Source of the DNA: Methanobacteriota archaeon
GTDB lineage: Archaea; JAADCQ01; Methanopyri; Methanopyrales; Methanopyraceae
DNA length: 64,000 bases
Direction: 5' to 3'
Assembly (NCBI GenBank): GCA_027064425.1
Contig: JAMOPO010000015.1
Span: 124,001-188,000, forward strand
Shown: positions 1 to 64,000 of the stretch, one piece after another
Position numbering within the stretch: position 1 is the stretch's first letter
How the letters are laid out: every line of letters begins with the position of its first letter
Program-made: the position numbers and the translations under genes
Notes under the pieces: generated by a model
What the model was told of the DNA's origin: nothing
Databases searched by the model: none
What the model saw: only the letters and a program-made list of their open reading frames with translations

Positions 1-243
1 GAGCTCGATCCGCCCGAGGGCGTTGAGGTCGTGGAGACGCCGGGCCACACGCCGGGGCACGTATCGGTGGCCGTCGGCGACCACCTGATCGTGGCCGGCG
101 ACGCGTGTCCGACGCCCGACAACGCGGTGGAGCGAACGCCGCCCGCCATCGCCTGGGACCGGGAGAGGGCGGAGAAGTCCCTGGAGGTGGTCCTGTCCTA
201 CCCTACAGTCATCCCGGGGCACGGCGTCCACGTGCGCCCCTAG
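1..243 (+). CDS. MBL-fold metallo-hydrolase, C-terminal part
   Basis: The frame is open from the first base, so the N-terminal part with the HxHxDH metal site lies outside the window. The visible 80 residues show the later family motifs: TPGHTPGH (third metal motif), AGDACPTPD (bridging Asp) and PGHG near the end (last His). This order is typical of glyoxalase II-like metallo-beta-lactamase-fold hydrolases. The substrate cannot be told. The end overlaps the convergent neighbour by four bases. Confidence 0.8.
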   Translation, partial: ELDPPEGVEVVETPGHTPGHVSVAVGDHLIVAGDACPTPDNAVERTPPAIAWDRERAEKSLEVVLSYPTVIPGHGVHVRP

Positions 244-551
244 CCGAGTGGGCTCAGCGAGGGATGCACCCCGGGCCGGTGCCGCTCGCACCACTCGCCG
301 ATCAGTAGTGCCCGCACGGAGTCCCGGGACAGCTCCACCGCCGGCTCCCCGTCCCCCAGTCTCTCGAGCCTCTCGGAGAGCACGTCGGCCAGGACCTCGA
401 CGTCCTCCGGCGTCAGTCCCTTGACGTACACCGCGTAGCCCCGGCACCCGCACCTCCTGGCGAAGGCCTCCACCACGGGAACGACGATCCTCTTACCCAG
501 CAGGCTGGACAGCTCCTCCTCCAGCCGCCGCGCGAACCGATCCGGCTCCAA
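240..551 (-). CDS. hypothetical protein, 103 aa
   Basis: I do not recognise this protein. It is soluble, starts with TTG behind a GGGGGTGA-type ribosome site, and has a helical N-terminus, a CGC motif near residue 34, and a charged segment (LTPEDVEVLADVLSERLERL) before a Trp/Cys/His-containing tail. It is convergent with the metallo-hydrolase (four-base overlap) and divergent from the MFS gene. The codon pattern is like its neighbours, so it is probably a real gene. Confidence 0.55.
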   Translation of the reverse strand: MEPDRFARRLEEELSSLLGKRIVVPVVEAFARRCGCRGYAVYVKGLTPEDVEVLADVLSERLERLGDGEPAVELSRDSVRALLIGEWCERHRPGVHPSLSPLG

Positions 552-612
552 GCGAGATCACCCCCCGGGGGAGTCCAACTCGCGGGAGACCGCCGCCAGG
601 CTCGGACTGTAC

Positions 613-1623
613 GTGAACTCCGCCGTAATCTCGGCCGCGGCGGCCCTGATCCTGCCCAACGTACCCGCGTACGTGTACGGGAGAGGCGGCAGCGAGCTCA
701 CGGCGGGCATCGTGCTCTCCGTGTTCTCCGTGACCATGGCCGCGGTCTCCCTACCCGTCACCCGCGTCCTGGAGGGTCTCCCCGCCGGCCTCCCCATCAT
801 GCTGGGATGCCTGGGTTACGGCCTGACGCTGACTCCGTTCATCCTCGCCCCCTCCATCGCGACCTTGGGAATCGCGCGCGCCCTCCAGGGCGTCTGCTCC
901 GCGTTCTCCTTCACGGCGAACGTGGCGGCCGCCGTGCAGATGGGGCGGCGCGTCGTCTCGGTCAACAACTTCGTCTCCAACCTCGGGTTCATCGCGGGCT
1001 ACGCGGCCTCCTCCTACCTCCCGAACCCATTCGAGACCTGCCTGCTCCTGAGCGCGGTCTCCTCGGTGTTCGGACTCCCGCTCCTGTTCATCAGGATCCG
1101 GCCCCAGGAGGCCGTCACAAGGGAGCACGAGTACCCGCGCTCCTTCCCCGCCGCGCTCCTCCTGACCCTCGCCTCCACCCTGCCCAACTCCGCCGTCACC
1201 CTGATCGCCCCGAAGGTGGAGCCCAACTACGGGCCCATCATCGCCGCGATGACGGCCGCCGGCGGGCTGGCGCAGCTGCTGGGGCCCACGCTCGGGGAGG
1301 ACCTGTCCGCCGCGCTGGCGGCCCTCCTCGCGGGCCTGTCCGGTCTCATGGGCTACTCGGTCGCGAGCGTGCTCCTCGCCGGCGTGGCCACGGGGCTGAT
1401 GTACTACGCGGCCAACATATACAGCGGTGGCGGGCGCGGCGTCCGGGCGATCTCGCTGGCCATCGGGGTTGGGTACGCGGTCAATCAGCCCCTGATCGGA
1501 GCGATCATGATGTGCGGCTGGGACGGCTGGGGCCTCCCGACCGCGGTGTCCGGCGCCATGACCCTGGCCGCCCTGCTGGGGACCGCGTCAGGTTGGATGC
1601 GCAGGAGAGATTCGACCGGATAG
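613..1623 (+). CDS. MFS-like membrane transporter
   Basis: This 336-residue protein has roughly ten hydrophobic segments with short charged loops, including an RALQG turn and a central basic loop, as in the major facilitator superfamily. The substrate is unknown. The listed start is GTG at 613, but the frame stays open upstream. A GGGGGAG ribosome site at 567-573 points to codon 580, which reads TCG rather than a start codon, so the true N-terminus may be about 11 residues longer. The downstream CDF transporter gene begins inside its 3' end (31-base overlap), suggesting a transporter operon. Confidence 0.75.
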   Translation: MNSAVISAAAALILPNVPAYVYGRGGSELTAGIVLSVFSVTMAAVSLPVTRVLEGLPAGLPIMLGCLGYGLTLTPFILAPSIATLGIARALQGVCSAFSFTANVAAAVQMGRRVVSVNNFVSNLGFIAGYAASSYLPNPFETCLLLSAVSSVFGLPLLFIRIRPQEAVTREHEYPRSFPAALLLTLASTLPNSAVTLIAPKVEPNYGPIIAAMTAAGGLAQLLGPTLGEDLSAALAALLAGLSGLMGYSVASVLLAGVATGLMYYAANIYSGGGRGVRAISLAIGVGYAVNQPLIGAIMMCGWDGWGLPTAVSGAMTLAALLGTASGWMRRRDSTG

Positions 1624-2468
1624 AGACGGGAGCGGCGGTGGGAGTGGCCGGCAACGTCGGGCTGGCCGCCGCCAAGGTCGCGGTCGGACTCCTAGCGAAC
1701 AGCTGGGCCCTGGTGGCGGACGGCCTCCACTCCGCCAGCGACGTCGTCGCCTCCGCGCTGGTCTACCTAGGCTCCCGGCTCGCGCGGAAGCCCCCCGACG
1801 AGCGCCACATGTACGGGCACTACAAGGCCGAGGTGCTCGCCGGCCTGCTCGTCTCCGCCATCGTGGCCGGTACCGGGATATCCATCGGGTGGGAGTCGAT
1901 CACCAGCCTCCCGCGCCCCAAACCGGTGACCTCCACCCTCCCCCTGATCATCGCCCTCGCCTCCGCCGCGGTGAAGGAGGGGATGTACCGGTACACCATG
2001 CGCCTGGCCGAGCGCGCCCAGAGCTCCTCGCTGAAGGCGGACGCCAAGCACCACCGCAGCGACGCCCTCTCCTCGCTCGCCGCGGCCGCGGGCGTTCTCG
2101 GCGCCCTCCTCGGCCACCCATGGGCCGATCCCGCCGCCGCCCTCCTCGTCGCCGGCCTGATCGTGAAGATGGGGGTTGAAGTCGGCTGGGAGTGCGTGCA
2201 CGAGCTGATGGACGTCGCACCACCGCCCGAGCTGATCCGGGAGATCCACCGCGCCCTGGAGCGCGAGCTGTCCGAGTACGGCGCCGAACCGGCCATCGTC
2301 CGCGGGCGCAAGATGGGCCCCGCCTACCACATCGACGTGGTGATCACCGCGGACCCGAGCCTGCGGCTCCGCGAGCTGGAGAGGCTGAGGAACAGGGTGA
2401 CGAGGTGCGTCCGCCGCGTCCTCCCCTCCGCCGACATCGTGACCGTTGAGTTCCACCCGCGCGAGTGA
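1593..2468 (+). CDS. cation diffusion facilitator (CDF) metal transporter
   Basis: The protein is 291 aa with a TTG start overlapping the MFS gene. CDF proteins export Zn2+, Fe2+, Mn2+ or similar ions in exchange for protons. Family marks are a first helix with GNVGLAAAKVAVG, the metal-site helix WALVADGLHSASDVVAS (the HSxxD pattern of site A), and a second metal helix KAEVLAGLLVSA. Later come AKHHRSDALSSLAA (HxxxD in TM5) and a cytoplasmic C-terminal ferredoxin-like domain. Length is normal. The metal cannot be assigned: the TM5 site is His/Asp, which fits Zn or Fe. Confidence 0.88.
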   Translation: MDAQERFDRIETGAAVGVAGNVGLAAAKVAVGLLANSWALVADGLHSASDVVASALVYLGSRLARKPPDERHMYGHYKAEVLAGLLVSAIVAGTGISIGWESITSLPRPKPVTSTLPLIIALASAAVKEGMYRYTMRLAERAQSSSLKADAKHHRSDALSSLAAAAGVLGALLGHPWADPAAALLVAGLIVKMGVEVGWECVHELMDVAPPPELIREIHRALERELSEYGAEPAIVRGRKMGPAYHIDVVITADPSLRLRELERLRNRVTRCVRRVLPSADIVTVEFHPRE

Positions 2469-2480
2469 GGGGGAGCACCC

Positions 2481-3824
2481 GTGCGAGGCCTCGTGATCGC
2501 CGGCGTTCGGAGCGGGTGCGGCAAGACCTCCCTCACGATCGGACTGCTCCGCGCGCTCCGCGAGGAGGGCCACCGCGTCCGCCCCTTCAAGGTCGGGCCC
2601 GACTACATCGACCCCACCTACCTCGAGGTGGCCGCCGGGGCGGAGAGCTACAACCTGGACGTCTGGATGATGGGCGAAGGGGGCGTCGTGGACACCTTCC
2701 TCCGCGCCACGAAGGGCTTCGACTGCGCCGTGATCGAGGGCGTCATGGGGATGTTCGACGGGCACGGGGAGGGGGACGCGTCCGGGAGCACCGCTCACGT
2801 GGCCCGCCTGGTCGGTGCGCCCGTGGTCCTCGTCGTGGACTGCCGGAGCTACTCCACCACCGTGGCGGCCGAGGTGCGAGGGTTCCTCGACCTGGCCCGG
2901 GAGCTCGGCGTCGAGCTCGCCGGCGTGATCCTCAACCGGGTGGGAAGCGAGCGCCACGAGCGGCTGCTGCGCCGCGCCCTCGAGCGCTACTGCCCCGAAG
3001 CCCGGGTCCTCGGCGCGGTACCCCGGCTGAGGAACGCGGTGATCCCGGACCGACACCTGGGCCTGATCCCCGCGGACGAGCGACGGGAGTTCGCCGAGCG
3101 GGTCGCGGAGTACTGGGGCGAGGTCGCCGCCGAGCACCTCGACCTGGACGCGATCGCCGAGCTGGAGGTAGGCGAGCCCGCGGTCGAGCCCACCCCGCCA
3201 CCGGAGCCGCCGGAGTCCGGGGCCAAGATCGCCGTGGTCTCCGGGCGCGTCTTCACGTTCTACTACCGGGAGAACCTGGAGTACCTGACCTCCGCGGGCG
3301 AGGTCGTGCACGTGGATCCCGAGGGCGACCGGCTCCCGGACGTGGACGCGGTCTACATCCCCGGCGGGTACCCGGAGGTGTACGCCGAGCACCTCGACGA
3401 GCGGCTCATGGAGGACCTCCGGGCCTTTCACGAGGACGGCGGGCCGATCCTGGCGGAGTGCGGCGGCCTCATGTACCTGTGCTCCGAGCTGGTGGACGCG
3501 GACGGAGAAGAGCATGAGATGGTCGGGATCTTCGACGCGGTCGCCCGGATGCGGGACAGGCTGGTCGCTCTCGGCTACGTCGAGGGGACGATCACGCGAG
3601 CGCACCCGTTCGGCCGCCCGGGTCGGAGCGTTCGCGGCCACGAGTTCCACTACTCCGAGGTCGAGGTCCGGGAGGAGGTCGACTACGCGTACCGGCTGAA
3701 GCGCGGGAAGGGTGTCGAGGAGGGTCGGGACGGCTTGGTAAAGGGGAACACGGTCGCCTCGTACACGCACCTGCACGTGCGCTCGGACGGGGGCGTGTTC
3801 GCAGGCCTGGCCCGGGGATCCTAA
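2481..3824 (+). CDS. cfbB: cobyrinate/Ni-sirohydrochlorin a,c-diamide synthase
   Basis: The enzyme amidates the a and c acetate side chains of a tetrapyrrole using ATP and glutamine. In methanogens this family member (CfbB, CbiA-like) acts on Ni-sirohydrochlorin on the way to coenzyme F430. At 447 aa it shows an N-terminal dethiobiotin-synthase-like ATPase (GVRSGCGKTS, residues 8-17; FKVGPDYIDP, 36-45). The C-terminal class I amidotransferase has Cys327 in ECGG and the His of THLHV near 432. GTG start 5 nt after GGGGGAG. A CbiA role in cobamide synthesis is the alternative; cfbE at 16931 supports F430. Confidence 0.85.
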   Translation: MRGLVIAGVRSGCGKTSLTIGLLRALREEGHRVRPFKVGPDYIDPTYLEVAAGAESYNLDVWMMGEGGVVDTFLRATKGFDCAVIEGVMGMFDGHGEGDASGSTAHVARLVGAPVVLVVDCRSYSTTVAAEVRGFLDLARELGVELAGVILNRVGSERHERLLRRALERYCPEARVLGAVPRLRNAVIPDRHLGLIPADERREFAERVAEYWGEVAAEHLDLDAIAELEVGEPAVEPTPPPEPPESGAKIAVVSGRVFTFYYRENLEYLTSAGEVVHVDPEGDRLPDVDAVYIPGGYPEVYAEHLDERLMEDLRAFHEDGGPILAECGGLMYLCSELVDADGEEHEMVGIFDAVARMRDRLVALGYVEGTITRAHPFGRPGRSVRGHEFHYSEVEVREEVDYAYRLKRGKGVEEGRDGLVKGNTVASYTHLHVRSDGGVFAGLARGS

Positions 3825-3857
3825 CCCTGCCCGAGACCGCCGGGCGGGGTGCGCGCG

Positions 3858-4493
3858 TTGGAGGCGGTCGTGCGCATCCTAGTCGACAACCGGGTCGGGA
3901 TGGTTCGGGACCCGTACCTCGGCCGGCACGGGCTGGCGGTGGTCGTGGAGGTGCCCTCGGAGGACCTGCGGGTACTCTTCGACACGGGCCCGTCGAAGGA
4001 CGTGCTCGAGAACAACCTCCGGGTGGCGGGCCTGGGGAGGGGGTTCGACGCCGTCGTGATCTCGCACGAGCATTGGGATCACACGGGCGGCCTGGGGGCG
4101 GTGGAGGCGGAGCGAGTGGTGAAACCGGGCGGGGACGAGGTGGACCTGCTCGACGGTGCGATCGTGGCGACGAGGACGTTCGAGGGGGAGTACGAGGGCG
4201 AGCCGATGCCTGAGCGGTCGCTTATCGTCGGCGACTTGGCCCTGATCGGGTGCTGCCACTTCCGGCTGGAGGAGCTGCTGGAGGAGTACGAGCCCAGGAT
4301 GGTGCTGGGCGGCCTCCACCTGATGGGCCGACCGAGGAGGGAGCTGGATCGGGTGGTGGAGGCGCTGCTGGATCACGGGGTCCGGCGGGTATTCCCGTGC
4401 CACTGCACGGGGATCCCGGAGTCCTCCTACCTGGCGAACCGGGTGGGTGGGGAGCCGGGGTACGTGCCCATGGAGCTGCGGGTGGAGCTGTGA
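3858..4493 (+). CDS. MBL-fold hydrolase, dihydropterin-ribofuranosylaminobenzene phosphate synthase-like
   Basis: This 211-residue metallo-beta-lactamase-fold protein has LFDTGP, the metal motif SHEHWDHTGG, a late GGLHL motif and PCHCTG near the C-terminus. That combination belongs to the family often annotated as 7,8-dihydropterin-6-methyl-4-(ribofuranosyl)aminobenzene phosphate synthase, linked to methanopterin biosynthesis in methanogens. The exact reaction here is not proven. A TTG start at 3858 lies 6 nt after GGGGTG; the in-frame GTG at 3849 overlaps that ribosome site, so I prefer 3858. It follows cfbB by about 30 bases on the same strand. Confidence 0.75.
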   Translation: MEAVVRILVDNRVGMVRDPYLGRHGLAVVVEVPSEDLRVLFDTGPSKDVLENNLRVAGLGRGFDAVVISHEHWDHTGGLGAVEAERVVKPGGDEVDLLDGAIVATRTFEGEYEGEPMPERSLIVGDLALIGCCHFRLEELLEEYEPRMVLGGLHLMGRPRRELDRVVEALLDHGVRRVFPCHCTGIPESSYLANRVGGEPGYVPMELRVEL

Positions 4494-4555
4494 CGGTCCC
4501 CTAAGGGACGCCTCCCCATCGGGAGTCGGGCCCCGCCCAGTCCGGTCATCCCGCC

Positions 4556-4606
4556 TCGGACACCGCCGTTCCGGTCATCAAGTCCCCAGTGGGGGCGTCT
4601 CATCAT
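4556..4606 (-). ncRNA. candidate box C/D guide RNA A
   Basis: Read on the minus strand: C box ATGATGA (4600-4606), 10-nt guide, D-prime-like CTGG (4586-4589), 4-nt spacer, C-prime TTGATGA (4575-4581), 15-nt guide, D-like CCGA (4556-4559). Both C-type boxes are perfect or nearly so. Both D-type boxes differ from CTGA by one base and the guide spacings are not the ideal 12. No target was recognised. It lies directly beside the stronger candidate B on the same strand. Confidence 0.42.
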
Positions 4607-4675
4607 CGGCGGAAGCAGGGGGTGCGGGCGCGAGGCGGTTCGAGACGCGCCGGATGATTCGAGCTCGCGGGATTG

Positions 4676-4738
4676 TCAGCCGCCGCGGTACGTGCCCGAT
4701 CATCCGGCGCTCCCGTCACGAGCGGCAGGCCTCATCAT
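4676..4738 (-). ncRNA. box C/D guide RNA B, predicted target 16S rRNA
   Basis: Minus strand: C box ATGATGA (4732-4738), exactly 12 nt, D-prime GTGA (4716-4719), degenerate C-prime ATGATCG (4697-4703), guide, then a perfect D box CTGA (4676-4679). The plus strand at 4677-4690 reads CAGCCGCCGCGGTA, identical to the universal small-subunit rRNA 519-532 segment, so the guide beside box D is antisense to it. By the fifth-nucleotide rule the 2'-O-methylated residue would be C526 (E. coli numbering). The K-turn boxes would bind L7Ae, encoded at 23518. Confidence 0.75.
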
Positions 4739-4768
4739 CACGTCCCGACCCGAGTCCGGCCCGTCCGG

Positions 4769-6079
4769 CTAGCTCACCTCGATCCGGGCGATGAAGAAGC
4801 CGTCGGTCTGATGCAGGTGGGGCCAGGTGCGCCGGGCCTCGGGCATCCGGATGCCCGGGGAGGCCCAGTCTAGGGGCGGCTTGCGCAGTTCCGCGTCCGG
4901 GTACCTACGGAGCAGCCGCTCGATCAGGCGCTCGTTCTCGGTCAGGGTGATCGAGCACGTGGAGTAGACGATCCGACCGCCGGGCTTGACGAGCTTCATC
5001 GCGGTCTTGAGCAGGTCCCACTGCAGGTGGGACCACTTGGTCGGCTGCCCGGTCGTGTCGATGTCCCACCGCTTCTCGGGCTTGGAGTACACGGAGCCGG
5101 TGCCCGTGCACGGCGGGTCCACGAGGACGAGGTCCGCGAAGTGCTCGCCGAACTGCTCGGGCGCGTCCCGGGCGTCCATTCGGTAGGTCTCCACGATGTC
5201 GTCAGTGTGGAACTGCTTGACGCGCTTCTGCAGCGTCTTGAACCGCTTCGGGTGCATATCGATGGCGATGATCTCGCCCTCGCCCTCCATGAGCTGCGCC
5301 ATGTGCGTGGTCTTGCCGCCCGGGGCCGCGCACAGGTCGACCACGGTCATCCCCGGCTCCGGCTCGGCCGCGTGGGCCACGGCCGCCGACGCCTTCGTCT
5401 GCGGGAAGACCATGCCCTCCTCGAACTCCGGGGTCCGGATCACCGGGGTGTCCGCGGACACGATGCGGAGGACGTCCGGCAGGTCCTCGTCCTCCTCCGC
5501 CTCGATGCCGTGCCGCTCGAGCCGCTCGATGGCCTCGTCGGTGTCCGCGACGAGGGTGTTCACGCGGACGTAGCGCTCGGGGGTGCCGTTGCAGGCCTCC
5601 AGGAAGCGGCGCAGCTCGGCGAGGTTGCGGAAGGCGGGTCGAACGAGCTCCACGTACCACTTCGGGAAGTTGTGCTCGGCGGCCAGCCGGGCCAGCGGGT
5701 CGGTGATCCGCCGGATCACCATGTCCGGATCCACGTCCTCAACCTGCCGGAGGATCGCGTTGGCGAAGTCCGCGTCCTTGCGTCCCAGCCGGTCCTTGAC
5801 GATGTCGACCACGACCTTGGTCACGGGGCCTGGGTGCTCGCCGCGCCAGTGGATCTCCCAGGTGCCGACGCGGAGGGCGTTGCGGAGGACGGGGTGGAGC
5901 TCCTCGACCGTCGTCCCCTTCAGCACCTCGTTGAGCACGAGGTCCACGTTGCCCAGCACGCGGAGGAGATCGTGGGCTAGCGCCTGAATGAACCGGCGCT
6001 TGGAGCCCGTGACGTCCTGGAGGACGTTGCGGAGGGCGGCCTTCAGCGAGTGCTTGTTCCGCTCCATGTCGAGGAGCAC
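4769..6079 (-). CDS. RsmB/NSUN-family RNA (cytosine-C5) methyltransferase with NusB-like N-terminus
   Basis: This 436-aa SAM-dependent methylase transfers a methyl group to C5 of cytosine in tRNA or rRNA. Residues about 8-140 form a NusB-like helical RNA-binding domain. The catalytic domain follows: motif I VVDLCAAPGGKTTHM (246-260), DPPCTGTG with Cys324, and YSTC with Cys375, the two-cysteine signature of m5C methylases. The listed start is GTG, followed by LLDMER; the internal ATG of DMER is an alternative. A second member of the family lies at 53782-55128. The exact target is unknown. Confidence 0.87.
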   Translation of the reverse strand: MLLDMERNKHSLKAALRNVLQDVTGSKRRFIQALAHDLLRVLGNVDLVLNEVLKGTTVEELHPVLRNALRVGTWEIHWRGEHPGPVTKVVVDIVKDRLGRKDADFANAILRQVEDVDPDMVIRRITDPLARLAAEHNFPKWYVELVRPAFRNLAELRRFLEACNGTPERYVRVNTLVADTDEAIERLERHGIEAEEDEDLPDVLRIVSADTPVIRTPEFEEGMVFPQTKASAAVAHAAEPEPGMTVVDLCAAPGGKTTHMAQLMEGEGEIIAIDMHPKRFKTLQKRVKQFHTDDIVETYRMDARDAPEQFGEHFADLVLVDPPCTGTGSVYSKPEKRWDIDTTGQPTKWSHLQWDLLKTAMKLVKPGGRIVYSTCSITLTENERLIERLLRRYPDAELRKPPLDWASPGIRMPEARRTWPHLHQTDGFFIARIEVS

Positions 6080-6125
6080 GTCGATGAGCCGCTCGATGAC
6101 GAAGCGGATGGGGAGGGGGACCCCC

Positions 6126-7643
6126 TTACTCCGGTGGGATGGTCATCAGGCGCTCCCGAGCCTTCTTCGGCCCGAGCCGCTTCACCGTCCGGCTGTACGC
6201 GTAGTAGAAGATGAACGGTCCCGGCACCATCAGCACGATCCACCAGTAGAAGCTCTGCGGGTCGCTGATCGCGATCTCGCCCAGGAACAGCAGGCTCAGC
6301 ACCGTGCCGATGGCTCCCAGCCACGGGATAGCGCGCTTGGTCTTGTCGCCGAGCGGCGCCTTCTCGTAGATCTCCGGCCTCACGAACTTCCAGACGACGC
6401 CCGTCATGCAGATGAACAGGTACGTGAACAGCAGCGCCACCGTCGTGATGTCCACGGCCTGCAGGAACTCTCCGACCGTCCAGACGAGCACGACGGAGGC
6501 GATCATCAGGATCGTGAGCGCCCAGTGCGGCGTCCCGAACCGCCGGTGGACCTTGGCGATGAACTTCGGGAACATGCCGTCGTAGGCCCAGGCGAACGTC
6601 ATCCGGCTCGTCGACAGGAACATCGGCGGCAGGTCGCTCAGCAGGGCGATCGCGGCCACGAACGCCACGTACCCGGCCAGCGCCGACCCCCAGCTCGGTG
6701 ACAGGGTCTTCAGGACCGGCGCGATGGCCTCGGGCACCGTGAAGTTCGAGCCCGCCTTCTTCGCCAGCACGGCCTTGGCGTAGATGTATTCCCACGGCAC
6801 CGCGTGGTACACGGCGGCCGAGTACAGCAGGTAGTACGCCGTGATGATGCCCAGCGCGATCAGCATCCCTCTGAACACCGTCTTCTCCGGGTTCTTGACC
6901 TCACCAGCCGCCTGCGTGCCCGTCTCGAAGCCCACGTACGCGAACACCAGCGTGGCCGCGGCCGAGAAGATCGCGCTCAGCGATCCCGTGTTCTTCGGTA
7001 GACCGCCCGCCTGCGCGACCAGCGACTTGACCGCCGAGCTGCCTCCGATGGCCTTCAGCGTGAGCTCCGGTGAGCCCGCGAAGCCCGCGGCAACCACGAT
7101 CGCGAAGCCCGTCAAGAGGATGAAGAACATCGTGTCGACCACAACCTCGTAGATGCGGATACCCAGGACGTTAACGAGCCACGTGAAGATGATGATCGCC
7201 GTGGCCACCTCCAGCGTGTGCGAGTTCAGCCACTTGGCCGCGCCCGGCGCGCCCCAGAACTTGCACATGGCCGCGAGCAGGGCCACGTCACCGATGGCGA
7301 TCGCCACGAACGCGCCGATCTCGCCCACGAACCGGCTCCAGGAGCTGAAGAAGGCCAGGAACGGGTCGAACAGCCGGCTCACGTAGGTGTAGTGCCCTCC
7401 GGCCCGGGGTACCGCCGCGCTCAGGGCCCCCGCCACCGAGCCAGCGATCAGGCTCGGGATCGCGCCGATCAGGAACGCGAGCGGGACGTAGGGACCGACT
7501 CCCGGCGCCTTCGCCTGAACCATGCACGTCAGGACGTTGATGCCACCACCGATCACCGTGCAGCATATGGTCGAGACGAACCCGAGCATCGTCAGCTCTC
7601 GTCGTAGTCCCGCCTTCTCACGCTTCACCTCCTCTTCTGCCAA
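6126..7643 (-). CDS. APC-family amino acid permease
   Basis: This 505-aa integral membrane protein has about twelve hydrophobic helices. The first carries STICCTVIGGGINV, matching the unwound glycine motif that binds the amino-acid carboxylate in amino acid/polyamine/organocation transporters. PRAGGHYTYVSRLFDP is the conserved loop after helix 2. Both ends are cytoplasmic and charged. TTG start; the substrate cannot be assigned. It lies between the m5C methylase and the ASCH protein on the same strand, with repeated GAATTCGGTC boxes just upstream. Confidence 0.87.
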   Translation of the reverse strand: MAEEEVKREKAGLRRELTMLGFVSTICCTVIGGGINVLTCMVQAKAPGVGPYVPLAFLIGAIPSLIAGSVAGALSAAVPRAGGHYTYVSRLFDPFLAFFSSWSRFVGEIGAFVAIAIGDVALLAAMCKFWGAPGAAKWLNSHTLEVATAIIIFTWLVNVLGIRIYEVVVDTMFFILLTGFAIVVAAGFAGSPELTLKAIGGSSAVKSLVAQAGGLPKNTGSLSAIFSAAATLVFAYVGFETGTQAAGEVKNPEKTVFRGMLIALGIITAYYLLYSAAVYHAVPWEYIYAKAVLAKKAGSNFTVPEAIAPVLKTLSPSWGSALAGYVAFVAAIALLSDLPPMFLSTSRMTFAWAYDGMFPKFIAKVHRRFGTPHWALTILMIASVVLVWTVGEFLQAVDITTVALLFTYLFICMTGVVWKFVRPEIYEKAPLGDKTKRAIPWLGAIGTVLSLLFLGEIAISDPQSFYWWIVLMVPGPFIFYYAYSRTVKRLGPKKARERLMTIPPE

Positions 7644-7665
7644 CTCGATGACCCTGCGACGTCTA

Positions 7666-7710
7666 GAATTCGGTCGTAGTTTTATTGAATTCGGTCAGCC
7701 GTTAGGATTC
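7666..7710. repeat. direct repeats GAATTCGGTC upstream of the permease gene
   Basis: GAATTCGGTC occurs at 7666-7675 and again at 7687-7696, exactly 21 bp apart (two helical turns), and a degenerate copy (GATTCGGAT) begins near 7706. The AT-rich stretch between the copies (TTTATT, 7681-7686) could be the core promoter for the permease on the minus strand. The arrangement looks like an operator bound on one DNA face. No regulator is identified. Confidence 0.45.
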
Positions 7711-8298
7711 GGATTTATTCTCACTAAGAAGTCCGCGGGACTTCAGCAACCGGTAGGCCTTGCGTACGGCTTTCCTGATCTTATCCCGGTGCCCCAGCCC
7801 GCCCAGCGCCTTGGCGGCCTTCCGAATGCTGCCGCACTCGATCAGCAGCTCCAGCAGCTCCCGCTCGCGCGGCGAGAGCGGGATGTCCTCCTCCAGCGCC
7901 TTCTTGGCGATCTCGAGCGGGTCGTGACCGTCGTAGGGCAGGTGCTCCGACAGGATGGGCTCGTCGAACTTCTCCACCCACTCGAACTCGATGATCGTCA
8001 CGATGTCGTCGTCCTTAAGGTCCGGGTAGTGCTCCTTCAGCGCCTTGATCAGCTCCTCCCGGTTCTCGAACCCGTCCAGCTTGGCGTCCCGATCGGTCAA
8101 CTCGCTGACCTTCTTCGTCCGGACGTCCGTGATCCGGACCTTGCCGTACACGTACCCACCGCAGTGCAGGAAGACCACCTTGCCCGGCCGCGCGCCCCTG
8201 ACGTGGCCCACGCGGATGGTGGCCTTCTTCTCGCCCCTCAGCAGCTTGTCCTTGTACTCACCGCTGATCTCCAGGTGCTTGGAAATACCGTAGGTCAT
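7702..8298 (-). CDS. ASCH/PUA-like domain protein with C-terminal helix-turn-helix
   Basis: The protein is 198 aa. Residues about 1-115 match the archaeal ASCH (PUA-like) fold, thought to bind RNA: YGISKHLEISGEYKDKLLRGEKKATIR, then VFLHCGGYVYGKVRITDV. The C-terminal part has LSPRERELLELLIECGSIRKAAKAL, a typical helix-turn-helix with a LuxR/Fis-like cadence. An RNA- or DNA-binding regulator is therefore likely, but no target is known. It sits 40 bases downstream of rps2 on the same strand. Confidence 0.75.
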   Translation of the reverse strand: MTYGISKHLEISGEYKDKLLRGEKKATIRVGHVRGARPGKVVFLHCGGYVYGKVRITDVRTKKVSELTDRDAKLDGFENREELIKALKEHYPDLKDDDIVTIIEFEWVEKFDEPILSEHLPYDGHDPLEIAKKALEEDIPLSPRERELLELLIECGSIRKAAKALGGLGHRDKIRKAVRKAYRLLKSRGLLSENKSES

Positions 8299-8340
8299 GG
8301 GGAGAGGGGCCCCGGCAGCGTGGTTGGAGTTAGCGCGAGG

Positions 8341-8952
8341 CTAGCGCGGCGGCGGGCCCTCGAAGTCCTCCGGGTCGTACTCGAACTCTTCGTCCTCCTC
8401 CAGCCGCCCCAGCTTCTTCAGCAGCTCGCGCGCCAGCAGCCAGTAGACCAGCGCCAGCGCCTTCCGTCCCTTGTTGTTCGTCGGGATCGCCAGGTCCACG
8501 TTACCCGTGAAGTTGTCCGTGTCGCACAGTGCCACGATCGGGATGCCCACGCTCTGCGCCTCCACCAGCGCCTGGAAGTCGGCTCGTGGGTCCGTCAGCA
8601 CGATGATCTCCGGCTCCACGTAACCGTCGTACTCCGGGTTCGTCAGCGTTCCCGGCACGAACCGGCCCGGGATGGCCATCGCGCCCGTCGCCTCGGCGAA
8701 CTTGGTGATCGGCTTCTGACCGTAGTACCGCCGGGACACGACCAGGATCTCGTCCGTGTTGTACATCGAGAGGAAGTTGGCCGCGATCCGGATCCGCTCG
8801 TCCGTCTTCCTCACGTCGATCACGTGCAGCCCGTCGGGCCGCGTCCGGTAGATGAACGGCTCCATGTCCTTCGTCTTCTGCTGCGTGCCGATGTGCACGC
8901 CGGCCGCCAGGTAGTCGTTCAGCGGCACCAGCAGGTCGTCGTCCTCGGCCAA
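8341..8952 (-). CDS. rps2: 30S ribosomal protein S2 (uS2)
   Basis: This 203-aa small-subunit protein binds at the 16S head/body junction. Family marks: [43 protein letters not shown] at the start, [29 protein letters not shown], and VALCDTDN before [19 protein letters not shown]-like helices. The acidic C-terminal tail is typical of archaeal members. TTG start behind GGGGGTGA. It forms the standard archaeal rpoK-(ferredoxin)-rps2 order. Confidence 0.95.
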
Positions 8953-8989
8953 GGGTTCTCACCCCCAGACCACGGTACCGTTACGGCCT

Positions 8990-9181
8990 TTACATCTCCA
9001 CCTCGATCGCGCCCTCGGGACAGGCCTGCTCGCACAGACCGCAGCCCGTGCACTCGTCCTCGTTCGCGACGACCGGCTTATCGTCTTCCTCCTCGAGCAC
9101 GTCCATTGGGCAGGCCTCGATGCACTCCCCGCACTCGGACACGCCCAGGCACGACTCGTGGTCGATGACCGGCCTCGGCAT
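8990..9181 (-). CDS. 2[4Fe-4S] ferredoxin-type protein
   Basis: This 63-aa protein has two cysteine clusters: Cys11, 17, 20, 24 and Cys44, 47, 50, 54 (second cluster CTGCGLCEQACP). The first has a five-residue gap between the first two cysteines instead of the usual two, which may alter that cluster. It is a small electron carrier of the bacterial type. Located between rpoK and rps2 in one operon, all on the minus strand. Confidence 0.88.
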   Translation of the reverse strand: MPRPVIDHESCLGVSECGECIEACPMDVLEEEDDKPVVANEDECTGCGLCEQACPEGAIEVEM

Positions 9182-9195
9182 GCCCCTTGCACCCC

Positions 9196-9378
9196 TCAGC
9201 GCTCCCTGATGACTACGACTGGAATGACCCCCCTCTCGAACTCCTTTTTAGCGATTTCCAGCGGGCTCTCGCCCTCCTCAACCTCCACCATCACCGGCGA
9301 CCCCATCGAGATCTGCAGGGCCCGCGCGCCCAGGATTCGCGTCACCTCGAACCTCGTCAGCTCCTCCATGCGCTCCAT
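9196..9378 (-). CDS. rpoK: RNA polymerase subunit K (Rpb6/omega homologue)
   Basis: The protein is 60 aa. The core MEELTRFEVTRILGARALQISMG followed by PLEIAKKEFERGVIPVVVIR is the RpoK signature. The subunit helps assemble RNA polymerase by clamping the largest subunit. The frame is open 28 codons further upstream, but the homologous region starts at ATG 9378, preceded by a GGGGGG stretch, so I chose that start. It leads the operon rpoK-ferredoxin-rps2. Confidence 0.9.
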   Translation of the reverse strand: MERMEELTRFEVTRILGARALQISMGSPVMVEVEEGESPLEIAKKEFERGVIPVVVIRER

Positions 9379-9506
9379 CTCCACGCCCCCCGGACGGCAG
9401 CCCGTGAACATGAGTGCACGAGTCGTGAACCCAGTCTCCCCTCGAGAACGCGATACGGTCAACTATCGATAGGGTCCGGCGACCCGGCGAGGGGACGCCG
9501 GGCGAG
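9379..9506. promoter_or_regulatory. divergent promoter region between rpoK and the M20 gene
   Basis: The 128-bp gap between divergent genes holds the 10-bp palindrome CTATCGATAG at 9463-9472 inside its only AT-rich patch. It may serve as core promoter or operator for either gene. A GC-rich inverted pair lies just before the TTG start at 9507. Confidence 0.35.
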
Positions 9507-10613
9507 TTGCGTGACGGGTTCGAGGTGGACCCGGCGGAGCTGCTCCGGGATCTCGTGGCCACGCCCAGCGTGACGGGGCGGGAGGACGACGTTCGGGACC
9601 TGGTTGTCGAGGTCCTGGACGAGCACGGCGTCCCTCACGAGGTGGACGAGATGGGCAACGTCCTGGCCGGCGAGCGGGGAGGCGTGCTGCTCAACGCGCA
9701 CATGGACACCGTTCCCGCCGGGGACGGATGGACGGTCACCGATCCCTACGAGCCGCGCGTCGTCGGCGGTCGACTGTACGGGCGCGGGGCCGCGGACTGC
9801 AAGGGCGGGCTGGCCGCGGCCGTGTCGGCGGTGGTCGAGGCGAACTACGAGGGGCTGCCGCTCTGCCTGCTGGCGACCGTGGGCGAGGAGTCCCCGAGGG
9901 AGGACGATAACGGCACACTGCACGCGTGCCGCAGAGGTCTGGACGCGCTGGGCGGCATCGTGTGCGAGCCCACGGACGAGGAGGTGCACGTGGGCGATCG
10001 GGGCAGGATCACGCTCGAGGTCGTCATCCGGGGTGAGAGCGCCCACGCGTCCACGCCCGAGAAGGGGAGGAACCCCATCGAGGCTGCGGCCAGGGTGGTG
10101 GAGGAGCTCTCCCGACTGGCACCGTCCCGGTGCCGGGTCCGCGGGGTGGGTCGCGTCGAGTCGTCGTTAAGCGTTACGCGCATCGAGGCGGGCGGACCCA
10201 GCAACGTGATCCCGGACGAGTGCCGGCTCACGGTGGACTACCGGGCCATCCCCGGGGACTCCGTGGAGGAGGTACGGGATCGCGTGGAGCGGGCCGCCCG
10301 CAGGGCCGCGCCCGGGTTCGACGTGGAGGTTAAGGTGAGGTCCGCCTCGCGGGCGACGGCGGTGGACCCGGACTCCCGGGTGGTCCGGTGGGTGGTGGAG
10401 GCGGCCCGCGAGGAGGGGCTCGAGGGGGAGCTGGGGTTCAAGCTCGGTCACTGTGACATCGAGTACCTAGTCCACGAGGCCGGGCTCGACTCCGTGATCT
10501 TCGGACCCCGGGGCGGGAACATTCACGGTCCGGACGAGTGGGTGGACGTGGAGAGCGTGCGGCGGTGCGCCCGGGTGTACCTCCGGGTGAGCGAGCGCGC
10601 GGCTCAGACCTGA
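9507..10613 (+). CDS. M20-family metallopeptidase (ArgE/DapE/LysK-like deacylase)
   Basis: The protein is 368 aa. M20 enzymes hydrolyse N-acyl amino acids with two zinc ions; likely substrates here are N-acetylornithine, N-acetyl-lysine or succinyl-diaminopimelate. Visible: HMDTVP (His65, Asp67), GAADCKGG (Asp97), catalytic Glu in GEESP (127-128), a dimerisation lid domain, then IFGPRGGNIHGPDEWV with the last metal His. The substrate is not decided by sequence alone. argB, argD and dapA elsewhere in the window fit arginine or lysine synthesis. The 3' end overlaps the convergent gene by 10 bases. Confidence 0.85.
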   Translation: MRDGFEVDPAELLRDLVATPSVTGREDDVRDLVVEVLDEHGVPHEVDEMGNVLAGERGGVLLNAHMDTVPAGDGWTVTDPYEPRVVGGRLYGRGAADCKGGLAAAVSAVVEANYEGLPLCLLATVGEESPREDDNGTLHACRRGLDALGGIVCEPTDEEVHVGDRGRITLEVVIRGESAHASTPEKGRNPIEAAARVVEELSRLAPSRCRVRGVGRVESSLSVTRIEAGGPSNVIPDECRLTVDYRAIPGDSVEEVRDRVERAARRAAPGFDVEVKVRSASRATAVDPDSRVVRWVVEAAREEGLEGELGFKLGHCDIEYLVHEAGLDSVIFGPRGGNIHGPDEWVDVESVRRCARVYLRVSERAAQT

Positions 10614-11671
10614 TCGGGGACGAGTAGGTCGAGAACCAGCTCCTCGAACTCCTCTCGCATCCGCAGCGGGTCCGCCGCTGGGTAACCGAACTCGGCCTCG
10701 ATCTCCCGGCAGAAGCGGCGCACCTCGGACTCCGAGTGGCCCTTACCGTTGACGCTGATGAACTGAACCCGCGCCCCGGTGAGCATCGTGGCGACCTCCG
10801 CCGCGTCCTGGATCTTGTCCCGAAGCTCCGGCCGGGTGGCAAGGACCATCTTGTCCGGATCGCTGCCGAGGAGGATCGTGAGCGCCGCCAGCGCCCCGCC
10901 CCGGCCGGTCCCCACCTCCAGCGGGTCCGCGGTGACGCCCGTCTGGGCGCCCACCAGGATGACGTCCGGCTCGTACTCCTCGTCCAGCTTCTTCACCGCG
11001 CCGTACACCGTCCCGGCCGCGTGCGCCATGGGCAGGACCTGCGGGATCACCATCGCCTCGCAGCCCGTGAGCAGGCTGCTCGGCTCGGTGCCGACGCTCC
11101 GGACGTCGACGCCCTCCTTCTCCATCGTCTCGCGAATCACGTTGAGCGTGGTGAACTTGCCCGTCCGGCGCCCGGTCCCGACGATGGAGACGACCTCCGC
11201 ATCGATGCCCTCCTCGCGGGCCCGCATCCCGTACTCCAGGTACTGCAGGTACAGCTCCGGGTCGCTGGCGTCGAAGTACTCGACCCCGCGCTTGTGCGCC
11301 TCGAGCCTCCAGTTGGGGTCCTGGGAGACCATGTGCAGGCGGCCCATGTTGTACACGTTGACGCCCTTCGTCACCGCGAGGTCGATGACCTCCCGCCACC
11401 GGAGGTAGTGCTCGTCCTCGTCGAACACCTCCTTCGTCCAGATCAGCCACTCCGCCTCCTCCAGCAGCTCTTCGAGGTCCTCGAGCGGCCGGATCTCGAG
11501 CTCTTCCACGTCCTCGCCCGCCACCTCGGTGGTCTTCTTCCCCACCCGCTCGTCCCGGTAGTCACACACGCCAACGATCTCGATGTCGGAGAAGCGGAGA
11601 ATCCCCGCCGCGACCTTGGTGAACGGAACCAGCACGGCCTTGTCCACGCTGGGATGCTCCACGCCGATCAT
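10604..11671 (-). CDS. DUF1611-like P-loop protein, 355 aa
   Basis: The N-terminal half (KVAAGILRFSDIEIVGVCDYR) looks like a Rossmann-type domain. The C-terminal half has a variant P-loop, SIVGTGRRTGKFTT, followed by VRSVGTEPSSLLTGCEAM and VLVGAQTGVTADP, as in the DUF1611 group (DgcN-like). Exact function unknown. The ATG start overlaps the DP1 stop codon by four bases (ATGA), so it is translationally coupled to the DNA polymerase D small subunit. The frame is open upstream inside the DP1 gene, but that part is a shadow. Confidence 0.6.
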   Translation of the reverse strand: MIGVEHPSVDKAVLVPFTKVAAGILRFSDIEIVGVCDYRDERVGKKTTEVAGEDVEELEIRPLEDLEELLEEAEWLIWTKEVFDEDEHYLRWREVIDLAVTKGVNVYNMGRLHMVSQDPNWRLEAHKRGVEYFDASDPELYLQYLEYGMRAREEGIDAEVVSIVGTGRRTGKFTTLNVIRETMEKEGVDVRSVGTEPSSLLTGCEAMVIPQVLPMAHAAGTVYGAVKKLDEEYEPDVILVGAQTGVTADPLEVGTGRGGALAALTILLGSDPDKMVLATRPELRDKIQDAAEVATMLTGARVQFISVNGKGHSESEVRRFCREIEAEFGYPAADPLRMREEFEELVLDLLVPDQV

Positions 11672-13290
11672 CCCCGGGGCTCGGTCTCCTCTAGATTGAC
11701 CACGGTCAGCCGCCGGCTCGGGTCCCGACCTCCCTTGCTCGGGTCGTACACTATAACCCTTCCCACGGTGGGCTCGATCCCGACCTTCCGCTGGAAGTCC
11801 GTCTGCTCCTGGAAAGTGGCGGTGGAGATCACGTCGCAGCCCCGCCAGTGGTGCAGCGCCTTGATGTGCGTGTGTCCCACGGCGAACACGTGCGGGAGCT
11901 TGTTCACCACCAGGTAATCCTCCGGGAGCGGGGCGATGGGCACGGACTCCCCGTACATCGGCACCAGGTGCCGGGCCCGGAGGCACGCCTCCGCCGCCCG
12001 ACGCACCCCGTTCGGGTCGTGCTCGGCGTCCGGCCGGCTCAGGATGATGTCGTCCAGCGACTGGCCGTGGAACATCAGGACGTCGAGCTCGCCGTGCAAC
12101 CGCACCAGGGCCGGGTTCGAGGGCAGGTGGACGCCGTCCAGCTCGGTCAGCGGCTGCGCCGGATCCGACGAGCGCAGGCTGGGCTGCGGCAGCGCCTGCC
12201 GGATCGCGTCGTGGTTGCCCGGGATGATCACAACCTCCACCCAGTCCGGAAACTCCTCCAGGTACCTCGCGAACCGCTCGTACTGTTGATCGATGTCCGG
12301 AATCTCCAGCTCGTCGCGCTGGCCGGGGTAGATGCCGATACCGTCCACCACGTCCCCGGTGACCAGAACGTACTTCACCCTGCCCGCGACGGGGTCGCTC
12401 GGGTCGTTCAGCCAGCGGATGAACCGCTCGAACAGGTCCTCCCGGAACCGCTTCGAGCCCACGTGCGTGTCTCCGATGAAGACCACCCGGATGTCGTCCT
12501 CGATCTTCGGCGCGCGGTTCTTCCGCGCCCCCTCGCCCGGGAGCACGATCTCCCCGTACTTATCCCCGACGAAGGCCACGAGCCCGCGCTGAATCTTGAC
12601 GAACGCCTTCACGCCGACGACCATTCCCGGGGCCACGTCACGCTCCACCTTCTCGAACGCCTCCGGAGCCTTGGACTTGGGCACGATCACCCGGATCTCG
12701 CCCGTCTCGTCCTCCAGCGTTATCACGTGAGCCCGCTCGGACCCACCCAGGTTCGTCACCACCCCCGCGAAGCAGTACACGCCCTCCTCCTTCCGGACCC
12801 TCATCGCCAGCTCCTTCAGCGAGTCCACCCACTCCTCGTCGAACATCCCGCGGATCTTCGGCCTGAGCCGCTCCAGCCGGTCCCGGAAGTGCTGAACGAA
12901 GCCCTCCACGCTGCCGTCCGCGGTCACGCTCTTGACCTCCTCGACGATCTCGACCTCCGCGTCCACCTCCGCCGCGGGCGGGGTCTCCGACCGCTGCTCC
13001 GCCCGGACCTCGACCTCCTCCCGGTCCTCCCGCTCGCCCTCCTCGGTTCTCTCCCGCTCTCGACCCCGCTCCAGGACCTCGTACACCTCGCCCTTGACAC
13101 CCTCGAGGAACTCGGGGTCCAGCTCGCCCGTGACCAGCTCCGCCGTGAGCACGGGCAAATCTATTTCATCGGCCCGCTCCAGCGCCTCCGGTGGGTCCTC
13201 GGACGATTCCAGCGCCTCCAGCGCCTCCGGGTCGAGCAGGACCCGGTGCTTCTTCGCCACCTCCCGGACCAGGTCCAGGCGCTCAGCCAC
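11668..13290 (-). CDS. polB: DNA polymerase D small subunit (DP1), 3'-5' exonuclease
   Basis: This 540-aa proofreading subunit of the euryarchaeal replicative polymerase D has a helical, Glu-rich N-terminal region to about 140. An OB-fold follows (about 170-250: FAGVVTNLG to KSKAPE). The calcineurin-like phosphoesterase has GDTHVGSKRF (Asp274, His276), TGDVVDG (Asp313), PGNHDA (Asn359, His360), FHGQS (His408) and GHTH (473-475), so all metal ligands are present. GTG start. It heads a two-gene operon with the DUF1611-like protein and is divergent from the gene at 13318. Confidence 0.95.
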   Translation of the reverse strand: MAERLDLVREVAKKHRVLLDPEALEALESSEDPPEALERADEIDLPVLTAELVTGELDPEFLEGVKGEVYEVLERGRERERTEEGEREDREEVEVRAEQRSETPPAAEVDAEVEIVEEVKSVTADGSVEGFVQHFRDRLERLRPKIRGMFDEEWVDSLKELAMRVRKEEGVYCFAGVVTNLGGSERAHVITLEDETGEIRVIVPKSKAPEAFEKVERDVAPGMVVGVKAFVKIQRGLVAFVGDKYGEIVLPGEGARKNRAPKIEDDIRVVFIGDTHVGSKRFREDLFERFIRWLNDPSDPVAGRVKYVLVTGDVVDGIGIYPGQRDELEIPDIDQQYERFARYLEEFPDWVEVVIIPGNHDAIRQALPQPSLRSSDPAQPLTELDGVHLPSNPALVRLHGELDVLMFHGQSLDDIILSRPDAEHDPNGVRRAAEACLRARHLVPMYGESVPIAPLPEDYLVVNKLPHVFAVGHTHIKALHHWRGCDVISTATFQEQTDFQRKVGIEPTVGRVIVYDPSKGGRDPSRRLTVVNLEETEPRG

Positions 13291-13317
13291 CTCCGGCTAC
13301 CCCCCGGGGTGAGGGTC

Positions 13318-13929
13318 GTGGCCAAGCTGACCACGCTCGCGCTGAGAGCCCTCACGGCCGCGATCATCTTCGCGACGTCCACGGCCTCGGGGTTCCTCTT
13401 CGCGATATCACTATCCGGCAAGTCGCCCGTCGACATCTCGCTGGTGACGCGGGCGGCGAGCGACCTGGCGAGGGGCGACTACGACGCGCTGAGCCGCGAC
13501 CTCATGCTGGCGTACTCCCAGTTCATGACGAGCTTCAGCGCCGGGATGAAGCTCCTTCTGGAGTACGCCGGGCTCAAGGCGAAGGAGGTCAAGGAGAAGG
13601 TCCGGGAGCAGAGGTTCCGGTACCGCGTGAACGTCGCAAACGCGCAGGACGTCTGCGCCCGGCTGACCCAGCTGACGCACGTCGACGACATCGCCGGGGG
13701 CCGGCTCCAGGTCTACGCCGACACGAGCCCGGAGCCCGGGCGGCAGGCCCACGTTCTAATCAAGGCCATCGGGTACGTTGAGCGCGTGCGCGTGAAGGGC
13801 GAGACCATCGTGATCACTTCCACCCCGTACTACATAGAGGCGGAGGCCCTCGGGGTCTTTGACCGGAACGGCGACCTGATAATCAACGTCGACTCGATCC
13901 GGCTCAGGAAGGTGGAGCGTAAGTCATGA
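13318..13929 (+). CDS. membrane-anchored hypothetical protein, 203 aa
   Basis: I do not recognise a family. A basic N-terminus is followed by one hydrophobic segment (ALTAAIIFATSTASGFLFAI, about 10-29). A helical region rich in Lys/Glu follows, then an alternating hydrophobic C-terminal domain with DDIAGGRLQVYAD. It is probably an extracytoplasmic domain held by a signal anchor. GTG start at 13318, 6 nt after GGGGTG; GTG at 13309 overlaps that site. Its stop overlaps the aldolase start (ATGA), so the two are coupled. Only about 27 bases separate it from the divergent DP1 gene. Confidence 0.6.
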   Translation: MAKLTTLALRALTAAIIFATSTASGFLFAISLSGKSPVDISLVTRAASDLARGDYDALSRDLMLAYSQFMTSFSAGMKLLLEYAGLKAKEVKEKVREQRFRYRVNVANAQDVCARLTQLTHVDDIAGGRLQVYADTSPEPGRQAHVLIKAIGYVERVRVKGETIVITSTPYYIEAEALGVFDRNGDLIINVDSIRLRKVERKS

Positions 13930-14498
13930 AGCTCCCGCAGAGCTCGCTCGCCGGGATGAGGAGAACGGTGGCGAGGCTGTGCCGCGAGCTCCACCGGCTG
14001 GGCCTCACGGCCGGGGGCGCGGGCAACGTCAGCGTGTGCCGCCGGGAGCGCGTCGCGGTGTCCCCGTCCGGGTTCCGGCTGGCGGACGTGAGGCCGCGCC
14101 ACGTCCCGGTGATCGACGTGGAGTCGGGGGAGACGGTGGTCGGCGTCCACGAGCCCACCTCGGAGCTCCCGCTCCACCTGACCGTCTACGAGCGCGTGGG
14201 CGAGGGCGTGGTGCTCCACTTCCACTCGCGGTGGGTCACCGAGCTGGCCCACGCCGGCAAAGAAATAGAGCCGACGGAGGATCTGCGGAGGCTGGCGGGC
14301 AAGGTGGAATGGATCGATTACCACCCACCCGGGAGCGAGGAGCTGGCCGAGGCGGTGGGTCGGGTGGCTAAGAAGCCGATGGCGGCCGTGCTGGAGCGCC
14401 ACGGGGGGCTGGTCGTGGGGGAGGAGCCGCGGGAGGCGCTATCGATCGCGGAGGCGTTGGAGGAGGCGGCGCGGTTGTCCGTCAGACCTCGTCCTTGA
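13926..14498 (+). CDS. class II aldolase (L-fuculose-1-phosphate aldolase-like)
   Basis: The protein is 190 aa. Class II aldolases of the fuculose-phosphate type cleave sugar phosphates to glycolaldehyde- or lactaldehyde-type products plus dihydroxyacetone phosphate. Marks: GGAGNVSV phosphate loop, SPSGFRL, HEPTSELPLHLTVY with the catalytic Glu, the zinc motif HFHSRW, and ERHGGLVVG with the last zinc His. In methanogens this enzyme is thought to supply lactaldehyde for lactate and coenzyme F420 synthesis. A lactaldehyde-dehydrogenase-like gene lies at 23997. Other substrates are possible. Confidence 0.8.
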   Translation: MKLPQSSLAGMRRTVARLCRELHRLGLTAGGAGNVSVCRRERVAVSPSGFRLADVRPRHVPVIDVESGETVVGVHEPTSELPLHLTVYERVGEGVVLHFHSRWVTELAHAGKEIEPTEDLRRLAGKVEWIDYHPPGSEELAEAVGRVAKKPMAAVLERHGGLVVGEEPREALSIAEALEEAARLSVRPRP

Positions 14499-14751
14499 CC
14501 TGCTCCAGCGTGGCGATCACCTGCAGCAGCACGGTCCTGGCGTACTCGGGGGTGTTCTGGTCGTTCACCACCTCCTCCAACGTGGATATAGCCGTGCTGG
14601 CCCTGACGCCGGGCGACTGCCCCTCCTCCTTCAGCGCCTTAATCGCCTGCTTGGCGGCCCGCCGTACGTTCCTGGGGATCTGGTCGTCCTGGACAATTCG
14701 CTCCTCAAGGAGCGTACAACACTGCTCGAACTTCTCCTCGTAGTCCGACAA
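14482..14751 (-). CDS. UPF0147 family protein
   Basis: This 89-aa all-helical archaeal protein of unknown function is recognisable from FEQCCTLLEERIVQDDQIPRNVRRAAKQAIKAL and STLEEVVNDQNTPEYARTVLLQVIATLE. TTG start 5 nt after GGGGGTG. It overlaps the 3' end of the convergent aldolase gene by 17 bases and shares an upstream region with the divergent regulator gene at 14838. Confidence 0.85.
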   Translation of the reverse strand: MSDYEEKFEQCCTLLEERIVQDDQIPRNVRRAAKQAIKALKEEGQSPGVRASTAISTLEEVVNDQNTPEYARTVLLQVIATLEQVKDEV

Positions 14752-14787
14752 GTCGCCACCCCCCGAGCCGCCGGTCGCCCGTCCGAG

Positions 14788-14817
14788 GTAACCTTGAAAA
14801 AATTTTTCGGAAGTTAC
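14788..14817. promoter_or_regulatory. dyad-symmetric AT-rich element between divergent genes
   Basis: GAAAAA and TTTTTC flank a central A (14796-14808), and outside them GTAAC (14788-14792) and GTTAC (14813-14817) form a second inverted pair with nearly equal offsets. It is the only AT-rich sequence in the gap, so it probably contains the TATA element of one or both genes. The symmetry suggests an operator, perhaps for the HTH regulator encoded next to it. Confidence 0.5.
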
Positions 14818-14837
14818 GCCTCCGGGGGCTCTCCGGC

Positions 14838-15323
14838 GTGAAATCCAAGATCAATCGGGAAGTAATCGAGGTGCTCATGGACGTTTACGGCCTTACAGAA
14901 CGGCAAGCCACGGTTTCCGTTATGCGCTCCGAAGGGATGTCGTACAGGGAGATCGCCGAGGAGCTCGGGATCACGGTGTCGGGAGTCAGGAATCACTTAG
15001 AGCAGGCTAGAATGAAGATGAAAGTTGACAACGACTTCGAAATAGCACGGATCGTCGGACGGCTTGAGGTCAGCCTCGGGCCTGCCCTGGTGATCGCCAT
15101 AGTACCGGTGGAGAAATCGGAGGACGTGATCAACCGGCTGATCCAGGAGGGTGAAGGAGTGACCGAGATGACGGGCCGGGGCGGCTACACCGGCGAGGAG
15201 CAGTCCGTTCTGTTCATTATCACGGAGGACGAGGACAAGGTCAAGGAGATCATCGAGGAAGAGGTGGGCGACAAGGTCCCGATGTTCATCATGCGAACAC
15301 CGTACGCTGCGCTCGCCCCGTAG
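14838..15323 (+). CDS. HTH regulator fused to a DUF2179-like ligand domain
   Basis: The protein is 161 aa. Residues about 18-60 (LTERQATVSVMRSEGMSYREIAEELGITVSGVRNHLEQAR, split here for family recognition) form a sigma-like or Tfx-type helix-turn-helix. The C-terminal half (GLPALVIAIVPVEKS-like strand, EGVTEMTGRGGYTGEEQSV, DKVKEIIEEEVG) resembles DUF2179, a small ferredoxin-like presumed ligand-binding fold. It is probably a one-component transcription regulator, and its ligand is unknown. GTG start about 7 nt after GGGGG. An adjacent dyad may be its operator. Confidence 0.7.
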   Translation: MKSKINREVIEVLMDVYGLTERQATVSVMRSEGMSYREIAEELGITVSGVRNHLEQARMKMKVDNDFEIARIVGRLEVSLGPALVIAIVPVEKSEDVINRLIQEGEGVTEMTGRGGYTGEEQSVLFIITEDEDKVKEIIEEEVGDKVPMFIMRTPYAALAP

Positions 15324-15340
15324 GGGGTGAGCGCCCGGGG

Positions 15341-15940
15341 ATGAACATCAAGCGGTCCGACCTGGACAGGATGGCGGAGAAGCTCCTCGCCGGGTACAAG
15401 ATGCTCGGCATTCACTGCCCCGACTGCAAGGCACCGCTCTTTCAGCACCCCAAGACCAAGGAGGTCACGTGCCCCGTCTGCGGGGCCAAGTTCGAGGTAG
15501 TCAAAGGCAAGCTGACGATGGTCGAGGAGGGCGAGAAGAGGGAGGTCGAGAAGCGAGAGGGGGAGGCCGAGAGCGCTGAGGCCGGGGCGGAGGAAGAGGA
15601 GGAGCCAGAGGAGGTCGAAGAAGAGGAAGAGGAGACCGCCGAGGAGGAAGGGGAGGAAGGCGGGGAAGAGGCTGAGGAGGCCGAGGAGTCGGAGGAGGGC
15701 GAGGAGGAGGCTGAGGAAGAAGAGGAGGCGTCCGCCGAGTCCGAGGAGGCCGCTGAGGAGGCGGGGCAGCCGGAGGTCACCGCTGAGCCCGGCGAGGTCA
15801 GCGAGAGCGACCTGAGGGACGCCGTCATGAACGTGGTCAAGGTGTGGCTCGACCGGGCCGCCAGGACCGAGGACCCGGACGAGGCCGTGCGGGACCTGAA
15901 GGTTGCCAAGGAGGCGCTCAAGCTCCTCCAGCGTCTGTAG
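15341..15940 (+). CDS. UPF0148/SSSCA1-type zinc-ribbon protein with long acidic tract
   Basis: The protein is 199 aa. The N-terminus (LDRMAEKLLAGYKMLGIHCPDC) and a zinc ribbon with Cys26, 29, 44 and 47 match the autoantigen p27/SSSCA1 (UPF0148) family of archaea. Residues about 60-150 are an almost pure Glu/Ala acidic tract, much longer than usual. A helical C-terminal segment follows (LRDAVMNVVKVWLDRAARTEDPDEAVRDLKVAKEALKLL), like a second folded domain. Function unknown; the acidic tract suggests a flexible spacer or contact with basic partners. Confidence 0.8.
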   Translation: MNIKRSDLDRMAEKLLAGYKMLGIHCPDCKAPLFQHPKTKEVTCPVCGAKFEVVKGKLTMVEEGEKREVEKREGEAESAEAGAEEEEEPEEVEEEEEETAEEEGEEGGEEAEEAEESEEGEEEAEEEEEASAESEEAAEEAGQPEVTAEPGEVSESDLRDAVMNVVKVWLDRAARTEDPDEAVRDLKVAKEALKLLQRL

Positions 15941-17057
15941 GGTCGCCTTCGTCGGCGTAATCAACCGCCAGTTCTGCGAGCTCTGGTCAGAGGACGACGC
16001 CTGCTCGGTGCAGTTTTACGATCCGGCGGATCAGCCCGGGCCGGTGATCCCGTACGTCCGGGAGGGCCCGGGCCGGGTACTACCGCCGTTCAGGCCGCCG
16101 TCCCCCGGCTGGATCGAGGAGCAGCTGGAGGCGCTGGAACCGGAGGTGATCGTCCCCACGGCCGAGTTCGCCGCCGAACCCGCTCACCGAGCGGCCAGGC
16201 GACTCGGAGCCGAGTACGCGGGCAACCCTCCCCGAGTGGTGAGGAAAGCCAGCGACAAGTGGGAGCTCTACCGGCGACTGTCGGACTCGGTCCCGATGCC
16301 CGAGACGTCACGGGACCCATCGGAGGTGCCCGGGCGCACGATCGTCGAAAAGCCCGTAAGCGGAGCGGGCGGCCTGGGCGTACGCAGGGTCAGGAAGGAG
16401 GAGGCCGAGCCCCGGCCCGGCGTCATCTTCCAGCGGTTCCTCCGCGGTCGCCACCTGAGCGCGCTGTTTCTGGCCGACGGTTCCGACGCCGTCCTCCTCT
16501 CCGTCAACGACCAGCTGGTGGATCTCAACGGGGGCTACGCCTACCGGGGCAACCTCGTCCCCTCCCCACTCCACCTCGTGCCTCACGTGCGCCGGCAGGT
16601 GGAGCGAGTTTGCCGGGCCGTGACCGAGGAGCTGGGACTGGTCGGGCTGAACGGCGTGGACGGCGTCCTGGAGGACAACACCTTCTACCTCGTGGAGGTC
16701 AACCCGCGCCCCACCGCGGCCGTGGAGTGCCTGGCCCGGGTCTCCGAGGTCGACCTTTTGCGCGCCCACGTTTCCGCCTGTCAGGGAGAGGTTGACGTCG
16801 GTCGAGCCCGGATTCGGGGCTGGTCCTGTAAGAGAGTCGTCTACGCGCCCGAGACGGTCCGGATCGGCCGGCTGGTGGGAGCCCGAGACCTGCCCAAGCC
16901 GGGCACGATCGTGCCCGGAGGTGAGCCCGTTTGCACGGTCATCGCCTCCTCCTCGACGCCCTCAGCCGCCTCAAGGCTGGCCAGGAGGATGGAACGGTGG
17001 GTCCTCCGGAGGCTAGAGCCTGCGTCGTCGACGCCACTCACGGAGGGGTGGTACTGA
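15903..17057 (+). CDS. ATP-grasp family ligase
   Basis: The protein is 384 aa. The central part has the ATP-grasp features RKASDKWELYRRL, IVEKPVSGAGGLGVRRV (phosphate-binding loop), VIFQRFLRGRHLSALF, and the Mg-binding FYLVEVNPRPTAAVE. The C-terminal part has a biotinyl-like [18 protein letters not shown] strand. It is thus a carboxylate-amine or carboligase enzyme of the archaeal COG2232 type; the substrate is unknown. The only normal start in frame is TTG at 15903, overlapping the UPF0148 gene by 38 bases. The 3' end overlaps cfbE by 127 bases. Confidence 0.75.
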   Translation: MPRRRSSSSSVCRVAFVGVINRQFCELWSEDDACSVQFYDPADQPGPVIPYVREGPGRVLPPFRPPSPGWIEEQLEALEPEVIVPTAEFAAEPAHRAARRLGAEYAGNPPRVVRKASDKWELYRRLSDSVPMPETSRDPSEVPGRTIVEKPVSGAGGLGVRRVRKEEAEPRPGVIFQRFLRGRHLSALFLADGSDAVLLSVNDQLVDLNGGYAYRGNLVPSPLHLVPHVRRQVERVCRAVTEELGLVGLNGVDGVLEDNTFYLVEVNPRPTAAVECLARVSEVDLLRAHVSACQGEVDVGRARIRGWSCKRVVYAPETVRIGRLVGARDLPKPGTIVPGGEPVCTVIASSSTPSAASRLARRMERWVLRRLEPASSTPLTEGWY

Positions 17058-18160
17058 GCGACGCCCTGCACGAGCTGGGACTGGACGTCGTCCTCGTCGA
17101 CGTGTACGACACCCTCGAGGAACCCCGGGAGTACCCGGTGGTCCGGCGCGCGTTCGGGAGCTACGACCTCGTCGCCGTGCCGGTTCACTGCGGCGTGGAC
17201 TTCGGGCCCGTGCGGGGGCCGAGGGTCACTCACCACGCGCTGGCCGGGGCGCTGGCGTCCGGGGTCAAAGAGGGACCGCTCTTCGAGGTCACCGGGGTGC
17301 GCGGGAAGACCACCACCGCGACGTACCTCGCGCGGATACTGGAGGAGGCCGGCCACGATCCGGCCGTATCGACGACCGATGAGTCCCCGGTGGGCCGGCC
17401 CTCGGTGACCCCCGCCCGGGTGCTCGAGGTGGTGGAGGGGTGCCGACCACCCTACGTCTGCGAGGTCTCGCTGGGAGTCACCGTCGCGGCGGACTGGGCG
17501 GTGTTCACCGGCGCGCCGTACGATTACAAGATCGCTCAGGGACGCGAGTCGGCCGTCCGGGCCAAGGTCCGGACGATCGAGGAGGCGCTGGAGTGGGGAG
17601 CGAGGGTGATCGTCGAGGCCCGAAAGGGCGTCAGAGTCGGGCTGCGGGGGCCCGGAGTGGTCCGGGTGGAGGTAAGGCCCGGACGCGCCCGGGCTCCCGG
17701 TCTCTCCCTGGAGTGGGAGCCGTTCGGGATCGCCTTCCACGACCGCTGCTTTGGGCTGGCGGCGGTCACCGCCGTGCTCTCCGGCCTGGCGGACGGGGAG
17801 GACGTGTCGGCGGCCCGGGAGCGGGGCTTCGCGCGCGGTAGGCTGGAGCTCCGAGACGGTGAGCTCGTGGACGCTCACCCCGCGGTGAACGAGGAGACGG
17901 TGGAGTACGCCCTCCGCGTCGCCGCGGATCGATGGTCGGAGTTCGGGGTGGTGATCGGGGGTGATCCGGGCGGGTACTGCGAGGGCGTGGACGTGGACCG
18001 CGTCGCACGGGTGCTGGAGCGATGGGTGAGGTCCGGTCGGGTGGTTGGGGTCGAGTTCGTGGGCAAGCTTGGGGAGGCGGTTCGGCGCCGGCTGGAGGTG
18101 GATGTGGGAGAGATTCCGCCCGGGGTGCCGGTGGTCCGGATAATCCGCAAAGGAGATTAA
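16931..18160 (+). CDS. cfbE: coenzyme F430 synthetase (Mur-ligase-like)
   Basis: This 409-aa protein has a Mur-ligase P-loop, [24 protein letters not shown] (start near 119), a conserved substrate and ATP region, and a C-terminal domain with [12 protein letters not shown]. In methanogens the Mur-ligase homologue CfbE closes the last ring of coenzyme F430 with ATP. The TTG start is strongly supported by GGAGGTGA 6 nt upstream, although it lies well inside the preceding gene. Assignment rests on family resemblance plus a methanogen context with cfbB at 2481. Confidence 0.75.
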
Positions 18161-18195
18161 GCCGGGCGCCCGGGGCGCCGGGAGGGGCGGCGAGC

Positions 18196-18669
18196 TTGTC
18201 GGACGTGCAGCGGGAGTTCGTGATGATCAAGCCGGACGGCGTCGTTCGTGGGCTGGTTGGCGAGATCATCCGGCGGCTGGAGCGGAAGGGCCTGAAGATC
18301 GTGGCGATGCAGATGATGCAGTTGGATCGGGAGACGGCGGAGGAGCTCTACGCGGAGCACCGGGACAAGCCGTTCTTCGAGGACCTCGTGGAGTACGTGA
18401 CCTCTGGCCCCGTGGTGGCGATGATCGTCGAGGGGCGGGAGGCGGTTAAGGTGGTCAGGAACATCATCGGAGCCACCGATCCAGTGGAGGCGGACCTGGG
18501 CACGATCCGGGGGGACTTCGCGATGGACATCGGTCGGAACGTGGTGCACGCGGCGGACTCACCGGAGTCCGCGGAGCGGGAGATCAAGGTCGTGTTCGGC
18601 GAGGACCCGCCGATCGTGGAGTACGAGCGGTGCGACGAGAGGTGGCTGTACGAGGAGAAGAAGGAGTAA
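18196..18669 (+). CDS. ndk: nucleoside diphosphate kinase
   Basis: The 157-aa enzyme transfers the terminal phosphate between nucleoside triphosphates and diphosphates through a phospho-His. Clear marks: [49 protein letters not shown], and [10 protein letters not shown] with the catalytic His. TTG start after GGGAGGGGCGG. The C-terminal [15 protein letters not shown] is the usual end. Its stop abuts the convergent recJ-like gene. Confidence 0.96.
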
Positions 18670-19965
18670 CTACAAGAGCCGCTCCAGGTGCTCGAGGAAC
18701 TCGTCCAGGCGGTCCGCGGGGATCTCGGCCCCGGCCGCCCGCTCGTGCCCCCCACCCTCACCGCCGACCTTCTCCGCGGCCTCACTCGCGAGCTCGCCCG
18801 CGTCCGCGTCGCTGCCCTCGGGACACCGGACTGAGACCTTGACGGTCTCGTCATCCAGCCTCGAGACGCCCACCACCACCCGATCCTCGTTCTCGCACAC
18901 GATCTGAGAGACGATCCCGATCACGGTGGGCGGGATGTCCAGGCTACACCCGTCGATCAGCAGGTAACCGTCCCGCTCCTCCACCCCTCGACCCCGCTCG
19001 AGCTTGGACAGGGCCTCACGGATCACGGCTTTGTGCTTCCGCCGGAGGCGCTTGGCTCGGTCGAGGTGGTCCCAAGAGCCCATCGCGACGAGCAGACCGA
19101 TCCAGCCCTCCCCGTACCGACCGCAGGAGTTGAGCAGCGTCGCCGTCTCGAGCGGGTCCTTCAACGCCGTGAGTGGGCGCTCGTCGCGGAACACGTGAAT
19201 GTATCCCATCCGTCCGTTCAGGTCCGTCAGCCGGGAGTGCTCCTCCACGATCTCTGACTCCTCCTCCCCCGGGATGTCGACCGGAGGTCGGTCCAGCTCC
19301 CCGAACCTCGACTCGAGCGCCCGTCGCACGTCGGGCCCGGAGAGCGTCTCCACGATCTCCCCCACGGTCATGGTGGCGCGGCCGAACGTCCAGTAGGCTG
19401 GGTCCCGAGGCTCCACGATCTCGGCCTCCTCCCCGTCTCGCTCCGGGATTCGGTTCAGGCCGCGGACCCCTCGCCGGTCCGCCTGGTTGTCCCCGTAGGC
19501 TCCCACCAGGGCCGCCTTGGGCAGCTCCGTCCGCTCCAGCTTGACGAGGGTCTTGCACAGCAGGTAGGTGACGGTGGACGCGGAGGCCTCAGTCCCGCCG
19601 TCGAACCCGCACTCGCGCGGGTTGACTAGGGTGACGTTGCTGGGCACCTCCTCCGAGACCTCGTGGTGGTCAACGACCAGCACGGGGTCGTCCGCGGAGA
19701 GCTTCCGCAGGATGCCGCTCCCCATGTCCAGGATCACCGTCGGTCCGTCGATCCCCTCCTTGAGCACGTCGGACTCGTTGTCCAGCACGCGGATCGCGGC
19801 CGGGATCTCGAGGCAGCGCAGGGTGAACGCCAGGATGGCACCGGCGGAGAGACCGTCCGCGTCGTTGTGCGTGTAAACCCGAAGCGCGTGTCCCTTTAAC
19901 TCCGTGAGCAGGTCGGCCCCCTCGCCCAGGAGTCTCTCCAGCTCGTCCCAGCGGCTCTCGCTCAA
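18670..19965 (-). CDS. DHH-family single-strand exonuclease (archaeal RecJ/GAN-like)
   Basis: The protein is 431 aa. DHH phosphoesterase motifs are YTHNDADGLSAGAIL (motif I), DMGSGILRKL, VVDHHEVSEE (the DHH motif) and GAYGDN. The C-terminal DHHA1 half ends with GGGGHERAAGAEI, the substrate-binding glycine motif. Archaeal members are 5'-3' exonucleases linked to GINS or to repair. A TTG start at 19965 is chosen because GGGGAG lies 5 nt upstream; GTG at 19983 is in frame but overlaps that site. Last gene of an ITPase-rps15-recJ run, with a 25-bp repeat just before it. Confidence 0.85.
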   Translation of the reverse strand: MSESRWDELERLLGEGADLLTELKGHALRVYTHNDADGLSAGAILAFTLRCLEIPAAIRVLDNESDVLKEGIDGPTVILDMGSGILRKLSADDPVLVVDHHEVSEEVPSNVTLVNPRECGFDGGTEASASTVTYLLCKTLVKLERTELPKAALVGAYGDNQADRRGVRGLNRIPERDGEEAEIVEPRDPAYWTFGRATMTVGEIVETLSGPDVRRALESRFGELDRPPVDIPGEEESEIVEEHSRLTDLNGRMGYIHVFRDERPLTALKDPLETATLLNSCGRYGEGWIGLLVAMGSWDHLDRAKRLRRKHKAVIREALSKLERGRGVEERDGYLLIDGCSLDIPPTVIGIVSQIVCENEDRVVVGVSRLDDETVKVSVRCPEGSDADAGELASEAAEKVGGEGGGHERAAGAEIPADRLDEFLEHLERLL

Positions 19966-19990
19966 GGTATCTCCCCTTTTCACCCCCTGG

Positions 19991-20015
19991 AATCGTTAAC
20001 TGGCTCGTAACAATT
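19991..20015 (-). repeat. 25-bp inverted repeat, copy 1
   Basis: Half-sites AATCGTTA (19991-19998) and TAACAATT (20008-20015) flank a 9-bp spacer. It lies 16 bp beyond the rps15 stop and 26 bp before the recJ-like start. Minus-strand reading: AATTGTTACGAG, five bases, TTAACGATT-type half-site. The same layout recurs at 23923, 56204, 59610 and 61053. Confidence 0.75.
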
Positions 20016-20031
20016 CGGGCCGGGGGCCGGC

Positions 20032-20481
20032 CTACTCGACGTGCAGGGCCTCCGGGTCGTACTTCCAGTCCTTGGGCAGCTTGCCCTTCCGCTTGTAGTA
20101 CTTCACCAGTCGGTGGATCTTGGACTCGATCAGCTGCAGTCCCCGCTTCGAGTGCAGGTCCTTCGGGTGCCGCTTCAGGTGCTCGCGGAGCCGCTTGGCC
20201 CGCCGGATGAGGTTCAGCAGGTCCTCCGGGATCTCCGGCGCGAGCCCGTGCTCCTCCAGGATCTCGGTGATCTTCTTACCCGTAATCAGCTTCACGTCCG
20301 GGATCCCGTACTCGTCGCGCAGCTTGATGCCGATCATCGAGGGCTCGTAGCCCTGCTTGGCCAGGTCGACGACCAGGCTCTCCACCTCCTCCGGCGAGTA
20401 CTCGACCCACGAGGGCGGGGTCACGCGCGGTGGCCGGGTTGAGCCTGACTTGCCCTTGTCCCGGGAGTGCATGCGGGCCAT
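20032..20481 (-). CDS. rps15: 30S ribosomal protein S15 (uS15)
   Basis: The protein is 149 aa. The archaeal/eukaryotic form is recognised from [59 protein letters not shown], and [33 protein letters not shown]. It binds the central domain of 16S rRNA. It starts four bases after the ITPase stop, so the two are co-transcribed. Confidence 0.97.
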
Positions 20482-20484
20482 GGC

Positions 20485-21048
20485 CTATCGCCCCGCGTGG
20501 CGCTTGAACCATCTGGCGAACCTCTCGAGAGCCCGGGCCCTGTGCGACATTTTACATTTTTCCTCAACGCCTAGCTCGGCGAACGTTTTTTCTTGACCCT
20601 CCGGGATGAAGATCGGATCGAACCCGAAGCCCTCCTTGCCCCGGGGTTCCTCCGCGATCCTGCCCTCGATCTCGCCCGTGAAGGTCACGGGCTTCTCGCC
20701 CGGCTCGCAGTAGCCGACCACCGAGATGAACCGCGCCGTCCGGTCCTCCTCGCCCTCGAGCAGCTTCAGGATCCCCTCGTTCCCGATCGTGTCGAACACG
20801 TAGGCGGAGTACGGACCCGGGAACCCGTTCAGGGCGTCCACGAACAGGCCCGAGTCCTCGACGATCACCGGCTTGCCCAGGGACTCGGCGCAGTACCGGG
20901 CCCCGTACGCCGCGATCTCCTCCAGGCTGTCCGACTGCAGCTCCGGGTAGTCCACGTCCACGCGCTCCGCCTCGATCCCGTGATCCTCGAGGATGTCTCG
21001 CATCTCCCGGAACTTGTCCCGGTTTCCGGTGGCGACGAGGATCTTCAA
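20485..21048 (-). CDS. XTP/dITP pyrophosphatase (HAM1/RdgB family)
   Basis: This 187-aa house-cleaning enzyme hydrolyses dITP, XTP and similar damaged nucleotides to monophosphates. Family marks: KILVATGNRDKFREM at the N-terminus, VEDSGLFVDALNGFPGPYSAYV, FTGEIEGRI, GFGFDPIFIPEGQEKTFAEL, and KCKMSHRARAL. The homology begins at TTG 21048 (MKILVATGN); the frame is open upstream but outside the family. It is first in the operon with rps15 and divergent from infB. Confidence 0.93.
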   Translation of the reverse strand: MKILVATGNRDKFREMRDILEDHGIEAERVDVDYPELQSDSLEEIAAYGARYCAESLGKPVIVEDSGLFVDALNGFPGPYSAYVFDTIGNEGILKLLEGEEDRTARFISVVGYCEPGEKPVTFTGEIEGRIAEEPRGKEGFGFDPIFIPEGQEKTFAELGVEEKCKMSHRARALERFARWFKRHAGR

Positions 21049-21068
21049 CCGGCCGCCCCCCACCCAAC

Positions 21069-21078
21069 GTTTAAATTC
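21069..21078. promoter_or_regulatory. TATA-like element between ITPase and aIF5B genes
   Basis: GTTTAAATTC is the only AT-rich stretch in the 84-bp gap between divergent starts at 21048 and 21133. It is 55-64 bp from the aIF5B start and 21-30 bp from the ITPase start. It could serve as TATA box for aIF5B, or for a nearly leaderless ITPase transcript. Confidence 0.45.
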
Positions 21079-21132
21079 CGAGTGCAGTTCGGCTTGCAGC
21101 CCATTGGAGGACCGCTGGGGGTCGGTTCGGCA

Positions 21133-22929
21133 TTGAGTGAAGACAAGCGGGTAATCAGGCAACCGATAATATCGGTGCTGGGACACGTGGACCACGGTAA
21201 GACGACGCTCCTGGACAAGATCAGGGGCACGGCCGTTGCCGCCAAGGAGGCTGGTGGCATCACTCAACACATCGGCGCGTCGGAGATCCCGCTGGACGTG
21301 ATAAAGGAGATTTGCGGTCCCCTGCTCGAGCAACTCGACGTGGAGATCACGATCCCCGGCCTCCTGTTCATCGACACGCCCGGCCACGAGGCCTTCACCA
21401 ACCTCCGCCGCCGCGGCGGCGCCCTCGCGGACATCGCGATCCTAGTCGTCGACGTCATGGAGGGCGTCATGCCGCAGACCGAGGAGGCGCTCCGGATCCT
21501 CCGGCGCTACAAGACGCCGTTCGTGGTCGCCGCGAACAAGGTGGACCGGATCCCGGGCTGGAAGTCGCACGAGGATGCGCCCTTCACGGAGTCGTTCCAG
21601 AAGCAGTCCCCGGAGGTCCAGAAGCGGCTGGAGGAGAAGATCTACGAGCTCATCGGCCAGCTCCACCAGCACGGGTTCCAGGCGGAGCGGTTCGACCGCG
21701 TCCGCGACTTCACGCGCACGGTGGCCATCGTGCCCACGAGCGGGATCACCGGTGAGGGCATCCCCGAGCTCCTCATGGTCGTGACCGGACTCGCCCAGCG
21801 GTTCCTGGAGGAGCAGCTCAAGATCGAGGTGAGCGGACCCGGCAAGGCCGCGATCCTGGAGGTCAAGAAGGAGCCGGGTCTAGGCCACACGGTGGACGCG
21901 ATCCTCTACGACGGGATCATCAAGACGGGCGACAAGATCGTCATCGGTCACCCGGAGGAGCCGATCGTCACCCGGGTCCGCTCGCTGCTGAAGCCCAAGC
22001 CGCTGGACGAGATGCGCGATCCAAGCGACAAGTTCCGGAAGGTGGACGAGGTGAGCGCCGCGGCCGGTGTGAAGATCAGCGCCCCCGAGCTCGACCGGGC
22101 GATCGCGGGCGCCCCGCTGCGGGTCGTCGGCGAGGACGAGGACGTGGAGGAGGTCGTGGAGGAGGTGCAGCGCGAGGTCGAGGAGGTCACGATCGAGACG
22201 GACAAGGACGGGATCATCATCAAGGCGGACACGCTGGGCACGCTGGAGGCCGTGGTGGGTGAGTTCAAGGAGAAGGAGGTGCCGATCCGGCGCGCCGACG
22301 TGGGCGACATCACGAAGGAGGACGTGATCGAGGCGCACGCGGTCGCCGAGAAGGACCCGCGACTGGGCGTGATCGTCGGGTTCAACGTGGGCATCACCGA
22401 GGAGGCCAAGGAGCTAGCGGACGAGTACGACGTGGACATCATCGTGGACGACGTGATCTACGAGCTGGTCGAGAAGTACGAGGAGATGATCGAGGAGCGG
22501 ATCAAGCGGGAGCGCCGCAAGCGCCTCGACGAGCTCGTTCGGCCGGGCAAGATCAAGGTCCTGCCCGGCTACATCTTCCGCCAGAGCAAGCCGGCGATCG
22601 TGGGCATCAAAGTCCTCGGCGGCGTCATCAAGCCCGGGTACCCACTCATGCGCGAGGACGGCCGGGAGCTGGGCGAGATCAAGCAGATACAGTCACACGG
22701 TGAGCCGCTCGAGGAGGCCAAGAAGGGCGACGAGGTCGCCATCTCGATCGAGGGACCGATCGTGGGCCGGCACTTCGACGAGGGTGACATCCTGTACACC
22801 GACGTGCCCTCGGAGCACGCGAAGCAGATGTTCGAGGAGTTCTGGGACCTGCTGACCGAGGACGAGAAGGAGGTGCTGAAGGAGATCGCGGAGATTAAGC
22901 GCGAGGAGGACCCGTTCTACGGGACGTAA
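21133..22929 (+). CDS. infB: translation initiation factor aIF5B (IF2)
   Basis: This 598-aa GTPase joins ribosomal subunits and promotes initiator tRNA positioning. G motifs: GHVDHGKTT (G1), DTPGHEAF (G3), [10 protein letters not shown] (G4). Domains II-IV follow with [25 protein letters not shown] and the C-terminal [11 protein letters not shown]-type barrel. Length is typical of archaeal members. No intein is present, unlike in some methanogens. TTG start after GGGGGTCGG. Confidence 0.96.
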
Positions 22930-22941
22930 CCGGCCCGGCCG

Positions 22942-22990
22942 ATGACGAGAAACCTGGGCACGGACGGATGAAGAGCCGCGTCCTAGCGGA
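22942..22990 (+). ncRNA. candidate box C/D guide RNA C
   Basis: Plus strand, between two converging genes: C-like ATGACGA (22942-22948), exactly 12 nt, CGGA (22961-22964), 3 nt, ATGAAGA (22968-22974), exactly 12 nt, CGGA (22987-22990). The two 12-nt guides and short D-prime to C-prime spacer are the archaeal C/D geometry. All four boxes differ by one base from consensus. In the terminal kink-turn the usual U-U pair would become C-G. The second guide (22975-22986) is complementary to 10 nt, TAGGACGCGG, of the D-stem/anticodon-stem region of tRNA-Gly(GCC) in this window. Confidence 0.5.
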
Positions 22991-22992
22991 GG

Positions 22993-23346
22993 CTACCTCA
23001 GCAGCGGCAGATCGCCCGTCACGCGGTCGATCTTTTTCTCCCGCTCCGGCCCGATCCCCACGCACGTCACCGTGCCGGGCTCCAGCTCGGTCAGCCCGGC
23101 GTCCTTAACCAGGAACGCGGGCAGGCCCTGCTCCTTCGCCCGCTCGTACCGCTCCAGCAGCTCCTCCTCGTCCTCACACCTCACGACGACCTTCTTCTGC
23201 CCCTCCTCCAGCCACTCGTCCACTGGGGCCCCCATCTCCCTGGCCCGCAGGAGCGCGCCCACGGCCGCGTGAGCCACCTGAGCCGCCAGCTTGCCCCGAC
23301 TCAGGTCCAGGTCGCCCCGGACGACGATCACCTGCTTGTAGGCCAA
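22993..23346 (-). CDS. pth2: peptidyl-tRNA hydrolase, Pth2 type
   Basis: This 117-aa enzyme releases tRNA from prematurely ended peptidyl-tRNA. Family marks: KQVIVVRGDLDLSRGKLAAQVAHAAVGA, WLEEGQKKVVVRCEDEEEL, GLPAFLVKDAGLTELEPGTVTCVGIGPE. Length is typical. TTG start (MAYKQ) after GGGTGGTG. Convergent with infB across the candidate RNA C. Confidence 0.96.
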   Translation of the reverse strand: MAYKQVIVVRGDLDLSRGKLAAQVAHAAVGALLRAREMGAPVDEWLEEGQKKVVVRCEDEEELLERYERAKEQGLPAFLVKDAGLTELEPGTVTCVGIGPEREKKIDRVTGDLPLLR

Positions 23347-23439
23347 AGGGCACCACCCTCGGCTGAGAGGAGTCTCTTCACGCGAGGGGTCCGCCCGTCA
23401 GCTCCTCCTCATCGGGCCCGACCCGGAGGCGAAACCTTA

Positions 23440-23447
23440 TTTATATT
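23440..23447 (+). promoter_or_regulatory. TATA box of the L7Ae gene
   Basis: TTTATATT within CCTTATTTATATTGAA is the best TATA match in the 160-bp gap between pth2 and the L7Ae gene. It lies 71 bp before the ATG, so a leader of roughly 45 nt is expected. That leader contains three GATGA-type boxes. Confidence 0.65.
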
Positions 23448-23517
23448 GAATCTCCGGTCAACACGCCGCGAGGAGACGACGCCAGGATGAGGATGAACCG
23501 ATGAGGGGGTGCGAGTT

Positions 23518-23892
23518 ATGGCTGACAAGCCCATGTACGTGAAGTTCGAGGTGCCCGAGGAGCTCGCCGAGAAGGCCTACGAGGCCCTCGAGATCGCCCG
23601 AGATACCGGCGAGATCCGGAAGGGTACCAACGAGACCACCAAGGCGGTCGAGCGCGAGCAGGCCGTGCTGGTTCTGATCGCCGAGGACGTCGACCCGGAG
23701 GAGGTGGTCGCCCACCTGCCGGAGCTGTGCGACGAGAAGGGCATCCCGTACGTTTACGTGCCCAGCAAGGACGAGCTGGGCGCCGCCGCGGGCATCGACG
23801 TGGCGGCGGCGAGCGCCTGCATCATCGACCCGGGAGAGGCCAAGGACCTGGTCGACGAGATCATCGAGAAGGTCGAGGAGCTCCGGGAGTAA
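23518..23892 (+). CDS. rpl7ae: ribosomal protein L7Ae (K-turn binding; C/D RNP and RNase P subunit)
   Basis: This 124-aa protein binds kink-turns in 23S rRNA, box C/D and H/ACA guide RNAs and RNase P. Core marks: [51 protein letters not shown], then [23 protein letters not shown] start at 23518, 6 nt after GGGGGTG; an in-frame GTG at 23509 overlaps that site. It is a single gene with its own promoter and a 25-bp repeat downstream. Confidence 0.97.
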
Positions 23893-23922
23893 CCGGGAAG
23901 CGCCTCCCTCACGCCCCCGCCG

Positions 23923-23947
23923 AATCGTTAATCATCTCATAACGATC
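23923..23947 (-). repeat. 25-bp inverted repeat, copy 2
   Basis: AATCGTTA (23923-23930), 9-bp spacer, TAACGATC (23940-23947). It lies 30 bp past the L7Ae stop and 49 bp before the aldehyde dehydrogenase start. By its asymmetric spacer (TGAG on the minus strand) it is oriented opposite to the L7Ae gene, unlike the other four copies relative to their upstream gene. Confidence 0.75.
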
Positions 23948-23996
23948 GCCGCACGCGCTAAGAAGCCTCGCCCCAGGCCCTCCTCGGGGTGCGGGC

Positions 23997-25436
23997 TTGA
24001 CGGAGTACGAGTTCGGCTGCCTGATCGGCGGGGAATGGGTGGAGGGCGAGGAGGAGATCCTCGTCCTCAGCCCCTACGACGACTCGGAGGTCGGTCGCGT
24101 CCTCGTCCCGCGTGAGATCGACGTGGACGGGCTCGTTAAGCACGCCAAGGAGGGGCTGAAAAGCTGGAAGGAGCGCCGAACCTACGAAGTCCGGGAGGCG
24201 CTCGAGGAGGCGGCGCGGCTGGTTAAGAAGCACGAGGAGGAGCTCGCCCGGATCATCGCGCTGGAGGGTGGCAAGCCGATCAGGGACGCCAGGTTCGAGG
24301 TGCGGAGGACGGCGGAGGTCCTCCGGCTGTGCGCGGGAGAGGCCGAGCGGATTTGGGGTGAGACGCTCCCGGGCGACGCTCAGCCCGGCCGCGTCTCCGA
24401 GGCCATCCTCACAGTCCGGGAGCCCGTGGGCGTCGTCCTCTCAATCACCCCGTACAACTTCCCGCTGATGCTCCCCGCGCACAAGCTGGGACCCGCGCTC
24501 GCCGCCCGATGCTCTATCGTGCACAAGCCCGCCACCGAGACGCCACTGTCCTCCCTCAAGCTCGCAGAGCTCCTGCTGGACGCCGGGATCGACGAGAGGG
24601 CGCTCCAGGTCGTGATCGGGCCGGGCCGGGAGCTGGGAGAGCGGTTGGTGAAGGCCGACTTCGATGCGCTCTCCTTCACGGGCAGCCGGGAGGTGGGAGA
24701 GCGGCTGCGCGAGATCTCGCCGATCCCCCGGATGACGCTGGAGCTGGGCGGGAACGATCCGGTCATCGTTGACGAGACCGTGGAGGACGTGGAGAAGGTC
24801 GCCGAGTCAGTCGTTCAGGGGGCGTGCTACCACGCGGGCCAGGTCTGCATCGCCGTGGAGCGGGCCATCGTCGTGGAGGAAGTGTACGACGAGTTCGTGG
24901 AGGCGGCCGCGGAGGCAGCGGAGTCCCTGAAGGTGGGGGACCCGCTGGACGAGGACACGGACGTGGGTCCGCTCATCAACGATCACGCGCTGGAGAAGGT
25001 CCTGAAGCACATCGAGGACGCGGTCAACCGGGGCGCCGAGGTGGTCACGGGCGGCGAGCCCAGGGAGCGCCGGCTGCTCCCGCCCACGGTGCTCTCGGAC
25101 GTGCCCGAGGACTCCCTGATCGCCCGGGAGGAGACGTTCGGCCCCGTCCTCCCGGTGATCCGGGTGAGGGACTTCGACGAGGCGCTCCGGGTGGCTAACG
25201 CGACCGAGTACGGGCTCCACGCGGCCGTGTTCACGAACCGGTTGGACCGGGCGGTCAGGGCCGCGAGGGAGCTCGAGGCGGGCGGGATCATCGTCAACGA
25301 GCTGACCATCTACCGGGCCGACTACATGCCGTTCGGCGGCGTGAAGGGCAGCGGGGTGGGTCGCGAGGGCGTCCCGTGGGCGGTCCGCGAGTTCACCGAG
25401 GAGAAGACGATCGTGCTGGGAGGGGAGGGCCGGTAG
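23997..25436 (+). CDS. aldehyde dehydrogenase, lactaldehyde dehydrogenase-like (CofA type)
   Basis: This 479-aa NAD(P)-dependent aldehyde dehydrogenase has YNFPLMLPAHKLGPALAARC (substrate/cofactor helix), the catalytic Glu in LELGGNDPVIV, and the nucleophile in GACYHAGQVCIAVER (Cys of the GQVC motif). EETFGPVLPVIRV is also present. In methanogens a close homologue oxidises lactaldehyde to lactate for coenzyme F420, and a fuculose-aldolase-like gene is at 13926. Other aldehydes, including glyceraldehyde-3-phosphate in the non-phosphorylating GAPN group, remain possible. TTG start 5 nt after GGGGTG. Confidence 0.82.
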   Translation: MTEYEFGCLIGGEWVEGEEEILVLSPYDDSEVGRVLVPREIDVDGLVKHAKEGLKSWKERRTYEVREALEEAARLVKKHEEELARIIALEGGKPIRDARFEVRRTAEVLRLCAGEAERIWGETLPGDAQPGRVSEAILTVREPVGVVLSITPYNFPLMLPAHKLGPALAARCSIVHKPATETPLSSLKLAELLLDAGIDERALQVVIGPGRELGERLVKADFDALSFTGSREVGERLREISPIPRMTLELGGNDPVIVDETVEDVEKVAESVVQGACYHAGQVCIAVERAIVVEEVYDEFVEAAAEAAESLKVGDPLDEDTDVGPLINDHALEKVLKHIEDAVNRGAEVVTGGEPRERRLLPPTVLSDVPEDSLIAREETFGPVLPVIRVRDFDEALRVANATEYGLHAAVFTNRLDRAVRAARELEAGGIIVNELTIYRADYMPFGGVKGSGVGREGVPWAVREFTEEKTIVLGGEGR

Positions 25437-25559
25437 GGGTCGGCAAAGCCGGCCTTACCTCATCCGGCTCGGCCCCAAAGGTCCTCCTCATCCCCCCTCC
25501 CGCCGGATCCTGAACGCTTATTTTCGAACCGGTGGGCGGCCCTCCGGGGGACGACCGGC
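25437..25559. promoter_or_regulatory. intergenic promoter region before ilvD
   Basis: The gap holds a small GGC-AAA-GCC hairpin just after the aldehyde dehydrogenase stop. An AT-rich element, CTTATTTTCG, lies around 25517-25526, about 35 bp before the TTG start of ilvD, and is a plausible TATA box for ilvD. No other feature is seen. Confidence 0.4.
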
Positions 25560-27221
25560 TTGCGGAGCGATGAGATCCGGCGCGGGGTGGAGCGCGCGCC
25601 GCACAGGGCGCTGCTCCGCGCGTGCGGGCTCACCGACGAGGAGCTGGAGGGAGACGGCCCGTTCATCGCCGTCGTGAACACCTACTCGGAGGTCATCCCG
25701 GGCCACGTTCACCTGGACAAGGTCGCGGAGGCGGTGAAGGAAGGGATCCGCGCGGCCGGTGGCGTCCCCTTCGAGGTCGAGACGATCGCTCTCTGCGACG
25801 GGATCGCGATGAACACCATCGGGATGAAGTACTCCCTGCCGAGCCGCGAGCTCGTCGCCGACTCCATCGAGACCGTGGTGGAGGGGCACCGGTTCGACGG
25901 CTTCGTCGCGGTCGTGTCCTGCGACAAGATGGTCCCGGGCGCGCTGATGGCCGCGGCCCGGCTGGACCTGCCCGCCGCGGTCGTCACGGGTGGCCCGATG
26001 GAGCCCGGCCGGGTGGACGGGAAAAAGGTGGATCTCATCGACGTGTTCGAGGGCGTCGGAGCGCTGAAGGAGGGGGAGATCACCGAGGAGGAGCTCAAGG
26101 AGCTCGAGCGCAGGGCCTGCCCCGGACCGGGCTCCTGCGCCGGCATGTTCACGGCCAACACGATGGCGTGCATGACCGAGGTGCTAGGCCTCTCCGAGTT
26201 CAACTGCGCGGCGACGCCGGCCACGGAGGCCGAGAAGCTCCGGATCGCGAAGCTCACGGGCATGCGAATCGTGGAGGCGGTTAAAGAGGGAGTCACGGCT
26301 CGAGACGTGCTCACCCGCGAGGCCTTCCTGGACGCGATCCGCGTCGACATGGCGCTGGGTGGCAGCACGAACACCGTGCTCCACCTGCTCGCGATCGCCC
26401 GCGAGGCGGGCGTAGATCTATCCCTCGACGACTTCGACGAGCTCAGCCGGGACACGCCGCACCTCTGCGCGATGCGGCCGGGCGGTCCCTACACCATGCG
26501 CGACCTGTACGAGGCCGGCGGCGTACCCGCCGTGATGAAGGAGCTGTCGGACGACCTTCACCTCGACCGACCGGACTACTCCGGCCGCCCGATGCGAGAG
26601 CGCGTCGAGCGCGCCGAGATCAGGGACCGGGACGTCGTCCGGCCGAAGAGCGACCCGGTCGAGGAGGAGGGCGGGCTCCGAATCCTCTACGGGAACCTGG
26701 CGCCCAAGGGTGCCGTGATCAAGACGGCCGCGCTGTCCAAGGACATGTACGAGCACGAGGGCCCGGCCGTCGTCTTCGACTCCGAGGAGGAGGCTACCGA
26801 GGCGATCCTGGGCGGTGAGGTGGATCCCGGTGACGTCGTGGTGATCCGCTACGAGGGTCCGGCCGGTGGACCGGGAATGCGTGAGATGCTGACCCCAACC
26901 TCCGCCCTGTGCGGGATGGGGCTGGACGACTCGGTGGCGCTGGTCACGGACGGTCGGTTCTCGGGTGGGACCAGGGGCCCGTGCATCGGGCACGTGTCGC
27001 CCGAAGCCTACCGTGGCGGGCCGATCGCGGTCGTGGAGGATGGCGACACCATCCGCATCGACGTTCGCAAGCGAAAGCTGGAGGTCGACCTGGAGGAAGA
27101 GGAGCTGAAGGCGCGGCTCGAGGAGTGGGAGCCGCCGGAGGACGAGGAGGAGCTCTCCGGGTACCTTAGGCGCTACCGGGAGCTGGTCCGAGGCGCGGAC
27201 GAAGGGGCCGTGCTCCGGTGA
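25560..27221 (+). CDS. ilvD: dihydroxy-acid dehydratase
   Basis: This 553-aa Fe-S enzyme dehydrates 2,3-dihydroxy acids to 2-keto acids, the penultimate step of valine and isoleucine synthesis. Marks: Cys in [32 protein letters not shown] (second Cys), [54 protein letters not shown] and [13 protein letters not shown] start behind GGGGGACG. It is coupled to cbiC by a GTGA overlap. ilvE lies at 51351. Confidence 0.96.
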
Positions 27222-27811
27222 CCCTCGGGGAGCGCACCGAGCGGGGTCGTCGGATCGCCGAGCGGAGCCTGGACCGATGGACCGAGCGGCTGGGTGAGCC
27301 GAAGGACCTCGAGGACCTCCTCGCCCTCCGCCTCACCCACGCTACCTGGGACCCGTTCATCGCCGAGACGCTCCGGGTGGTGCCCTCCGAGAGGGAGGTG
27401 GTCCGAGGGATCCGGCGAGCGGAGCTGGTGGCGGTCGACGTGAGGATGGTGGCGGCCGGGATCCGGCGCTCGCTGGACCGGCTTGGACTAGAGGCCCGAG
27501 TGGCCTCCGAGGAGGGGGCCGAAAGCGGCGGCGACACGGTCACTGGGGACGGCATGCGTCGGATCCTGGAGGAGCACGAGAACGTCGCCGTGGTCGTGGG
27601 TAACGCGCCAACGGCCGCTGAGAAGGTGGGAGAGTACCGGGACTCCGTGAGCGTGGCGCTGCTCTTCCCCGTGGGCCTCGGCTCGGTGGAGGTGAAGTTC
27701 GAGGGGCTGGACTGGGGAATCCCGCTGGTCACGAACCTCTCCGTGCGCGGCGGTACGCCCTTGGCCGTCGCGGCCTTCAACGCCCTGGTCGACTACGCGC
27801 TCGAGAGCTGA
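27218..27811 (+). CDS. cbiC: precorrin-8X methylmutase-like (CbiC/CobH)
   Basis: This 197-aa enzyme moves the C-11 methyl of the corrin precursor to C-12 in cobamide biosynthesis. Marks: [15 protein letters not shown] (the conserved His region), [29 protein letters not shown] and a C-terminal [17 protein letters not shown]. The usual N-terminal Ile-Glu segment is replaced by a longer charged leader. GTG start overlapping ilvD stop. Its last 19 bases overlap the convergent purE gene. Confidence 0.8.
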
Positions 27812-28284
27812 GATCGGAGCTCTCTGTCGGCCTCCTTCACCTCCTCTCGCAGCTTTTCAGAGTACTCCTCCAGGAACTTTTTCACCTTCTCATCTTCCAG
27901 CGCCAGGATCCGTAGGGCCAGCAGCGCGGCGTTCTCACCCCGGTCGACGCCCACGGTGGCCACCGGTACCCCGGGCGGCATCTGCACCGAGGACAGCAGC
28001 GCGTCCATGCCCGACAGTTTCGCGTCCACGGGCACGGCGATCACGGGCTTGTTCGTCTTGGCCGCGATCACGCCCGGCAGGTGCGCCGCCAGCCCGGCTA
28101 TCGCGATGTACACCTTCACCTCCTCGTCGTGGTCCTCGATGATCTTCTCCAGGTACTCAGGTGACCGGTGGGCCGAGGCCACCCGAACCTCGTAGCTGAC
28201 GCCCGCCTCCTCCAGCACCTTCACCGCCTTCTCCGCCACGTCCCGGTCGCTCGGGCTGCCCAGGATGATGAGCACGTCCACCAT
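27793..28284 (-). CDS. purE: N5-carboxyaminoimidazole ribonucleotide mutase
   Basis: This 163-aa enzyme works in purine biosynthesis. Marks: [58 protein letters not shown], and [26 protein letters not shown]. Fully typical. Last gene of the apgM-dedA-purE run on the minus strand. Confidence 0.96.
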
Positions 28285-28297
28285 CCGCCGCGACCCC

Positions 28298-28846
28298 TCA
28301 CACGCTCGTGAGCATCTTCAGCACCTTCGGACCCAGGTAGTGAGCGATCGCTGACTTGACCGTCTCGGACTGTGCCACGTACCCCAGGAAGAGGAACCGA
28401 AGGAACCTGCCGGTGACGACCGCGCTCACGAACAGTCGCAGGTCCATCTCAACCAGTCCCGCGCCAATCGTGAACGGCTTGAACGGGATGAACTGGAGAA
28501 GGCCCGCGAGGAAGACGGCCGCCCAGGCGGTGAGCCAGTGCTCCGTCAGCCTTCGCTCCGCCTTGATCAGCACCGCTTCGCCGACGAGCTTGAGGGCGAT
28601 GGGTCGGCCGCCGTAGTAACCGATGGCGTAGCCGAGGAGGCTGCCGGCGATGGACGCGAGCGCGACCAGGCCCGCTAGCGTCCACGGGTCCATCTTCAGC
28701 GCGTACGGGAACACGAACGGTTCCGGCGGTACCGGCAGCACGCTGCACTCCAACGCCGTGATCAACAGCATCCCCGGCAGCCCTACCGCCCGCTCGAACT
28801 CCATGAAGTAGGCGATGAGTTGCTCGGAGAGGCCCAGCGACCCCAC
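28298..28846 (-). CDS. DedA/VTT-family membrane protein
   Basis: The protein is 182 aa. The SNARE-associated/DedA core is visible: a re-entrant hydrophobic stretch with [19 protein letters not shown], then [15 protein letters not shown], and [13 protein letters not shown], followed by a final helix pair with [12 protein letters not shown]. Relatives act as lipid scramblases/flippases or undecaprenyl-phosphate carriers in bacteria; the archaeal substrate is unknown. It starts four bases after the apgM stop. Confidence 0.85.
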
Positions 28847-28850
28847 TCGA

Positions 28851-30101
28851 TCACGCCCCGAACTTCTCGATCAGGTCGGCTAGATCCCGCAGTACATCCA
28901 GCAGACGCATGCCGGAGAACCTGCCCAGGCACCCTCGAGCCACGGAGATCTCGTCGAATCGGTCGACCTCGTCCCGCCGGGCGTCCTCCGTCCAGATCGC
29001 TACCGGCACGGGATCCGCCGTGTGGTCACCCACGGTCACGGGGGTCGTGTGGTCCGCGGTCAGGCACACGACGGTCTCGCCCGGGTCCACCTCGTCCAGT
29101 ATCCGACCCACCAGGTCCCGGTCCATTCTCTCCAACATCTCCACCTTGCCCTCGAAGTCACCGTCGTGGCCCATCTCGTCCACCGCGTTGAAGTTAACGA
29201 GCACGAGGTCATGGTCCTCCAGGCACTCAAGAGCCAGCTCCGCCTTCCTGCGGAGATCCGTGTCCCTCCGTCCCGTGATCCGCTCGTCCTCCGGCACCGT
29301 CATGCCCAGCATCCGACCGATCCCCTTGATCAAGGAGGCGCCCGCCACCACGGCGCCGCTGACGTCGTACCGCTCCTCGAACTCCTCCACCTCCCTCAGC
29401 TGTCCGGCTCCCCGCGGCAGGATCGCGTTCGCGGGCGGCTCACCCCGCTCCCGCCGCTCCTCGTTGATAGGGTGCTCCTCCAGCACCTCATGCGCCTGCC
29501 GGACGAACTCGTTGACGATCTCGGCCGTCCTCTCGGCCGCGGGGTCGCTCGAGGTCGGTTTCACCTTCTTCACCGGCCGGCCCGGCCGCTTGGGATCGGC
29601 GTCGGTCACGTCCGCGGACAGGTCCTCGCCGCGAAGGACCAGCACGGCCCGGTGCCCCACCGCCTCCCGAAACTCGAACTCGACCGGCAGGTCGACCTCC
29701 TCGTTGACCGCCTCGGCCAGCTCGGGCGTTCCCTCGTCCTCGCTGATCCTCCCGGCCCTCCGGTCCTCGACGATCAGCTCACCGTTCTCCTCACGCACCG
29801 TCGCGAAGTTGCACCGGAACGCCACGTCTCCCGGTCTGACCTCCACCCCAGCACCCAGGGCCTCGAGAGGGCCACGCCCGGGGTACACCTCGAACGGGTC
29901 GTACCCCAGCAGGGCCAGGTGGGCGGTGTCGCTGCCCGGTCGAACCCCGGCCCTGATCGGGTCCATCAGGCCCGTCGACCCGCGCCGAGCGAGCTCATCC
30001 ATGTTCGGGACGTCCGCGGCCTGCAGCGGCGTCTCGCCTCGGTCCGGGTCGAACCGGTCGGCCATCCCGTCACCCACGATCAGCACGATCTTCCTGCCCA
30101 A
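28851..30101 (-). CDS. apgM: cofactor-independent phosphoglycerate mutase (archaeal ApgM)
   Basis: This 416-aa enzyme interconverts 2- and 3-phosphoglycerate using two metal ions. Alkaline-phosphatase-superfamily marks: KIVLIVGDGMADR (first Asp), the nucleophile Ser in RPGSDTAHLALLGYDP, FNAVDEMGHDGDF, and LTADHTTPV (Asp/His pair). TTG start at 30101, 7 nt after GGGTGG, matches the family N-terminus; the frame is open 23 codons upstream but that stretch looks like an RNA module (30115-30175). Confidence 0.92.
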   Translation of the reverse strand: MGRKIVLIVGDGMADRFDPDRGETPLQAADVPNMDELARRGSTGLMDPIRAGVRPGSDTAHLALLGYDPFEVYPGRGPLEALGAGVEVRPGDVAFRCNFATVREENGELIVEDRRAGRISEDEGTPELAEAVNEEVDLPVEFEFREAVGHRAVLVLRGEDLSADVTDADPKRPGRPVKKVKPTSSDPAAERTAEIVNEFVRQAHEVLEEHPINEERRERGEPPANAILPRGAGQLREVEEFEERYDVSGAVVAGASLIKGIGRMLGMTVPEDERITGRRDTDLRRKAELALECLEDHDLVLVNFNAVDEMGHDGDFEGKVEMLERMDRDLVGRILDEVDPGETVVCLTADHTTPVTVGDHTADPVPVAIWTEDARRDEVDRFDEISVARGCLGRFSGMRLLDVLRDLADLIEKFGA

Positions 30102-30114
30102 GTCGCGACCACCC

Positions 30115-30175
30115 TCAGCCGCTCCCGTGGTCGTCACGGAGGCCCTCCACTCTCGGCGTGCTGTATTCACATCAT
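30115..30175 (-). ncRNA. candidate box C/D guide RNA D
   Basis: Minus strand: C-like ATGATGT (30169-30175), exactly 12 nt, D-prime CCGA (30153-30156), 15-nt spacer, C-prime GTGACGA (30131-30137), exactly 12 nt, perfect D box CTGA (30115-30118). Total length of 61 nt is normal for archaea. Internal kink-turn boxes both carry C where U is conserved. It lies in the leader of apgM on the same strand. I recognised no rRNA target for either guide. Confidence 0.5.
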
Positions 30176-30204
30176 CGGGCGCGTCGGAACCAGCTTACTA
30201 GTTA

Positions 30205-30942
30205 TTAACGGATGACCGTCAGGTCCGGCGGCGGGACGAACTCCACCTCCACCTCGAACTCGCTCCGAACCCGACGAGCCAGCTCCTGCATCCCCGGGAT
30301 CTCGCTGTACTCGTGACCCAGCTCCACCACGGTCACGCCCAGCTCCAGAAGCTCCGCACGGGTGTGGTACTTCACCTCGCCCGAGATCACGGCGTCGACG
30401 TCATCCGCCTCGTCCACCACCTCGCTCGGGGCCGACCCGGGGACCACCAGGACCGTTCGGACGTCTTCCCAGTCCCCGTAGACCGTGGTCAGGGGAGAGA
30501 AGTTCCGGAGCGCGTTGAGCAGCTCGTCCGACGGGCCCCGAACCTCGCACACGCGGCCGAGCTCGTCGCAGGCCGTGTCCACGACGCGCAGGTTCAACCG
30601 GCGGGCCAGGGAGTCGGCGACGCCCCCCTCCGCCCGGTCCCAGTTCGTGTGGGCGGCGTAGAACGTGGCGTCCGCCTCCAGCACCCGGCGCAGCACGGTG
30701 TAGGTTCGGCCCGTGATCCTCCTCGGCGGCTTCAGGAACATCGGATGGTGCGTGATCGCGAGCTCCGCCTCCCTTGCCTCGTCGACGACGTGCGCCACGT
30801 CGAGGCCCACCACAACCCGGTCGACCTCCCGAGAGAGACCGTCCGGGGGCGCCACCTGAACCCCTGGGTTGTCCCAGTCCTCCGCGAGGTCCGGCGGCGC
30901 GAGCTCCTCCACGAACTCCAGGACCTCCTCGACCGTGGGCAC
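30205..30942 (-). CDS. Nif3/DUF34 family dimetal protein
   Basis: This 245-aa protein of the Nif3/YbgI family, often called GTP cyclohydrolase I type 2, has DWDNPGVQV at the N-terminus, VVGLDVAHVVDEA, the metal motif ITHHPMFLK, YAAHTNWDRAEGG, and a C-terminal ISGEVKYHTRAELLELGVTVVELGHEYSEIPGM with the remaining metal ligands. GTG start after GGGGAGC. The true reaction in archaea is not settled. Upstream is the divergent gene at 31015. Confidence 0.9.
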   Translation of the reverse strand: MPTVEEVLEFVEELAPPDLAEDWDNPGVQVAPPDGLSREVDRVVVGLDVAHVVDEAREAELAITHHPMFLKPPRRITGRTYTVLRRVLEADATFYAAHTNWDRAEGGVADSLARRLNLRVVDTACDELGRVCEVRGPSDELLNALRNFSPLTTVYGDWEDVRTVLVVPGSAPSEVVDEADDVDAVISGEVKYHTRAELLELGVTVVELGHEYSEIPGMQELARRVRSEFEVEVEFVPPPDLTVIR

Positions 30943-31014
30943 GGGACGCTCCCCGGGCGGGGCCCGGGAGAGGTTATTCAAACATCTCCCGCGGGGCGCT
31001 CCGGGGGGAGCCCG

Positions 31015-33286
<2,272 letters not shown>

Positions 33287-33312
33287 TTAAAGGTTTGTTG
33301 GGGGGAGAGGGG

Positions 33313-33882
33313 TCAGGACTCGCCCCGCTCCTCACGAGCCCTCTCCGCCCTCTTTTCTAACTCTTCCGCCCACTCGGCGAGCCTGTCCGCGAGCTCCTCC
33401 AGCTTCTCCTTAAAGGCGCTGTAGTAATCCTTCGCGGCCTTGACTAGGAACAGTCCTCCCGCACCGAGCCCAACCACCAGCACGAGGATGCTCAGCAGGG
33501 CGCCCAGGCCCGGCAGGGAGACGACCAGTGGCGACAGCATCACCGCCGCCAGGACGGCGATAATGCCAAGAATCAGGTTGTACGTCGCGGTGCGAACGCT
33601 CTCCTCGCGCTGCCCGAGCACCAGCTCCGAGACGAGATCAGAGGCGGCCTCCGCGATGGGCTTCAGGTGCCTCACCACCTGGTACAGGAAGTAGAAGAGC
33701 AGCAGTACCACGCCGATGGTCACGAGGGTGTTCACCGGGACGCCTATTCCCGGCAGCGCTGATCCCAGGGAGGACAGCATCGGGACGATCAGCTGCGCGA
33801 GCACCACGGTCAGCGCGGCGCCCAGCCCGTTGGTGAGGACCGGGACCGCGTGCTCCCGGATCTCGTCCGCGAGCTCGCCCAA
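33313..33882 (-). CDS. four-helix membrane protein with charged C-terminal helix
   Basis: The protein is 189 aa. Four hydrophobic segments (about 18-38, 48-70, 99-120, 128-148) are followed by a long Lys/Glu/Arg helix that looks coiled-coil (FKEKLEELADRLAEWAEELEKRAERAREE). The hydrophobic part resembles small mechanosensitive or channel-like archaeal proteins (COG-type TM helix repeats), but I cannot name a family. TTG start 7 nt after GGGGTG. A TATA-like element lies 35-42 bp upstream. Confidence 0.6.
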   Translation of the reverse strand: MGELADEIREHAVPVLTNGLGAALTVVLAQLIVPMLSSLGSALPGIGVPVNTLVTIGVVLLLFYFLYQVVRHLKPIAEAASDLVSELVLGQREESVRTATYNLILGIIAVLAAVMLSPLVVSLPGLGALLSILVLVVGLGAGGLFLVKAAKDYYSAFKEKLEELADRLAEWAEELEKRAERAREERGES

Positions 33883-33916
33883 CCCCGAACACCCCTAGCC
33901 CCCGACCGCCGCGGAG

Positions 33917-33924
33917 TAAATAAA
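33917..33924 (-). promoter_or_regulatory. TATA box of the 33313-33882 gene
   Basis: On the minus strand the sequence reads TTTATTTA, 35-42 bp before the TTG start at 33882. It is the only AT-rich element between mfnB and this gene and has the usual spacing for a short-leader archaeal transcript. Confidence 0.55.
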
Positions 33925-33934
33925 GTGGTCGATT

Positions 33935-34648
33935 TCATGCCAGCGCCTCGACGAGCTCCCGGACCAGGTGGCTGCGAACCGTCCCGCTGTCCCGGTCGTT
34001 ACCCTCGCACGCGGCGCCCCGAACGCCCACGATGTCCGCCCCAAGCTCCTTGACCTTGGGCATGTCCTCCCGCTTGAGGGAGCCCGCCAGCGCCACCTCC
34101 AGCCCGTGCTCGTGGGCCAGATCCACGAACTCGCCCACCTCCTCCTCGCTCATGAAGTCGAACAGACCCTTACCGTCCTTGACCGCCGTATCCACCATCG
34201 CCACGTCGCACTCGGACTCCGCCGCCACCTCCGGCACGCTCATCGGGTCCAGGCTGCCGACCCGGTGCGCGTCCGCGTAGCCCGCCGCCACGACCCGCGT
34301 GGAGTACCCGAACTCCCGCACGGCCCGGGAGCAGGCCCGCATGACTTCAACGGCCTCTTCCTCCGTCTTCACCCCGTAGAGCCCGACCTTCGCGTAGTCC
34401 ACGCCGATGGAGGCGACCCCGAGCACGGCCTGAGCCACCGTTCCCGGCTTGTACGGCACGTCGCCTACGGTGGCGCTGACCTCGCGGTCCTCCGGCACGA
34501 CCTCCAGGATCTCCCGGATGATCCAGGGCATGTTGGCCCCGAGCGAGCCCTCCTTCGGGTTTTTCACATCGATAATGTGAGCGCCTCCCTCCACGGCCTC
34601 GATGGCCTCGTCCCGGTCAACGGGGCTCACTAATAGCCTCGGGCGCAT
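33935..34648 (-). CDS. mfnB: (5-formylfuran-3-yl)methyl phosphate synthase
   Basis: This 237-aa enzyme (former DUF556) converts two glyceraldehyde-3-phosphate molecules into the furan precursor of methanofuran, the first C1 carrier of methanogenesis. TIM-barrel marks: LLVSPVDRDEAIEAVEGGAHIIDVKNPKEGSLGAN (Lys of DVKNPKEG is the Schiff-base region), DYAKVGLYG, VAAGYADAHR, AMVDTAVKDGKGLFDFM, and VALAGSLKREDMPKVKELGADIVGVRGAAC. Full length and diagnostic for methanogens. Confidence 0.93.
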   Translation of the reverse strand: MRPRLLVSPVDRDEAIEAVEGGAHIIDVKNPKEGSLGANMPWIIREILEVVPEDREVSATVGDVPYKPGTVAQAVLGVASIGVDYAKVGLYGVKTEEEAVEVMRACSRAVREFGYSTRVVAAGYADAHRVGSLDPMSVPEVAAESECDVAMVDTAVKDGKGLFDFMSEEEVGEFVDLAHEHGLEVALAGSLKREDMPKVKELGADIVGVRGAACEGNDRDSGTVRSHLVRELVEALA

Positions 34649-34678
34649 CGGGCCGGCCCCGGCCCGGTCCGGAGGTTC

Positions 34679-34690
34679 ACCCTAAATAGC
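34679..34690. promoter_or_regulatory. TATA-like element between mfnB and the 34730 gene
   Basis: ACCCTAAATAGC, with TAAATAG at 34683-34689, is the single AT-rich patch in the 81-bp divergent gap. It is 41-47 bp from the TTG start at 34730 and 35-41 bp from the mfnB ATG, so it can serve either direction. Confidence 0.45.
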
Positions 34691-34729
34691 TCCTTTGGGA
34701 CGGCCGAGCTCGAACCAGGGGTTGACGCC

Positions 34730-35284
34730 TTGAAGCGTGCCGCGGTAGCGGCCCTGCTGCTCTGCACCGCCCCCGCCGAGGCCCAGGTCCTGACGCCGGA
34801 GGACGTCGCCAAGCTTCCTTACAGCCACCCGGTGATCGTGGACTGCGTCATCGGCCCCGCCGAGGCTGAGTCCCCAGGGGACTACGCGAGGATCGTGTGG
34901 GTGGACCCCATCACCCACGAGCGCCACGTCCGTGACAAGGTCCGGATACACGTCTCCGGGCCCGCGCTCCTGAACGTGGCCGTCGCCTCCCCGCGCCGAG
35001 CCGGCCGCTGCGACCTCTCCGTGGTGCTCGACGGGAGGACGATCCTGCAGCGGAGCCTGACCCTCGATCCCAACTCGGTGCTGCAGGAGTCCGTGGAGCT
35101 CCCGCTGAAGGCGGGCGTCCATTACCTGCAGATCGAGCTCGCGTCCCCGGATGGGGGCGACCACGTCTCCTGCCGGCTCGAGGTGGTGTGGATCGGCGGG
35201 AACAGCGGTAGCGGCCACGCGCCCCTAACCACCGAGGTACTCGCGCTGGGGACGCTGCTGGCATGTCTAAGGAGACGATGGTGA
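34730..35284 (+). CDS. secreted, C-terminally anchored protein of unknown function
   Basis: The protein is 184 aa. A short signal peptide (MKRAAVAALLLCTAPAEAQ) is followed by an all-beta extracellular domain with two regularly spaced cysteines. The C-terminus has a short linker (GNSGSGHAPLT), a hydrophobic segment (LALGTLLACL) and RRRW. That N-signal plus C-terminal helix plus arginine pattern resembles sortase-processed archaeal surface proteins. TTG start 5 nt after AGGGGTTG. The 3' end overlaps the topoisomerase start by 22 bases. Confidence 0.65.
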   Translation: MKRAAVAALLLCTAPAEAQVLTPEDVAKLPYSHPVIVDCVIGPAEAESPGDYARIVWVDPITHERHVRDKVRIHVSGPALLNVAVASPRRAGRCDLSVVLDGRTILQRSLTLDPNSVLQESVELPLKAGVHYLQIELASPDGGDHVSCRLEVVWIGGNSGSGHAPLTTEVLALGTLLACLRRRW

Positions 35285-37026
35285 TCCTGGCCGAGAAGCC
35301 GAGCCTGGCCGCCACGATCACCGGCTTTCTCGGCGGAAAGTGGAGAGGCCGACGACTGCTGGGGTACGCTCACTACCGCGGCCGCCGGTTCGTCGTCACC
35401 AGCCTCTCCGGCCACGTGCTGGAGTGGTGGCCCAAGAACGACCCCGGCTTCAACCACCCCGACTACTTCCCGGACCCGGAGGAGTTCGAGGTCCGACCGC
35501 TCGAGGAGAAGAGGAAGTTCCTGCGGGCGGTCGAGTACGCCGTCTCGCGGTACGCCGGCGGGCGGGCGGACCGGGTGATCGTGGCGACCGACAACGACCC
35601 GGAGGGCGAGCTGATCGGGTGGGAAGTTCTCGTCTGGCTGCGAAAGCGCGGGAAGCTCGATGAACCCGAGCGGGCCCGACGCATGCGGTTCTCCGCTTAC
35701 ACCAAGCGGGACATCCTGAGAGCCCTCGAGGAGGCCCTACGAGGCGAGCGCGTGAATCCGAGCATGGCCTACTCCGCCCTTGCTCGCACCATCGCCGACT
35801 GGCTCTACGGGATCCCGCTGACCCGAAAGCTCTCCCAGGGCAGCGATGGGATCATCTCCGTGGGCCGGGTCCAAACGCCGACACTCAAGCTGGTGGTCAA
35901 GCGGGAGCGAGAGCGCGAGGAGGCCAAGAAGAAGCGTCGCCACTACTGGGTGCTCGTCGCGGACACTCCCGCCTGCCGGCTGAGGACGGAGGAGAAGATC
36001 CGCGACCCTGAGAAGGCCCGCCGGCTCGCGCGGCGGATCCGCGAGCTGGAGGTCGTCCGCGTCGAGCGCGAGCGGAAGCGAGTACCACCCCCGCCCCCGT
36101 TCAACCTGACCGACCTGCAGCGGGCCGCCGGCAAGATCCTGAAAATCTCGCCGAAGAAGGCCCTCGACACGGCCCAGCGGCTCTACGAGGAGGGCCTGAT
36201 CACGTACCCCAGAACGGCCACGAACAGGTACCCGCCCACCTTCAACCACGACGCCCTACTGCGCAAGCTGGAGCGGGCTCACCCGGGCGCGATGGCGGAC
36301 TTCCGCCGGGCCGGGCGGCGCGGCAAGCCCGTGTCCGGTAAGGAGTACGACGGTGCTCACCCGCCCATCACCCCGACCGGGGAGCGGAAGCGCGTCAAGG
36401 ACCGGCTCGGGACGCTAGCCTGGAAGCTCTACGACCTGGTCACCCGGCGCTACCTGGCCACGCTGTCCAGGGACGCCGAGGTGCTGGAGTGGAAGATCGT
36501 CGCTCGGGACCCTGACACGGGCACCAGGTTCGTCGCGGAGGGCAAGGAGGTCAAGTTCGAGGGCTGGTACGCGGTTTACCCGTGGGAGAAGCCGAAGGAG
36601 CGAAGGATGCCCAGCGTGCGCGAGGGGCAGGTCCTGCGGGCCCGAGTCCGGGCCGTGAAGCGGAAGGAGCCGCTGCCGCCGCGGTACTCGCAGTCGCGGC
36701 TCGTGGCGAAGATGAAGAAGCTGGGGCTCGGGACGGAGTCCACCCGGGCGGAGATCGTGAAGAAGCTCTTCGACCGGGGGTACGTGAAGCGATCGGGTCG
36801 AGGGATGAGGCCCACGCGCCGCGGGGAGCGGTTGATCGAGGTGATGGAGGAGAAGATCCCCGAGCTGGTGAGCGTGGAGCTCACGCGCCGGATCGAACAG
36901 AAGATGGAGGAGATCTCGGAGCTGCCGCCCGAGAAAGCTCGAAAGCGAATGGAAGAGGTCACGAGGGAGGTAAAGCGAGCGGTCCGGAGGAACGCGAAGA
37001 AACTCGACGAGGTTCGGGTGGTATAA
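35263..37026 (+). CDS. topA: DNA topoisomerase IA (topoisomerase I/III)
   Basis: This 587-aa enzyme relaxes or decatenates DNA through a tyrosine-DNA link. The Toprim domain has ILAEKPSLA, VATDNDPEGELIGWE (the Dx-D metal site) and the hinge with SVGRVQTPTLKLV. The catalytic Tyr lies in LYEEGLITYPRTATN. The 5Y-CAP cleft shows GLGTESTRAEIVKKLFDRGYV. It lacks the C-terminal zinc ribbons of many family members, so it is short. ATG start inside the previous gene; coupled to the next gene three bases later. Confidence 0.93.
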   Translation: MSKETMVILAEKPSLAATITGFLGGKWRGRRLLGYAHYRGRRFVVTSLSGHVLEWWPKNDPGFNHPDYFPDPEEFEVRPLEEKRKFLRAVEYAVSRYAGGRADRVIVATDNDPEGELIGWEVLVWLRKRGKLDEPERARRMRFSAYTKRDILRALEEALRGERVNPSMAYSALARTIADWLYGIPLTRKLSQGSDGIISVGRVQTPTLKLVVKREREREEAKKKRRHYWVLVADTPACRLRTEEKIRDPEKARRLARRIRELEVVRVERERKRVPPPPPFNLTDLQRAAGKILKISPKKALDTAQRLYEEGLITYPRTATNRYPPTFNHDALLRKLERAHPGAMADFRRAGRRGKPVSGKEYDGAHPPITPTGERKRVKDRLGTLAWKLYDLVTRRYLATLSRDAEVLEWKIVARDPDTGTRFVAEGKEVKFEGWYAVYPWEKPKERRMPSVREGQVLRARVRAVKRKEPLPPRYSQSRLVAKMKKLGLGTESTRAEIVKKLFDRGYVKRSGRGMRPTRRGERLIEVMEEKIPELVSVELTRRIEQKMEEISELPPEKARKRMEEVTREVKRAVRRNAKKLDEVRVV

Positions 37027-37029
37027 ACC

Positions 37030-37731
37030 ATGGTGGAGGCCGAGAAGGCCAAGATCCGGCGGAAGGTGTGGCAGGAGCTGGAGGAGTCCGGTGAGGCGGC
37101 TCCGCCGTTCCCCATCGAGGGCCGGATCCCGAACTTCAAGGGCGCCCAGCTCGCGGCCAGGAACCTGACCTCGACCGACGACTACGAGGACGCGGACGTG
37201 ATCAAGGTCAACCCGGACTCACCGCAGCGCCCAGTTCGGGAACGAGCCCTTCGGGACGGCAAGACGCTGATTATGCCCACGCCGCGCCTGCGCCGGGGCT
37301 TCCTGGTGGTGAAGAACCCGCGTAACCCGCGCCGGGCTTCCACCATCGGCGGGGCGTTCCAGGAGGGTCGCCTCGCGATGCCCGACGAGCTGCCCGCGCC
37401 GGACCTGGTGGTGGCGGGCTCCGTGGCGGTGGCACCGGACGGGGCCCGGCTGGGCAAGGGTGGCGGGTACTTCGACCTCGAGTGGGGTATCCTGGCCGAG
37501 CTAGGGCTGGTGGACGAGGACACGCCCGTTCATACGACCGTCCACGACATCCAGGTGCTGCCGGCCGGCGAGATCCCCATGGAGGAGCACGACGTTCCCG
37601 TCGACGTCGTTCACACGCCCACGGGGACCAACGAGTGCGACCGGAAGTACGAGAAGCCGGAGGGGTTACTCCGGGACCGAGTGAAGGAGAAGCTGGATGA
37701 GGTGAAGTGGTTGCGAGATTACCTGGACTGA
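37030..37731 (+). CDS. 5-formyltetrahydrofolate cyclo-ligase family protein
   Basis: The protein is 233 aa. Marks of the MTHFS-like fold: KAKIRRKVWQELEESG, PNFKGAQLAA, DLVVAGSVAVAPDGARLGKGGGYFDLEW (the conserved GxGKGxGYYD motif) and VHDIQVLPAGEIPMEEHDVPVDVVHTPTG. Folate is not the usual carrier in methanogens, so a pterin or other N-formyl substrate is likely. ATG start 4 bases after the topoisomerase stop. Confidence 0.87.
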   Translation: MVEAEKAKIRRKVWQELEESGEAAPPFPIEGRIPNFKGAQLAARNLTSTDDYEDADVIKVNPDSPQRPVRERALRDGKTLIMPTPRLRRGFLVVKNPRNPRRASTIGGAFQEGRLAMPDELPAPDLVVAGSVAVAPDGARLGKGGGYFDLEWGILAELGLVDEDTPVHTTVHDIQVLPAGEIPMEEHDVPVDVVHTPTGTNECDRKYEKPEGLLRDRVKEKLDEVKWLRDYLD

Positions 37732-37772
37732 TATCCCCAGACTAACCGCTGCTAACGGACTGCGCGTCCGAG

Positions 37773-38951
37773 CTAGTCGGCCGAGTCGGCGATCACGTCC
37801 GCGAGCTCCGTGAGCGCCGTCTCCAGCTCCTCTTCCTCGATAACTAGCGGCGGCACCAGCCGGATCACGTCTCCCGAGGTCACGTTCACTAGCACGCCTC
37901 GGTCCAGCATCTCTCGCGCGATCTCCTCGGCCCGGTCCTCGTCACCGACCTCGATACCGATCATCAGACCCTTGCCTCTGACCTCCACCACGTGATCCTC
38001 GATCTCCGACAGGATCTCCATCGCCAGCTCTCCCTTCCGCTCCGCGGCCTTCGGCAGGTCCTCCTCCAGCACCGTGCGCACCGTGGCCACCACGGCGGCG
38101 CACGCCAGTGGGTTGCCGCCGAACGTCGACCCATGGTCCCCGGGCTCGAAGGCCTCCGCAACCTCTTCCCGGGCGATCGTCGCGCCGACCGGAACCCCTC
38201 CCCCCAATCCCTTGGCGAGGCAAACGATGTCCGGCACGATGCCCTCGTGCTCGAACGCGAAGAACCTCCCGGTCCGCCCCATTCCCGTCTGGACCTCGTC
38301 GACGATCAGCAGCGCCCCGTACTCGTCGCAGAGCTCGCGCAGCCCCTTCAGAAAGCCCTCCGGCGGAACCCGGACGCCACCCTCGCCCTGCACCGGCTCC
38401 ACAATAACCCCGGCCGTGTCCTCGTCGATGGCCTCCTCCACGGCGTCCAGGTCGCCGTAGGGTACGTGTTCGAAGCCTGGGACCAGGGGCTCGAACGGCT
38501 CACGGAACTCGGGTTTCCAGGTCGCGGAGAGCGATCCCAGGGTGCGGCCGTGGAAGCCGTGCTCAAACGCGATGAACTTGGTGCGGCCCGTGTACTTCCG
38601 GGCGAGCTTGATCGCGCACTCCATGCTCTCGGTCCCGGAGTTGCAGAAGAAGACCCGGTTGAGGTCCCCGGGGGCCGTCTCCGCGAGGAGCTTCGCGGCC
38701 TCGGCCTGGGGCTCGTTGTAGTACAGGTTGGAGCAGTGGATCAGCCGGGAGGCCTGCTCGGTGATGGCCTCCACCACGGCCGGGTGGCAGTGCCCGAGCA
38801 CGTTCACCGCGATCCCGGCCACGAGGTCGATGTACTCGCGCCCCTCGTCGTCCTTCACCCGGGCTCCCTTACCCTCCACGATCGTGATCGGAAACCGGGA
38901 GTAAACGTCCATGTGGTACTCGTCCAGGATCTCCTTCGCGTTCAGGATCAC
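37773..38951 (-). CDS. argD: acetylornithine aminotransferase (class III, PLP)
   Basis: This 392-aa enzyme transfers an amino group to N-acetylglutamate semialdehyde (and possibly succinyl-DAP or LysW intermediates). Marks: VAGIAVNVLGHCHPAVVEAI, FFCNSGTESMECAIKLARK, FEHGFHGRTLGSLSATWK, LIVDEVQTGMGRTGR, and LAKGLGGGVPVGA with the PLP lysine. HGSTFGGNPLACAAV follows. GTG start overlapping the dapA stop (GTGA). Confidence 0.93.
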   Translation of the reverse strand: MILNAKEILDEYHMDVYSRFPITIVEGKGARVKDDEGREYIDLVAGIAVNVLGHCHPAVVEAITEQASRLIHCSNLYYNEPQAEAAKLLAETAPGDLNRVFFCNSGTESMECAIKLARKYTGRTKFIAFEHGFHGRTLGSLSATWKPEFREPFEPLVPGFEHVPYGDLDAVEEAIDEDTAGVIVEPVQGEGGVRVPPEGFLKGLRELCDEYGALLIVDEVQTGMGRTGRFFAFEHEGIVPDIVCLAKGLGGGVPVGATIAREEVAEAFEPGDHGSTFGGNPLACAAVVATVRTVLEEDLPKAAERKGELAMEILSEIEDHVVEVRGKGLMIGIEVGDEDRAEEIAREMLDRGVLVNVTSGDVIRLVPPLVIEEEELETALTELADVIADSAD

Positions 38952-39850
38952 TCCCCCTCCAGCAGGCCCAGGTCCTTCAGCACCCGCTTGAGGAGCTCCT
39001 TGGTGTCTTCCCGGGCCTCCTTTAGGGGCGGCCTCGGGGGGCTGGACGCCATGCCGACCATCTCCGCGGCCGCCTTGACGGGGATCGGGTTCGTCTCGGT
39101 GAACAGGGCCCGGTGCAGCGGGAGCAGCTTGTAGTGGAGCTCTCGCGCCTTCTCCAAGTCACCCCGCTTCCAGGCCTCGTACATCTCGACCATCAGCTCG
39201 GGGGCTACGTTGGCCGTCACGGAGATCACGCCACAGCCGCCCACGGCCAGGATGGGCAGGGTCAGCTCGTCCACGCCGGACAGCACGATGAAGTCGTCGG
39301 GGGTCTCCTCCACGAAGCGCTGAACCAGGTCCAGGTCGCCGCTCGCCTCCTTCACCCCGATGATGTGTGAGTACTCCTCAGCGAGCTTGGCGGCCGTCTC
39401 AGGGTCCAGTGAGCACCCGGTCCGCGAGGGCACGTTGTAGAGAATGATCGGGCACTCGACCGCCTCGGCGATCCGGGAGAAGTGAAGGTACAACCCTTCC
39501 TGCGGCGGCCGGTTGTAGTACGGGACCACGGACAGGATCGCGTCGGCACCCACGTCCTCAGCGTACCGGGAGAGCTCGAGCGCTTCCCGGGTCGAGTTCG
39601 AGCCGGCGCCGGCGATGACGGGAACCTTACCGTTCACCTCGTCCACAACGATCTCGATCACGCGCCGGTGCTCCGCGTGGCTGAGTGTGGAGGACTCACC
39701 GGTCGTCCCGGCCGGGACGACCCCGTGCACGCCGGCCTCGATCAGCCTTGAAACGTTCTCGCGGAGGCCTTCCTCGTCGATCCCTTTAAGGTCGTCCGTG
39801 AACGGTGTGATCAGGGCGGGAATGACGCCCTCAATGTCCACGCCGGTCAA
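38948..39850 (-). CDS. dapA: 4-hydroxy-tetrahydrodipicolinate synthase
   Basis: This 300-aa TIM-barrel Schiff-base aldolase of lysine synthesis has PALITPFTDDLKGID, VPAGTTGESSTLSHAEH, PYYNRPPQEGLYLHF (catalytic Tyr), ILYNVPSRTGCSLDPETAAKL and the Schiff-base Lys in HIIGVKEASGDLDLV, all in place. TTG start (MTGVDIEGV) after GGAGGACACGCC. The order is aroK - chorismate mutase - rps17e - dapA - argD, all minus strand and tightly spaced. Confidence 0.95.
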   Translation of the reverse strand: MTGVDIEGVIPALITPFTDDLKGIDEEGLRENVSRLIEAGVHGVVPAGTTGESSTLSHAEHRRVIEIVVDEVNGKVPVIAGAGSNSTREALELSRYAEDVGADAILSVVPYYNRPPQEGLYLHFSRIAEAVECPIILYNVPSRTGCSLDPETAAKLAEEYSHIIGVKEASGDLDLVQRFVEETPDDFIVLSGVDELTLPILAVGGCGVISVTANVAPELMVEMYEAWKRGDLEKARELHYKLLPLHRALFTETNPIPVKAAAEMVGMASSPPRPPLKEAREDTKELLKRVLKDLGLLEGE

Positions 39851-39865
39851 GGCGTGTCCTCCCGG

Positions 39866-40081
39866 TTACTCCTCCTCGGCCTCCTCCTTCTGCTTCTCCT
39901 TGAGCTTCATCAGGTGAGTGACGTAGCCCGCGATCAGGTTCCGGAGGCGCTTGGTCTTAGGCTCCGCCACGATCTCAACGACCTTCTTGTTGTGCTCGAA
40001 GTCGGTCGTCAGGTACTCCTCGTACTTCTCCACGATCTCCCGAGCCGGCCGCTTGACGAACGAGGGGCGGACTTTACCCAT
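39866..40081 (-). CDS. rps17e: 30S ribosomal protein S17e (eS17)
   Basis: The protein is 71 aa. The archaeal core is diagnostic: MGKVRPSFVKRPAREIVEKYEEYLTTDFEHNKKVVEIV, then SKRLRNLIAGYVTHLMKL-type end. Overlaps the chorismate mutase stop by 8 bases. Confidence 0.95.
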   Translation of the reverse strand: MGKVRPSFVKRPAREIVEKYEEYLTTDFEHNKKVVEIVAEPKTKRLRNLIAGYVTHLMKLKEKQKEEAEEE

Positions 40082-40352
40082 CCTCCATCACCCCTCGCTG
40101 CACCCTCTTGCTGGCCTCAAGGAGCGAGTCCAGGATCAGGTCCGCGAGCGCGGGATCCAACCCCTCAGCTTTAAACCTCTCCCTCCACCTCCTCCGGAGC
40201 TCCCGCTCCCGCTCGCGGTCGGTCAGTGGCAGACCCTCCCTGGCCTTGACCCTCCCGATCTTCTCAGCGACCTTCAGCCTGCGGATGATGGTGTCCAGGA
40301 GATCCTCGTCGATGTCGTCAATTTGCCGCCTAAGACCCTCGAGCGCGCTCAA
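40074..40352 (-). CDS. aroQ: AroQ-type chorismate mutase
   Basis: This 92-aa all-helical enzyme converts chorismate to prephenate for Phe/Tyr. Marks: LRRQIDDIDEDLLDTIIRRLKVAEKIGRVK (Arg/Asp of helix 1 and catalytic Lys) and LTDRERERELRRRWRERFKAEGL. The frame is open to 40400 but overlaps aroK far into its end; TTG at 40352 with a GGGTCG 6 nt upstream is preferred. It directly follows the shikimate kinase gene, as in many archaea. Confidence 0.85.
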   Translation of the reverse strand: MSALEGLRRQIDDIDEDLLDTIIRRLKVAEKIGRVKAREGLPLTDRERERELRRRWRERFKAEGLDPALADLILDSLLEASKRVQRGVMEDG

Positions 40353-41169
40353 GACCAACGACCCGCGCCCGAAGCGTTCTCCCCAGTTCTTCCCACTCAT
40401 CCTCTACGGCCTGGGCGTCCGAGCCGGTCTCGCACAGGGCCACGTAGGCCGGCCCGGTGCCGGATAACCCCGCCGCTGCCGCCCCGGCCTCCAGCGCGTC
40501 CACCACGGGGTCCAGGTCGTGCCCCAGCAGGGGACAGTACGCGGCCGAGTTGATCAGCATCGCCGACCGGTAGTCGCCGGCGAGCGCTCGCTCGAAGGCT
40601 GCCTCCGCCACCGGAGCCACCCTCTCCAGTCGCTCAACGTCCACCTCCCTGGTCTCCACCCTTCCTCCGGGGAGGAGGATCACCGCGTGATCGTAGGGGG
40701 GCTCGCGCAGGTCGACGATCCTGCGCTCGTCGTTCAGCGTGAGCACGATCCCGCCCAAAAAGGAGGCGCAGGCGTCGTCGTAAGCTCCCGTCGCCGTCAC
40801 TCCCGCCCTGATGCTGGCCTCGACCCCGAGCCGGACGACCTCGATGGGCTCCGGGTCCTCCCCCAGCGCCCGGAGCAGCGCCTCGATCACGGCGTTCGAT
40901 ACGGCGCTGCTGCTGGCCAGGCCCACCGCCACCGGGATCTCCGAGTCGATCTCGATGCGGAAGCCCACGTCCTCACCGGTCCGCTCCCGCACCACGTCGG
41001 CGCAGTGCTCGACGAGCGACGTGTCGTCAACGTCCGTCCTGACCTCGTCCTCGTCGGCCACCTGAGCACGGACGGTAACCTTCAAATCAAGCGCGAAGGC
41101 GCACCCCTTCTTGGCGGAGATGGCGTTGACGATGGTGCCGGCGGCGTAGGCGCTGCCCCGTCCCGGCAC
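40330..41169 (-). CDS. aroK: archaeal shikimate kinase (GHMP superfamily)
   Basis: This 279-aa enzyme phosphorylates shikimate in aromatic amino-acid synthesis. The GHMP P-loop VAVGLASSSAVSNAVIEAL, an N-terminal GSAYAAGTIVNAISAKKGCAFALDLKV and a C-terminal GLSGTGPAYVAL motif identify the archaeal non-homologous type. GTG start 5 nt after GGGGTG. First gene of its minus-strand operon. Confidence 0.93.
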   Translation of the reverse strand: MPGRGSAYAAGTIVNAISAKKGCAFALDLKVTVRAQVADEDEVRTDVDDTSLVEHCADVVRERTGEDVGFRIEIDSEIPVAVGLASSSAVSNAVIEALLRALGEDPEPIEVVRLGVEASIRAGVTATGAYDDACASFLGGIVLTLNDERRIVDLREPPYDHAVILLPGGRVETREVDVERLERVAPVAEAAFERALAGDYRSAMLINSAAYCPLLGHDLDPVVDALEAGAAAAGLSGTGPAYVALCETGSDAQAVEDEWEELGRTLRARVVGLERARGS

Positions 41170-41368
41170 GATACCACCCCGGCACGCTCACTAGAGCCCG
41201 AGCGCGGGCCCGCCCCGGCGCGGCAGGCGGTGGGGAGGTGGCTGAGGGCCGCCGATGATCCACCGTTCAACGGTCGGGGCACACGGGCGATGAGCCCCGC
41301 TGGCCCGACCGGGCGGAGTTGGGCTCGCGCCCGACGATGACGCCCCGGTCCCGTCGGGCGGGGTACAG
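41170..41368. other. 199-bp intergenic region with palindrome and hairpin
   Basis: No reading frame here looks like a gene. It contains the perfect 13-bp palindrome ACCGTT-C-AACGGT (41262-41274). A longer hairpin pairs GCCCGACG (41329-41336) with CGTCGGGC (41352-41359), just beyond the 3' end of the minus-strand 41369 gene. Three GATGA boxes lie on the plus strand. A box C/D reading is incomplete: GCGATGA, 11 nt, CCGA is present but no convincing second half. Confidence 0.5.
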
Positions 41369-41821
41369 TCACTCCTTTGGTTTCTCCAATCGCTCCATGA
41401 CGAACTCGCACTTCTCCTCGTCCACGTTGATCTCCTTCATGCGCATCTCCTGGTTGAACGTCTCCTCGGTGGCCTTCAGGATGAAGGAGGCGAACGGGCA
41501 GACCACCGGCACCTTGTCGCGCCTCAGCAGCGCCCGCTTCGCGTCGGAGAAGGGGCACTCGACCACCGTCACGCGGATCTCGTCCTCGGTCTCCTCAACC
41601 TCGACCGCCTCCACCGAGTCCAGCTTCTCGAGCACGTCCTCGATGTCGTGGGCCAGTGACTCCGCCGTGTCCCCTGTGATCTCCAGCAGCTCCTCGTCCT
41701 CAATGTGCTTGAGCATCGCACGGCCGGCGATCCGGTTGAGTGCCAGTGCCATCTTGCCATGCGTCTCGTAAAGGGCCTCTTGCAGCCCAATCACGAAGAG
41801 CTTTGATACCTTCTTCACCAT
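41369..41821 (-). CDS. conserved archaeal protein of unknown function, 150 aa
   Basis: I cannot name a family with confidence. The N-terminus is helical, with FVIGLQEALYETHGKMALALNRIAGRAMLKHIE. The C-terminal part is an alpha/beta domain with two isolated cysteines in VVECPFSDAKRALLRRDKVPVVCPFASFILKATEE, a pattern like V4R-type small-molecule binding domains. It is the last gene of the RNase P/ribosome/SRP operon, 10 bases after the srp54 stop. Confidence 0.6.
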   Translation of the reverse strand: MVKKVSKLFVIGLQEALYETHGKMALALNRIAGRAMLKHIEDEELLEITGDTAESLAHDIEDVLEKLDSVEAVEVEETEDEIRVTVVECPFSDAKRALLRRDKVPVVCPFASFILKATEETFNQEMRMKEINVDEEKCEFVMERLEKPKE

Positions 41822-41830
41822 ATCCCCGCG

Positions 41831-43180
41831 CTACCCCCTTAGCACGTTTCTTATAACTCTACCGAGCTCCCCACCTATTCTCGGGATGCGGCCGCTCTGG
41901 ATGTCCTCGAGCACCTCCTTCATCATCTTATAGTGGTTTAAGAGTTCTATGACGTCCTTCTCGGACGTGCCCGAACCGATCGCTATCCTCCTGATTCTGG
42001 ACTTGTTCAGGATCTCCGGGTTCTTCAGCTCCTCCTCGGTCATCGAATCCATGATCACCTTGTACTTCTTCAGCCGCTCCTCCGTGATCTTGGACAGCTC
42101 CTTCGCCCGGCGCCCCGCACCCATTCCGGGCACGAGCTGTAGCAGCTTATCCACGGGCCCCATCTTGCTCAGCGCCTCAAGCTGCTCGTACAGGTCCTTC
42201 AGCGTGAACTCGCCCTCCAGGACGTCCTCCTCTCCCTCTTCCTCCTCCTCAAGCATCTCCTCCGTGCGCCGCAGCAGCTCGTCGATGTCGCCGATGCCCA
42301 GCAGCCGCGCCACGAAGCTCTTCGGGTTGAACTCCTCCAGGTCGTCCAGCCGCTCACCGGTTCCAATGAACTTGATCGGAGCGCCCGTCCTGGCCACGGC
42401 CGAGAGCGCTCCGCCTCCCTTCGCCGCCGTGTCGAGCTTGGTCAGGATCACCCCCGTCAGCGGGACCGCCTCGTGGAACGCCTCCGCGTGATCGCCCGCC
42501 TTCTGACCCACCGTGGCGTCCAGCACCAGCAGCACCTCGTGCGGCTCCACCTTCTCCGCCATCTCCTTGAGCTCCTCGATCAGGTCCTCGCTCAGCCGAT
42601 CCCGGCCCGCCGTGTCGATGATAATCACGTCACACTCGTCCTTGAGCGCCTCGACGCCCTTGACGGCCATCTCAACGGCGTCGTCCGTGTCCTCCGTGTG
42701 GACGGGGGCCCCAACCTCCTCGGCCAGCTGCCGCAGCTGCTCGTCAGCCGCCGGTCGGTAAGGGTCCGCGCAGACGAGGCCGACCTTGAACCCCCTCCGC
42801 TGCAGGTACCGGGCCAGCTTGGCCGCCGTGGTGGTTTTACCCATTCCGTAGAGACCAACCAGCATAATGACGTTGACGTCACGGGACGGGTCCACGTCGA
42901 GCTCCTCCGTCTCCTCACCGCCCAGCAGCTCGACCAGCTCCTCGTACACGATCCTTAGCAGGTAGTCGCGCTTGGGCACGCCGGCGGGCGGCTCCTCCTC
43001 CAGCGCCCGCTTCTCGATCCGCTTGCTGAGATCCAGCACGAGCTGCACGTCCACGTCCGCCTCGAGCAGCGCCCGCTGAACGTCGCGCACCACCTCCTTC
43101 ACGAGCTTCTCGTCGATGACCGGGGCACCCTTGATCTTGTCCACTAGCGAGGAGAGACGGTCGCCCAGTCCCCCGATCAC
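41831..43180 (-). CDS. srp54: signal recognition particle protein SRP54
   Basis: This 449-aa GTPase recognises signal sequences. N domain, then G domain: GLYGMGKTTTAAKLARYL (P-loop), DPYRPAADEQLRQLA, DTAGRDRLSEDL, TKLDTAAKGGGALS and KFIGTGERLDDLEEF. The Met-rich M domain follows from about 320 with GAGRRAKELSKITEERLKKYKVIMDSMT. Overlaps ftsY by four bases. Confidence 0.97.
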   Translation of the reverse strand: MIGGLGDRLSSLVDKIKGAPVIDEKLVKEVVRDVQRALLEADVDVQLVLDLSKRIEKRALEEEPPAGVPKRDYLLRIVYEELVELLGGEETEELDVDPSRDVNVIMLVGLYGMGKTTTAAKLARYLQRRGFKVGLVCADPYRPAADEQLRQLAEEVGAPVHTEDTDDAVEMAVKGVEALKDECDVIIIDTAGRDRLSEDLIEELKEMAEKVEPHEVLLVLDATVGQKAGDHAEAFHEAVPLTGVILTKLDTAAKGGGALSAVARTGAPIKFIGTGERLDDLEEFNPKSFVARLLGIGDIDELLRRTEEMLEEEEEGEEDVLEGEFTLKDLYEQLEALSKMGPVDKLLQLVPGMGAGRRAKELSKITEERLKKYKVIMDSMTEEELKNPEILNKSRIRRIAIGSGTSEKDVIELLNHYKMMKEVLEDIQSGRIPRIGGELGRVIRNVLRG

Positions 43181-44271
43181 GCCGACTCACCCCCGGTGAC
43201 GCGCTCGACGAACCACTCCGGGGTGAACCGCTTCAGGTCGTCGTAGCCCTGCCCCACGCCTAAGTATAGGATGGGGGCCCCGGTCACCTTGGTGATGGAC
43301 AGGACCGCACCTCCCTTCGCGTCCGCGTCCACCTTGGTCAGGATGGCGCAGTCGATGCCGACGTACTCGTCGAACGTCCGAGCCTGCTCCACGGCGTCGT
43401 TGCCCGCGAGCGCGTCTCCCACGAAAATAACCAGGTCGGGCTCGAGCACGCGCTTCATCTTCTTGAGCTCTTCCATCAGGTTCACGTCCGTGTAGGCCCG
43501 GCCGGCGGTGTCCACCAGCACGACATCCTTGCCCTTCGACTCCGCGTGCTGGACCGCGTTGAACGCGACCGCCGCCGGATCGTCGCCTTTCTCGCCCTTG
43601 ATCAGCGTGACCCCGAGCCGCTCGGCGTGCTCCTCCAGCTGCTCAATCGCGGCGGCTCGAAACGTGTCCGCGGCGGCGATGACCACGGAGTAGCCGCGGT
43701 CCTTGAGCAGCTTGGCCACCTTGGCGATGGTCGTCGTCTTGCCGCTGCCGTTCACGCCGACGAACATGAGAACGGCGGGCCGGCCCTCCTCTCGGGCCTT
43801 TTCCACGACCTCGAACAGGTCGACCTCCTTCTCCGGCTCGAGCACGGAGAGCAGCGCCCGCCTGAGGCTCCGCTCGACGACCTTAGGGATCTCGGACTTG
43901 CCCTTCACCTTCTTGCCGATCAGCTCCTGCTCGAGCTCCTCCCGGATACTCTCCGCCACCTCCACCGCCACGTCGTTGCTGATCAGCTCCAGCTCGAGCT
44001 CGTCCAGAACGTCCTTAACATCCTCCCGGGTGATCATGACCTCGCGCTTGATCACCCGCTTCAGCTTCTCCTTCAGCGAGGGCTTCTCCAGCTCCTCCGG
44101 AATCTCCTCCCTCTCGTCTCGCTCCTCGGGCTTTTCGCGCTCTTCAATCGTTTCGGTTTCCTTAACTTTTCCCGGCTCGCTTTCGGCCCCCGCCTCCTCG
44201 GCCCGCTTCTCCACGCGCCTGGTGACCCTCTCCTTGACGCTGCTGAGCAGCTCCTTCATCTTTCCGAACAC
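43177..44271 (-). CDS. ftsY: signal recognition particle receptor FtsY
   Basis: This 364-aa SRP receptor GTPase docks SRP at the membrane. The charged N-terminal region (1-85) is rich in Glu/Lys. NG domain: VGVNGSGKTTTIAKVAKLL, AADTFRAAAIEQLEEHAERLG, DTAGRAYTDVNLMEELKKM, TKVDADAKGGAVLSI, and YLGVGQGYDDLKRF. Typical archaeal length. Confidence 0.97.
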   Translation of the reverse strand: MFGKMKELLSSVKERVTRRVEKRAEEAGAESEPGKVKETETIEEREKPEERDEREEIPEELEKPSLKEKLKRVIKREVMITREDVKDVLDELELELISNDVAVEVAESIREELEQELIGKKVKGKSEIPKVVERSLRRALLSVLEPEKEVDLFEVVEKAREEGRPAVLMFVGVNGSGKTTTIAKVAKLLKDRGYSVVIAAADTFRAAAIEQLEEHAERLGVTLIKGEKGDDPAAVAFNAVQHAESKGKDVVLVDTAGRAYTDVNLMEELKKMKRVLEPDLVIFVGDALAGNDAVEQARTFDEYVGIDCAILTKVDADAKGGAVLSITKVTGAPILYLGVGQGYDDLKRFTPEWFVERVTGGESA

Positions 44272-44296
44272 GGCTCAATCCCCCAAAGACGTGGGG

Positions 44297-44815
44297 TTAA
44301 GAGCCGCCGGAGGAGCCTCCCGTCTGCCGCTGCTGAGCGGTCTGCGGAGCCTGCTGGGCCTGCTGCGGCGGCTGGGCCAGACCGAGCTTCTCGGCCAGCT
44401 GCTGCGCCTCACGCTGCTTCTCCTGCAGCTCCTGCGAGAGCTTCTGCAGCCGCTTTTGCGCCTCCGAGCGCGCCTTCTCCAGCTCCTGCCGCCGGTTATC
44501 GATGGACTCCAGCGCCTCGTCGATCGTGCGCTCGACGGCCACGCCCGCGCCGATGCCCACGATGACCTTGTCCGTGTCCACGATCGTCGCCTTCACGAAC
44601 GACTGGGCGCCGACGGGGACCAGGACCTCCTCCTCGCCCTTGAGCTCGCGCACGCCCTTGAGCGTCTCCTCCACGCGATTCAGCTCCTCGATGGAGGACT
44701 CGATCAGGTCCAGCTGCGCGTTGATCGCCTCCATTTGACCTTGCAGCTGCTGGATCTCGGCCAGCAGGCGCTGAAGCTTCTCCCGGTCCTTCTCCTTCCC
44801 TTCCTTCTCCGCCAT
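44297..44815 (-). CDS. pfdA: prefoldin alpha subunit
   Basis: This 172-aa hexameric jellyfish chaperone delivers nascent proteins to the thermosome. Coiled-coil helices flank the beta-hairpin core EEVLVPVGAQSFVKATIVDTDKVIVGIGAGVAVER, the alpha-subunit signature. Gln-rich C-terminal tail, longer than usual. ATG at 44815 overlaps the L18Ae stop (TGATG); a GTG one codon earlier is less likely. Confidence 0.95.
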   Translation of the reverse strand: MAEKEGKEKDREKLQRLLAEIQQLQGQMEAINAQLDLIESSIEELNRVEETLKGVRELKGEEEVLVPVGAQSFVKATIVDTDKVIVGIGAGVAVERTIDEALESIDNRRQELEKARSEAQKRLQKLSQELQEKQREAQQLAEKLGLAQPPQQAQQAPQTAQQRQTGGSSGGS

Positions 44816-45069
44816 CACTCCTCCACCCCGAGGAGCCTCCTGAGCACGGGGTCCTCGACGTCTTCCGGCTCGATCTCCTTGATCTCCTCGATCCGAATCT
44901 CCGTCCGAGACACCCGGTGCTCGCTGCCCAGCTCGGAGTACACCTTCTCGAGCGCCTCCTCCTTGCAGGTGGCCGTCACCTGCTTCCGGAAGGGCTGCTT
45001 GGGCTCGTCACCCATCCGGAACGTGCCGCGGACCTCGTACACCCTCACCTCGGGACCCTCCTCCGACAC
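44815..45069 (-). CDS. rpl18a: 50S ribosomal protein L18Ae/LX (eL20)
   Basis: The protein is 84 aa. VRVYEVRGTFRMGDEPKQPFRKQVTATCKEEALEKVYSELGSEHRV and the Arg-Ile-Glu-rich end are the LX signature. GTG at 45069 lies 6 nt after GGGGGTG; an earlier in-frame GTG at 45084 overlaps the aIF6 stop and lacks a site. Confidence 0.93.
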   Translation of the reverse strand: MSEEGPEVRVYEVRGTFRMGDEPKQPFRKQVTATCKEEALEKVYSELGSEHRVSRTEIRIEEIKEIEPEDVEDPVLRRLLGVEE

Positions 45070-45083
45070 GGGGCACACCCCCA

Positions 45084-45755
45084 CTACACCAGGTGAAGCG
45101 CGTCCTCGATGCGGGCGAGCTCGGGGCCGGTCGTCTCCTCCCCGACCAGGGCGCCCTTGGAGTTTACCACCAGCCCGGTCCCGACGTACGGGGAACCCTT
45201 GTTAACGGTCCCCACCTCGGCCTCCACTCCGAGAACCTTGGACACGAGCTCCAGCTCCTCCTCCGTTGCGCCCGGGTGGATCAGGGCCCCCTTCGAGTTC
45301 GCCACGCCGGCGGACCCTACCGTCTTCACCCCGCCGATCTCCGCCCGCTCCACCCGGCAGCCGAGCACGGACTCGACGACCTCGAGCGCGTGATCGTCCA
45401 GGTCAGGGTGAACCAGGGCGCCTTTGTCGTTCGTCAGGATGAGGTTGCCCACCGCGTTCATCTTCGAGGGAAGCACGTCCACCTCCACGCCCAGCTCGGC
45501 GACGGCCCTGATCTCCCGGTCGTCGGCCTGCCGCGGGAAGAGGGCCCCGTTGGAGTTCACGGCCAGCAGGGAGCCGACCAGGTTGCTCCCCGCGACGGTG
45601 GTCTTCACCACCTCTACGTCCAGCGCCTCCTCGATCTCCTTGACCACGTCATCCGGAACCCGGGGGGCGACCACCGCAAACTCCTCGGATACAGCGATCC
45701 AGGCGCCTACGTTCGGGTCCCCGCGGATCGAGGCTTTGACGACCGTCATCGTCAC
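45084..45755 (-). CDS. eif6: translation initiation factor aIF6
   Basis: This 223-aa anti-association factor binds the large subunit near L23/L14. Five pseudo-repeats are visible through the recurring NSNGAL/ NDKGAL/ NSKGAL motifs ([49 protein letters not shown]). GTG start overlaps the rpl31e stop; an ATG two codons later is an alternative. Confidence 0.97.
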
Positions 45756-46024
45756 TCCGCCAGCCTGACCTCGACGGTTCCATCCTCGTACTTCACCGCG
45801 CGGACCCTCACCCGGGAGGGCGGCTTCTTGATGCCGCGCTCCCAGATCTTCTCGTTCACGTCGTTCCCGATCTTCACCTCCTCCGCCTTCATGTGCCGCT
45901 CGATGAACTGTCGGAGCACCTTGATCGCCTTAGGGGCCCGCTTCTTCAGGGGCGCCTTCTTGGCGTCCCTCAGCGGGACCGTGTAGACGCGCTCCTCCAC
46001 GATCTCACCCTCGCCCTCCGCCAT
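45752..46024 (-). CDS. rpl31e: 50S ribosomal protein L31e (eL31)
   Basis: The protein is 90 aa. [75 protein letters not shown] is recognised in pieces as the L31e fold. ATG after GGGGGCG. The order L39e-L31e-aIF6-LX is the standard archaeal cluster. Confidence 0.97.
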
Positions 46025-46037
46025 CGCAGTCGCCCCC

Positions 46038-46193
46038 TCACGGCTTCAGCTTGTTCCTCCGCCAGTGCCGCTGCTTCGGGTTCTCGATGTCTCGGCCGCC
46101 CGTCTTCGCGATCACCCAGGGCGGGACCCGCCGGTTCTGCTTGATCGCCCGCCCCATCCTCAGCTTCTTGCCCAGCGGCTTGGCCTTGGCCAT
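46038..46193 (-). CDS. rpl39e: 50S ribosomal protein L39e (eL39)
   Basis: This very small gene (51 aa) is easily missed. The product starts [20 protein letters not shown], continues [19 protein letters not shown] and ends [10 protein letters not shown]. This is L39e, which lines the peptide exit tunnel. ATG start after GGGGGAG; 13 bases separate its stop from the rpl31e start. Confidence 0.95.
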
Positions 46194-46205
46194 CGGGGGC
46201 TCCCC

Positions 46206-46577
46206 CTACTTCCGCTCGATCCGGATCCGGAAGTCCTTCCTCGTCGCCTCGGACACCTGCTTCAGAATCTTCTTGAGCTGATCCTCGTCTACCTTACCGT
46301 TGAGCTGCCCGGACTGCGCCATCTGGATCAGGTAGTTCTCCACGGTCTGGGCCAGCTGCGGCCGGGCCAGGCGGACCCGGGCCAGCCTCTCTCGTGCCTC
46401 CGGGGTCAGGATCTTGCGCAGAAGCGCCCGACGCTGCGCCTCCTCCAGAGCGCGCCGCTCCTCTTCCTTACGCCGCTCCTCCTCGGACCGACCCTCCTGA
46501 GCCTGCTGGGCCTGAGCCCGACGCTGAAGCTCGAGCATCCTCTTCCTCCGAAGCCGCTCCAGTTCGGGGTCCGTCAT
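46206..46577 (-). CDS. PDCD5-family DNA-binding protein
   Basis: This 123-aa archaeal homologue of programmed cell death protein 5 has TDPELERLRRKRMLELQRRA, a Gln/Glu-rich helix, ILTPEARERLARVRLARPQLAQTVENYLIQMAQSGQL, and KKILKQVSE. ATG at 46577 lies 6 nt after GGCGGGTG; a GTG three codons upstream overlaps that site. Role in archaea not settled. Confidence 0.9.
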   Translation of the reverse strand: MTDPELERLRRKRMLELQRRAQAQQAQEGRSEEERRKEEERRALEEAQRRALLRKILTPEARERLARVRLARPQLAQTVENYLIQMAQSGQLNGKVDEDQLKKILKQVSEATRKDFRIRIERK

Positions 46578-46602
46578 GATAAGCACCCGCCCGGGCAGAG
46601 GG

Positions 46603-47058
46603 TTAGAGCGGGGACTCGAACTTGTCCGTGTAACCTTTCTCCTTAGCGATTTCGTGCGCGGTCGAGTCCACCAGCGACCGGCCCTCCGGCGTGATCACCC
46701 GGCCCTCGTCCGTCTTCTCCACCAGCCCCGCCTCCTCCAGCTGCTGCAGGATCTTCCGAATGATCGCACCGCTGCCCTTCCGGAACCGCTCCGGCCGCGC
46801 CCCGCGGTCCTGCCGGCCGCCGTAATACGTTCGCAGTCGCTCGACTCCCACCGGGCCGTCGATGTAGATCCGGCGCAGCACGGACGCCGCCCGCATGTAC
46901 CACCAGTCCGGATCCTCCGGCGGGCGCTCCTTGTGCCGCCCTGTCTTCACGTACTTCGCCCACTCCGGTGGCTTGATCTCGTCGTACTCCTTCAGCTTCT
47001 CCGCGAGCCGCTCCACGAGCTCGTGTCCCGGGACCGCGAACGCGTCGTACGCCGGCAC
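46603..47058 (-). CDS. rps19e: 30S ribosomal protein S19e (eS19)
   Basis: The protein is 151 aa. Clear S19e motifs: [73 protein letters not shown], and [15 protein letters not shown] start preceded by GGGGGTGTCGGGTCC. Confidence 0.97.
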
Positions 47059-47104
47059 GGACCCGACACCCCCGCGTCGGCGCGCCCGGCCGCGTTAATT
47101 TGGT

Positions 47105-47437
47105 TTACCGGGAGAAGCGCTCCAGGTACCGCTTCCAGCCCTGCCGCGGTCGGAAGAGGACGGCCGTGCGGCCCCGAACGTCGATCAGCTCCGCGTTCAC
47201 CTTCTTGGCGAGCTCCACCGCCAGCTCCTTTCGGTCGTACTTACGCAGGATGTTTCGCTCGAAGCGGACCTTGATCAGCTCCCGCTCCTCCAGCTGCCGG
47301 TCCACCTCCTCGATGACCCCCGACGTCAGCCCGCGCTTCCCGATCCTTACCACCGGGTCCAGCATCACTCCCTTGGCCCGCAGGCGGCGACGCTCCTTGC
47401 CCGGGAGGCGCTTAACCTCCGGAGGATACTTGGTCAC
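47105..47437 (-). CDS. YhbY/CRS1-CRM domain RNA-binding protein
   Basis: This 110-aa CRM fold protein, associated with ribosome assembly, has LPGKERRRLRAKGVMLDPVVRIGKRGLTSGVIEEVDRQLEERELIKVRF and a C-terminal DVRGRTAVLFRPRQGWKRYLE. It overlaps the 3' end of the Rpp21 gene by 26 bases, the usual archaeal pairing. Confidence 0.93.
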   Translation of the reverse strand: MTKYPPEVKRLPGKERRRLRAKGVMLDPVVRIGKRGLTSGVIEEVDRQLEERELIKVRFERNILRKYDRKELAVELAKKVNAELIDVRGRTAVLFRPRQGWKRYLERFSR

Positions 47438-47795
47438 GACGACCCTCCCCCTCCCGCCGCTCCGCGCGGCGACGCCGTCGCTCTTTCACCTCCCGTAAAT
47501 ACGGATACCTGTATATGTACCCACACTCGAGGCACGTGACCGACACGTGCGGCATCCGGTTCTGCCGCAGCCGGACCCGGGCGGTGACACCGGGGATCAA
47601 CGGGGTGTAACAGCGCTTGCAGAAGCTCCTTCGGAGGTGCTTGGGCAGCCTCACGCGGGCCTTCATCGCGATCCTCCTGGCCAGCTCCACGTACCTGCGG
47701 GCGCGGTCCGGGTTCTCCTCGTACACCTCCCTGGCGAGGTTCAACAGCCTCTCCACGCGCTCCAGCGCGATCCTCCTGATCTCACCCCTCCTCAT
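47412..47795 (-). CDS. rnp4: ribonuclease P protein component 4 (Rpp21/Rpr2)
   Basis: This 127-aa subunit of RNase P processes tRNA 5' ends. The N-terminal helix pair is followed by a zinc ribbon with Cys in FCKRCYTPL and TCLECGYI (four Cys). Arg-rich tail. It is the first gene of the long minus-strand translation operon that ends at 41369, and it is divergent from the gene at 47830. Confidence 0.93.
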   Translation of the reverse strand: MRRGEIRRIALERVERLLNLAREVYEENPDRARRYVELARRIAMKARVRLPKHLRRSFCKRCYTPLIPGVTARVRLRQNRMPHVSVTCLECGYIYRYPYLREVKERRRRRAERREGEGRRDQVSSGG

Positions 47796-47829
47796 ATCAC
47801 TCCCACCTACCCCGGTCTCGGCCCAGTCG

Positions 47830-48846
47830 GTGCACGTTCACCCCACCGACGTCCTAGCCCGGTTCGACGGCACCCCGCTGACCCCCGCCACGGTCGACGT
47901 GAAACTCCCGGCAAGCCCGTCCCAGTCCCACCAGCCCGGGCTGAGCGCCGTGGGGTACTGGGTGGAGGGCGTCTTCGTGGGCAGGCCCGCGGGCTCCCGG
48001 GATCTCATCCTGATTAAAACGCCCAGGGCGCAGCGCGTCGAGCGCCGCCCGGGCCCGCTTCCCCTGCTCCTACCGCCGCTGGACCCGGCCCGGCACCCGA
48101 CCGAGGTCCTCCTCTGCTTGCCCGTCCGCAAAAAGGTCCTCGTCAGGCCCGCGCTGGCCGAGATCGTGCTCTCGGGATCGGACTGGACGACCCAGCTCCG
48201 AGTGACCGGAGTCACGCTGTTCGAGGGCGGGGAGACCGTGAGCGTCACTTACGTCCCCGACGAGAGCGTGGCGACGCTTACGTTCGAGGGTCTGCTCCCG
48301 AGGCCCCGTAAGGCGGCCGACAGCGTCGTGAGGTTCCTCTCCACCTGGGTCTGGCCCCGGGTCGTGAACGGGCTCATCGGGTCGATTCAGAGGGCGCTGG
48401 AGTCCAGGCTGGGGAGGGACGTCGTCGCGGCCCTCACGCCGTACCTCAACCTTCTGTTCACCGCCGTCAGGGCCGCCCTGGACAGGATCTGGGAGGCCTG
48501 CCTGGCGGACGCCGTCAAGGTGCTGGTGGAGGAGGCGGTGAGGGGGCTGGACGAGGCCCTCAAGGCGGTTTTCGCGGCCCTGTACCCCGACCGCGTGGAC
48601 CGGACCGCGCTCGAGGACCGCGAGCGCGTCTTCAAGGACCACGCCTACGGGCTGGTCGCGGGATGGCTTTCCTCCGAGCTCAGGGCGGGGTTCTACGACG
48701 CGCTCCGATCTCTGGCTCGATCGATCGAGCGGCGGACGGGGATCACGGTCCCGGAGGAGAGCGTTGAGGGGCTCGCCGGGGCCCTCTGGCGGCCGCTGGA
48801 GGTGCTGCTTAAGCTCCTGGCGCTGGACCTGATGGCGGGGTCGTGA
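47830..48846 (+). CDS. hypothetical protein, 338 aa
   Basis: I do not recognise a family. The first third is beta-rich (PATVDVKLPAS, GYWVEGVFVGRP). The rest is long amphipathic helices (RKAADSVVRFLSTWVWPRVVNGLIGSIQRALESRLGRDVVAALTPYLNLLFTAV), like a membrane-attached helical bundle. GTG at 47830 is the first normal start. Upstream the frame reads a signal-peptide-like LLISPLLISLPPTPVSAQS, but no ATG, GTG or TTG precedes it outside the divergent rnp4 gene. Its stop is four bases before the hydrogenase protease gene. Confidence 0.55.
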   Translation: MHVHPTDVLARFDGTPLTPATVDVKLPASPSQSHQPGLSAVGYWVEGVFVGRPAGSRDLILIKTPRAQRVERRPGPLPLLLPPLDPARHPTEVLLCLPVRKKVLVRPALAEIVLSGSDWTTQLRVTGVTLFEGGETVSVTYVPDESVATLTFEGLLPRPRKAADSVVRFLSTWVWPRVVNGLIGSIQRALESRLGRDVVAALTPYLNLLFTAVRAALDRIWEACLADAVKVLVEEAVRGLDEALKAVFAALYPDRVDRTALEDRERVFKDHAYGLVAGWLSSELRAGFYDALRSLARSIERRTGITVPEESVEGLAGALWRPLEVLLKLLALDLMAGS

Positions 48847-48849
48847 GCG

Positions 48850-49359
48850 ATGCTGAGCTTCCTGAAGAAGCGGGTCCTGATCGTTGGGTGCGGGAACGAG
48901 CTCTTCGGCGATGACGGGTTCGGACCGGCCGTCGTCCGGGAGATCGAGCGACGAGGCTGGTCGCACCCGGACGCCGAGGTCATCGACGCCGGGGCCGGCG
49001 CCCCGCAGAACGTGTTCTCGCTGATCGACGAGGACTCTCGGGTCGAGTTCATCGTCGTCGTGGACGCCGTGGACGTGGGCGAGGAGCCCGGGACGCTCCT
49101 CGAGTTCGGTCCCGAGGATCTGGATCCCGAGGCCCGGATTATTCCGGTCGACGCGCACGGGTGGAGCGTGGAGGCCGCCCTGCTCGAGCTGCACGAGCGG
49201 GTCGGGGTCGAGTTCCGGATCGTGGGGTGCCAGGTGAAGGAGCTGCCGATCCCCGAGATAAAGCCCGGAATGTCCGAGCCCGTGCGCCGCGCCGTGCCCC
49301 GGGCGGCGGACCGGGCCATAGAGCTGGCGGAAAGCTACCTCTCCCGCGAGACCTCGTAG
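48850..49359 (+). CDS. hydrogenase maturation protease (peptidase M52; FrhD/HycI-like)
   Basis: The protein is 169 aa. M52 proteases trim the C-terminus of the NiFe large subunit after nickel insertion. Marks: VLIVGCGNELFGDDGFGPAVV (first metal Asp/Glu), EVIDAGAGAPQN, VVDAVDVG (second Asp) and HGWSVEAALLEL (His). In methanogens FrhD-type enzymes mature F420-reducing hydrogenase. The target hydrogenase is not in this window. Confidence 0.9.
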   Translation: MLSFLKKRVLIVGCGNELFGDDGFGPAVVREIERRGWSHPDAEVIDAGAGAPQNVFSLIDEDSRVEFIVVVDAVDVGEEPGTLLEFGPEDLDPEARIIPVDAHGWSVEAALLELHERVGVEFRIVGCQVKELPIPEIKPGMSEPVRRAVPRAADRAIELAESYLSRETS

Positions 49360-49784
49360 ACCGCGTCCCGGTAGGACACCTCGAGGCTTCGCGCGCCGGT
49401 CGAGCAGGCCCTAACGCACTCCCCACACCCCAGGCAGGTGTCGTCGGGGGCGGGGCAGGCCTCCGCGCACCGCCCGCAGGAGACGCACCGCGCGTCGTCC
49501 ACCCGGACCCGGGCCTCGACCTTGTCCTTCACCAGCCACCTCAGCACCTCCGACGCCACCTCCCGGCCCAGCTCCTCCTCCAACAGTGGCCAGAGCCCGA
49601 ACGGCGGTGACCTACGGAGCACCCGCTCCGCCGCAGCCCTGGCGCGCTCGCTCGGGTAGTCTCCGCGGAGGTAATGGGAGACCGTGGAGACGTCCACGCC
49701 CAGCCTCTCTGCGACCTCGGTCAGCGGCATCTCACGCGACATCTTCTCGGCGGCCAACGCCCTCAGCGCGGCGGCCAGCCGCAC
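49335..49784 (-). CDS. HTH domain fused to a 2[4Fe-4S] ferredoxin domain
   Basis: The protein is 149 aa. Residues 19-42 (MPLTEVAERLGVDVSTVSHYLRGD) are a helix-turn-helix. A helical linker leads to a ferredoxin domain with Cys100, 103, 106, 110 and Cys117, 120, 123, 127, enough for two cubane clusters. This suggests a redox- or iron-responsive transcription regulator. The hydrogenase protease gene overlaps its 3' end by 25 bases, a hint that hydrogen metabolism is a target. GTG start. Confidence 0.8.
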   Translation of the reverse strand: MRLAAALRALAAEKMSREMPLTEVAERLGVDVSTVSHYLRGDYPSERARAAAERVLRRSPPFGLWPLLEEELGREVASEVLRWLVKDKVEARVRVDDARCVSCGRCAEACPAPDDTCLGCGECVRACSTGARSLEVSYRDAVYEVSRER

Positions 49785-49796
49785 CCGAGGGCCCCC

Positions 49797-51338
49797 TTAC
49801 CTCCCCACCACCTGGAGTCTCTTCAGGGCCCTAATCAACCCGACAGCACCGACGCGATCGGCCCCACGCTCTAAGATCCTCCACTCCAGGTCACTGACGC
49901 CGCCCAGCGCGATCACGAGCAGCGCGTAGACCGCCGAGCCCGCCGTGAGGCCCGCCAGGAGCTTGAGCACCAGCCACGGGACCGTCTCCTCGAGCCACCG
50001 CGCGACCACCCAGGCTACGGCCCCCGCGAGCACCGGGACCATGAGCCACCGGAACCGGAGCTCCACCGGCGCGTTGACCAGCACCGCCCTCACGGCCAAG
50101 ATCATGGCTAGCCAGTTGGAGATCGCGGTGGCGAGGGAGGCCCCGAAGATGCCGAGGCGCGGGACGAGCAGGACGTTCAGCCCCACGTTCAGGGCCAGGG
50201 ACAGCGAGAGGATGAAGAGCGGGTGTCGCTCCTTCCCGATCCCCTGCAGCAGGCTCGCGCAGCTGCGGAAGATCACGATGAACGCCATCGCCGTGGGCAG
50301 GACGTAGAGCGCCTGCGCGCCCGGCCGGAACGGCGCCCCGAAGAAGAGCACGATCAGGGGCTCGGCCAGCGCCCCGGTGAGCGCGGCCACCGGTACGAGG
50401 AGCGTCCACATGGTCTTGACGGAGACGTGGGCGTACTGCCGCAGCGTCCTCTCGTCCCGGAGCGCCTCGGCCTCGGAGGCCGCGGGCAGGAGCGCCGTTG
50501 CGACGGCGGCGCACAGGGTCGTGGGGAGCCGGGCGATGGGCCCCGCCGCGTCGTAGAACCCAACCCACAGCGTGCCCAGAAAGTAACCGATCGCGAGCAG
50601 GTCCACGTTGGACTGGATCATGTCGGCGATCCCGGTCAGGGCGACGGGCAGGCCGAAGGTCAGCGCCTCCCGGGCGACGCGGGTCGGCGGCAGCGGCTCC
50701 CCCTTCTCCGGGACGTTCGGTAGGTGCTTCCGCCTCAGCTCGACCGCGCCGTAGGCGCCGGAGGTGATGTACGCGAGCGCGGCCGAAGCGAACACGGCGC
50801 CCGCGGGCCCGTACCCCGCGAGAATCAGCGCCGGGGCACCGCCCACCCGGGTACCCTGCTCCACGAACTGCGTCATCACGTACCCTCGCATGTCCTGAAA
50901 GCCCTGGAAGGCGCCCCGGACGCACGAGGCGAACGCCGCGAACGGCAGGCCGACGGCCGTGAGCACCAGCGGCCAGTACAGCCGCGGGTTGTGAAAGTAC
51001 CAGTTCGCCAGGTACGGGGCGAGAAGCGCGAGGATGGTGGCGGTCAGGGCAGAGATGGCGACCAGGGCGAGGGTGGGGACGCCGATGAACTGCCGGACCT
51101 TGACCCCGTCTCCCAGGGCCTGGTACCGGGACACGTATCTCGCGATCGCGGGCGGGACGCCGAACGTGGCCAGGAACATCACGATCGTCTGAACGACCAT
51201 CGTGGCCGAGACGATCCCGTAACCGTCGGGGCCGAGCAGGCGGCCCACCAGCAGCCGGTAAACGTAGCCACCCAGGCGCAGGACGAGGGAGCCGACGAAG
51301 ACCGTCAGACTGCCCTTAACGAGTCGGAGGAGGGACAA
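49797..51338 (-). CDS. oligosaccharide flippase (Wzx/MATE-like)
   Basis: This 513-aa membrane protein has about 13-14 helices. Family cues: GSLVLRLGGYVYRLLVGRLLGPDGYGIVSA at the start, FGVPPAIARYVSRY, and GYGPAGAVFASAALAY. It probably flips lipid-linked sugars for surface glycan or N-glycosylation. TTG start 5 nt after GGGGTG. Same strand as ilvE upstream, 12 bases away. Confidence 0.87.
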   Translation of the reverse strand: MSLLRLVKGSLTVFVGSLVLRLGGYVYRLLVGRLLGPDGYGIVSATMVVQTIVMFLATFGVPPAIARYVSRYQALGDGVKVRQFIGVPTLALVAISALTATILALLAPYLANWYFHNPRLYWPLVLTAVGLPFAAFASCVRGAFQGFQDMRGYVMTQFVEQGTRVGGAPALILAGYGPAGAVFASAALAYITSGAYGAVELRRKHLPNVPEKGEPLPPTRVAREALTFGLPVALTGIADMIQSNVDLLAIGYFLGTLWVGFYDAAGPIARLPTTLCAAVATALLPAASEAEALRDERTLRQYAHVSVKTMWTLLVPVAALTGALAEPLIVLFFGAPFRPGAQALYVLPTAMAFIVIFRSCASLLQGIGKERHPLFILSLSLALNVGLNVLLVPRLGIFGASLATAISNWLAMILAVRAVLVNAPVELRFRWLMVPVLAGAVAWVVARWLEETVPWLVLKLLAGLTAGSAVYALLVIALGGVSDLEWRILERGADRVGAVGLIRALKRLQVVGR

Positions 51339-51350
51339 CGGGGCACCCCG

Positions 51351-52247
51351 TCACTCCTCGTCCTCGTACACTGGCGTGCCCTCCTTCCGCGTCAGCTCCC
51401 GGAACGCCTCCATGATCTTCCTCGTGATCGGGCCCGGGCACTCCTCACCGATCTTCCGACCGTCCACCTTCCTCACCGGTGCCACCTCCGCCGCCGTCCC
51501 CGTCAGGAACACCTCGTCCGCCGAGTACAGCTCCCCCAGCGTGATCCTCTTCTCCTCCACCGGAATCCCCAGCTCCTCGCACAGCTCCATCACCGTCGCC
51601 CGCGTAATCCCGCGCAGAATCGTGTCCTCCGGCGGCGTGTAGACCACGCCGTCCTCCACCACGAACACGTTGTCACCCGTGCCCTCGCACACGTACCCCT
51701 CGTGGTCCAGCATGATCGCCTCGTCCGCGCCCGCCAGGTTCGCCTGGATCTTCGCCAGGATGTTGTTCAGGTAGTTGCAGGACTTGATCTTCGGATCCAG
51801 CGCGTCCGGCGGAATCCGCCGCACCGAGGCCGTGATCACCTCGATCCCCTTCTCGTACAGGTCCCCGTACAGCGGTTCCATCGGCTCCGCGATGATCACG
51901 ACCGTCGGCTCCTCGCACTTTTCCGGGTCCAGTCCCAGGTCACCCTCGCCCCGCGAAACCACCACCCGGATGTACGCGTCCCGGAGCTCGTTCGCCCGCA
52001 CCGTCTCGATGATCGCCTCCTTCATCTCCTCTTTGCTCATCGGAATGTCCAGCATGATCGCCTTCGCCGAGTCGTACAGCCGGTCCACGTGCTCATCCAG
52101 CTTGAAGATCCGGCCGTCGTACGCCCGGATCCCCTCGAACACACCGTCCCCGTACAGGAACCCGTGATCGTAGACGGAGACCTTGGCCTCCTCCCGCGGC
52201 ACAAGCTTGCCGTTCAGGTAGATGAGCTGCTCGCGCTTCTCGGACAA
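51351..52247 (-). CDS. ilvE: branched-chain amino acid aminotransferase
   Basis: This 298-aa class IV PLP enzyme performs the final step of Val/Ile/Leu synthesis. Marks: [77 protein letters not shown] (PLP Lys is the one in IKSCNYLN), [19 protein letters not shown], and [21 protein letters not shown] at 52247 follows GGGGGTTGCGGG. Upstream the frame is open but outside the family. Confidence 0.95.
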
Positions 52248-52342
52248 CCCGCAACCCCCGGCCGCTGCCCGACTAGCGGGCGTTAAAACACTCTCCCTTC
52301 GCCTCCGCCCGGGAGCCGTCGACCCGCCGGGGTGGGGCGGCA
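52248..52342. promoter_or_regulatory. divergent promoter region ilvE / PLD-like gene
   Basis: The 95-bp gap contains one AT-rich element, GTTTTAACG on the minus strand (about 52279-52287), 32-40 bp before the ilvE TTG and a good TATA candidate for ilvE. No separate element for the plus-strand gene is evident. Confidence 0.45.
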
Positions 52343-53785
52343 ATGATTCAGTACATCATCCTTGAGCACGTCCTCGGCGCCGTCATCTCGATGGTGATCG
52401 AGGAGTACGTGGCGGACCTCGCAGCCCGGCGCTACGTCCGGCAGATGGCGGAGCGCGTCGTCAGAGAGATCATCCGTGAGGCGAGGAGGCGAGAGATCGG
52501 ACTCACCGACCTGTTCAAGTCCACCGGTTGGATCGTGGAGGAGGCGACCGAGCGGATCACGGAAATGCTCAGGTCCGTCGGGGTCTCGGGCGAGGACGTC
52601 GAGGAAGGCATCCGACGCCAAATCTCGGACAAGCTGTCCCTCTACGAGGTCGCGAAGGAGGGGCTCCGGACGCTCGTCTCCGAGGTGCTCGGCGGCAGCG
52701 AGGACGAGGAGAATCTCGAGTTCTACGAGTACTCCGAGAAGGTCCTGGATCGACTGATCGACGAGGCCAGCGAGTTCGTCTACCTCGCCAGCCCGTGGGT
52801 TTCCAACCCGGACAGGCTGGTAGAGGAGGGTGTTCGGAGCCTCCCGGACCTACCGGAGCGTGACCTGGAGCTCTTCCTGCTCGTGGCCGCCGACGAGAAC
52901 GAGCCAGAGACGCTGAGGGAGTGGGCGCGCTTGGGCTTCGAAGTCCGGGAGGCTGAGGGTCGAGGGGGAGGGCTAGGGATCCACTGCAAGATCTACGCCA
53001 ACGAGCGGGTGGCGCTCAGCGCCAGCTGGAACCTCACCGTCAGCAGCCTCAAGCGCCTGAGGGCTATGCGCGAGGTCCACACGGTGAATATAAAGAAGGA
53101 CGAGTGCGGCACGTGCAGCGCGAACTACGAGCAGCTGCTGACGGAGTTCTCAACGCGTTGGTCCGAGGCCAAGCAGCGTTATTTCCGCGACGAAGGGGAG
53201 AAGGGCCCCGCGATTCTCGAGGTGCACTGGGGCGACGACCGGCCGGAGCGGGTCGTGATCTACCGCGAGAACGGCGAGCGCTGGTTCACGGTCGAGCTGG
53301 GCGAAGACCACGAGGGGTTCGTGTTCAACGGTCGCGCCTACCGATACGACCCGGAGTACCGAGGGTTCGTTCCACTCGTGTTCGAGGACCGGGACCTCGC
53401 ATCCCGGGTCCTGCTACCCTTCGTCGGGGTCAGGCTGCGGGGCGTACGACCCGACCGACTCGACGTCGTCCGACACGACGTGACGTGGGAGGAAGGCCAG
53501 GCGGAGCGCGTGCGAGAGCTCACCGACGCGTGCTACGATCGGGCTCTCGTCGTGTGGGGTCTCGACCCCGACCCTGAGGAGGACTTCTACGTCGCGGGCG
53601 GGGGCAAGGCGCTCGCGGTCCGATGCCAACGACGCGGGGACGAGCTAATCGTGGATCGTGTGGACGTGATCGAGCCCGGTAACCCGCCAGGCTGGGCCTC
53701 GGGCCGACGGCTCGTGGACTTGGGCTGGCTGTACGATCCCGACACCGGGTACGGCACGCCCGCCCTGTTCTTCTACCCGGACTAA
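52343..53785 (+). CDS. phospholipase D-like (HKD) domain protein
   Basis: The protein is 480 aa. Residues about 140-265 form a PLD-type domain: [17 protein letters not shown], then [20 protein letters not shown], with the HxK motif at 214-216 and a Ser/Asn pair in SASWN (228-230). A CGTC pair follows. It has only one HKD motif, so a homodimer is expected. The N-terminal 120 residues are helical and the 180-residue C-terminal domain is not recognised. Possible roles include nuclease, phospholipase or defence effector; context (amino-acid and RNA-modification genes) does not decide. Confidence 0.72.
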
Positions 53786-55128
53786 CCTCCCCGCAGCTTC
53801 GCCACGAAGAACCCCGCGGTGTCGTGCCGGAACGGCCAGTACCGGCGCACCTTGTCGTACCCGGAGAACCGCTCCCCGCGGAACTCCTTGAGGCCCGGGG
53901 AGCCGGGTACCCCCGCGTCGACCAGCTTGACGTTGTACTCCTCCAGCGCCCGCTTCACGATCGCCTCGTTCTCCTCCCAGGACACCGCACACGTGGAGTA
54001 GACCAGCGTGCACCCGTGCTCCTCCGCGATTCTCAGCGCCGGCTCCAGGATGTTCCACTCCCGTCGGGCGAACTTCTCCAACGGCTTCGGCTTCCACCGG
54101 CTGTCCGGGTTCCGGTTCCACACGCCCGTCGTCGAGCAGGGCGGGTCCACGAGGATGCGGTCCGGCACCTCCGGCAGGTCGTCCGGGGACAGTCCACGGG
54201 CGTCCCGGCAGACGGTCTCCACGCAGGTGATGCCCAGCCGACGGCACCGTCGCCGGAGGACCTCCAGCCCGCGCTCGGAGACGTCGATCGAGATGATCGT
54301 CCCCTCGTCCAGCATCTGCTCCGCCATGTGCGTCGTCTTGCTGCCCGGGGCCGCGCACACGTCCAGCACGACCTCCCCCGGCTCGGGCGAGAGCGCCGCC
54401 GACGCGCACGCCGAGGCCAGGTCCTGAACGTCGAACAGCCCCTCCCGCCAGGCCTTCGAGCCGTACCCGCGCCCCTTGACCAGGACCTTGACCTCCTCCA
54501 GGAACGTTGGTTCCACGACGATCCCGTACTCCCGGCGCAGGACCTCCTCCCCGGTCAGCGGGTCCAGCTGAAGCCGATTAATGCGCAGGTACTGCGGCGG
54601 GATCCGGTTGTTCGCCCGAAGCAGCCGTTCCACCCGCTCCCGGTCCCCGTCGAACAGGTCCAGCGCGTAGAGCACGAACCACTCCGGGTGCCCGTACCGG
54701 AGCGCGAGCCGCTCCGTCCAGGGCCGGTCCTCGAGCACCTCCTCGACCGAGACGCGCTCCACGCCCCGGAGCACGGCGTTTACAAAGTCGCCCGCGCGCT
54801 CCCCCACCAGCCGCTTCGCGATCCGCACCATGCAGTCCGTCACCGCGGGCGCGGGGTTGCCCCACAGCTTCATCTCCAGCGTGCCGACCCGGACGATCTG
54901 CTTGACGTACGGGGAGCGGATCCGCTCCGGTTCCGCCTCCGACCCCGCCCGGATCAGCTCGTCCAGCAGGTTCCGATGCTTTATAGTCTCGTAGACGAAG
55001 GCCTGGACCGACCGGCGCACCTCCCTCGGCCGGTCCCCGCAGACCCGCTCCACCGCCTCCGGGATCGGCACGCCCCGCGTCTCGATCAGCACCAGCGCCC
55101 GGACAGCCAGCAGTTGGTTCTCCAACAC
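53782..55128 (-). CDS. RsmB/NSUN-family RNA (cytosine-C5) methyltransferase, second copy
   Basis: The protein is 448 aa. The NusB-like N-terminus (1-125) is followed by the methylase domain: VLDVCAAPGSKTT (254-266), DPPCSTTG with Cys331, and YSTCAVS with Cys380. RYWPFRHDTAGFFVAKL near the end is family-typical. It differs from the copy at 4769 in the motif after the first catalytic Cys. The start is one of three adjacent codons (TTG 55131, GTG 55128, TTG 55125). Divergent from argB. Confidence 0.87.
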   Translation of the reverse strand: MLENQLLAVRALVLIETRGVPIPEAVERVCGDRPREVRRSVQAFVYETIKHRNLLDELIRAGSEAEPERIRSPYVKQIVRVGTLEMKLWGNPAPAVTDCMVRIAKRLVGERAGDFVNAVLRGVERVSVEEVLEDRPWTERLALRYGHPEWFVLYALDLFDGDRERVERLLRANNRIPPQYLRINRLQLDPLTGEEVLRREYGIVVEPTFLEEVKVLVKGRGYGSKAWREGLFDVQDLASACASAALSPEPGEVVLDVCAAPGSKTTHMAEQMLDEGTIISIDVSERGLEVLRRRCRRLGITCVETVCRDARGLSPDDLPEVPDRILVDPPCSTTGVWNRNPDSRWKPKPLEKFARREWNILEPALRIAEEHGCTLVYSTCAVSWEENEAIVKRALEEYNVKLVDAGVPGSPGLKEFRGERFSGYDKVRRYWPFRHDTAGFFVAKLRGG

Positions 55129-55153
55129 CAACCGCCCCTGGGTGGTGGTTCCC

Positions 55154-55897
55154 GTGGAGGTGATCAAGGTCGGCGGGGAGGTCCTGGATCGGGTCGACCG
55201 CCTCGCCGAGGCCCTCCGGGACGAGACCATCCTCGTGCACGGCGGCGGGCCCGAGGTCTCCCGGGTCATGGAGGAGCTCGGGCTCGAGCCCAAGTTCGTG
55301 AGGGGACTTCGGGTCACCGACGAGGAGACCCTACGCGTGGTGACCATGGTGCTCGCCGGCTCCATCAACAAGCGCCTCGTCGCCGGGCTCCGCGCGCACG
55401 GGATCGACGCGGTCGGCCTCTCCGGGGTGGACGGTGGCCTCCTCCTCGCCGAGAAGCGGGTCGAGCGCGTGGACGGAGAGGAGGTCGACCTGGGCTACGT
55501 GGGCGACGTGAAGGCCGTGAACGTCCGCCTGCTCCGCTCGCTCCTCGAGGACGGTCGCGTGCCCGTGGTCGCCCCGCTCGGCGTGGACGAGCGCGGCACC
55601 ATTTACAACATCAACGCCGACACCGCCGCCGGCGCCATCGCCGCGGAGGCCGAGGCGGACCGGCTCGTGCTCCTCACCGACGTCCCCGGCGTGCTGGAGG
55701 ACGTGGACGACCCCAACAGCGTGATCGATCGCCTGACGCCTGAAGAGGCGCGCGACCTCCAGCGCGAGGGTGTGATTAAGGGGGGCATGATCCCCAAGGT
55801 CGAAGCCGCGCTACGGGCGGTGGAGGGAGGATGTCGGGAGGCGATCGTGACGAACTTGTCCGGGCTGTTGAACGGCGAGGGGACAGTCATAAGATAG
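55154..55897 (+). CDS. argB: acetylglutamate kinase (or LysW-aminoadipate kinase)
   Basis: The protein is 247 aa. Amino-acid kinase family marks: VIKVGGEVLD, ILVHGGGPEVSRVM, RGLRVTDEETLRVVTMVLAG, NINADTAAGAIAAEAEADRLVLLTDVPGV, and IKGGMIPKVEAALRAVEGG. It phosphorylates N-acetylglutamate in arginine synthesis; a LysZ role cannot be excluded. GTG start 5 nt after GGGTGGTGG. Confidence 0.9.
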   Translation: MEVIKVGGEVLDRVDRLAEALRDETILVHGGGPEVSRVMEELGLEPKFVRGLRVTDEETLRVVTMVLAGSINKRLVAGLRAHGIDAVGLSGVDGGLLLAEKRVERVDGEEVDLGYVGDVKAVNVRLLRSLLEDGRVPVVAPLGVDERGTIYNINADTAAGAIAAEAEADRLVLLTDVPGVLEDVDDPNSVIDRLTPEEARDLQREGVIKGGMIPKVEAALRAVEGGCREAIVTNLSGLLNGEGTVIR

Positions 55898-56142
55898 CCC
55901 GGCGCCTCCTCGACCGGCTGGACCAGTACCTCCGCACCCTCCCCGACCTCATCGAGCGCGCCGAGCCGGTGACCCTCGAGGGAGAGGAGCTCCTCGACCT
56001 CGCCGAGCGGTACTACCACGACGGTCGGTACTACCTCGCCCACGACCAGCCCGTCGAGGCCTTCGCCTGCCTCTCCTACGCCTGGGCCCTCCTCAAGGCG
56101 GGGAAGGAGGCGGGGATGCTCGAGCTGGAAGGAGAGGTATGA
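55831..56142 (+). CDS. DUF357 family protein
   Basis: This 103-aa archaeal protein of unknown function is recognised from RRLLDRLDQYLRTLPDLIERAEP, LLDLAERYYHDGRYYLAHDQPVEAFACLSYAWALLKAGKEAGML (helical repeat like a TPR pair). ATG directly after GGTGGAGGGAGG. It overlaps argB by 67 bases. Its stop codon overlaps the first box of candidate RNA E. Confidence 0.85.
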   Translation: MSGGDRDELVRAVERRGDSHKIARRLLDRLDQYLRTLPDLIERAEPVTLEGEELLDLAERYYHDGRYYLAHDQPVEAFACLSYAWALLKAGKEAGMLELEGEV

Positions 56143-56191
56143 TGACTGTCATCCCGGCCGACGGAACGGATGACGAGGACCACCCGGCCGA
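56139..56191 (+). ncRNA. candidate box C/D guide RNA E
   Basis: Plus strand: perfect C box ATGATGA (56139-56145, spanning the DUF357 stop), exactly 12 nt, CCGA (56158-56161), 8 nt, ATGACGA (56170-56176), 11 nt, CCGA (56188-56191). Three of four boxes match consensus except for C in place of the conserved U. Part of the second guide (ACCACCCGG, 56179-56187) is inversely repeated at 56229-56237, at the end of tRNA-Gly, so a DNA palindrome is an alternative explanation. Confidence 0.42.
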
Positions 56192-56203
56192 CCCGCCGAC
56201 CCA

Positions 56204-56228
56204 TATCGTTACGAACCTCGTAACGATT
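56204..56228 (-). repeat. 25-bp inverted repeat, copy 3
   Basis: TATCGTTA (56204-56211), 9-bp spacer, TAACGATT (56221-56228), five bases beyond the encoded CCA of tRNA-Gly. On the tRNA strand it reads AATCGTTACGAG, five bases, TAACGATA. It is nested inside a wider inverted repeat, ACCACCCGG/CCGGGTGGT. Confidence 0.8.
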
Positions 56229-56233
56229 CCGGG

Positions 56234-56309
56234 TGGTGCGGCCGCCGGGATTTGAACCCGGGCCACGGGCTCGGCAGGCCCGCGTCCTACCAGACTAGAC
56301 TGCGGCCGC
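56234..56309 (-). tRNA. tRNA-Gly (GCC), C at position 8
   Basis: On the minus strand the 73-nt body starts GCGGCCGCAGTCTAGTCTGG. The acceptor stem GCGGCCG/CGGCCGC closes; the anticodon stem CGGGC/GCCCG has loop CTGCCGA with anticodon GCC; the T arm is CCGGG-TTCAAAT-CCCGG; discriminator A and CCA are encoded (56234-56236). No intron. Position 8 is C instead of the universal U, as in Methanopyrus tRNAs that undergo C8-to-U8 editing. Confidence 0.95.
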
Positions 56310-56337
56310 GCCTCCAGGCACGCGCACTCCAACCCGA

Positions 56338-56350
56338 CTAAATATCTTTT
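56338..56350 (-). promoter_or_regulatory. TATA box of tRNA-Gly
   Basis: AAAGATATTTAG on the minus strand lies about 29-41 bp before the mature tRNA-Gly 5' end. It overlaps the stop codon of the hydrolase gene 56338-56997, so promoter and coding end share bases. Confidence 0.6.
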
Positions 56351-56997
56351 TCGGCCTCCCGCAGCGCCGACTCGATCGCCGACTCCGCCTCCCCCACCAC
56401 CTCGAACCCGTGCCCCGGGAAGATCGACTCCACACCCACCGCCAGCAACCGCTCCAACGACTCGCACAGCCGCTCCCGATCCCCGCCCGGCAGATCCCAG
56501 CGACCCGGCCCGAACCCGAACACCGTATCCCCCGTGAACGCCACGTCCTCCACCAAAAAGCAGCAACTCCCCGGCGAGTGCCCCGGCGTGTGCAGCACCC
56601 GCACCTCCACCTCCCCCACCTCGATCACGTCCCCGTCCCGGAACGTGAACGACGGATCGAACGCCGGCATCGACTCCCCGAACAGGTACGCCGCCGACCT
56701 CCGATCATCCCCCTCCCGCAGCACCTCCGCCTCCGCCGGATGAATGCCCACCCTCCATCCCCGCTCCAGCGCCCGCGGTCCCGCCGCCGCGTGATCGTAG
56801 TGCGAGTGCGTCAGCACAACCCCCACGATCTCAACGTCACCGACCTCCCGAACCACCTCGCCCGTCGCCCCCACGTCCACCAGCAGCCCCTCCTCACCCG
56901 ACCGCAGCAGGTAGCAGTTGCAGTCCGGTGCCGGCGTCACTCCCTTACCGCCCACCCTGTACACCGAGAACTCCTCGCACGAGTACACCTCCAGCAA
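56338..56997 (-). CDS. MBL-fold metallo-hydrolase
   Basis: The protein is 219 aa. Glyoxalase II-like marks: NCYLLRSGEEGLLVDVGA, THSHYDHAAAGP (HxHxDH), HTPGHSPGSCCF, FTGDTVFGFGPGRWD, and FPGHGFEV. The substrate is unknown. TTG at 56997 lies 7 nt after a G6 run; an ATG at 57012 would overlap the divergent methylase start. Strong G-rich codon choice on its sense strand. Confidence 0.87.
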   Translation of the reverse strand: MLEVYSCEEFSVYRVGGKGVTPAPDCNCYLLRSGEEGLLVDVGATGEVVREVGDVEIVGVVLTHSHYDHAAAGPRALERGWRVGIHPAEAEVLREGDDRRSAAYLFGESMPAFDPSFTFRDGDVIEVGEVEVRVLHTPGHSPGSCCFLVEDVAFTGDTVFGFGPGRWDLPGGDRERLCESLERLLAVGVESIFPGHGFEVVGEAESAIESALREAEKDI

Positions 56998-57001
56998 GGG
57001 G

Positions 57002-57865
57002 GTGCCCCCCATCCGACCCGAGAGGCTCGCCCACCGCGCCGTCAAAAAAGCCCTCGAGCGCACCGTCTTCGACCCCGACGCCTGGATCCACGTGACCACC
57101 GTCTCCAACGACACCATCCACATTCACGTCCTCACCAACCAGCGCCGCAACGTCGAGGGCAAGGGCGGCCGCAACCGCCAGTACCTCGAGGGCTACGTCG
57201 AGGGCTACCTCGCCGCCCACGACCACCACGCCCGCGTCCACGTCAGCGTGATCAACGCCGGCCTCCGCGACGAGACCGAGGAGTTCCGCTACCTCCCCCT
57301 CGAGCGCGCCCTCAAGGAGGGCGTCCTCGACGAGAACCACCCCATCTGCCGAACCTGCCGCGAGCTCGACATCCCCTACGTCGTCCTCGGCGCCCGCGAG
57401 ATCGTCGGCCCCAACCCCGTCCTCCCCGAGCTCGTCCAGGAGACCGAGGGAGAGCGCGCCGTCGACCTCTTCACCGGCACCGGAGCCGCCGCACTCGCCG
57501 CCGCCCGCGCCGGTTACGACGAGATCTACGCCATCGACGCCAAGATTCACCCCGACGTGCGCGAGCGCCTCGAGAGCGAGGGCATCGAGGTAATCGAGAC
57601 CGACTTCCGCGACCTCGACCTCCGCGAGCTCGAGCCCATCGACCTCCTCACCGCCGACCCACCCTACGCCTCCGCCCTCGAGCTCCTCAAGAAGCTGGAG
57701 GAGGAGCGGCCCCGCGTCCGCACCGCCATCATCGCCCACGGCTTCACCGGCTGGGTCCGAGCCGTCCGCGAGATCCGCGGCTACCTCCTCGAGCTGTTCC
57801 GGGAGGTGGAGCCCGTCTCCAGGCACGGCCACGAGCTCAGCGTCTGCCGCGAGCTAAAGCGCTGA
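57002..57865 (+). CDS. class I SAM methyltransferase of unknown target
   Basis: The protein is 287 aa. The C-terminal Rossmann methylase has motif I AVDLFTGTGAAALAAARAG (from 153) and motif IV TADPPYAS (217-224), the DPPY form used by N-methylases acting on nucleic acids. The N-terminal 145 residues are an unrecognised domain with several His (IHIHV, HDHHARVHV) and a CRTC pair (116-119). It is probably an RNA methylase. GTG start; a GGGGGTG site would point to an ATC three codons later. Its 3' end overlaps the homing endonuclease gene by 29 bases. Confidence 0.7.
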   Translation: MPPIRPERLAHRAVKKALERTVFDPDAWIHVTTVSNDTIHIHVLTNQRRNVEGKGGRNRQYLEGYVEGYLAAHDHHARVHVSVINAGLRDETEEFRYLPLERALKEGVLDENHPICRTCRELDIPYVVLGAREIVGPNPVLPELVQETEGERAVDLFTGTGAAALAAARAGYDEIYAIDAKIHPDVRERLESEGIEVIETDFRDLDLRELEPIDLLTADPPYASALELLKKLEEERPRVRTAIIAHGFTGWVRAVREIRGYLLELFREVEPVSRHGHELSVCRELKR

Positions 57866-59522
57866 CCGATACCACCCGATCGACCACCCGACCACCCGGC
57901 AGGCAGCGCTCACGCACGAACCGCTCGAACGAGCCCCCTCCTCCCCGGGACCGGTGCCGCAGGAACGCGCCCGCCCACAGCCCGCGCGCCCGCTTCCGCA
58001 GCGAGTACTCGAAGGGAACCCGGGTCAGGAACCGCTCCGCGCGCTCGCCACGGAGCTCCATACTGAAAACGAGCCGATTCTCACCTGATGACGTCTCGTA
58101 AGTCCCGCCTCTGGAGACCACCGCACGTGCGCCGACTACTTTGTTCAGCACCTCATTAACTCCCTCCAGGATGCAAGGAGGGTCCTCGAACGGTGATGCT
58201 TGGGCAATGCCCACCCTCACGTCCCCCCTGTCAGTCACCGACACCCATCCATCGGCACCGAAGAACCCGGCCAGGAACTCCAACGCGACCCTATCAGGGC
58301 CGCGGCGAATCCACTCGGCCACCTCAGTCTTACCCGCCTTCCGGCCCTCCGGCACCCCGAGCTCCCGCAGCAGCGCCGCGAACCCCTCCGAGTGCACGGC
58401 TACCTCCACCGCATCCCTATCCTCGTACTCGTACCTCACCGGCGAGAGGCCCAACGTCCCGAGGTCTCGCTCCAGCCAACGCAGTCCCGCCGGCTCCCCG
58501 TAGAACTTGACCACGTCCCGCTCCAAGTGACCGTCGCCCACCGCGTAGCCCACGATCCTCGCCAGCGCCGGGATCGCCGGATCCTCCCACCGCAGCGGCA
58601 GCAGATCCAGATCCCGCAGGAACTCGAGGGCACCGTCCGAGGCGTCAACGGCCGACAGCAACACACCCCGCCGATCCACCGCTGGGGGAACCTCCACCGG
58701 GTACAGCACGACCCGATCCCCCGGCTCGAGGTCACCCAACCGGCGCTCGCCCTCCGGGGTGAGAACGCGCTGACCCTCCGGGCCCGCGAGCTCGAACCCC
58801 AGCCTGGTGCCCACGACCACGCCGGCGCCCCGGTCTCCGGCGAGACTGGCCGCCCCGTTCCACCGAGCCGGCCACCGCGCCGACAGCCTCGCCTCCCGCC
58901 GAGCGAGCTCTTCCAGAACCAACCGGGCCCGCTCCTCCCGGGGATTGTAGCGGAACCGGACCCGCGAGAGGAACCGGAGCAGGTCGCGCCGACCGCGCAC
59001 CAGCACCTCCACCCGAGCGTACCGGTAGCGCCCGGAGGAGACCGGAGACAGCCCCACCACCTCCGCGCTCACGCCCAGCGAGTCGAGCAGCTTGAGGACG
59101 TCAAGCGCCAGGAAGATCAGGCCACCCTCCCGATCCGCCCGCGCCCGAAGCTCCAGCCGCACCGGCCGAGGACGACCTCCGTCGAACCCGAGCACCTCCC
59201 CGCGCACGCTGTAGAGCCCGGCCAGCAGCTCACGCGCCGCGCTCGGATCCTCGAACACCCAGCCCGGGATCCGACCCGTGTCCGGGGACGCACCGGCCAC
59301 GGCCAGCGCGCTCAGGAGGCGAGCGTCCCGTGACTCCACGCTCGTCCACCGCTTGCCCCGCCGCACTGATGGGCTCACGCCGAACCGGCGCAGGTCCTCG
59401 AGGAGCTTCTGCGCCCCCTCGTTGGGCACCGAGAGGCGCACGCGCGACCGGTCGCCCTCACGGAGCGTTCCCCTGCCCAGCAGCACTCCGAGTAGCCTGG
59501 CGAGGACGAGCTCCAACTCCAT
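57837..59522 (-). CDS. free-standing intein-like LAGLIDADG homing endonuclease
   Basis: The protein is 561 aa. Two LAGLIDADG pairs are seen: ARLLGVLLGRGTL (8-20) with LLAGLYSVRGEV (99-110), and ARIVGYAVGDGHL (321-333) with EFLAGFFGADGWV (415-427); the second pair keeps acidic residues. Between them (252-277) VLTPEGERRLGDLEPGDRVV is an intein/Hint N-terminal-type block. The end (RVVDRVVSVSAL) looks like the start of intein block F, but the protein stops before any His-Asn splice motif. ATG 6 nt after GAGGTG. No flanking host-protein sequence is visible. Confidence 0.8.
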   Translation of the reverse strand: MELELVLARLLGVLLGRGTLREGDRSRVRLSVPNEGAQKLLEDLRRFGVSPSVRRGKRWTSVESRDARLLSALAVAGASPDTGRIPGWVFEDPSAARELLAGLYSVRGEVLGFDGGRPRPVRLELRARADREGGLIFLALDVLKLLDSLGVSAEVVGLSPVSSGRYRYARVEVLVRGRRDLLRFLSRVRFRYNPREERARLVLEELARREARLSARWPARWNGAASLAGDRGAGVVVGTRLGFELAGPEGQRVLTPEGERRLGDLEPGDRVVLYPVEVPPAVDRRGVLLSAVDASDGALEFLRDLDLLPLRWEDPAIPALARIVGYAVGDGHLERDVVKFYGEPAGLRWLERDLGTLGLSPVRYEYEDRDAVEVAVHSEGFAALLRELGVPEGRKAGKTEVAEWIRRGPDRVALEFLAGFFGADGWVSVTDRGDVRVGIAQASPFEDPPCILEGVNEVLNKVVGARAVVSRGGTYETSSGENRLVFSMELRGERAERFLTRVPFEYSLRKRARGLWAGAFLRHRSRGGGGSFERFVRERCLPGGRVVDRVVSVSALARGRR

Positions 59523-59609
59523 CGCGAGCACCTCTCGAGACCGCGTTCGGCCGGGCGTAAGCGGAGAACGATGCGGACTGACCGCCCCCTCCGGGCTGCG
59601 ATCCGGAAA

Positions 59610-59634
59610 CAACGTTTTGAGTCTCATAACGATT
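59610..59634 (-). repeat. 25-bp inverted repeat, copy 4 (one half degenerate)
   Basis: CAACGTTT (59610-59617, degenerate), 9-bp spacer, TAACGATT (59627-59634), ten bases beyond the CCA of tRNA-Phe. On the tRNA strand: AATCGTTATGAG, five bases, AAACGTTG. Confidence 0.65.
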
Positions 59635-59644
59635 TGCGGCTTTT

Positions 59645-59753
59645 TGGTGCCGCGGCCGGGATTTGAACCCGGGCCCACCGGATGGCCGAGGCCCCGCGGA
59701 CGACCCGCGGGGCCTCTTCAGTCCGGCGCTCTCCCAGGCTGAGCTGCCGCGGC
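59645..59753 (-). tRNA. tRNA-Phe (GAA) with intron, C at position 8
   Basis: Minus strand, starting GCCGCGGCAGCTCAGCCTGG. The anticodon stem CCGGA/TCCGG and loop CTGAAG-A give anticodon GAA. A 32-nt intron (59684-59715) sits at the canonical 37/38 site and forms an 11-bp hairpin, AGGCCCCGCGG/CCGCGGGGCCT. T arm CCGGG-TTCAAAT-CCCGG, discriminator A, encoded CCA (59645-59647). Position 8 is C, so editing to U8 is expected. Confidence 0.95.
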
Positions 59754-59788
59754 CTCGCATCGGGGCCGTCGGGGGCGGCCCGCTTTGC

Positions 59789-59799
59789 CTATTTAACTT
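59789..59799. promoter_or_regulatory. shared TATA-like element between tRNA-Phe and acnX
   Basis: CTATTTAACTT is the only AT-rich stretch in the 95-bp divergent gap. It is about 37-46 bp from the tRNA-Phe 5' end and 50-59 bp from the acnX TTG, compatible with serving both directions. Confidence 0.5.
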
Positions 59800-59848
59800 T
59801 GTCGGCCGGTGGGGGCCGCGGTCGATCGGGGCGCGGGGGCGCGGGTCA

Positions 59849-60943
59849 TTGTACCTGACGAGGGAGGAGGAGCGGATCCTGGACGGCGAGGAGGGGGAGC
59901 TGAAGGCGCGGCTGTTGGAGGTGCTGGTGAAGCTGGGGGAGACGTTCGGCGCGGAGCGGTTGGTGAGGCCGGCGTCGGTGCACGTGTCGGGGGTGTCGTA
60001 CAAGACGATCGGGGATGCGGGGCTGCGGTTCCTGCGGCGGGTGGCGGAGGAGGGGCTGCGGGTGGAGGTGCCGACGAGCGTGAACCCGTGCGGGATCTGC
60101 CTGGAGGGTAACTTGAAGGTGGACGAGGGGTTCGAGCGGCGGCAGCGGGAGATCCTGGAGGCGCTGGAGTCGTTGGGCGCGGCGCCGGTGTACACCTGCG
60201 CGCCGTACCAGCAGGGGTTCCAGCCGTCGGTGGGTGACGTGCTGGCGTGGGGGGAGTCGTCGGCGGTCTTCGTGGCGAACACGTGGTTCGGGGCGCGGGC
60301 GAACCGGGAGGGGGCGCCGGCGACGGTGGCGGCGGCGGTCACGGGGCGGGTCCCGGAGTACGGGCTGCACCTGGAGGAGAACCGGGTGGCGGAGTACGAG
60401 GTGGTCGTGGAGTTCGAGCCGCGGAACGACTTCGAGTGGTCGGCGCTGGGGTACTGGCTGGGGGAGGCGGTGGACGGGATCCCGGTGCTGAGGCTGCCGG
60501 TGCGGCCGTCGCTGTCGAACGTGAAGTACCTGGGGGCGGCCGCGGCGGCGTCTGGGGCGCTGGCGATGGCGTACATCCCGGGGGTGACGCCGGAGGAGCC
60601 GCGGGTGGACGATCCGGAGCGGGTTGAGGTGGAGCGGGAGGACGTGCTCGATCTGGTGGAGTCGCGGTTCGGGAGGGAGCGGGAGGGGCTGGCGTTCACG
60701 GGGTGCCCGCACCGGGTGGACGGGGAGGCGTTCCGGTTCCGCGGGTGCGACTGCTACGTGTGCTGCCCGGCGAACGCGGTGTTCGAGGGCAGGGTGCTAC
60801 GGGGTACCTGCCCGGTGGTCGCGCCGATCGAGGAGGTGTGCGACGCGGTGTACACGGACTCGCTGAAGGCGGCGCACTACCTGGCGTCGCGGGTGGAGGT
60901 GAACGTGGGCCCGCTGGGGCCAGAAAACGATAAAAGTGAGTGA
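59849..60943 (+). CDS. acnX: aconitase X catalytic subunit (phosphomevalonate dehydratase large subunit)
   Basis: This 364-aa enzyme dehydrates 5-phosphomevalonate to the trans-anhydro form in the archaeal modified mevalonate pathway. Marks: YLTREEERILDGEEGELKARLLEVLVKLGE, RPASVHVSGVSYKTIGDAGLRFLRR, PTSVNPCGICLEG, VYTCAPYQQGFQPSVGDVLAWGESSAVFVANTWFGARANREGAP, and TGRVPEYGLHLEENR. TTG 7 nt after GGGGGCG. The small subunit is not in the window. Codons are strongly G-ending. Confidence 0.9.
   Translation: MYLTREEERILDGEEGELKARLLEVLVKLGETFGAERLVRPASVHVSGVSYKTIGDAGLRFLRRVAEEGLRVEVPTSVNPCGICLEGNLKVDEGFERRQREILEALESLGAAPVYTCAPYQQGFQPSVGDVLAWGESSAVFVANTWFGARANREGAPATVAAAVTGRVPEYGLHLEENRVAEYEVVVEFEPRNDFEWSALGYWLGEAVDGIPVLRLPVRPSLSNVKYLGAAAAASGALAMAYIPGVTPEEPRVDDPERVEVEREDVLDLVESRFGREREGLAFTGCPHRVDGEAFRFRGCDCYVCCPANAVFEGRVLRGTCPVVAPIEEVCDAVYTDSLKAAHYLASRVEVNVGPLGPENDKSE
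60927..60936 (+). promoter_or_regulatory. TATA box of tRNA-Pro
   Basis: ACGATAAAAG lies 31-40 bp before the tRNA-Pro 5' end, inside the last codons of acnX. Confidence 0.55.
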
Positions 60944-60966
60944 CCGCGGGGTAGGCACGGACGCGA

Positions 60967-61044
60967 GGGGCCGTGGGGTAGCCTGGTCTATCCTTCCGGC
61001 TTTGGGGGCCGGAGACCCCGGTTCAAATCCGGGCGGCCCCACCA
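60967..61044 (+). tRNA. tRNA-Pro (TGG)
   Basis: Body 60967-61041 starts GGGGCCGTGGGGTAGCCTGG. Acceptor GGGGCCG/CGGCCCC, anticodon stem CCGGC/GCCGG with loop TTTGGGG and anticodon TGG, T arm CCCGG-TTCAAAT-CCGGG, discriminator A, encoded CCA. Position 8 is T, so no editing is needed. No intron. Confidence 0.95.
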
Positions 61045-61052
61045 ATCCCGCG

Positions 61053-61077
61053 AATTGTTACGAGTTCCTTAACGATC
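61053..61077 (+). repeat. 25-bp inverted repeat, copy 5
   Basis: AATTGTTA (61053-61060), 9-bp spacer beginning CGAG, TAACGATC (61070-61077), eight bases beyond the CCA of tRNA-Pro. Same orientation relative to the upstream gene as the copies after tRNA-Gly, tRNA-Phe and rps15. Confidence 0.8.
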
Positions 61078-61792
61078 GCGCCGTGAGGCGTTGGGAGGGG
61101 CGGGAAAAGCCAGCACCCGCCGCCTCCACCCGAGCTTTCGGGGGGCGTCGAGGCGGGGTCGCCGATCGCCCCGTCGCCGAGGACGATGATCGTCGGGGCG
61201 ACGATGACCACCGTCACGGCGCTCTTCAGGCCGAGCTCCCCGAGCACGGAGAGCATAACCGACGCCCTGAGGCTGCGAGCCGTAGCGCGGTAGCGGCTAG
61301 CTTCGGGTTGGCGCGGATCCTGTGCGAGGTGGGCTCTAACCCGCCCAGCCGGGGGCATTGTAGCACCCGTCCTGACGCGGGCTGACCGGTGCGCGCGGCG
61401 CTCCGGGCGCGTCCCGTCGTGCTGGATCCGCCGACCGCCCGCGGACGCCGCGATCCGCACGTCACCTCCTTCTCGCAGGCTCCCAGGGCCGAGGGAGATC
61501 TCAGCGAGCGTGGTCCCGCGGTACGGCGGGGGCGACGATGCGACGGTGGGCCAGCTCGGACCGGTGATCCCGGCCGTGCCGGGCTCGCTCGCGGGCAGCC
61601 TCGCGGTCTCCTCGCCCTCAGCGTCGGCCGCGACCACGGTCAGCTCGAGTACCCGGAGCGCCTCACTAGGGTCCGGTTCGCGATTCAGGGTGCGGCTGCG
61701 GGGCGACGGTGACCTGGGTGAGCGGGAGGATGGCCGGGCCCGTGCCCGGCTCTCGTCCCTCCGGTTCGGCTGAGTGTTGGTGGAGCCAGCGG
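61078..61792 (-). pseudogene. non-genic stretch; possible remnant of a surface-protein gene
   Basis: These 715 bases hold no recognisable intact gene. On the minus strand one frame stays open with two coding-like patches. An upstream one reads EALRVLELTVVAADAEGEETARL and GTAGITGPSWPTV. A downstream one has a hydrophobic segment (KSAVTVVIVAPTIIVLG), a Gly-rich GGGGGCWLF end and no plausible start. Between them the reading loses normal codon choice. A decayed extracytoplasmic protein is the best guess. It lies between tRNA-Pro and the degenerate recombinase. Confidence 0.3.
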
Positions 61793-62632
61793 TCAGCCGG
61801 AGGCCAGCTTGGGCAGGCGGAGGATCCGGGTGGCTCGCGTCAGTTCGCGAATCCTCCACTTGGGCTTGCCGATGACGGCGCGCTGGGCCTCGCGCCACCT
61901 GTACGTGAGCCGCGCGCGCCAGGAGTCGGTCCGCTGGGCCTCGGAGCGGTAGTTGTCCTGCGGCGCCATCAGGATCGGCTTGTCCGGCTCCTCCAGTGGG
62001 TTCACCTCGGCCCACTCGGCGAGGGCCCTGAGGGCGTCGAGTCCGCGCTCGGTCACCGGGAACTCGATGGTCTCCTCGAACTTCTCGACGCGGAGTCGCG
62101 GCTCCTCCGGCGTGGTGGTCAGCCAGTCCTCGCCGGGGCAGACGTCGCGCCAGCGCATGCGAACGAGGTCCATGACGCTGACGCCGGACTCGACGATGGT
62201 CCGGAAGGGCGCCCACCAGGATGCGTCCTTGTTTTCTTTTGCCCACTCCTCGATCAAATCTACTTTACTTAAAATCTCCTTAGCCTCCTCCTCGGTCATC
62301 TCGGGGGAGGCCGGCGACCCGTACGCCTTCACGGTGAGCACGATCATGGGGTCGCGGTCCACGGCCTTCAGGGCCTTGGTGAAGGCGTACCAGCACAGCC
62401 GGCCCATCTCGTGGTCCAGCTCCATGTTCTCGACCTTGTCAACGAGCAGCCGGCGCAGCTGCCTGGCGACCTCGACGATCTCCTCGTTGTCGGCCTCCTC
62501 GAGCCACCGGAGCGGCTCCTCGTCGATGATCTCTGAGAGGAACTCGTCCAGCCTCCTCAGGGCGAACCGGTACGAGTGCCGGGTGTTATCGTTCTCCACG
62601 TCCAGCTGGTCGGCCAGGACCTCGAGGGACAT
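61793..62632 (-). CDS. degenerate tyrosine-recombinase-like protein
   Basis: The protein is 279 aa. The N-terminal helical SAM-like core domain (NTRHSYRFALRRLDEFLSEI) and the catalytic-domain start (FRTIVESGVSVMDLVRMRWRDV) follow phage/Xer integrases, but the first catalytic Arg position is Ser152. The box II region (WRIRELTRATRILRL) lacks the normal His-x-x-Arg context, and the protein stops before any catalytic Tyr. It is likely inactive or a DNA-binding derivative. ATG start. The AT-rich segment near 62230-62280 differs from its surroundings. Confidence 0.6.
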   Translation of the reverse strand: MSLEVLADQLDVENDNTRHSYRFALRRLDEFLSEIIDEEPLRWLEEADNEEIVEVARQLRRLLVDKVENMELDHEMGRLCWYAFTKALKAVDRDPMIVLTVKAYGSPASPEMTEEEAKEILSKVDLIEEWAKENKDASWWAPFRTIVESGVSVMDLVRMRWRDVCPGEDWLTTTPEEPRLRVEKFEETIEFPVTERGLDALRALAEWAEVNPLEEPDKPILMAPQDNYRSEAQRTDSWRARLTYRWREAQRAVIGKPKWRIRELTRATRILRLPKLASG

Positions 62633-62670
62633 TTAACCGGACCCCCGGGCGCGGGTCGACCGAGCTGGGA

Positions 62671-62686
62671 ATGAGATATTTTTTCC
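62671..62686 (+). promoter_or_regulatory. TATA-like element before the FtsJ-like gene
   Basis: ATGAGATATTTTTTCC lies 26-41 bp before the GTG start at 62712. It is the only AT-rich patch of the gap and may also serve the divergent recombinase-like gene. Confidence 0.55.
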
Positions 62687-62711
62687 GGGAAGGGCGAGCG
62701 GGGGGTTGAGC

Positions 62712-63596
62712 GTGGCTGAATCCGTGGAGCTATATCACGGGGATTTGTACTCGATAGCCTACAGGGCGGAGCTCGACAAGTTCCTGCCGGTGATCGGGCG
62801 GGCTAGGATCACGCCGGCGGAGCTGGCCCTGGCCGGCCTGCTGAGGAAGGGTTACAGGGTCGTGGTGAAGACGCTGGAGGGCAAGCAGCTGCCCGGCCGG
62901 CGGCGGATCGAGCTGGCCAGCGAGGTCAAGGACCTGACGGGCCGGTTCGTCGAGGAACTCGTCGAGTCGAAGCGGGCGCACCACCTGCGGCTCTCGGCCC
63001 GGTGCCTGGGGGCCCCGGTCACGCTGGAGTACGAGCCGGACTGGACGGTGAAGGTGGGTGGCCGGCACGAGGTCGACCCGGAGCGGCTGCACAAGAACCG
63101 GGCGCTGGTCAAGCTGCTGGAGTTCGTTTCAGAGCACGAGGTGGAGTTCCCGGACGTGGTCATCGACCTGGGGGCCGCCCCGGGCGGATGGTCTTCGTTC
63201 GCCGCGCAGGTCGCCGAGCACGTGATCTCGGTGGACCCGGCCCGGCTGGAGGAGCGGGTGAAGGAGCTGGAGAACGTGCACCATCTGCGCGTGACCATCC
63301 AGGAGTTCGCGCTCCCGGACATGGTGAGCGCGGCGTTCCCCGGTGAGAACGCGTGCCTGCTGTCCGACGTGTACTCGGGCGACCCGGAGGAGGACCTTTA
63401 CGGGGTGCTCCGCGTCCTGGAGAACGTGAACCTGAAGATCGAGTGGGCGCTGATCAAGGTCGCCCCCACGGACGAGGCGGAGGGCGTGGTCGAGTGGTTC
63501 CGGGAGGAGGCGGAGGACCTGGGGTTCGAGTCGGAGGAGGTGGAGCTCGAGTCGGCGAGCTCTAACGAGACCTTCCTCTACCTGACACGAGGGTAG
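62712..63596 (+). CDS. FtsJ/RrmJ-like SAM-dependent RNA methyltransferase
   Basis: The protein is 294 aa. The methylase domain begins at about 140: VVIDLGAAPGGWSSFAAQVAEHVISVDPARL (motif I), then ENACLLSDVYSG, and IEWALIKVAP with the late Lys of the K-D-K-E set; this is the 2'-O-ribose methylase fold. The 135-residue N-terminal domain is THUMP-like or unknown (GKQLPGRRRIELASEVKDL). GTG at 62712 lies 6 nt after GGGGGG; TTG at 62706 overlaps that spacer. Target RNA unknown. Confidence 0.8.
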   Translation: MAESVELYHGDLYSIAYRAELDKFLPVIGRARITPAELALAGLLRKGYRVVVKTLEGKQLPGRRRIELASEVKDLTGRFVEELVESKRAHHLRLSARCLGAPVTLEYEPDWTVKVGGRHEVDPERLHKNRALVKLLEFVSEHEVEFPDVVIDLGAAPGGWSSFAAQVAEHVISVDPARLEERVKELENVHHLRVTIQEFALPDMVSAAFPGENACLLSDVYSGDPEEDLYGVLRVLENVNLKIEWALIKVAPTDEAEGVVEWFREEAEDLGFESEEVELESASSNETFLYLTRG

Positions 63597-63936
63597 TCCC
63601 CTCGTGGCGGTACGGGGGCGAGCACACGCACAGGATGCGCATCGGCTCGGTGCCCTCGTTCCGGACCCAGTGCACGGTGCCGCGCGGGATCTCCACGCAG
63701 TCCTCGGGACCAACCTCCAGCGCCCGGTCGTCCAGGTAGACCGTGCCCCGACCCTCAAGGATCCAGTAGACCTCATCGAACTCGTGGTAATGAGGTCGCG
63801 TGGACTCCCCCGGTGGGATCACCGCCACCGCCAGGCTCATGCCCTTGATCTCCGAGAACTCGGGCCTCACGAGCTCGTACACCAGCGATCCGTCCAGGGT
63901 CTCGTAGGGTTCCACGTCGCGCGGGTTCCTGCGCAA
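63562..63936 (-). CDS. cupin-domain protein
   Basis: This 124-aa single-domain cupin has PGESTRPHYHEFDEVYWILEGRGTVYLDD (metal motif HxH-x4-E with PG) and PRGTVHWVRNEGTEPMRILCVCSPP (second motif His). It is probably a metal-bound sugar isomerase or small-molecule sensor. TTG start. Its 3' end overlaps the FtsJ-like gene by 35 bases. Confidence 0.88.
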   Translation of the reverse strand: MRRNPRDVEPYETLDGSLVYELVRPEFSEIKGMSLAVAVIPPGESTRPHYHEFDEVYWILEGRGTVYLDDRALEVGPEDCVEIPRGTVHWVRNEGTEPMRILCVCSPPYRHEGTTLVSGRGRSR

Positions 63937-63949
63937 GGACCCGGCCCCG

Positions 63950-64000
63950 ATGACGAGACGGGTGAGCGGTGAGCGCGGCGATGATCGGTCCGTCCATTGC
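63950..64000 (+). ncRNA. candidate box C/D guide RNA F, cut by the window end
   Basis: Plus strand, upstream of the cupin gene: ATGACGA (63950-63956), exactly 12 nt, GTGA (63969-63972), 8 nt, ATGATCG (63981-63987), then the window ends 13 nt later before any final D box. The GTGA and ATGATCG variants are the same as in the stronger candidate B. Incomplete, so weak. Confidence 0.28.

Follow-up and report, generated by a model that had tools for sequence, protein, structure and literature searches.

The minus strand of a 64,000-nt stretch of a Methanopyrus-genus genome (G000; 1.54 Mb, 57 contigs), called the window here, carries at 4738-4676 what is very probably a Methanopyrus C/D box sRNA of the canonical archaeal double-guide type, predicted from its sequence to direct 2'-O-methylation of 16S C526 (D guide) and G501 (D' guide). 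A first-pass annotation had placed a minus-strand module of C box and D box here, and this was borne out by direct reading, by shuffled controls (0 of 200) and by comparison of five genomes. On the other hand, its description of a C/D guide RNA with one guide was right as to the class of RNA but incomplete: a conserved D' guide, the D'/C' boxes and the G501 target had been missed.

Architecture and conservation of the sRNA gene

Read directly from C box to D box, the minus strand runs ATGATGA - GGCCTGCCGCTC - GTGA - CGGGAGCGCCGG - ATGATCG - GGCACG - TACCGCGGCGG - CTGA, corresponding to the C box (4732-4738), a 12-nt D' guide (4720-4731), the D' box (4716-4719), a spacer, the C' box (4697-4703), a second spacer, the D guide (4680-4690) and the D box (4676-4679). 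Thus, as is typical of archaeal C/D sRNAs, a C box of the form RUGAUGA lies near the 5' end and a D box CUGA near the 3' end. The C box is nested in GTGATGATGA (4741-4732), which also holds an overlapping second frame, GTGATGA (4735-4741); it is the ATGATGA frame that matches, in alignment, the only C box found in the other species, and with it the D' guide is 12 nt long. The internal D'/C' motif of archaeal C/D sRNAs is represented by GTGA and, for the C' box, by the conserved GATGATCG (4704-4697). Both D' (GUGA) and C' (AUGAUC) deviate from consensus. From known k-turn geometry, a D'/C' k-loop nevertheless appears feasible: tandem G-A pairs would be possible, and C6 of C' would pair with G1 of the D' GTGA, replacing the usual G6-C1.

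The module was present in all five Methanopyrus genomes examined (G000-G004). The D guide TACCGCGGCGG, the D' box GTGA and the C' stretch GATGATCG were invariant across them, while the spacers differed in length and sequence. The C box and the stop codon of the neighbouring methyltransferase gene overlap in G001 and G002; in G002 (a genome that is probably strain AV19) the orthologue lies on the minus strand of contig C1 at about 1587867-1587926. G004 combines a D box of CGGA with an altered C box, ATGAAGA, and these changes may fall on mutually facing k-turn positions, turning U-U into A-G. In the same genome the sRNA has been relocated: instead of following the NOP2/Sun-like methyltransferase gene, it lies beside an amino-acid permease gene, on the opposite strand and convergent with it (L013, near 1515), with both guides kept and with a TATA-like TTATAG (noted without a statistical test) ~35 nt upstream of the C box. 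Retention of the guides despite the new neighbourhood argues for a function of the RNA itself.

For the shuffle control, a hit was defined by i) RTGATGA, ii) CTGA 20-75 nt downstream, and iii) 11 nt immediately preceding the CTGA that are perfectly complementary to Methanopyrus 16S or 23S. Under this definition one locus was found in the window (scored as two counts through the overlapping C-box frames) versus none in 200 dinucleotide shuffles; with the complement relaxed to 9 nt, the mean was 0.06 per shuffled window. A chance resemblance, in which intergenic DNA rich in GC happens to contain boxes and a stretch resembling 16S but no RNA gene, would be in keeping with the high GC and with a single-strand fold energy no better than that of shuffles, a highly folded state not being expected of C/D RNAs. 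However, the shuffle result and the persistence of the module in five genomes, in one of them at another location, render this explanation exceedingly improbable. Rfam models at gathering threshold identified only tRNAs in the whole window; among the C/D families (sR1, snoPyro_CD and others) the best score was 16.8 bits against a cut-off of 45, so that the sRNA falls in no specific described family, and all sub-threshold matches of the locus were to C/D families.

Guides and predicted targets in 16S rRNA

Together with the CTG of box D, the D guide is perfectly complementary over 14 nt to 16S CAGCCGCCGCGGTA, in agreement with the earlier claim of a guide antisense to the 530-loop region whose match runs into box D. 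Of these 14 nt, only 11 are outside the box, and the three pairs inside it are probably not used. No 16S or 23S gene was found in the window's own 99%-complete assembly, probably through an assembly gap, and rRNA of its relatives was used instead: CCAGCCGCCGCGGTAA was found in all four Methanopyrus 16S genes recovered (G001-G004), and pairing of the D guide to 522-532 (E. coli numbering, as below unless stated) was perfect in each. By the N+5 rule the predicted target is C526, and the G-C526 pair is Watson-Crick with the guides of all five species. Support for this residue, which the first-pass annotation had derived by the same rule, comes from the conservation of boxes and guide in five genomes, the conserved target, the shuffle control and the genes of fibrillarin and Nop5, two core proteins of the methylation RNP, which lie side by side on contig C29 of the same genome. 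In G002 and G003 the D guide site was not the lowest in energy once loose, non-N+5 pairings were admitted.

A 14-nt identity to the antisense strand of 16S would also be seen if the locus were a 16S remnant or copy, or an antisense element derived from 16S. Yet in each species the complementarity goes no further than the edge of the guide, and neither the C nor the D' part shows any relation to this region of 16S. Moreover, D guide plus CTGA was searched for as an exact string in 297 genomes (the genus and other archaea, G000-G004 included). Most matches in genomes other than Methanopyrus either belonged to the 16S antisense strand, in groups with TCAG in their 16S, or stood isolated and lacked C/D boxes. 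Descent from 16S is thus almost certainly not the explanation.

The D' guide occurs in three variants among the five species, each of which forms 10 contiguous pairs with 16S AGCGGCGGGC, including one G-U at a differing position. This target is 470-479 in G002 16S; counting back without gaps from G521 gives 498-507 in E. coli numbering. The N+5 rule predicts G501, the C-G501 pair being Watson-Crick with the guides of all five species. Both guides match the usual form, in which a stretch of ~10-12 nt immediately preceding D or D' is complementary to rRNA or tRNA: 11 nt, perfect, for D and 10 pairs with one G-U for D'. Against 30 tRNAs of G002 the D' guide had no better site, with at most nine contiguous pairs.

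The sRNA might instead be a single-guide one, with only the D guide (C526) functional and the D' half a targetless structural relic. The off-consensus D'/C' boxes are compatible with this, as is the finding that ~22% of column-shuffled D' guide sets had an equal site anywhere in 16S and 23S and their flanks, so that the site alone is not rare. Several lines of evidence, however, speak for a second functional guide: i) the D' guide and the GTGA/GATGATCG boxes are kept in five genomes; ii) each D' guide substitution preserves pairing at 498-507; iii) this site was the lowest-energy duplex site in 16S and 23S for the D' guide in five of five species; and iv) it lies ~20 nt from the D target, and only 77 of 20,000 column-shuffled sets shared an equally good site at most 60 nt away from that target. 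We consider a single functional guide unlikely and keep to the double-guide reading.

In 16S, residues 505-507 are the 5' strand of the helix 18 (h18) pseudoknot, paired with 524-526, with C526 as the partner of G505. With the D guide on 522-532 and the D' guide on 498-507, both strands of this pseudoknot would therefore be covered by the two guides of one sRNA. The Rfam alignment of 16S assigns the adjoining residues 499-504 to the basal stem of h18, on its 5' side.

Genomic setting and a second C/D-like RNA

The sRNA lies in a gap between two genes whose 3' ends face each other, at 3849-4493 (plus strand) and 4769-6079 (minus strand); judged from their translations, the former is probably MBL-fold-like and the latter a putative NOP2/Sun-like rRNA methyltransferase. 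The sRNA is downstream of the methyltransferase gene and on the same strand. The earlier statement that the module sits between convergent genes in a gap with no other explanation was correct for the genes, but the gap holds more than this module: another conserved C/D-like RNA was found at ~4610-4554, also on the minus strand.

This second RNA could be aligned in four genomes, and at the DNA level G002 and G003 matched it strongly. Its guides fit 16S 1140-1149 (window, G002 and G003) and 1162-1171 (window and G003) in G002/AV19 16S numbering, two target sites near each other as for the sRNA at 4738-4676, and its Rfam matches were weak, sub-threshold and to C/D families only. Because its boxes are less canonical and it fits poorly in G001, we treat it only as a lead for a further C/D sRNA.

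Two other elements were observed in this region. An inverted repeat, gcgccggatgat / atcatccggcgc (4648-4659 and 4700-4711), flanks the D guide and falls partly within a ~50-nt stretch between the two sRNAs that is missing from the other Methanopyrus genomes. Right after the MBL-fold gene, at 4494-4530 on the plus strand, lies a conserved hairpin-like stretch, GGTCCC-CTAA-GGGACGCC, possibly a terminator or 3' end signal of that gene.

Relation to known guides and proposed role at helix 18

C/D box sRNAs are abundant in M. kandleri: RNA-seq of strain AV19 identified 126, most of them circular (Su et al. 2013, PMC3695527), with a reported length range of 55-97 nt, and a later study gives 127 (Dennis et al. 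2015, PMC4644070). The sRNA described here shares genus, box architecture, length class and rRNA targeting with the AV19 set, while the window comes from a different Methanopyrus genome. G002 carries an orthologue, which has probably been catalogued already, given that C/D sRNAs are a familiar class and that helix 18 is well established as a hotspot of methylation. For helix 18, 23 predictions at 13 positions are spread over five of the seven species compared, with none in M. maripaludis or N. equitans (PMC4644070); therefore M. kandleri has some. On the other hand, the modifications of the P. abyssi 30S subunit include no listed 2'-O-methyl in h18 (PMC7005279), and h18 modification is therefore not universal in archaea. 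A search of the literature yielded nothing relevant on either the exact guide string or RiboMeth-seq in archaea, and no Methanopyrus modification map was found.

Similar arrangements have been described elsewhere. Ignicoccus hospitalis sR206 has a D target at 16S 505 and a D' target at G482 (Dennis numbering; Table 3 of PMC4644070). Converted via G507 = E. coli G530, these become about 528 and 505, on the same two h18 strands as in Methanopyrus, but the methylated nucleotides differ (528/505 versus 526/501), sR206 has an alternative D site at G36, and no homology between the two is shown. The crenarchaeal group sR114/sR21/sR28/sR115 likewise carries two guides on one sRNA, both directed at helix 18, but with other guides and other positions (16S A512 and G491, that is, E. 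coli A535 and G515). In human 18S, Gm601 lies in h18 (PMC10164566). Our conversion with the offset G626 = G530 places it at E. coli G505, which pairs with C526 in the pseudoknot; it is thus the other partner of the pair, and in a eukaryote.

In the mechanism that we propose, L7Ae, Nop5 and fibrillarin would assemble on the C/D and D'/C' k-turns of the transcribed sRNA. The D guide would hold the pseudoknot strand 524-526 together with the 530 loop and direct 2'-O-methylation of C526, while the D' guide would hold the 5' strand of helix 18 together with the pseudoknot strand 505-507 and direct 2'-O-methylation of G501. While both guides are bound, folding of the h18 pseudoknot would be delayed and ordered during assembly, and the methyls left behind would stiffen the pseudoknot at about 100 C. 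Transcription, RNP assembly, both methylations and the chaperone effect are all steps that we infer. That a genus-specific sRNA clamps both pseudoknot strands at once, acting as a decoding-centre assembly chaperone at about 100 C in addition to methylating C526 and G501, is a tentative proposal, and one we hold with less than even confidence.

A variant, in which the sRNA would bind h18 to chaperone its assembly while one or both sites stay largely or wholly unmethylated, draws on the coverage of opposing strands of one structure and on the proposal that paired targeting aids folding (PMC4644070). We judge it quite improbable: boxes C and D are of canonical form, and the Watson-Crick pair at N+5 that methylation requires is present in every species. 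Under the reading with two methylating guides, the sRNA provides a testable pair of predicted ribose methylations (C526 and G501) next to the decoding residue G530. Furthermore, a single guide RNA that would lie over both pseudoknot strands is relevant to the idea, already proposed, that C/D sRNAs of archaea may double as rRNA folding chaperones.
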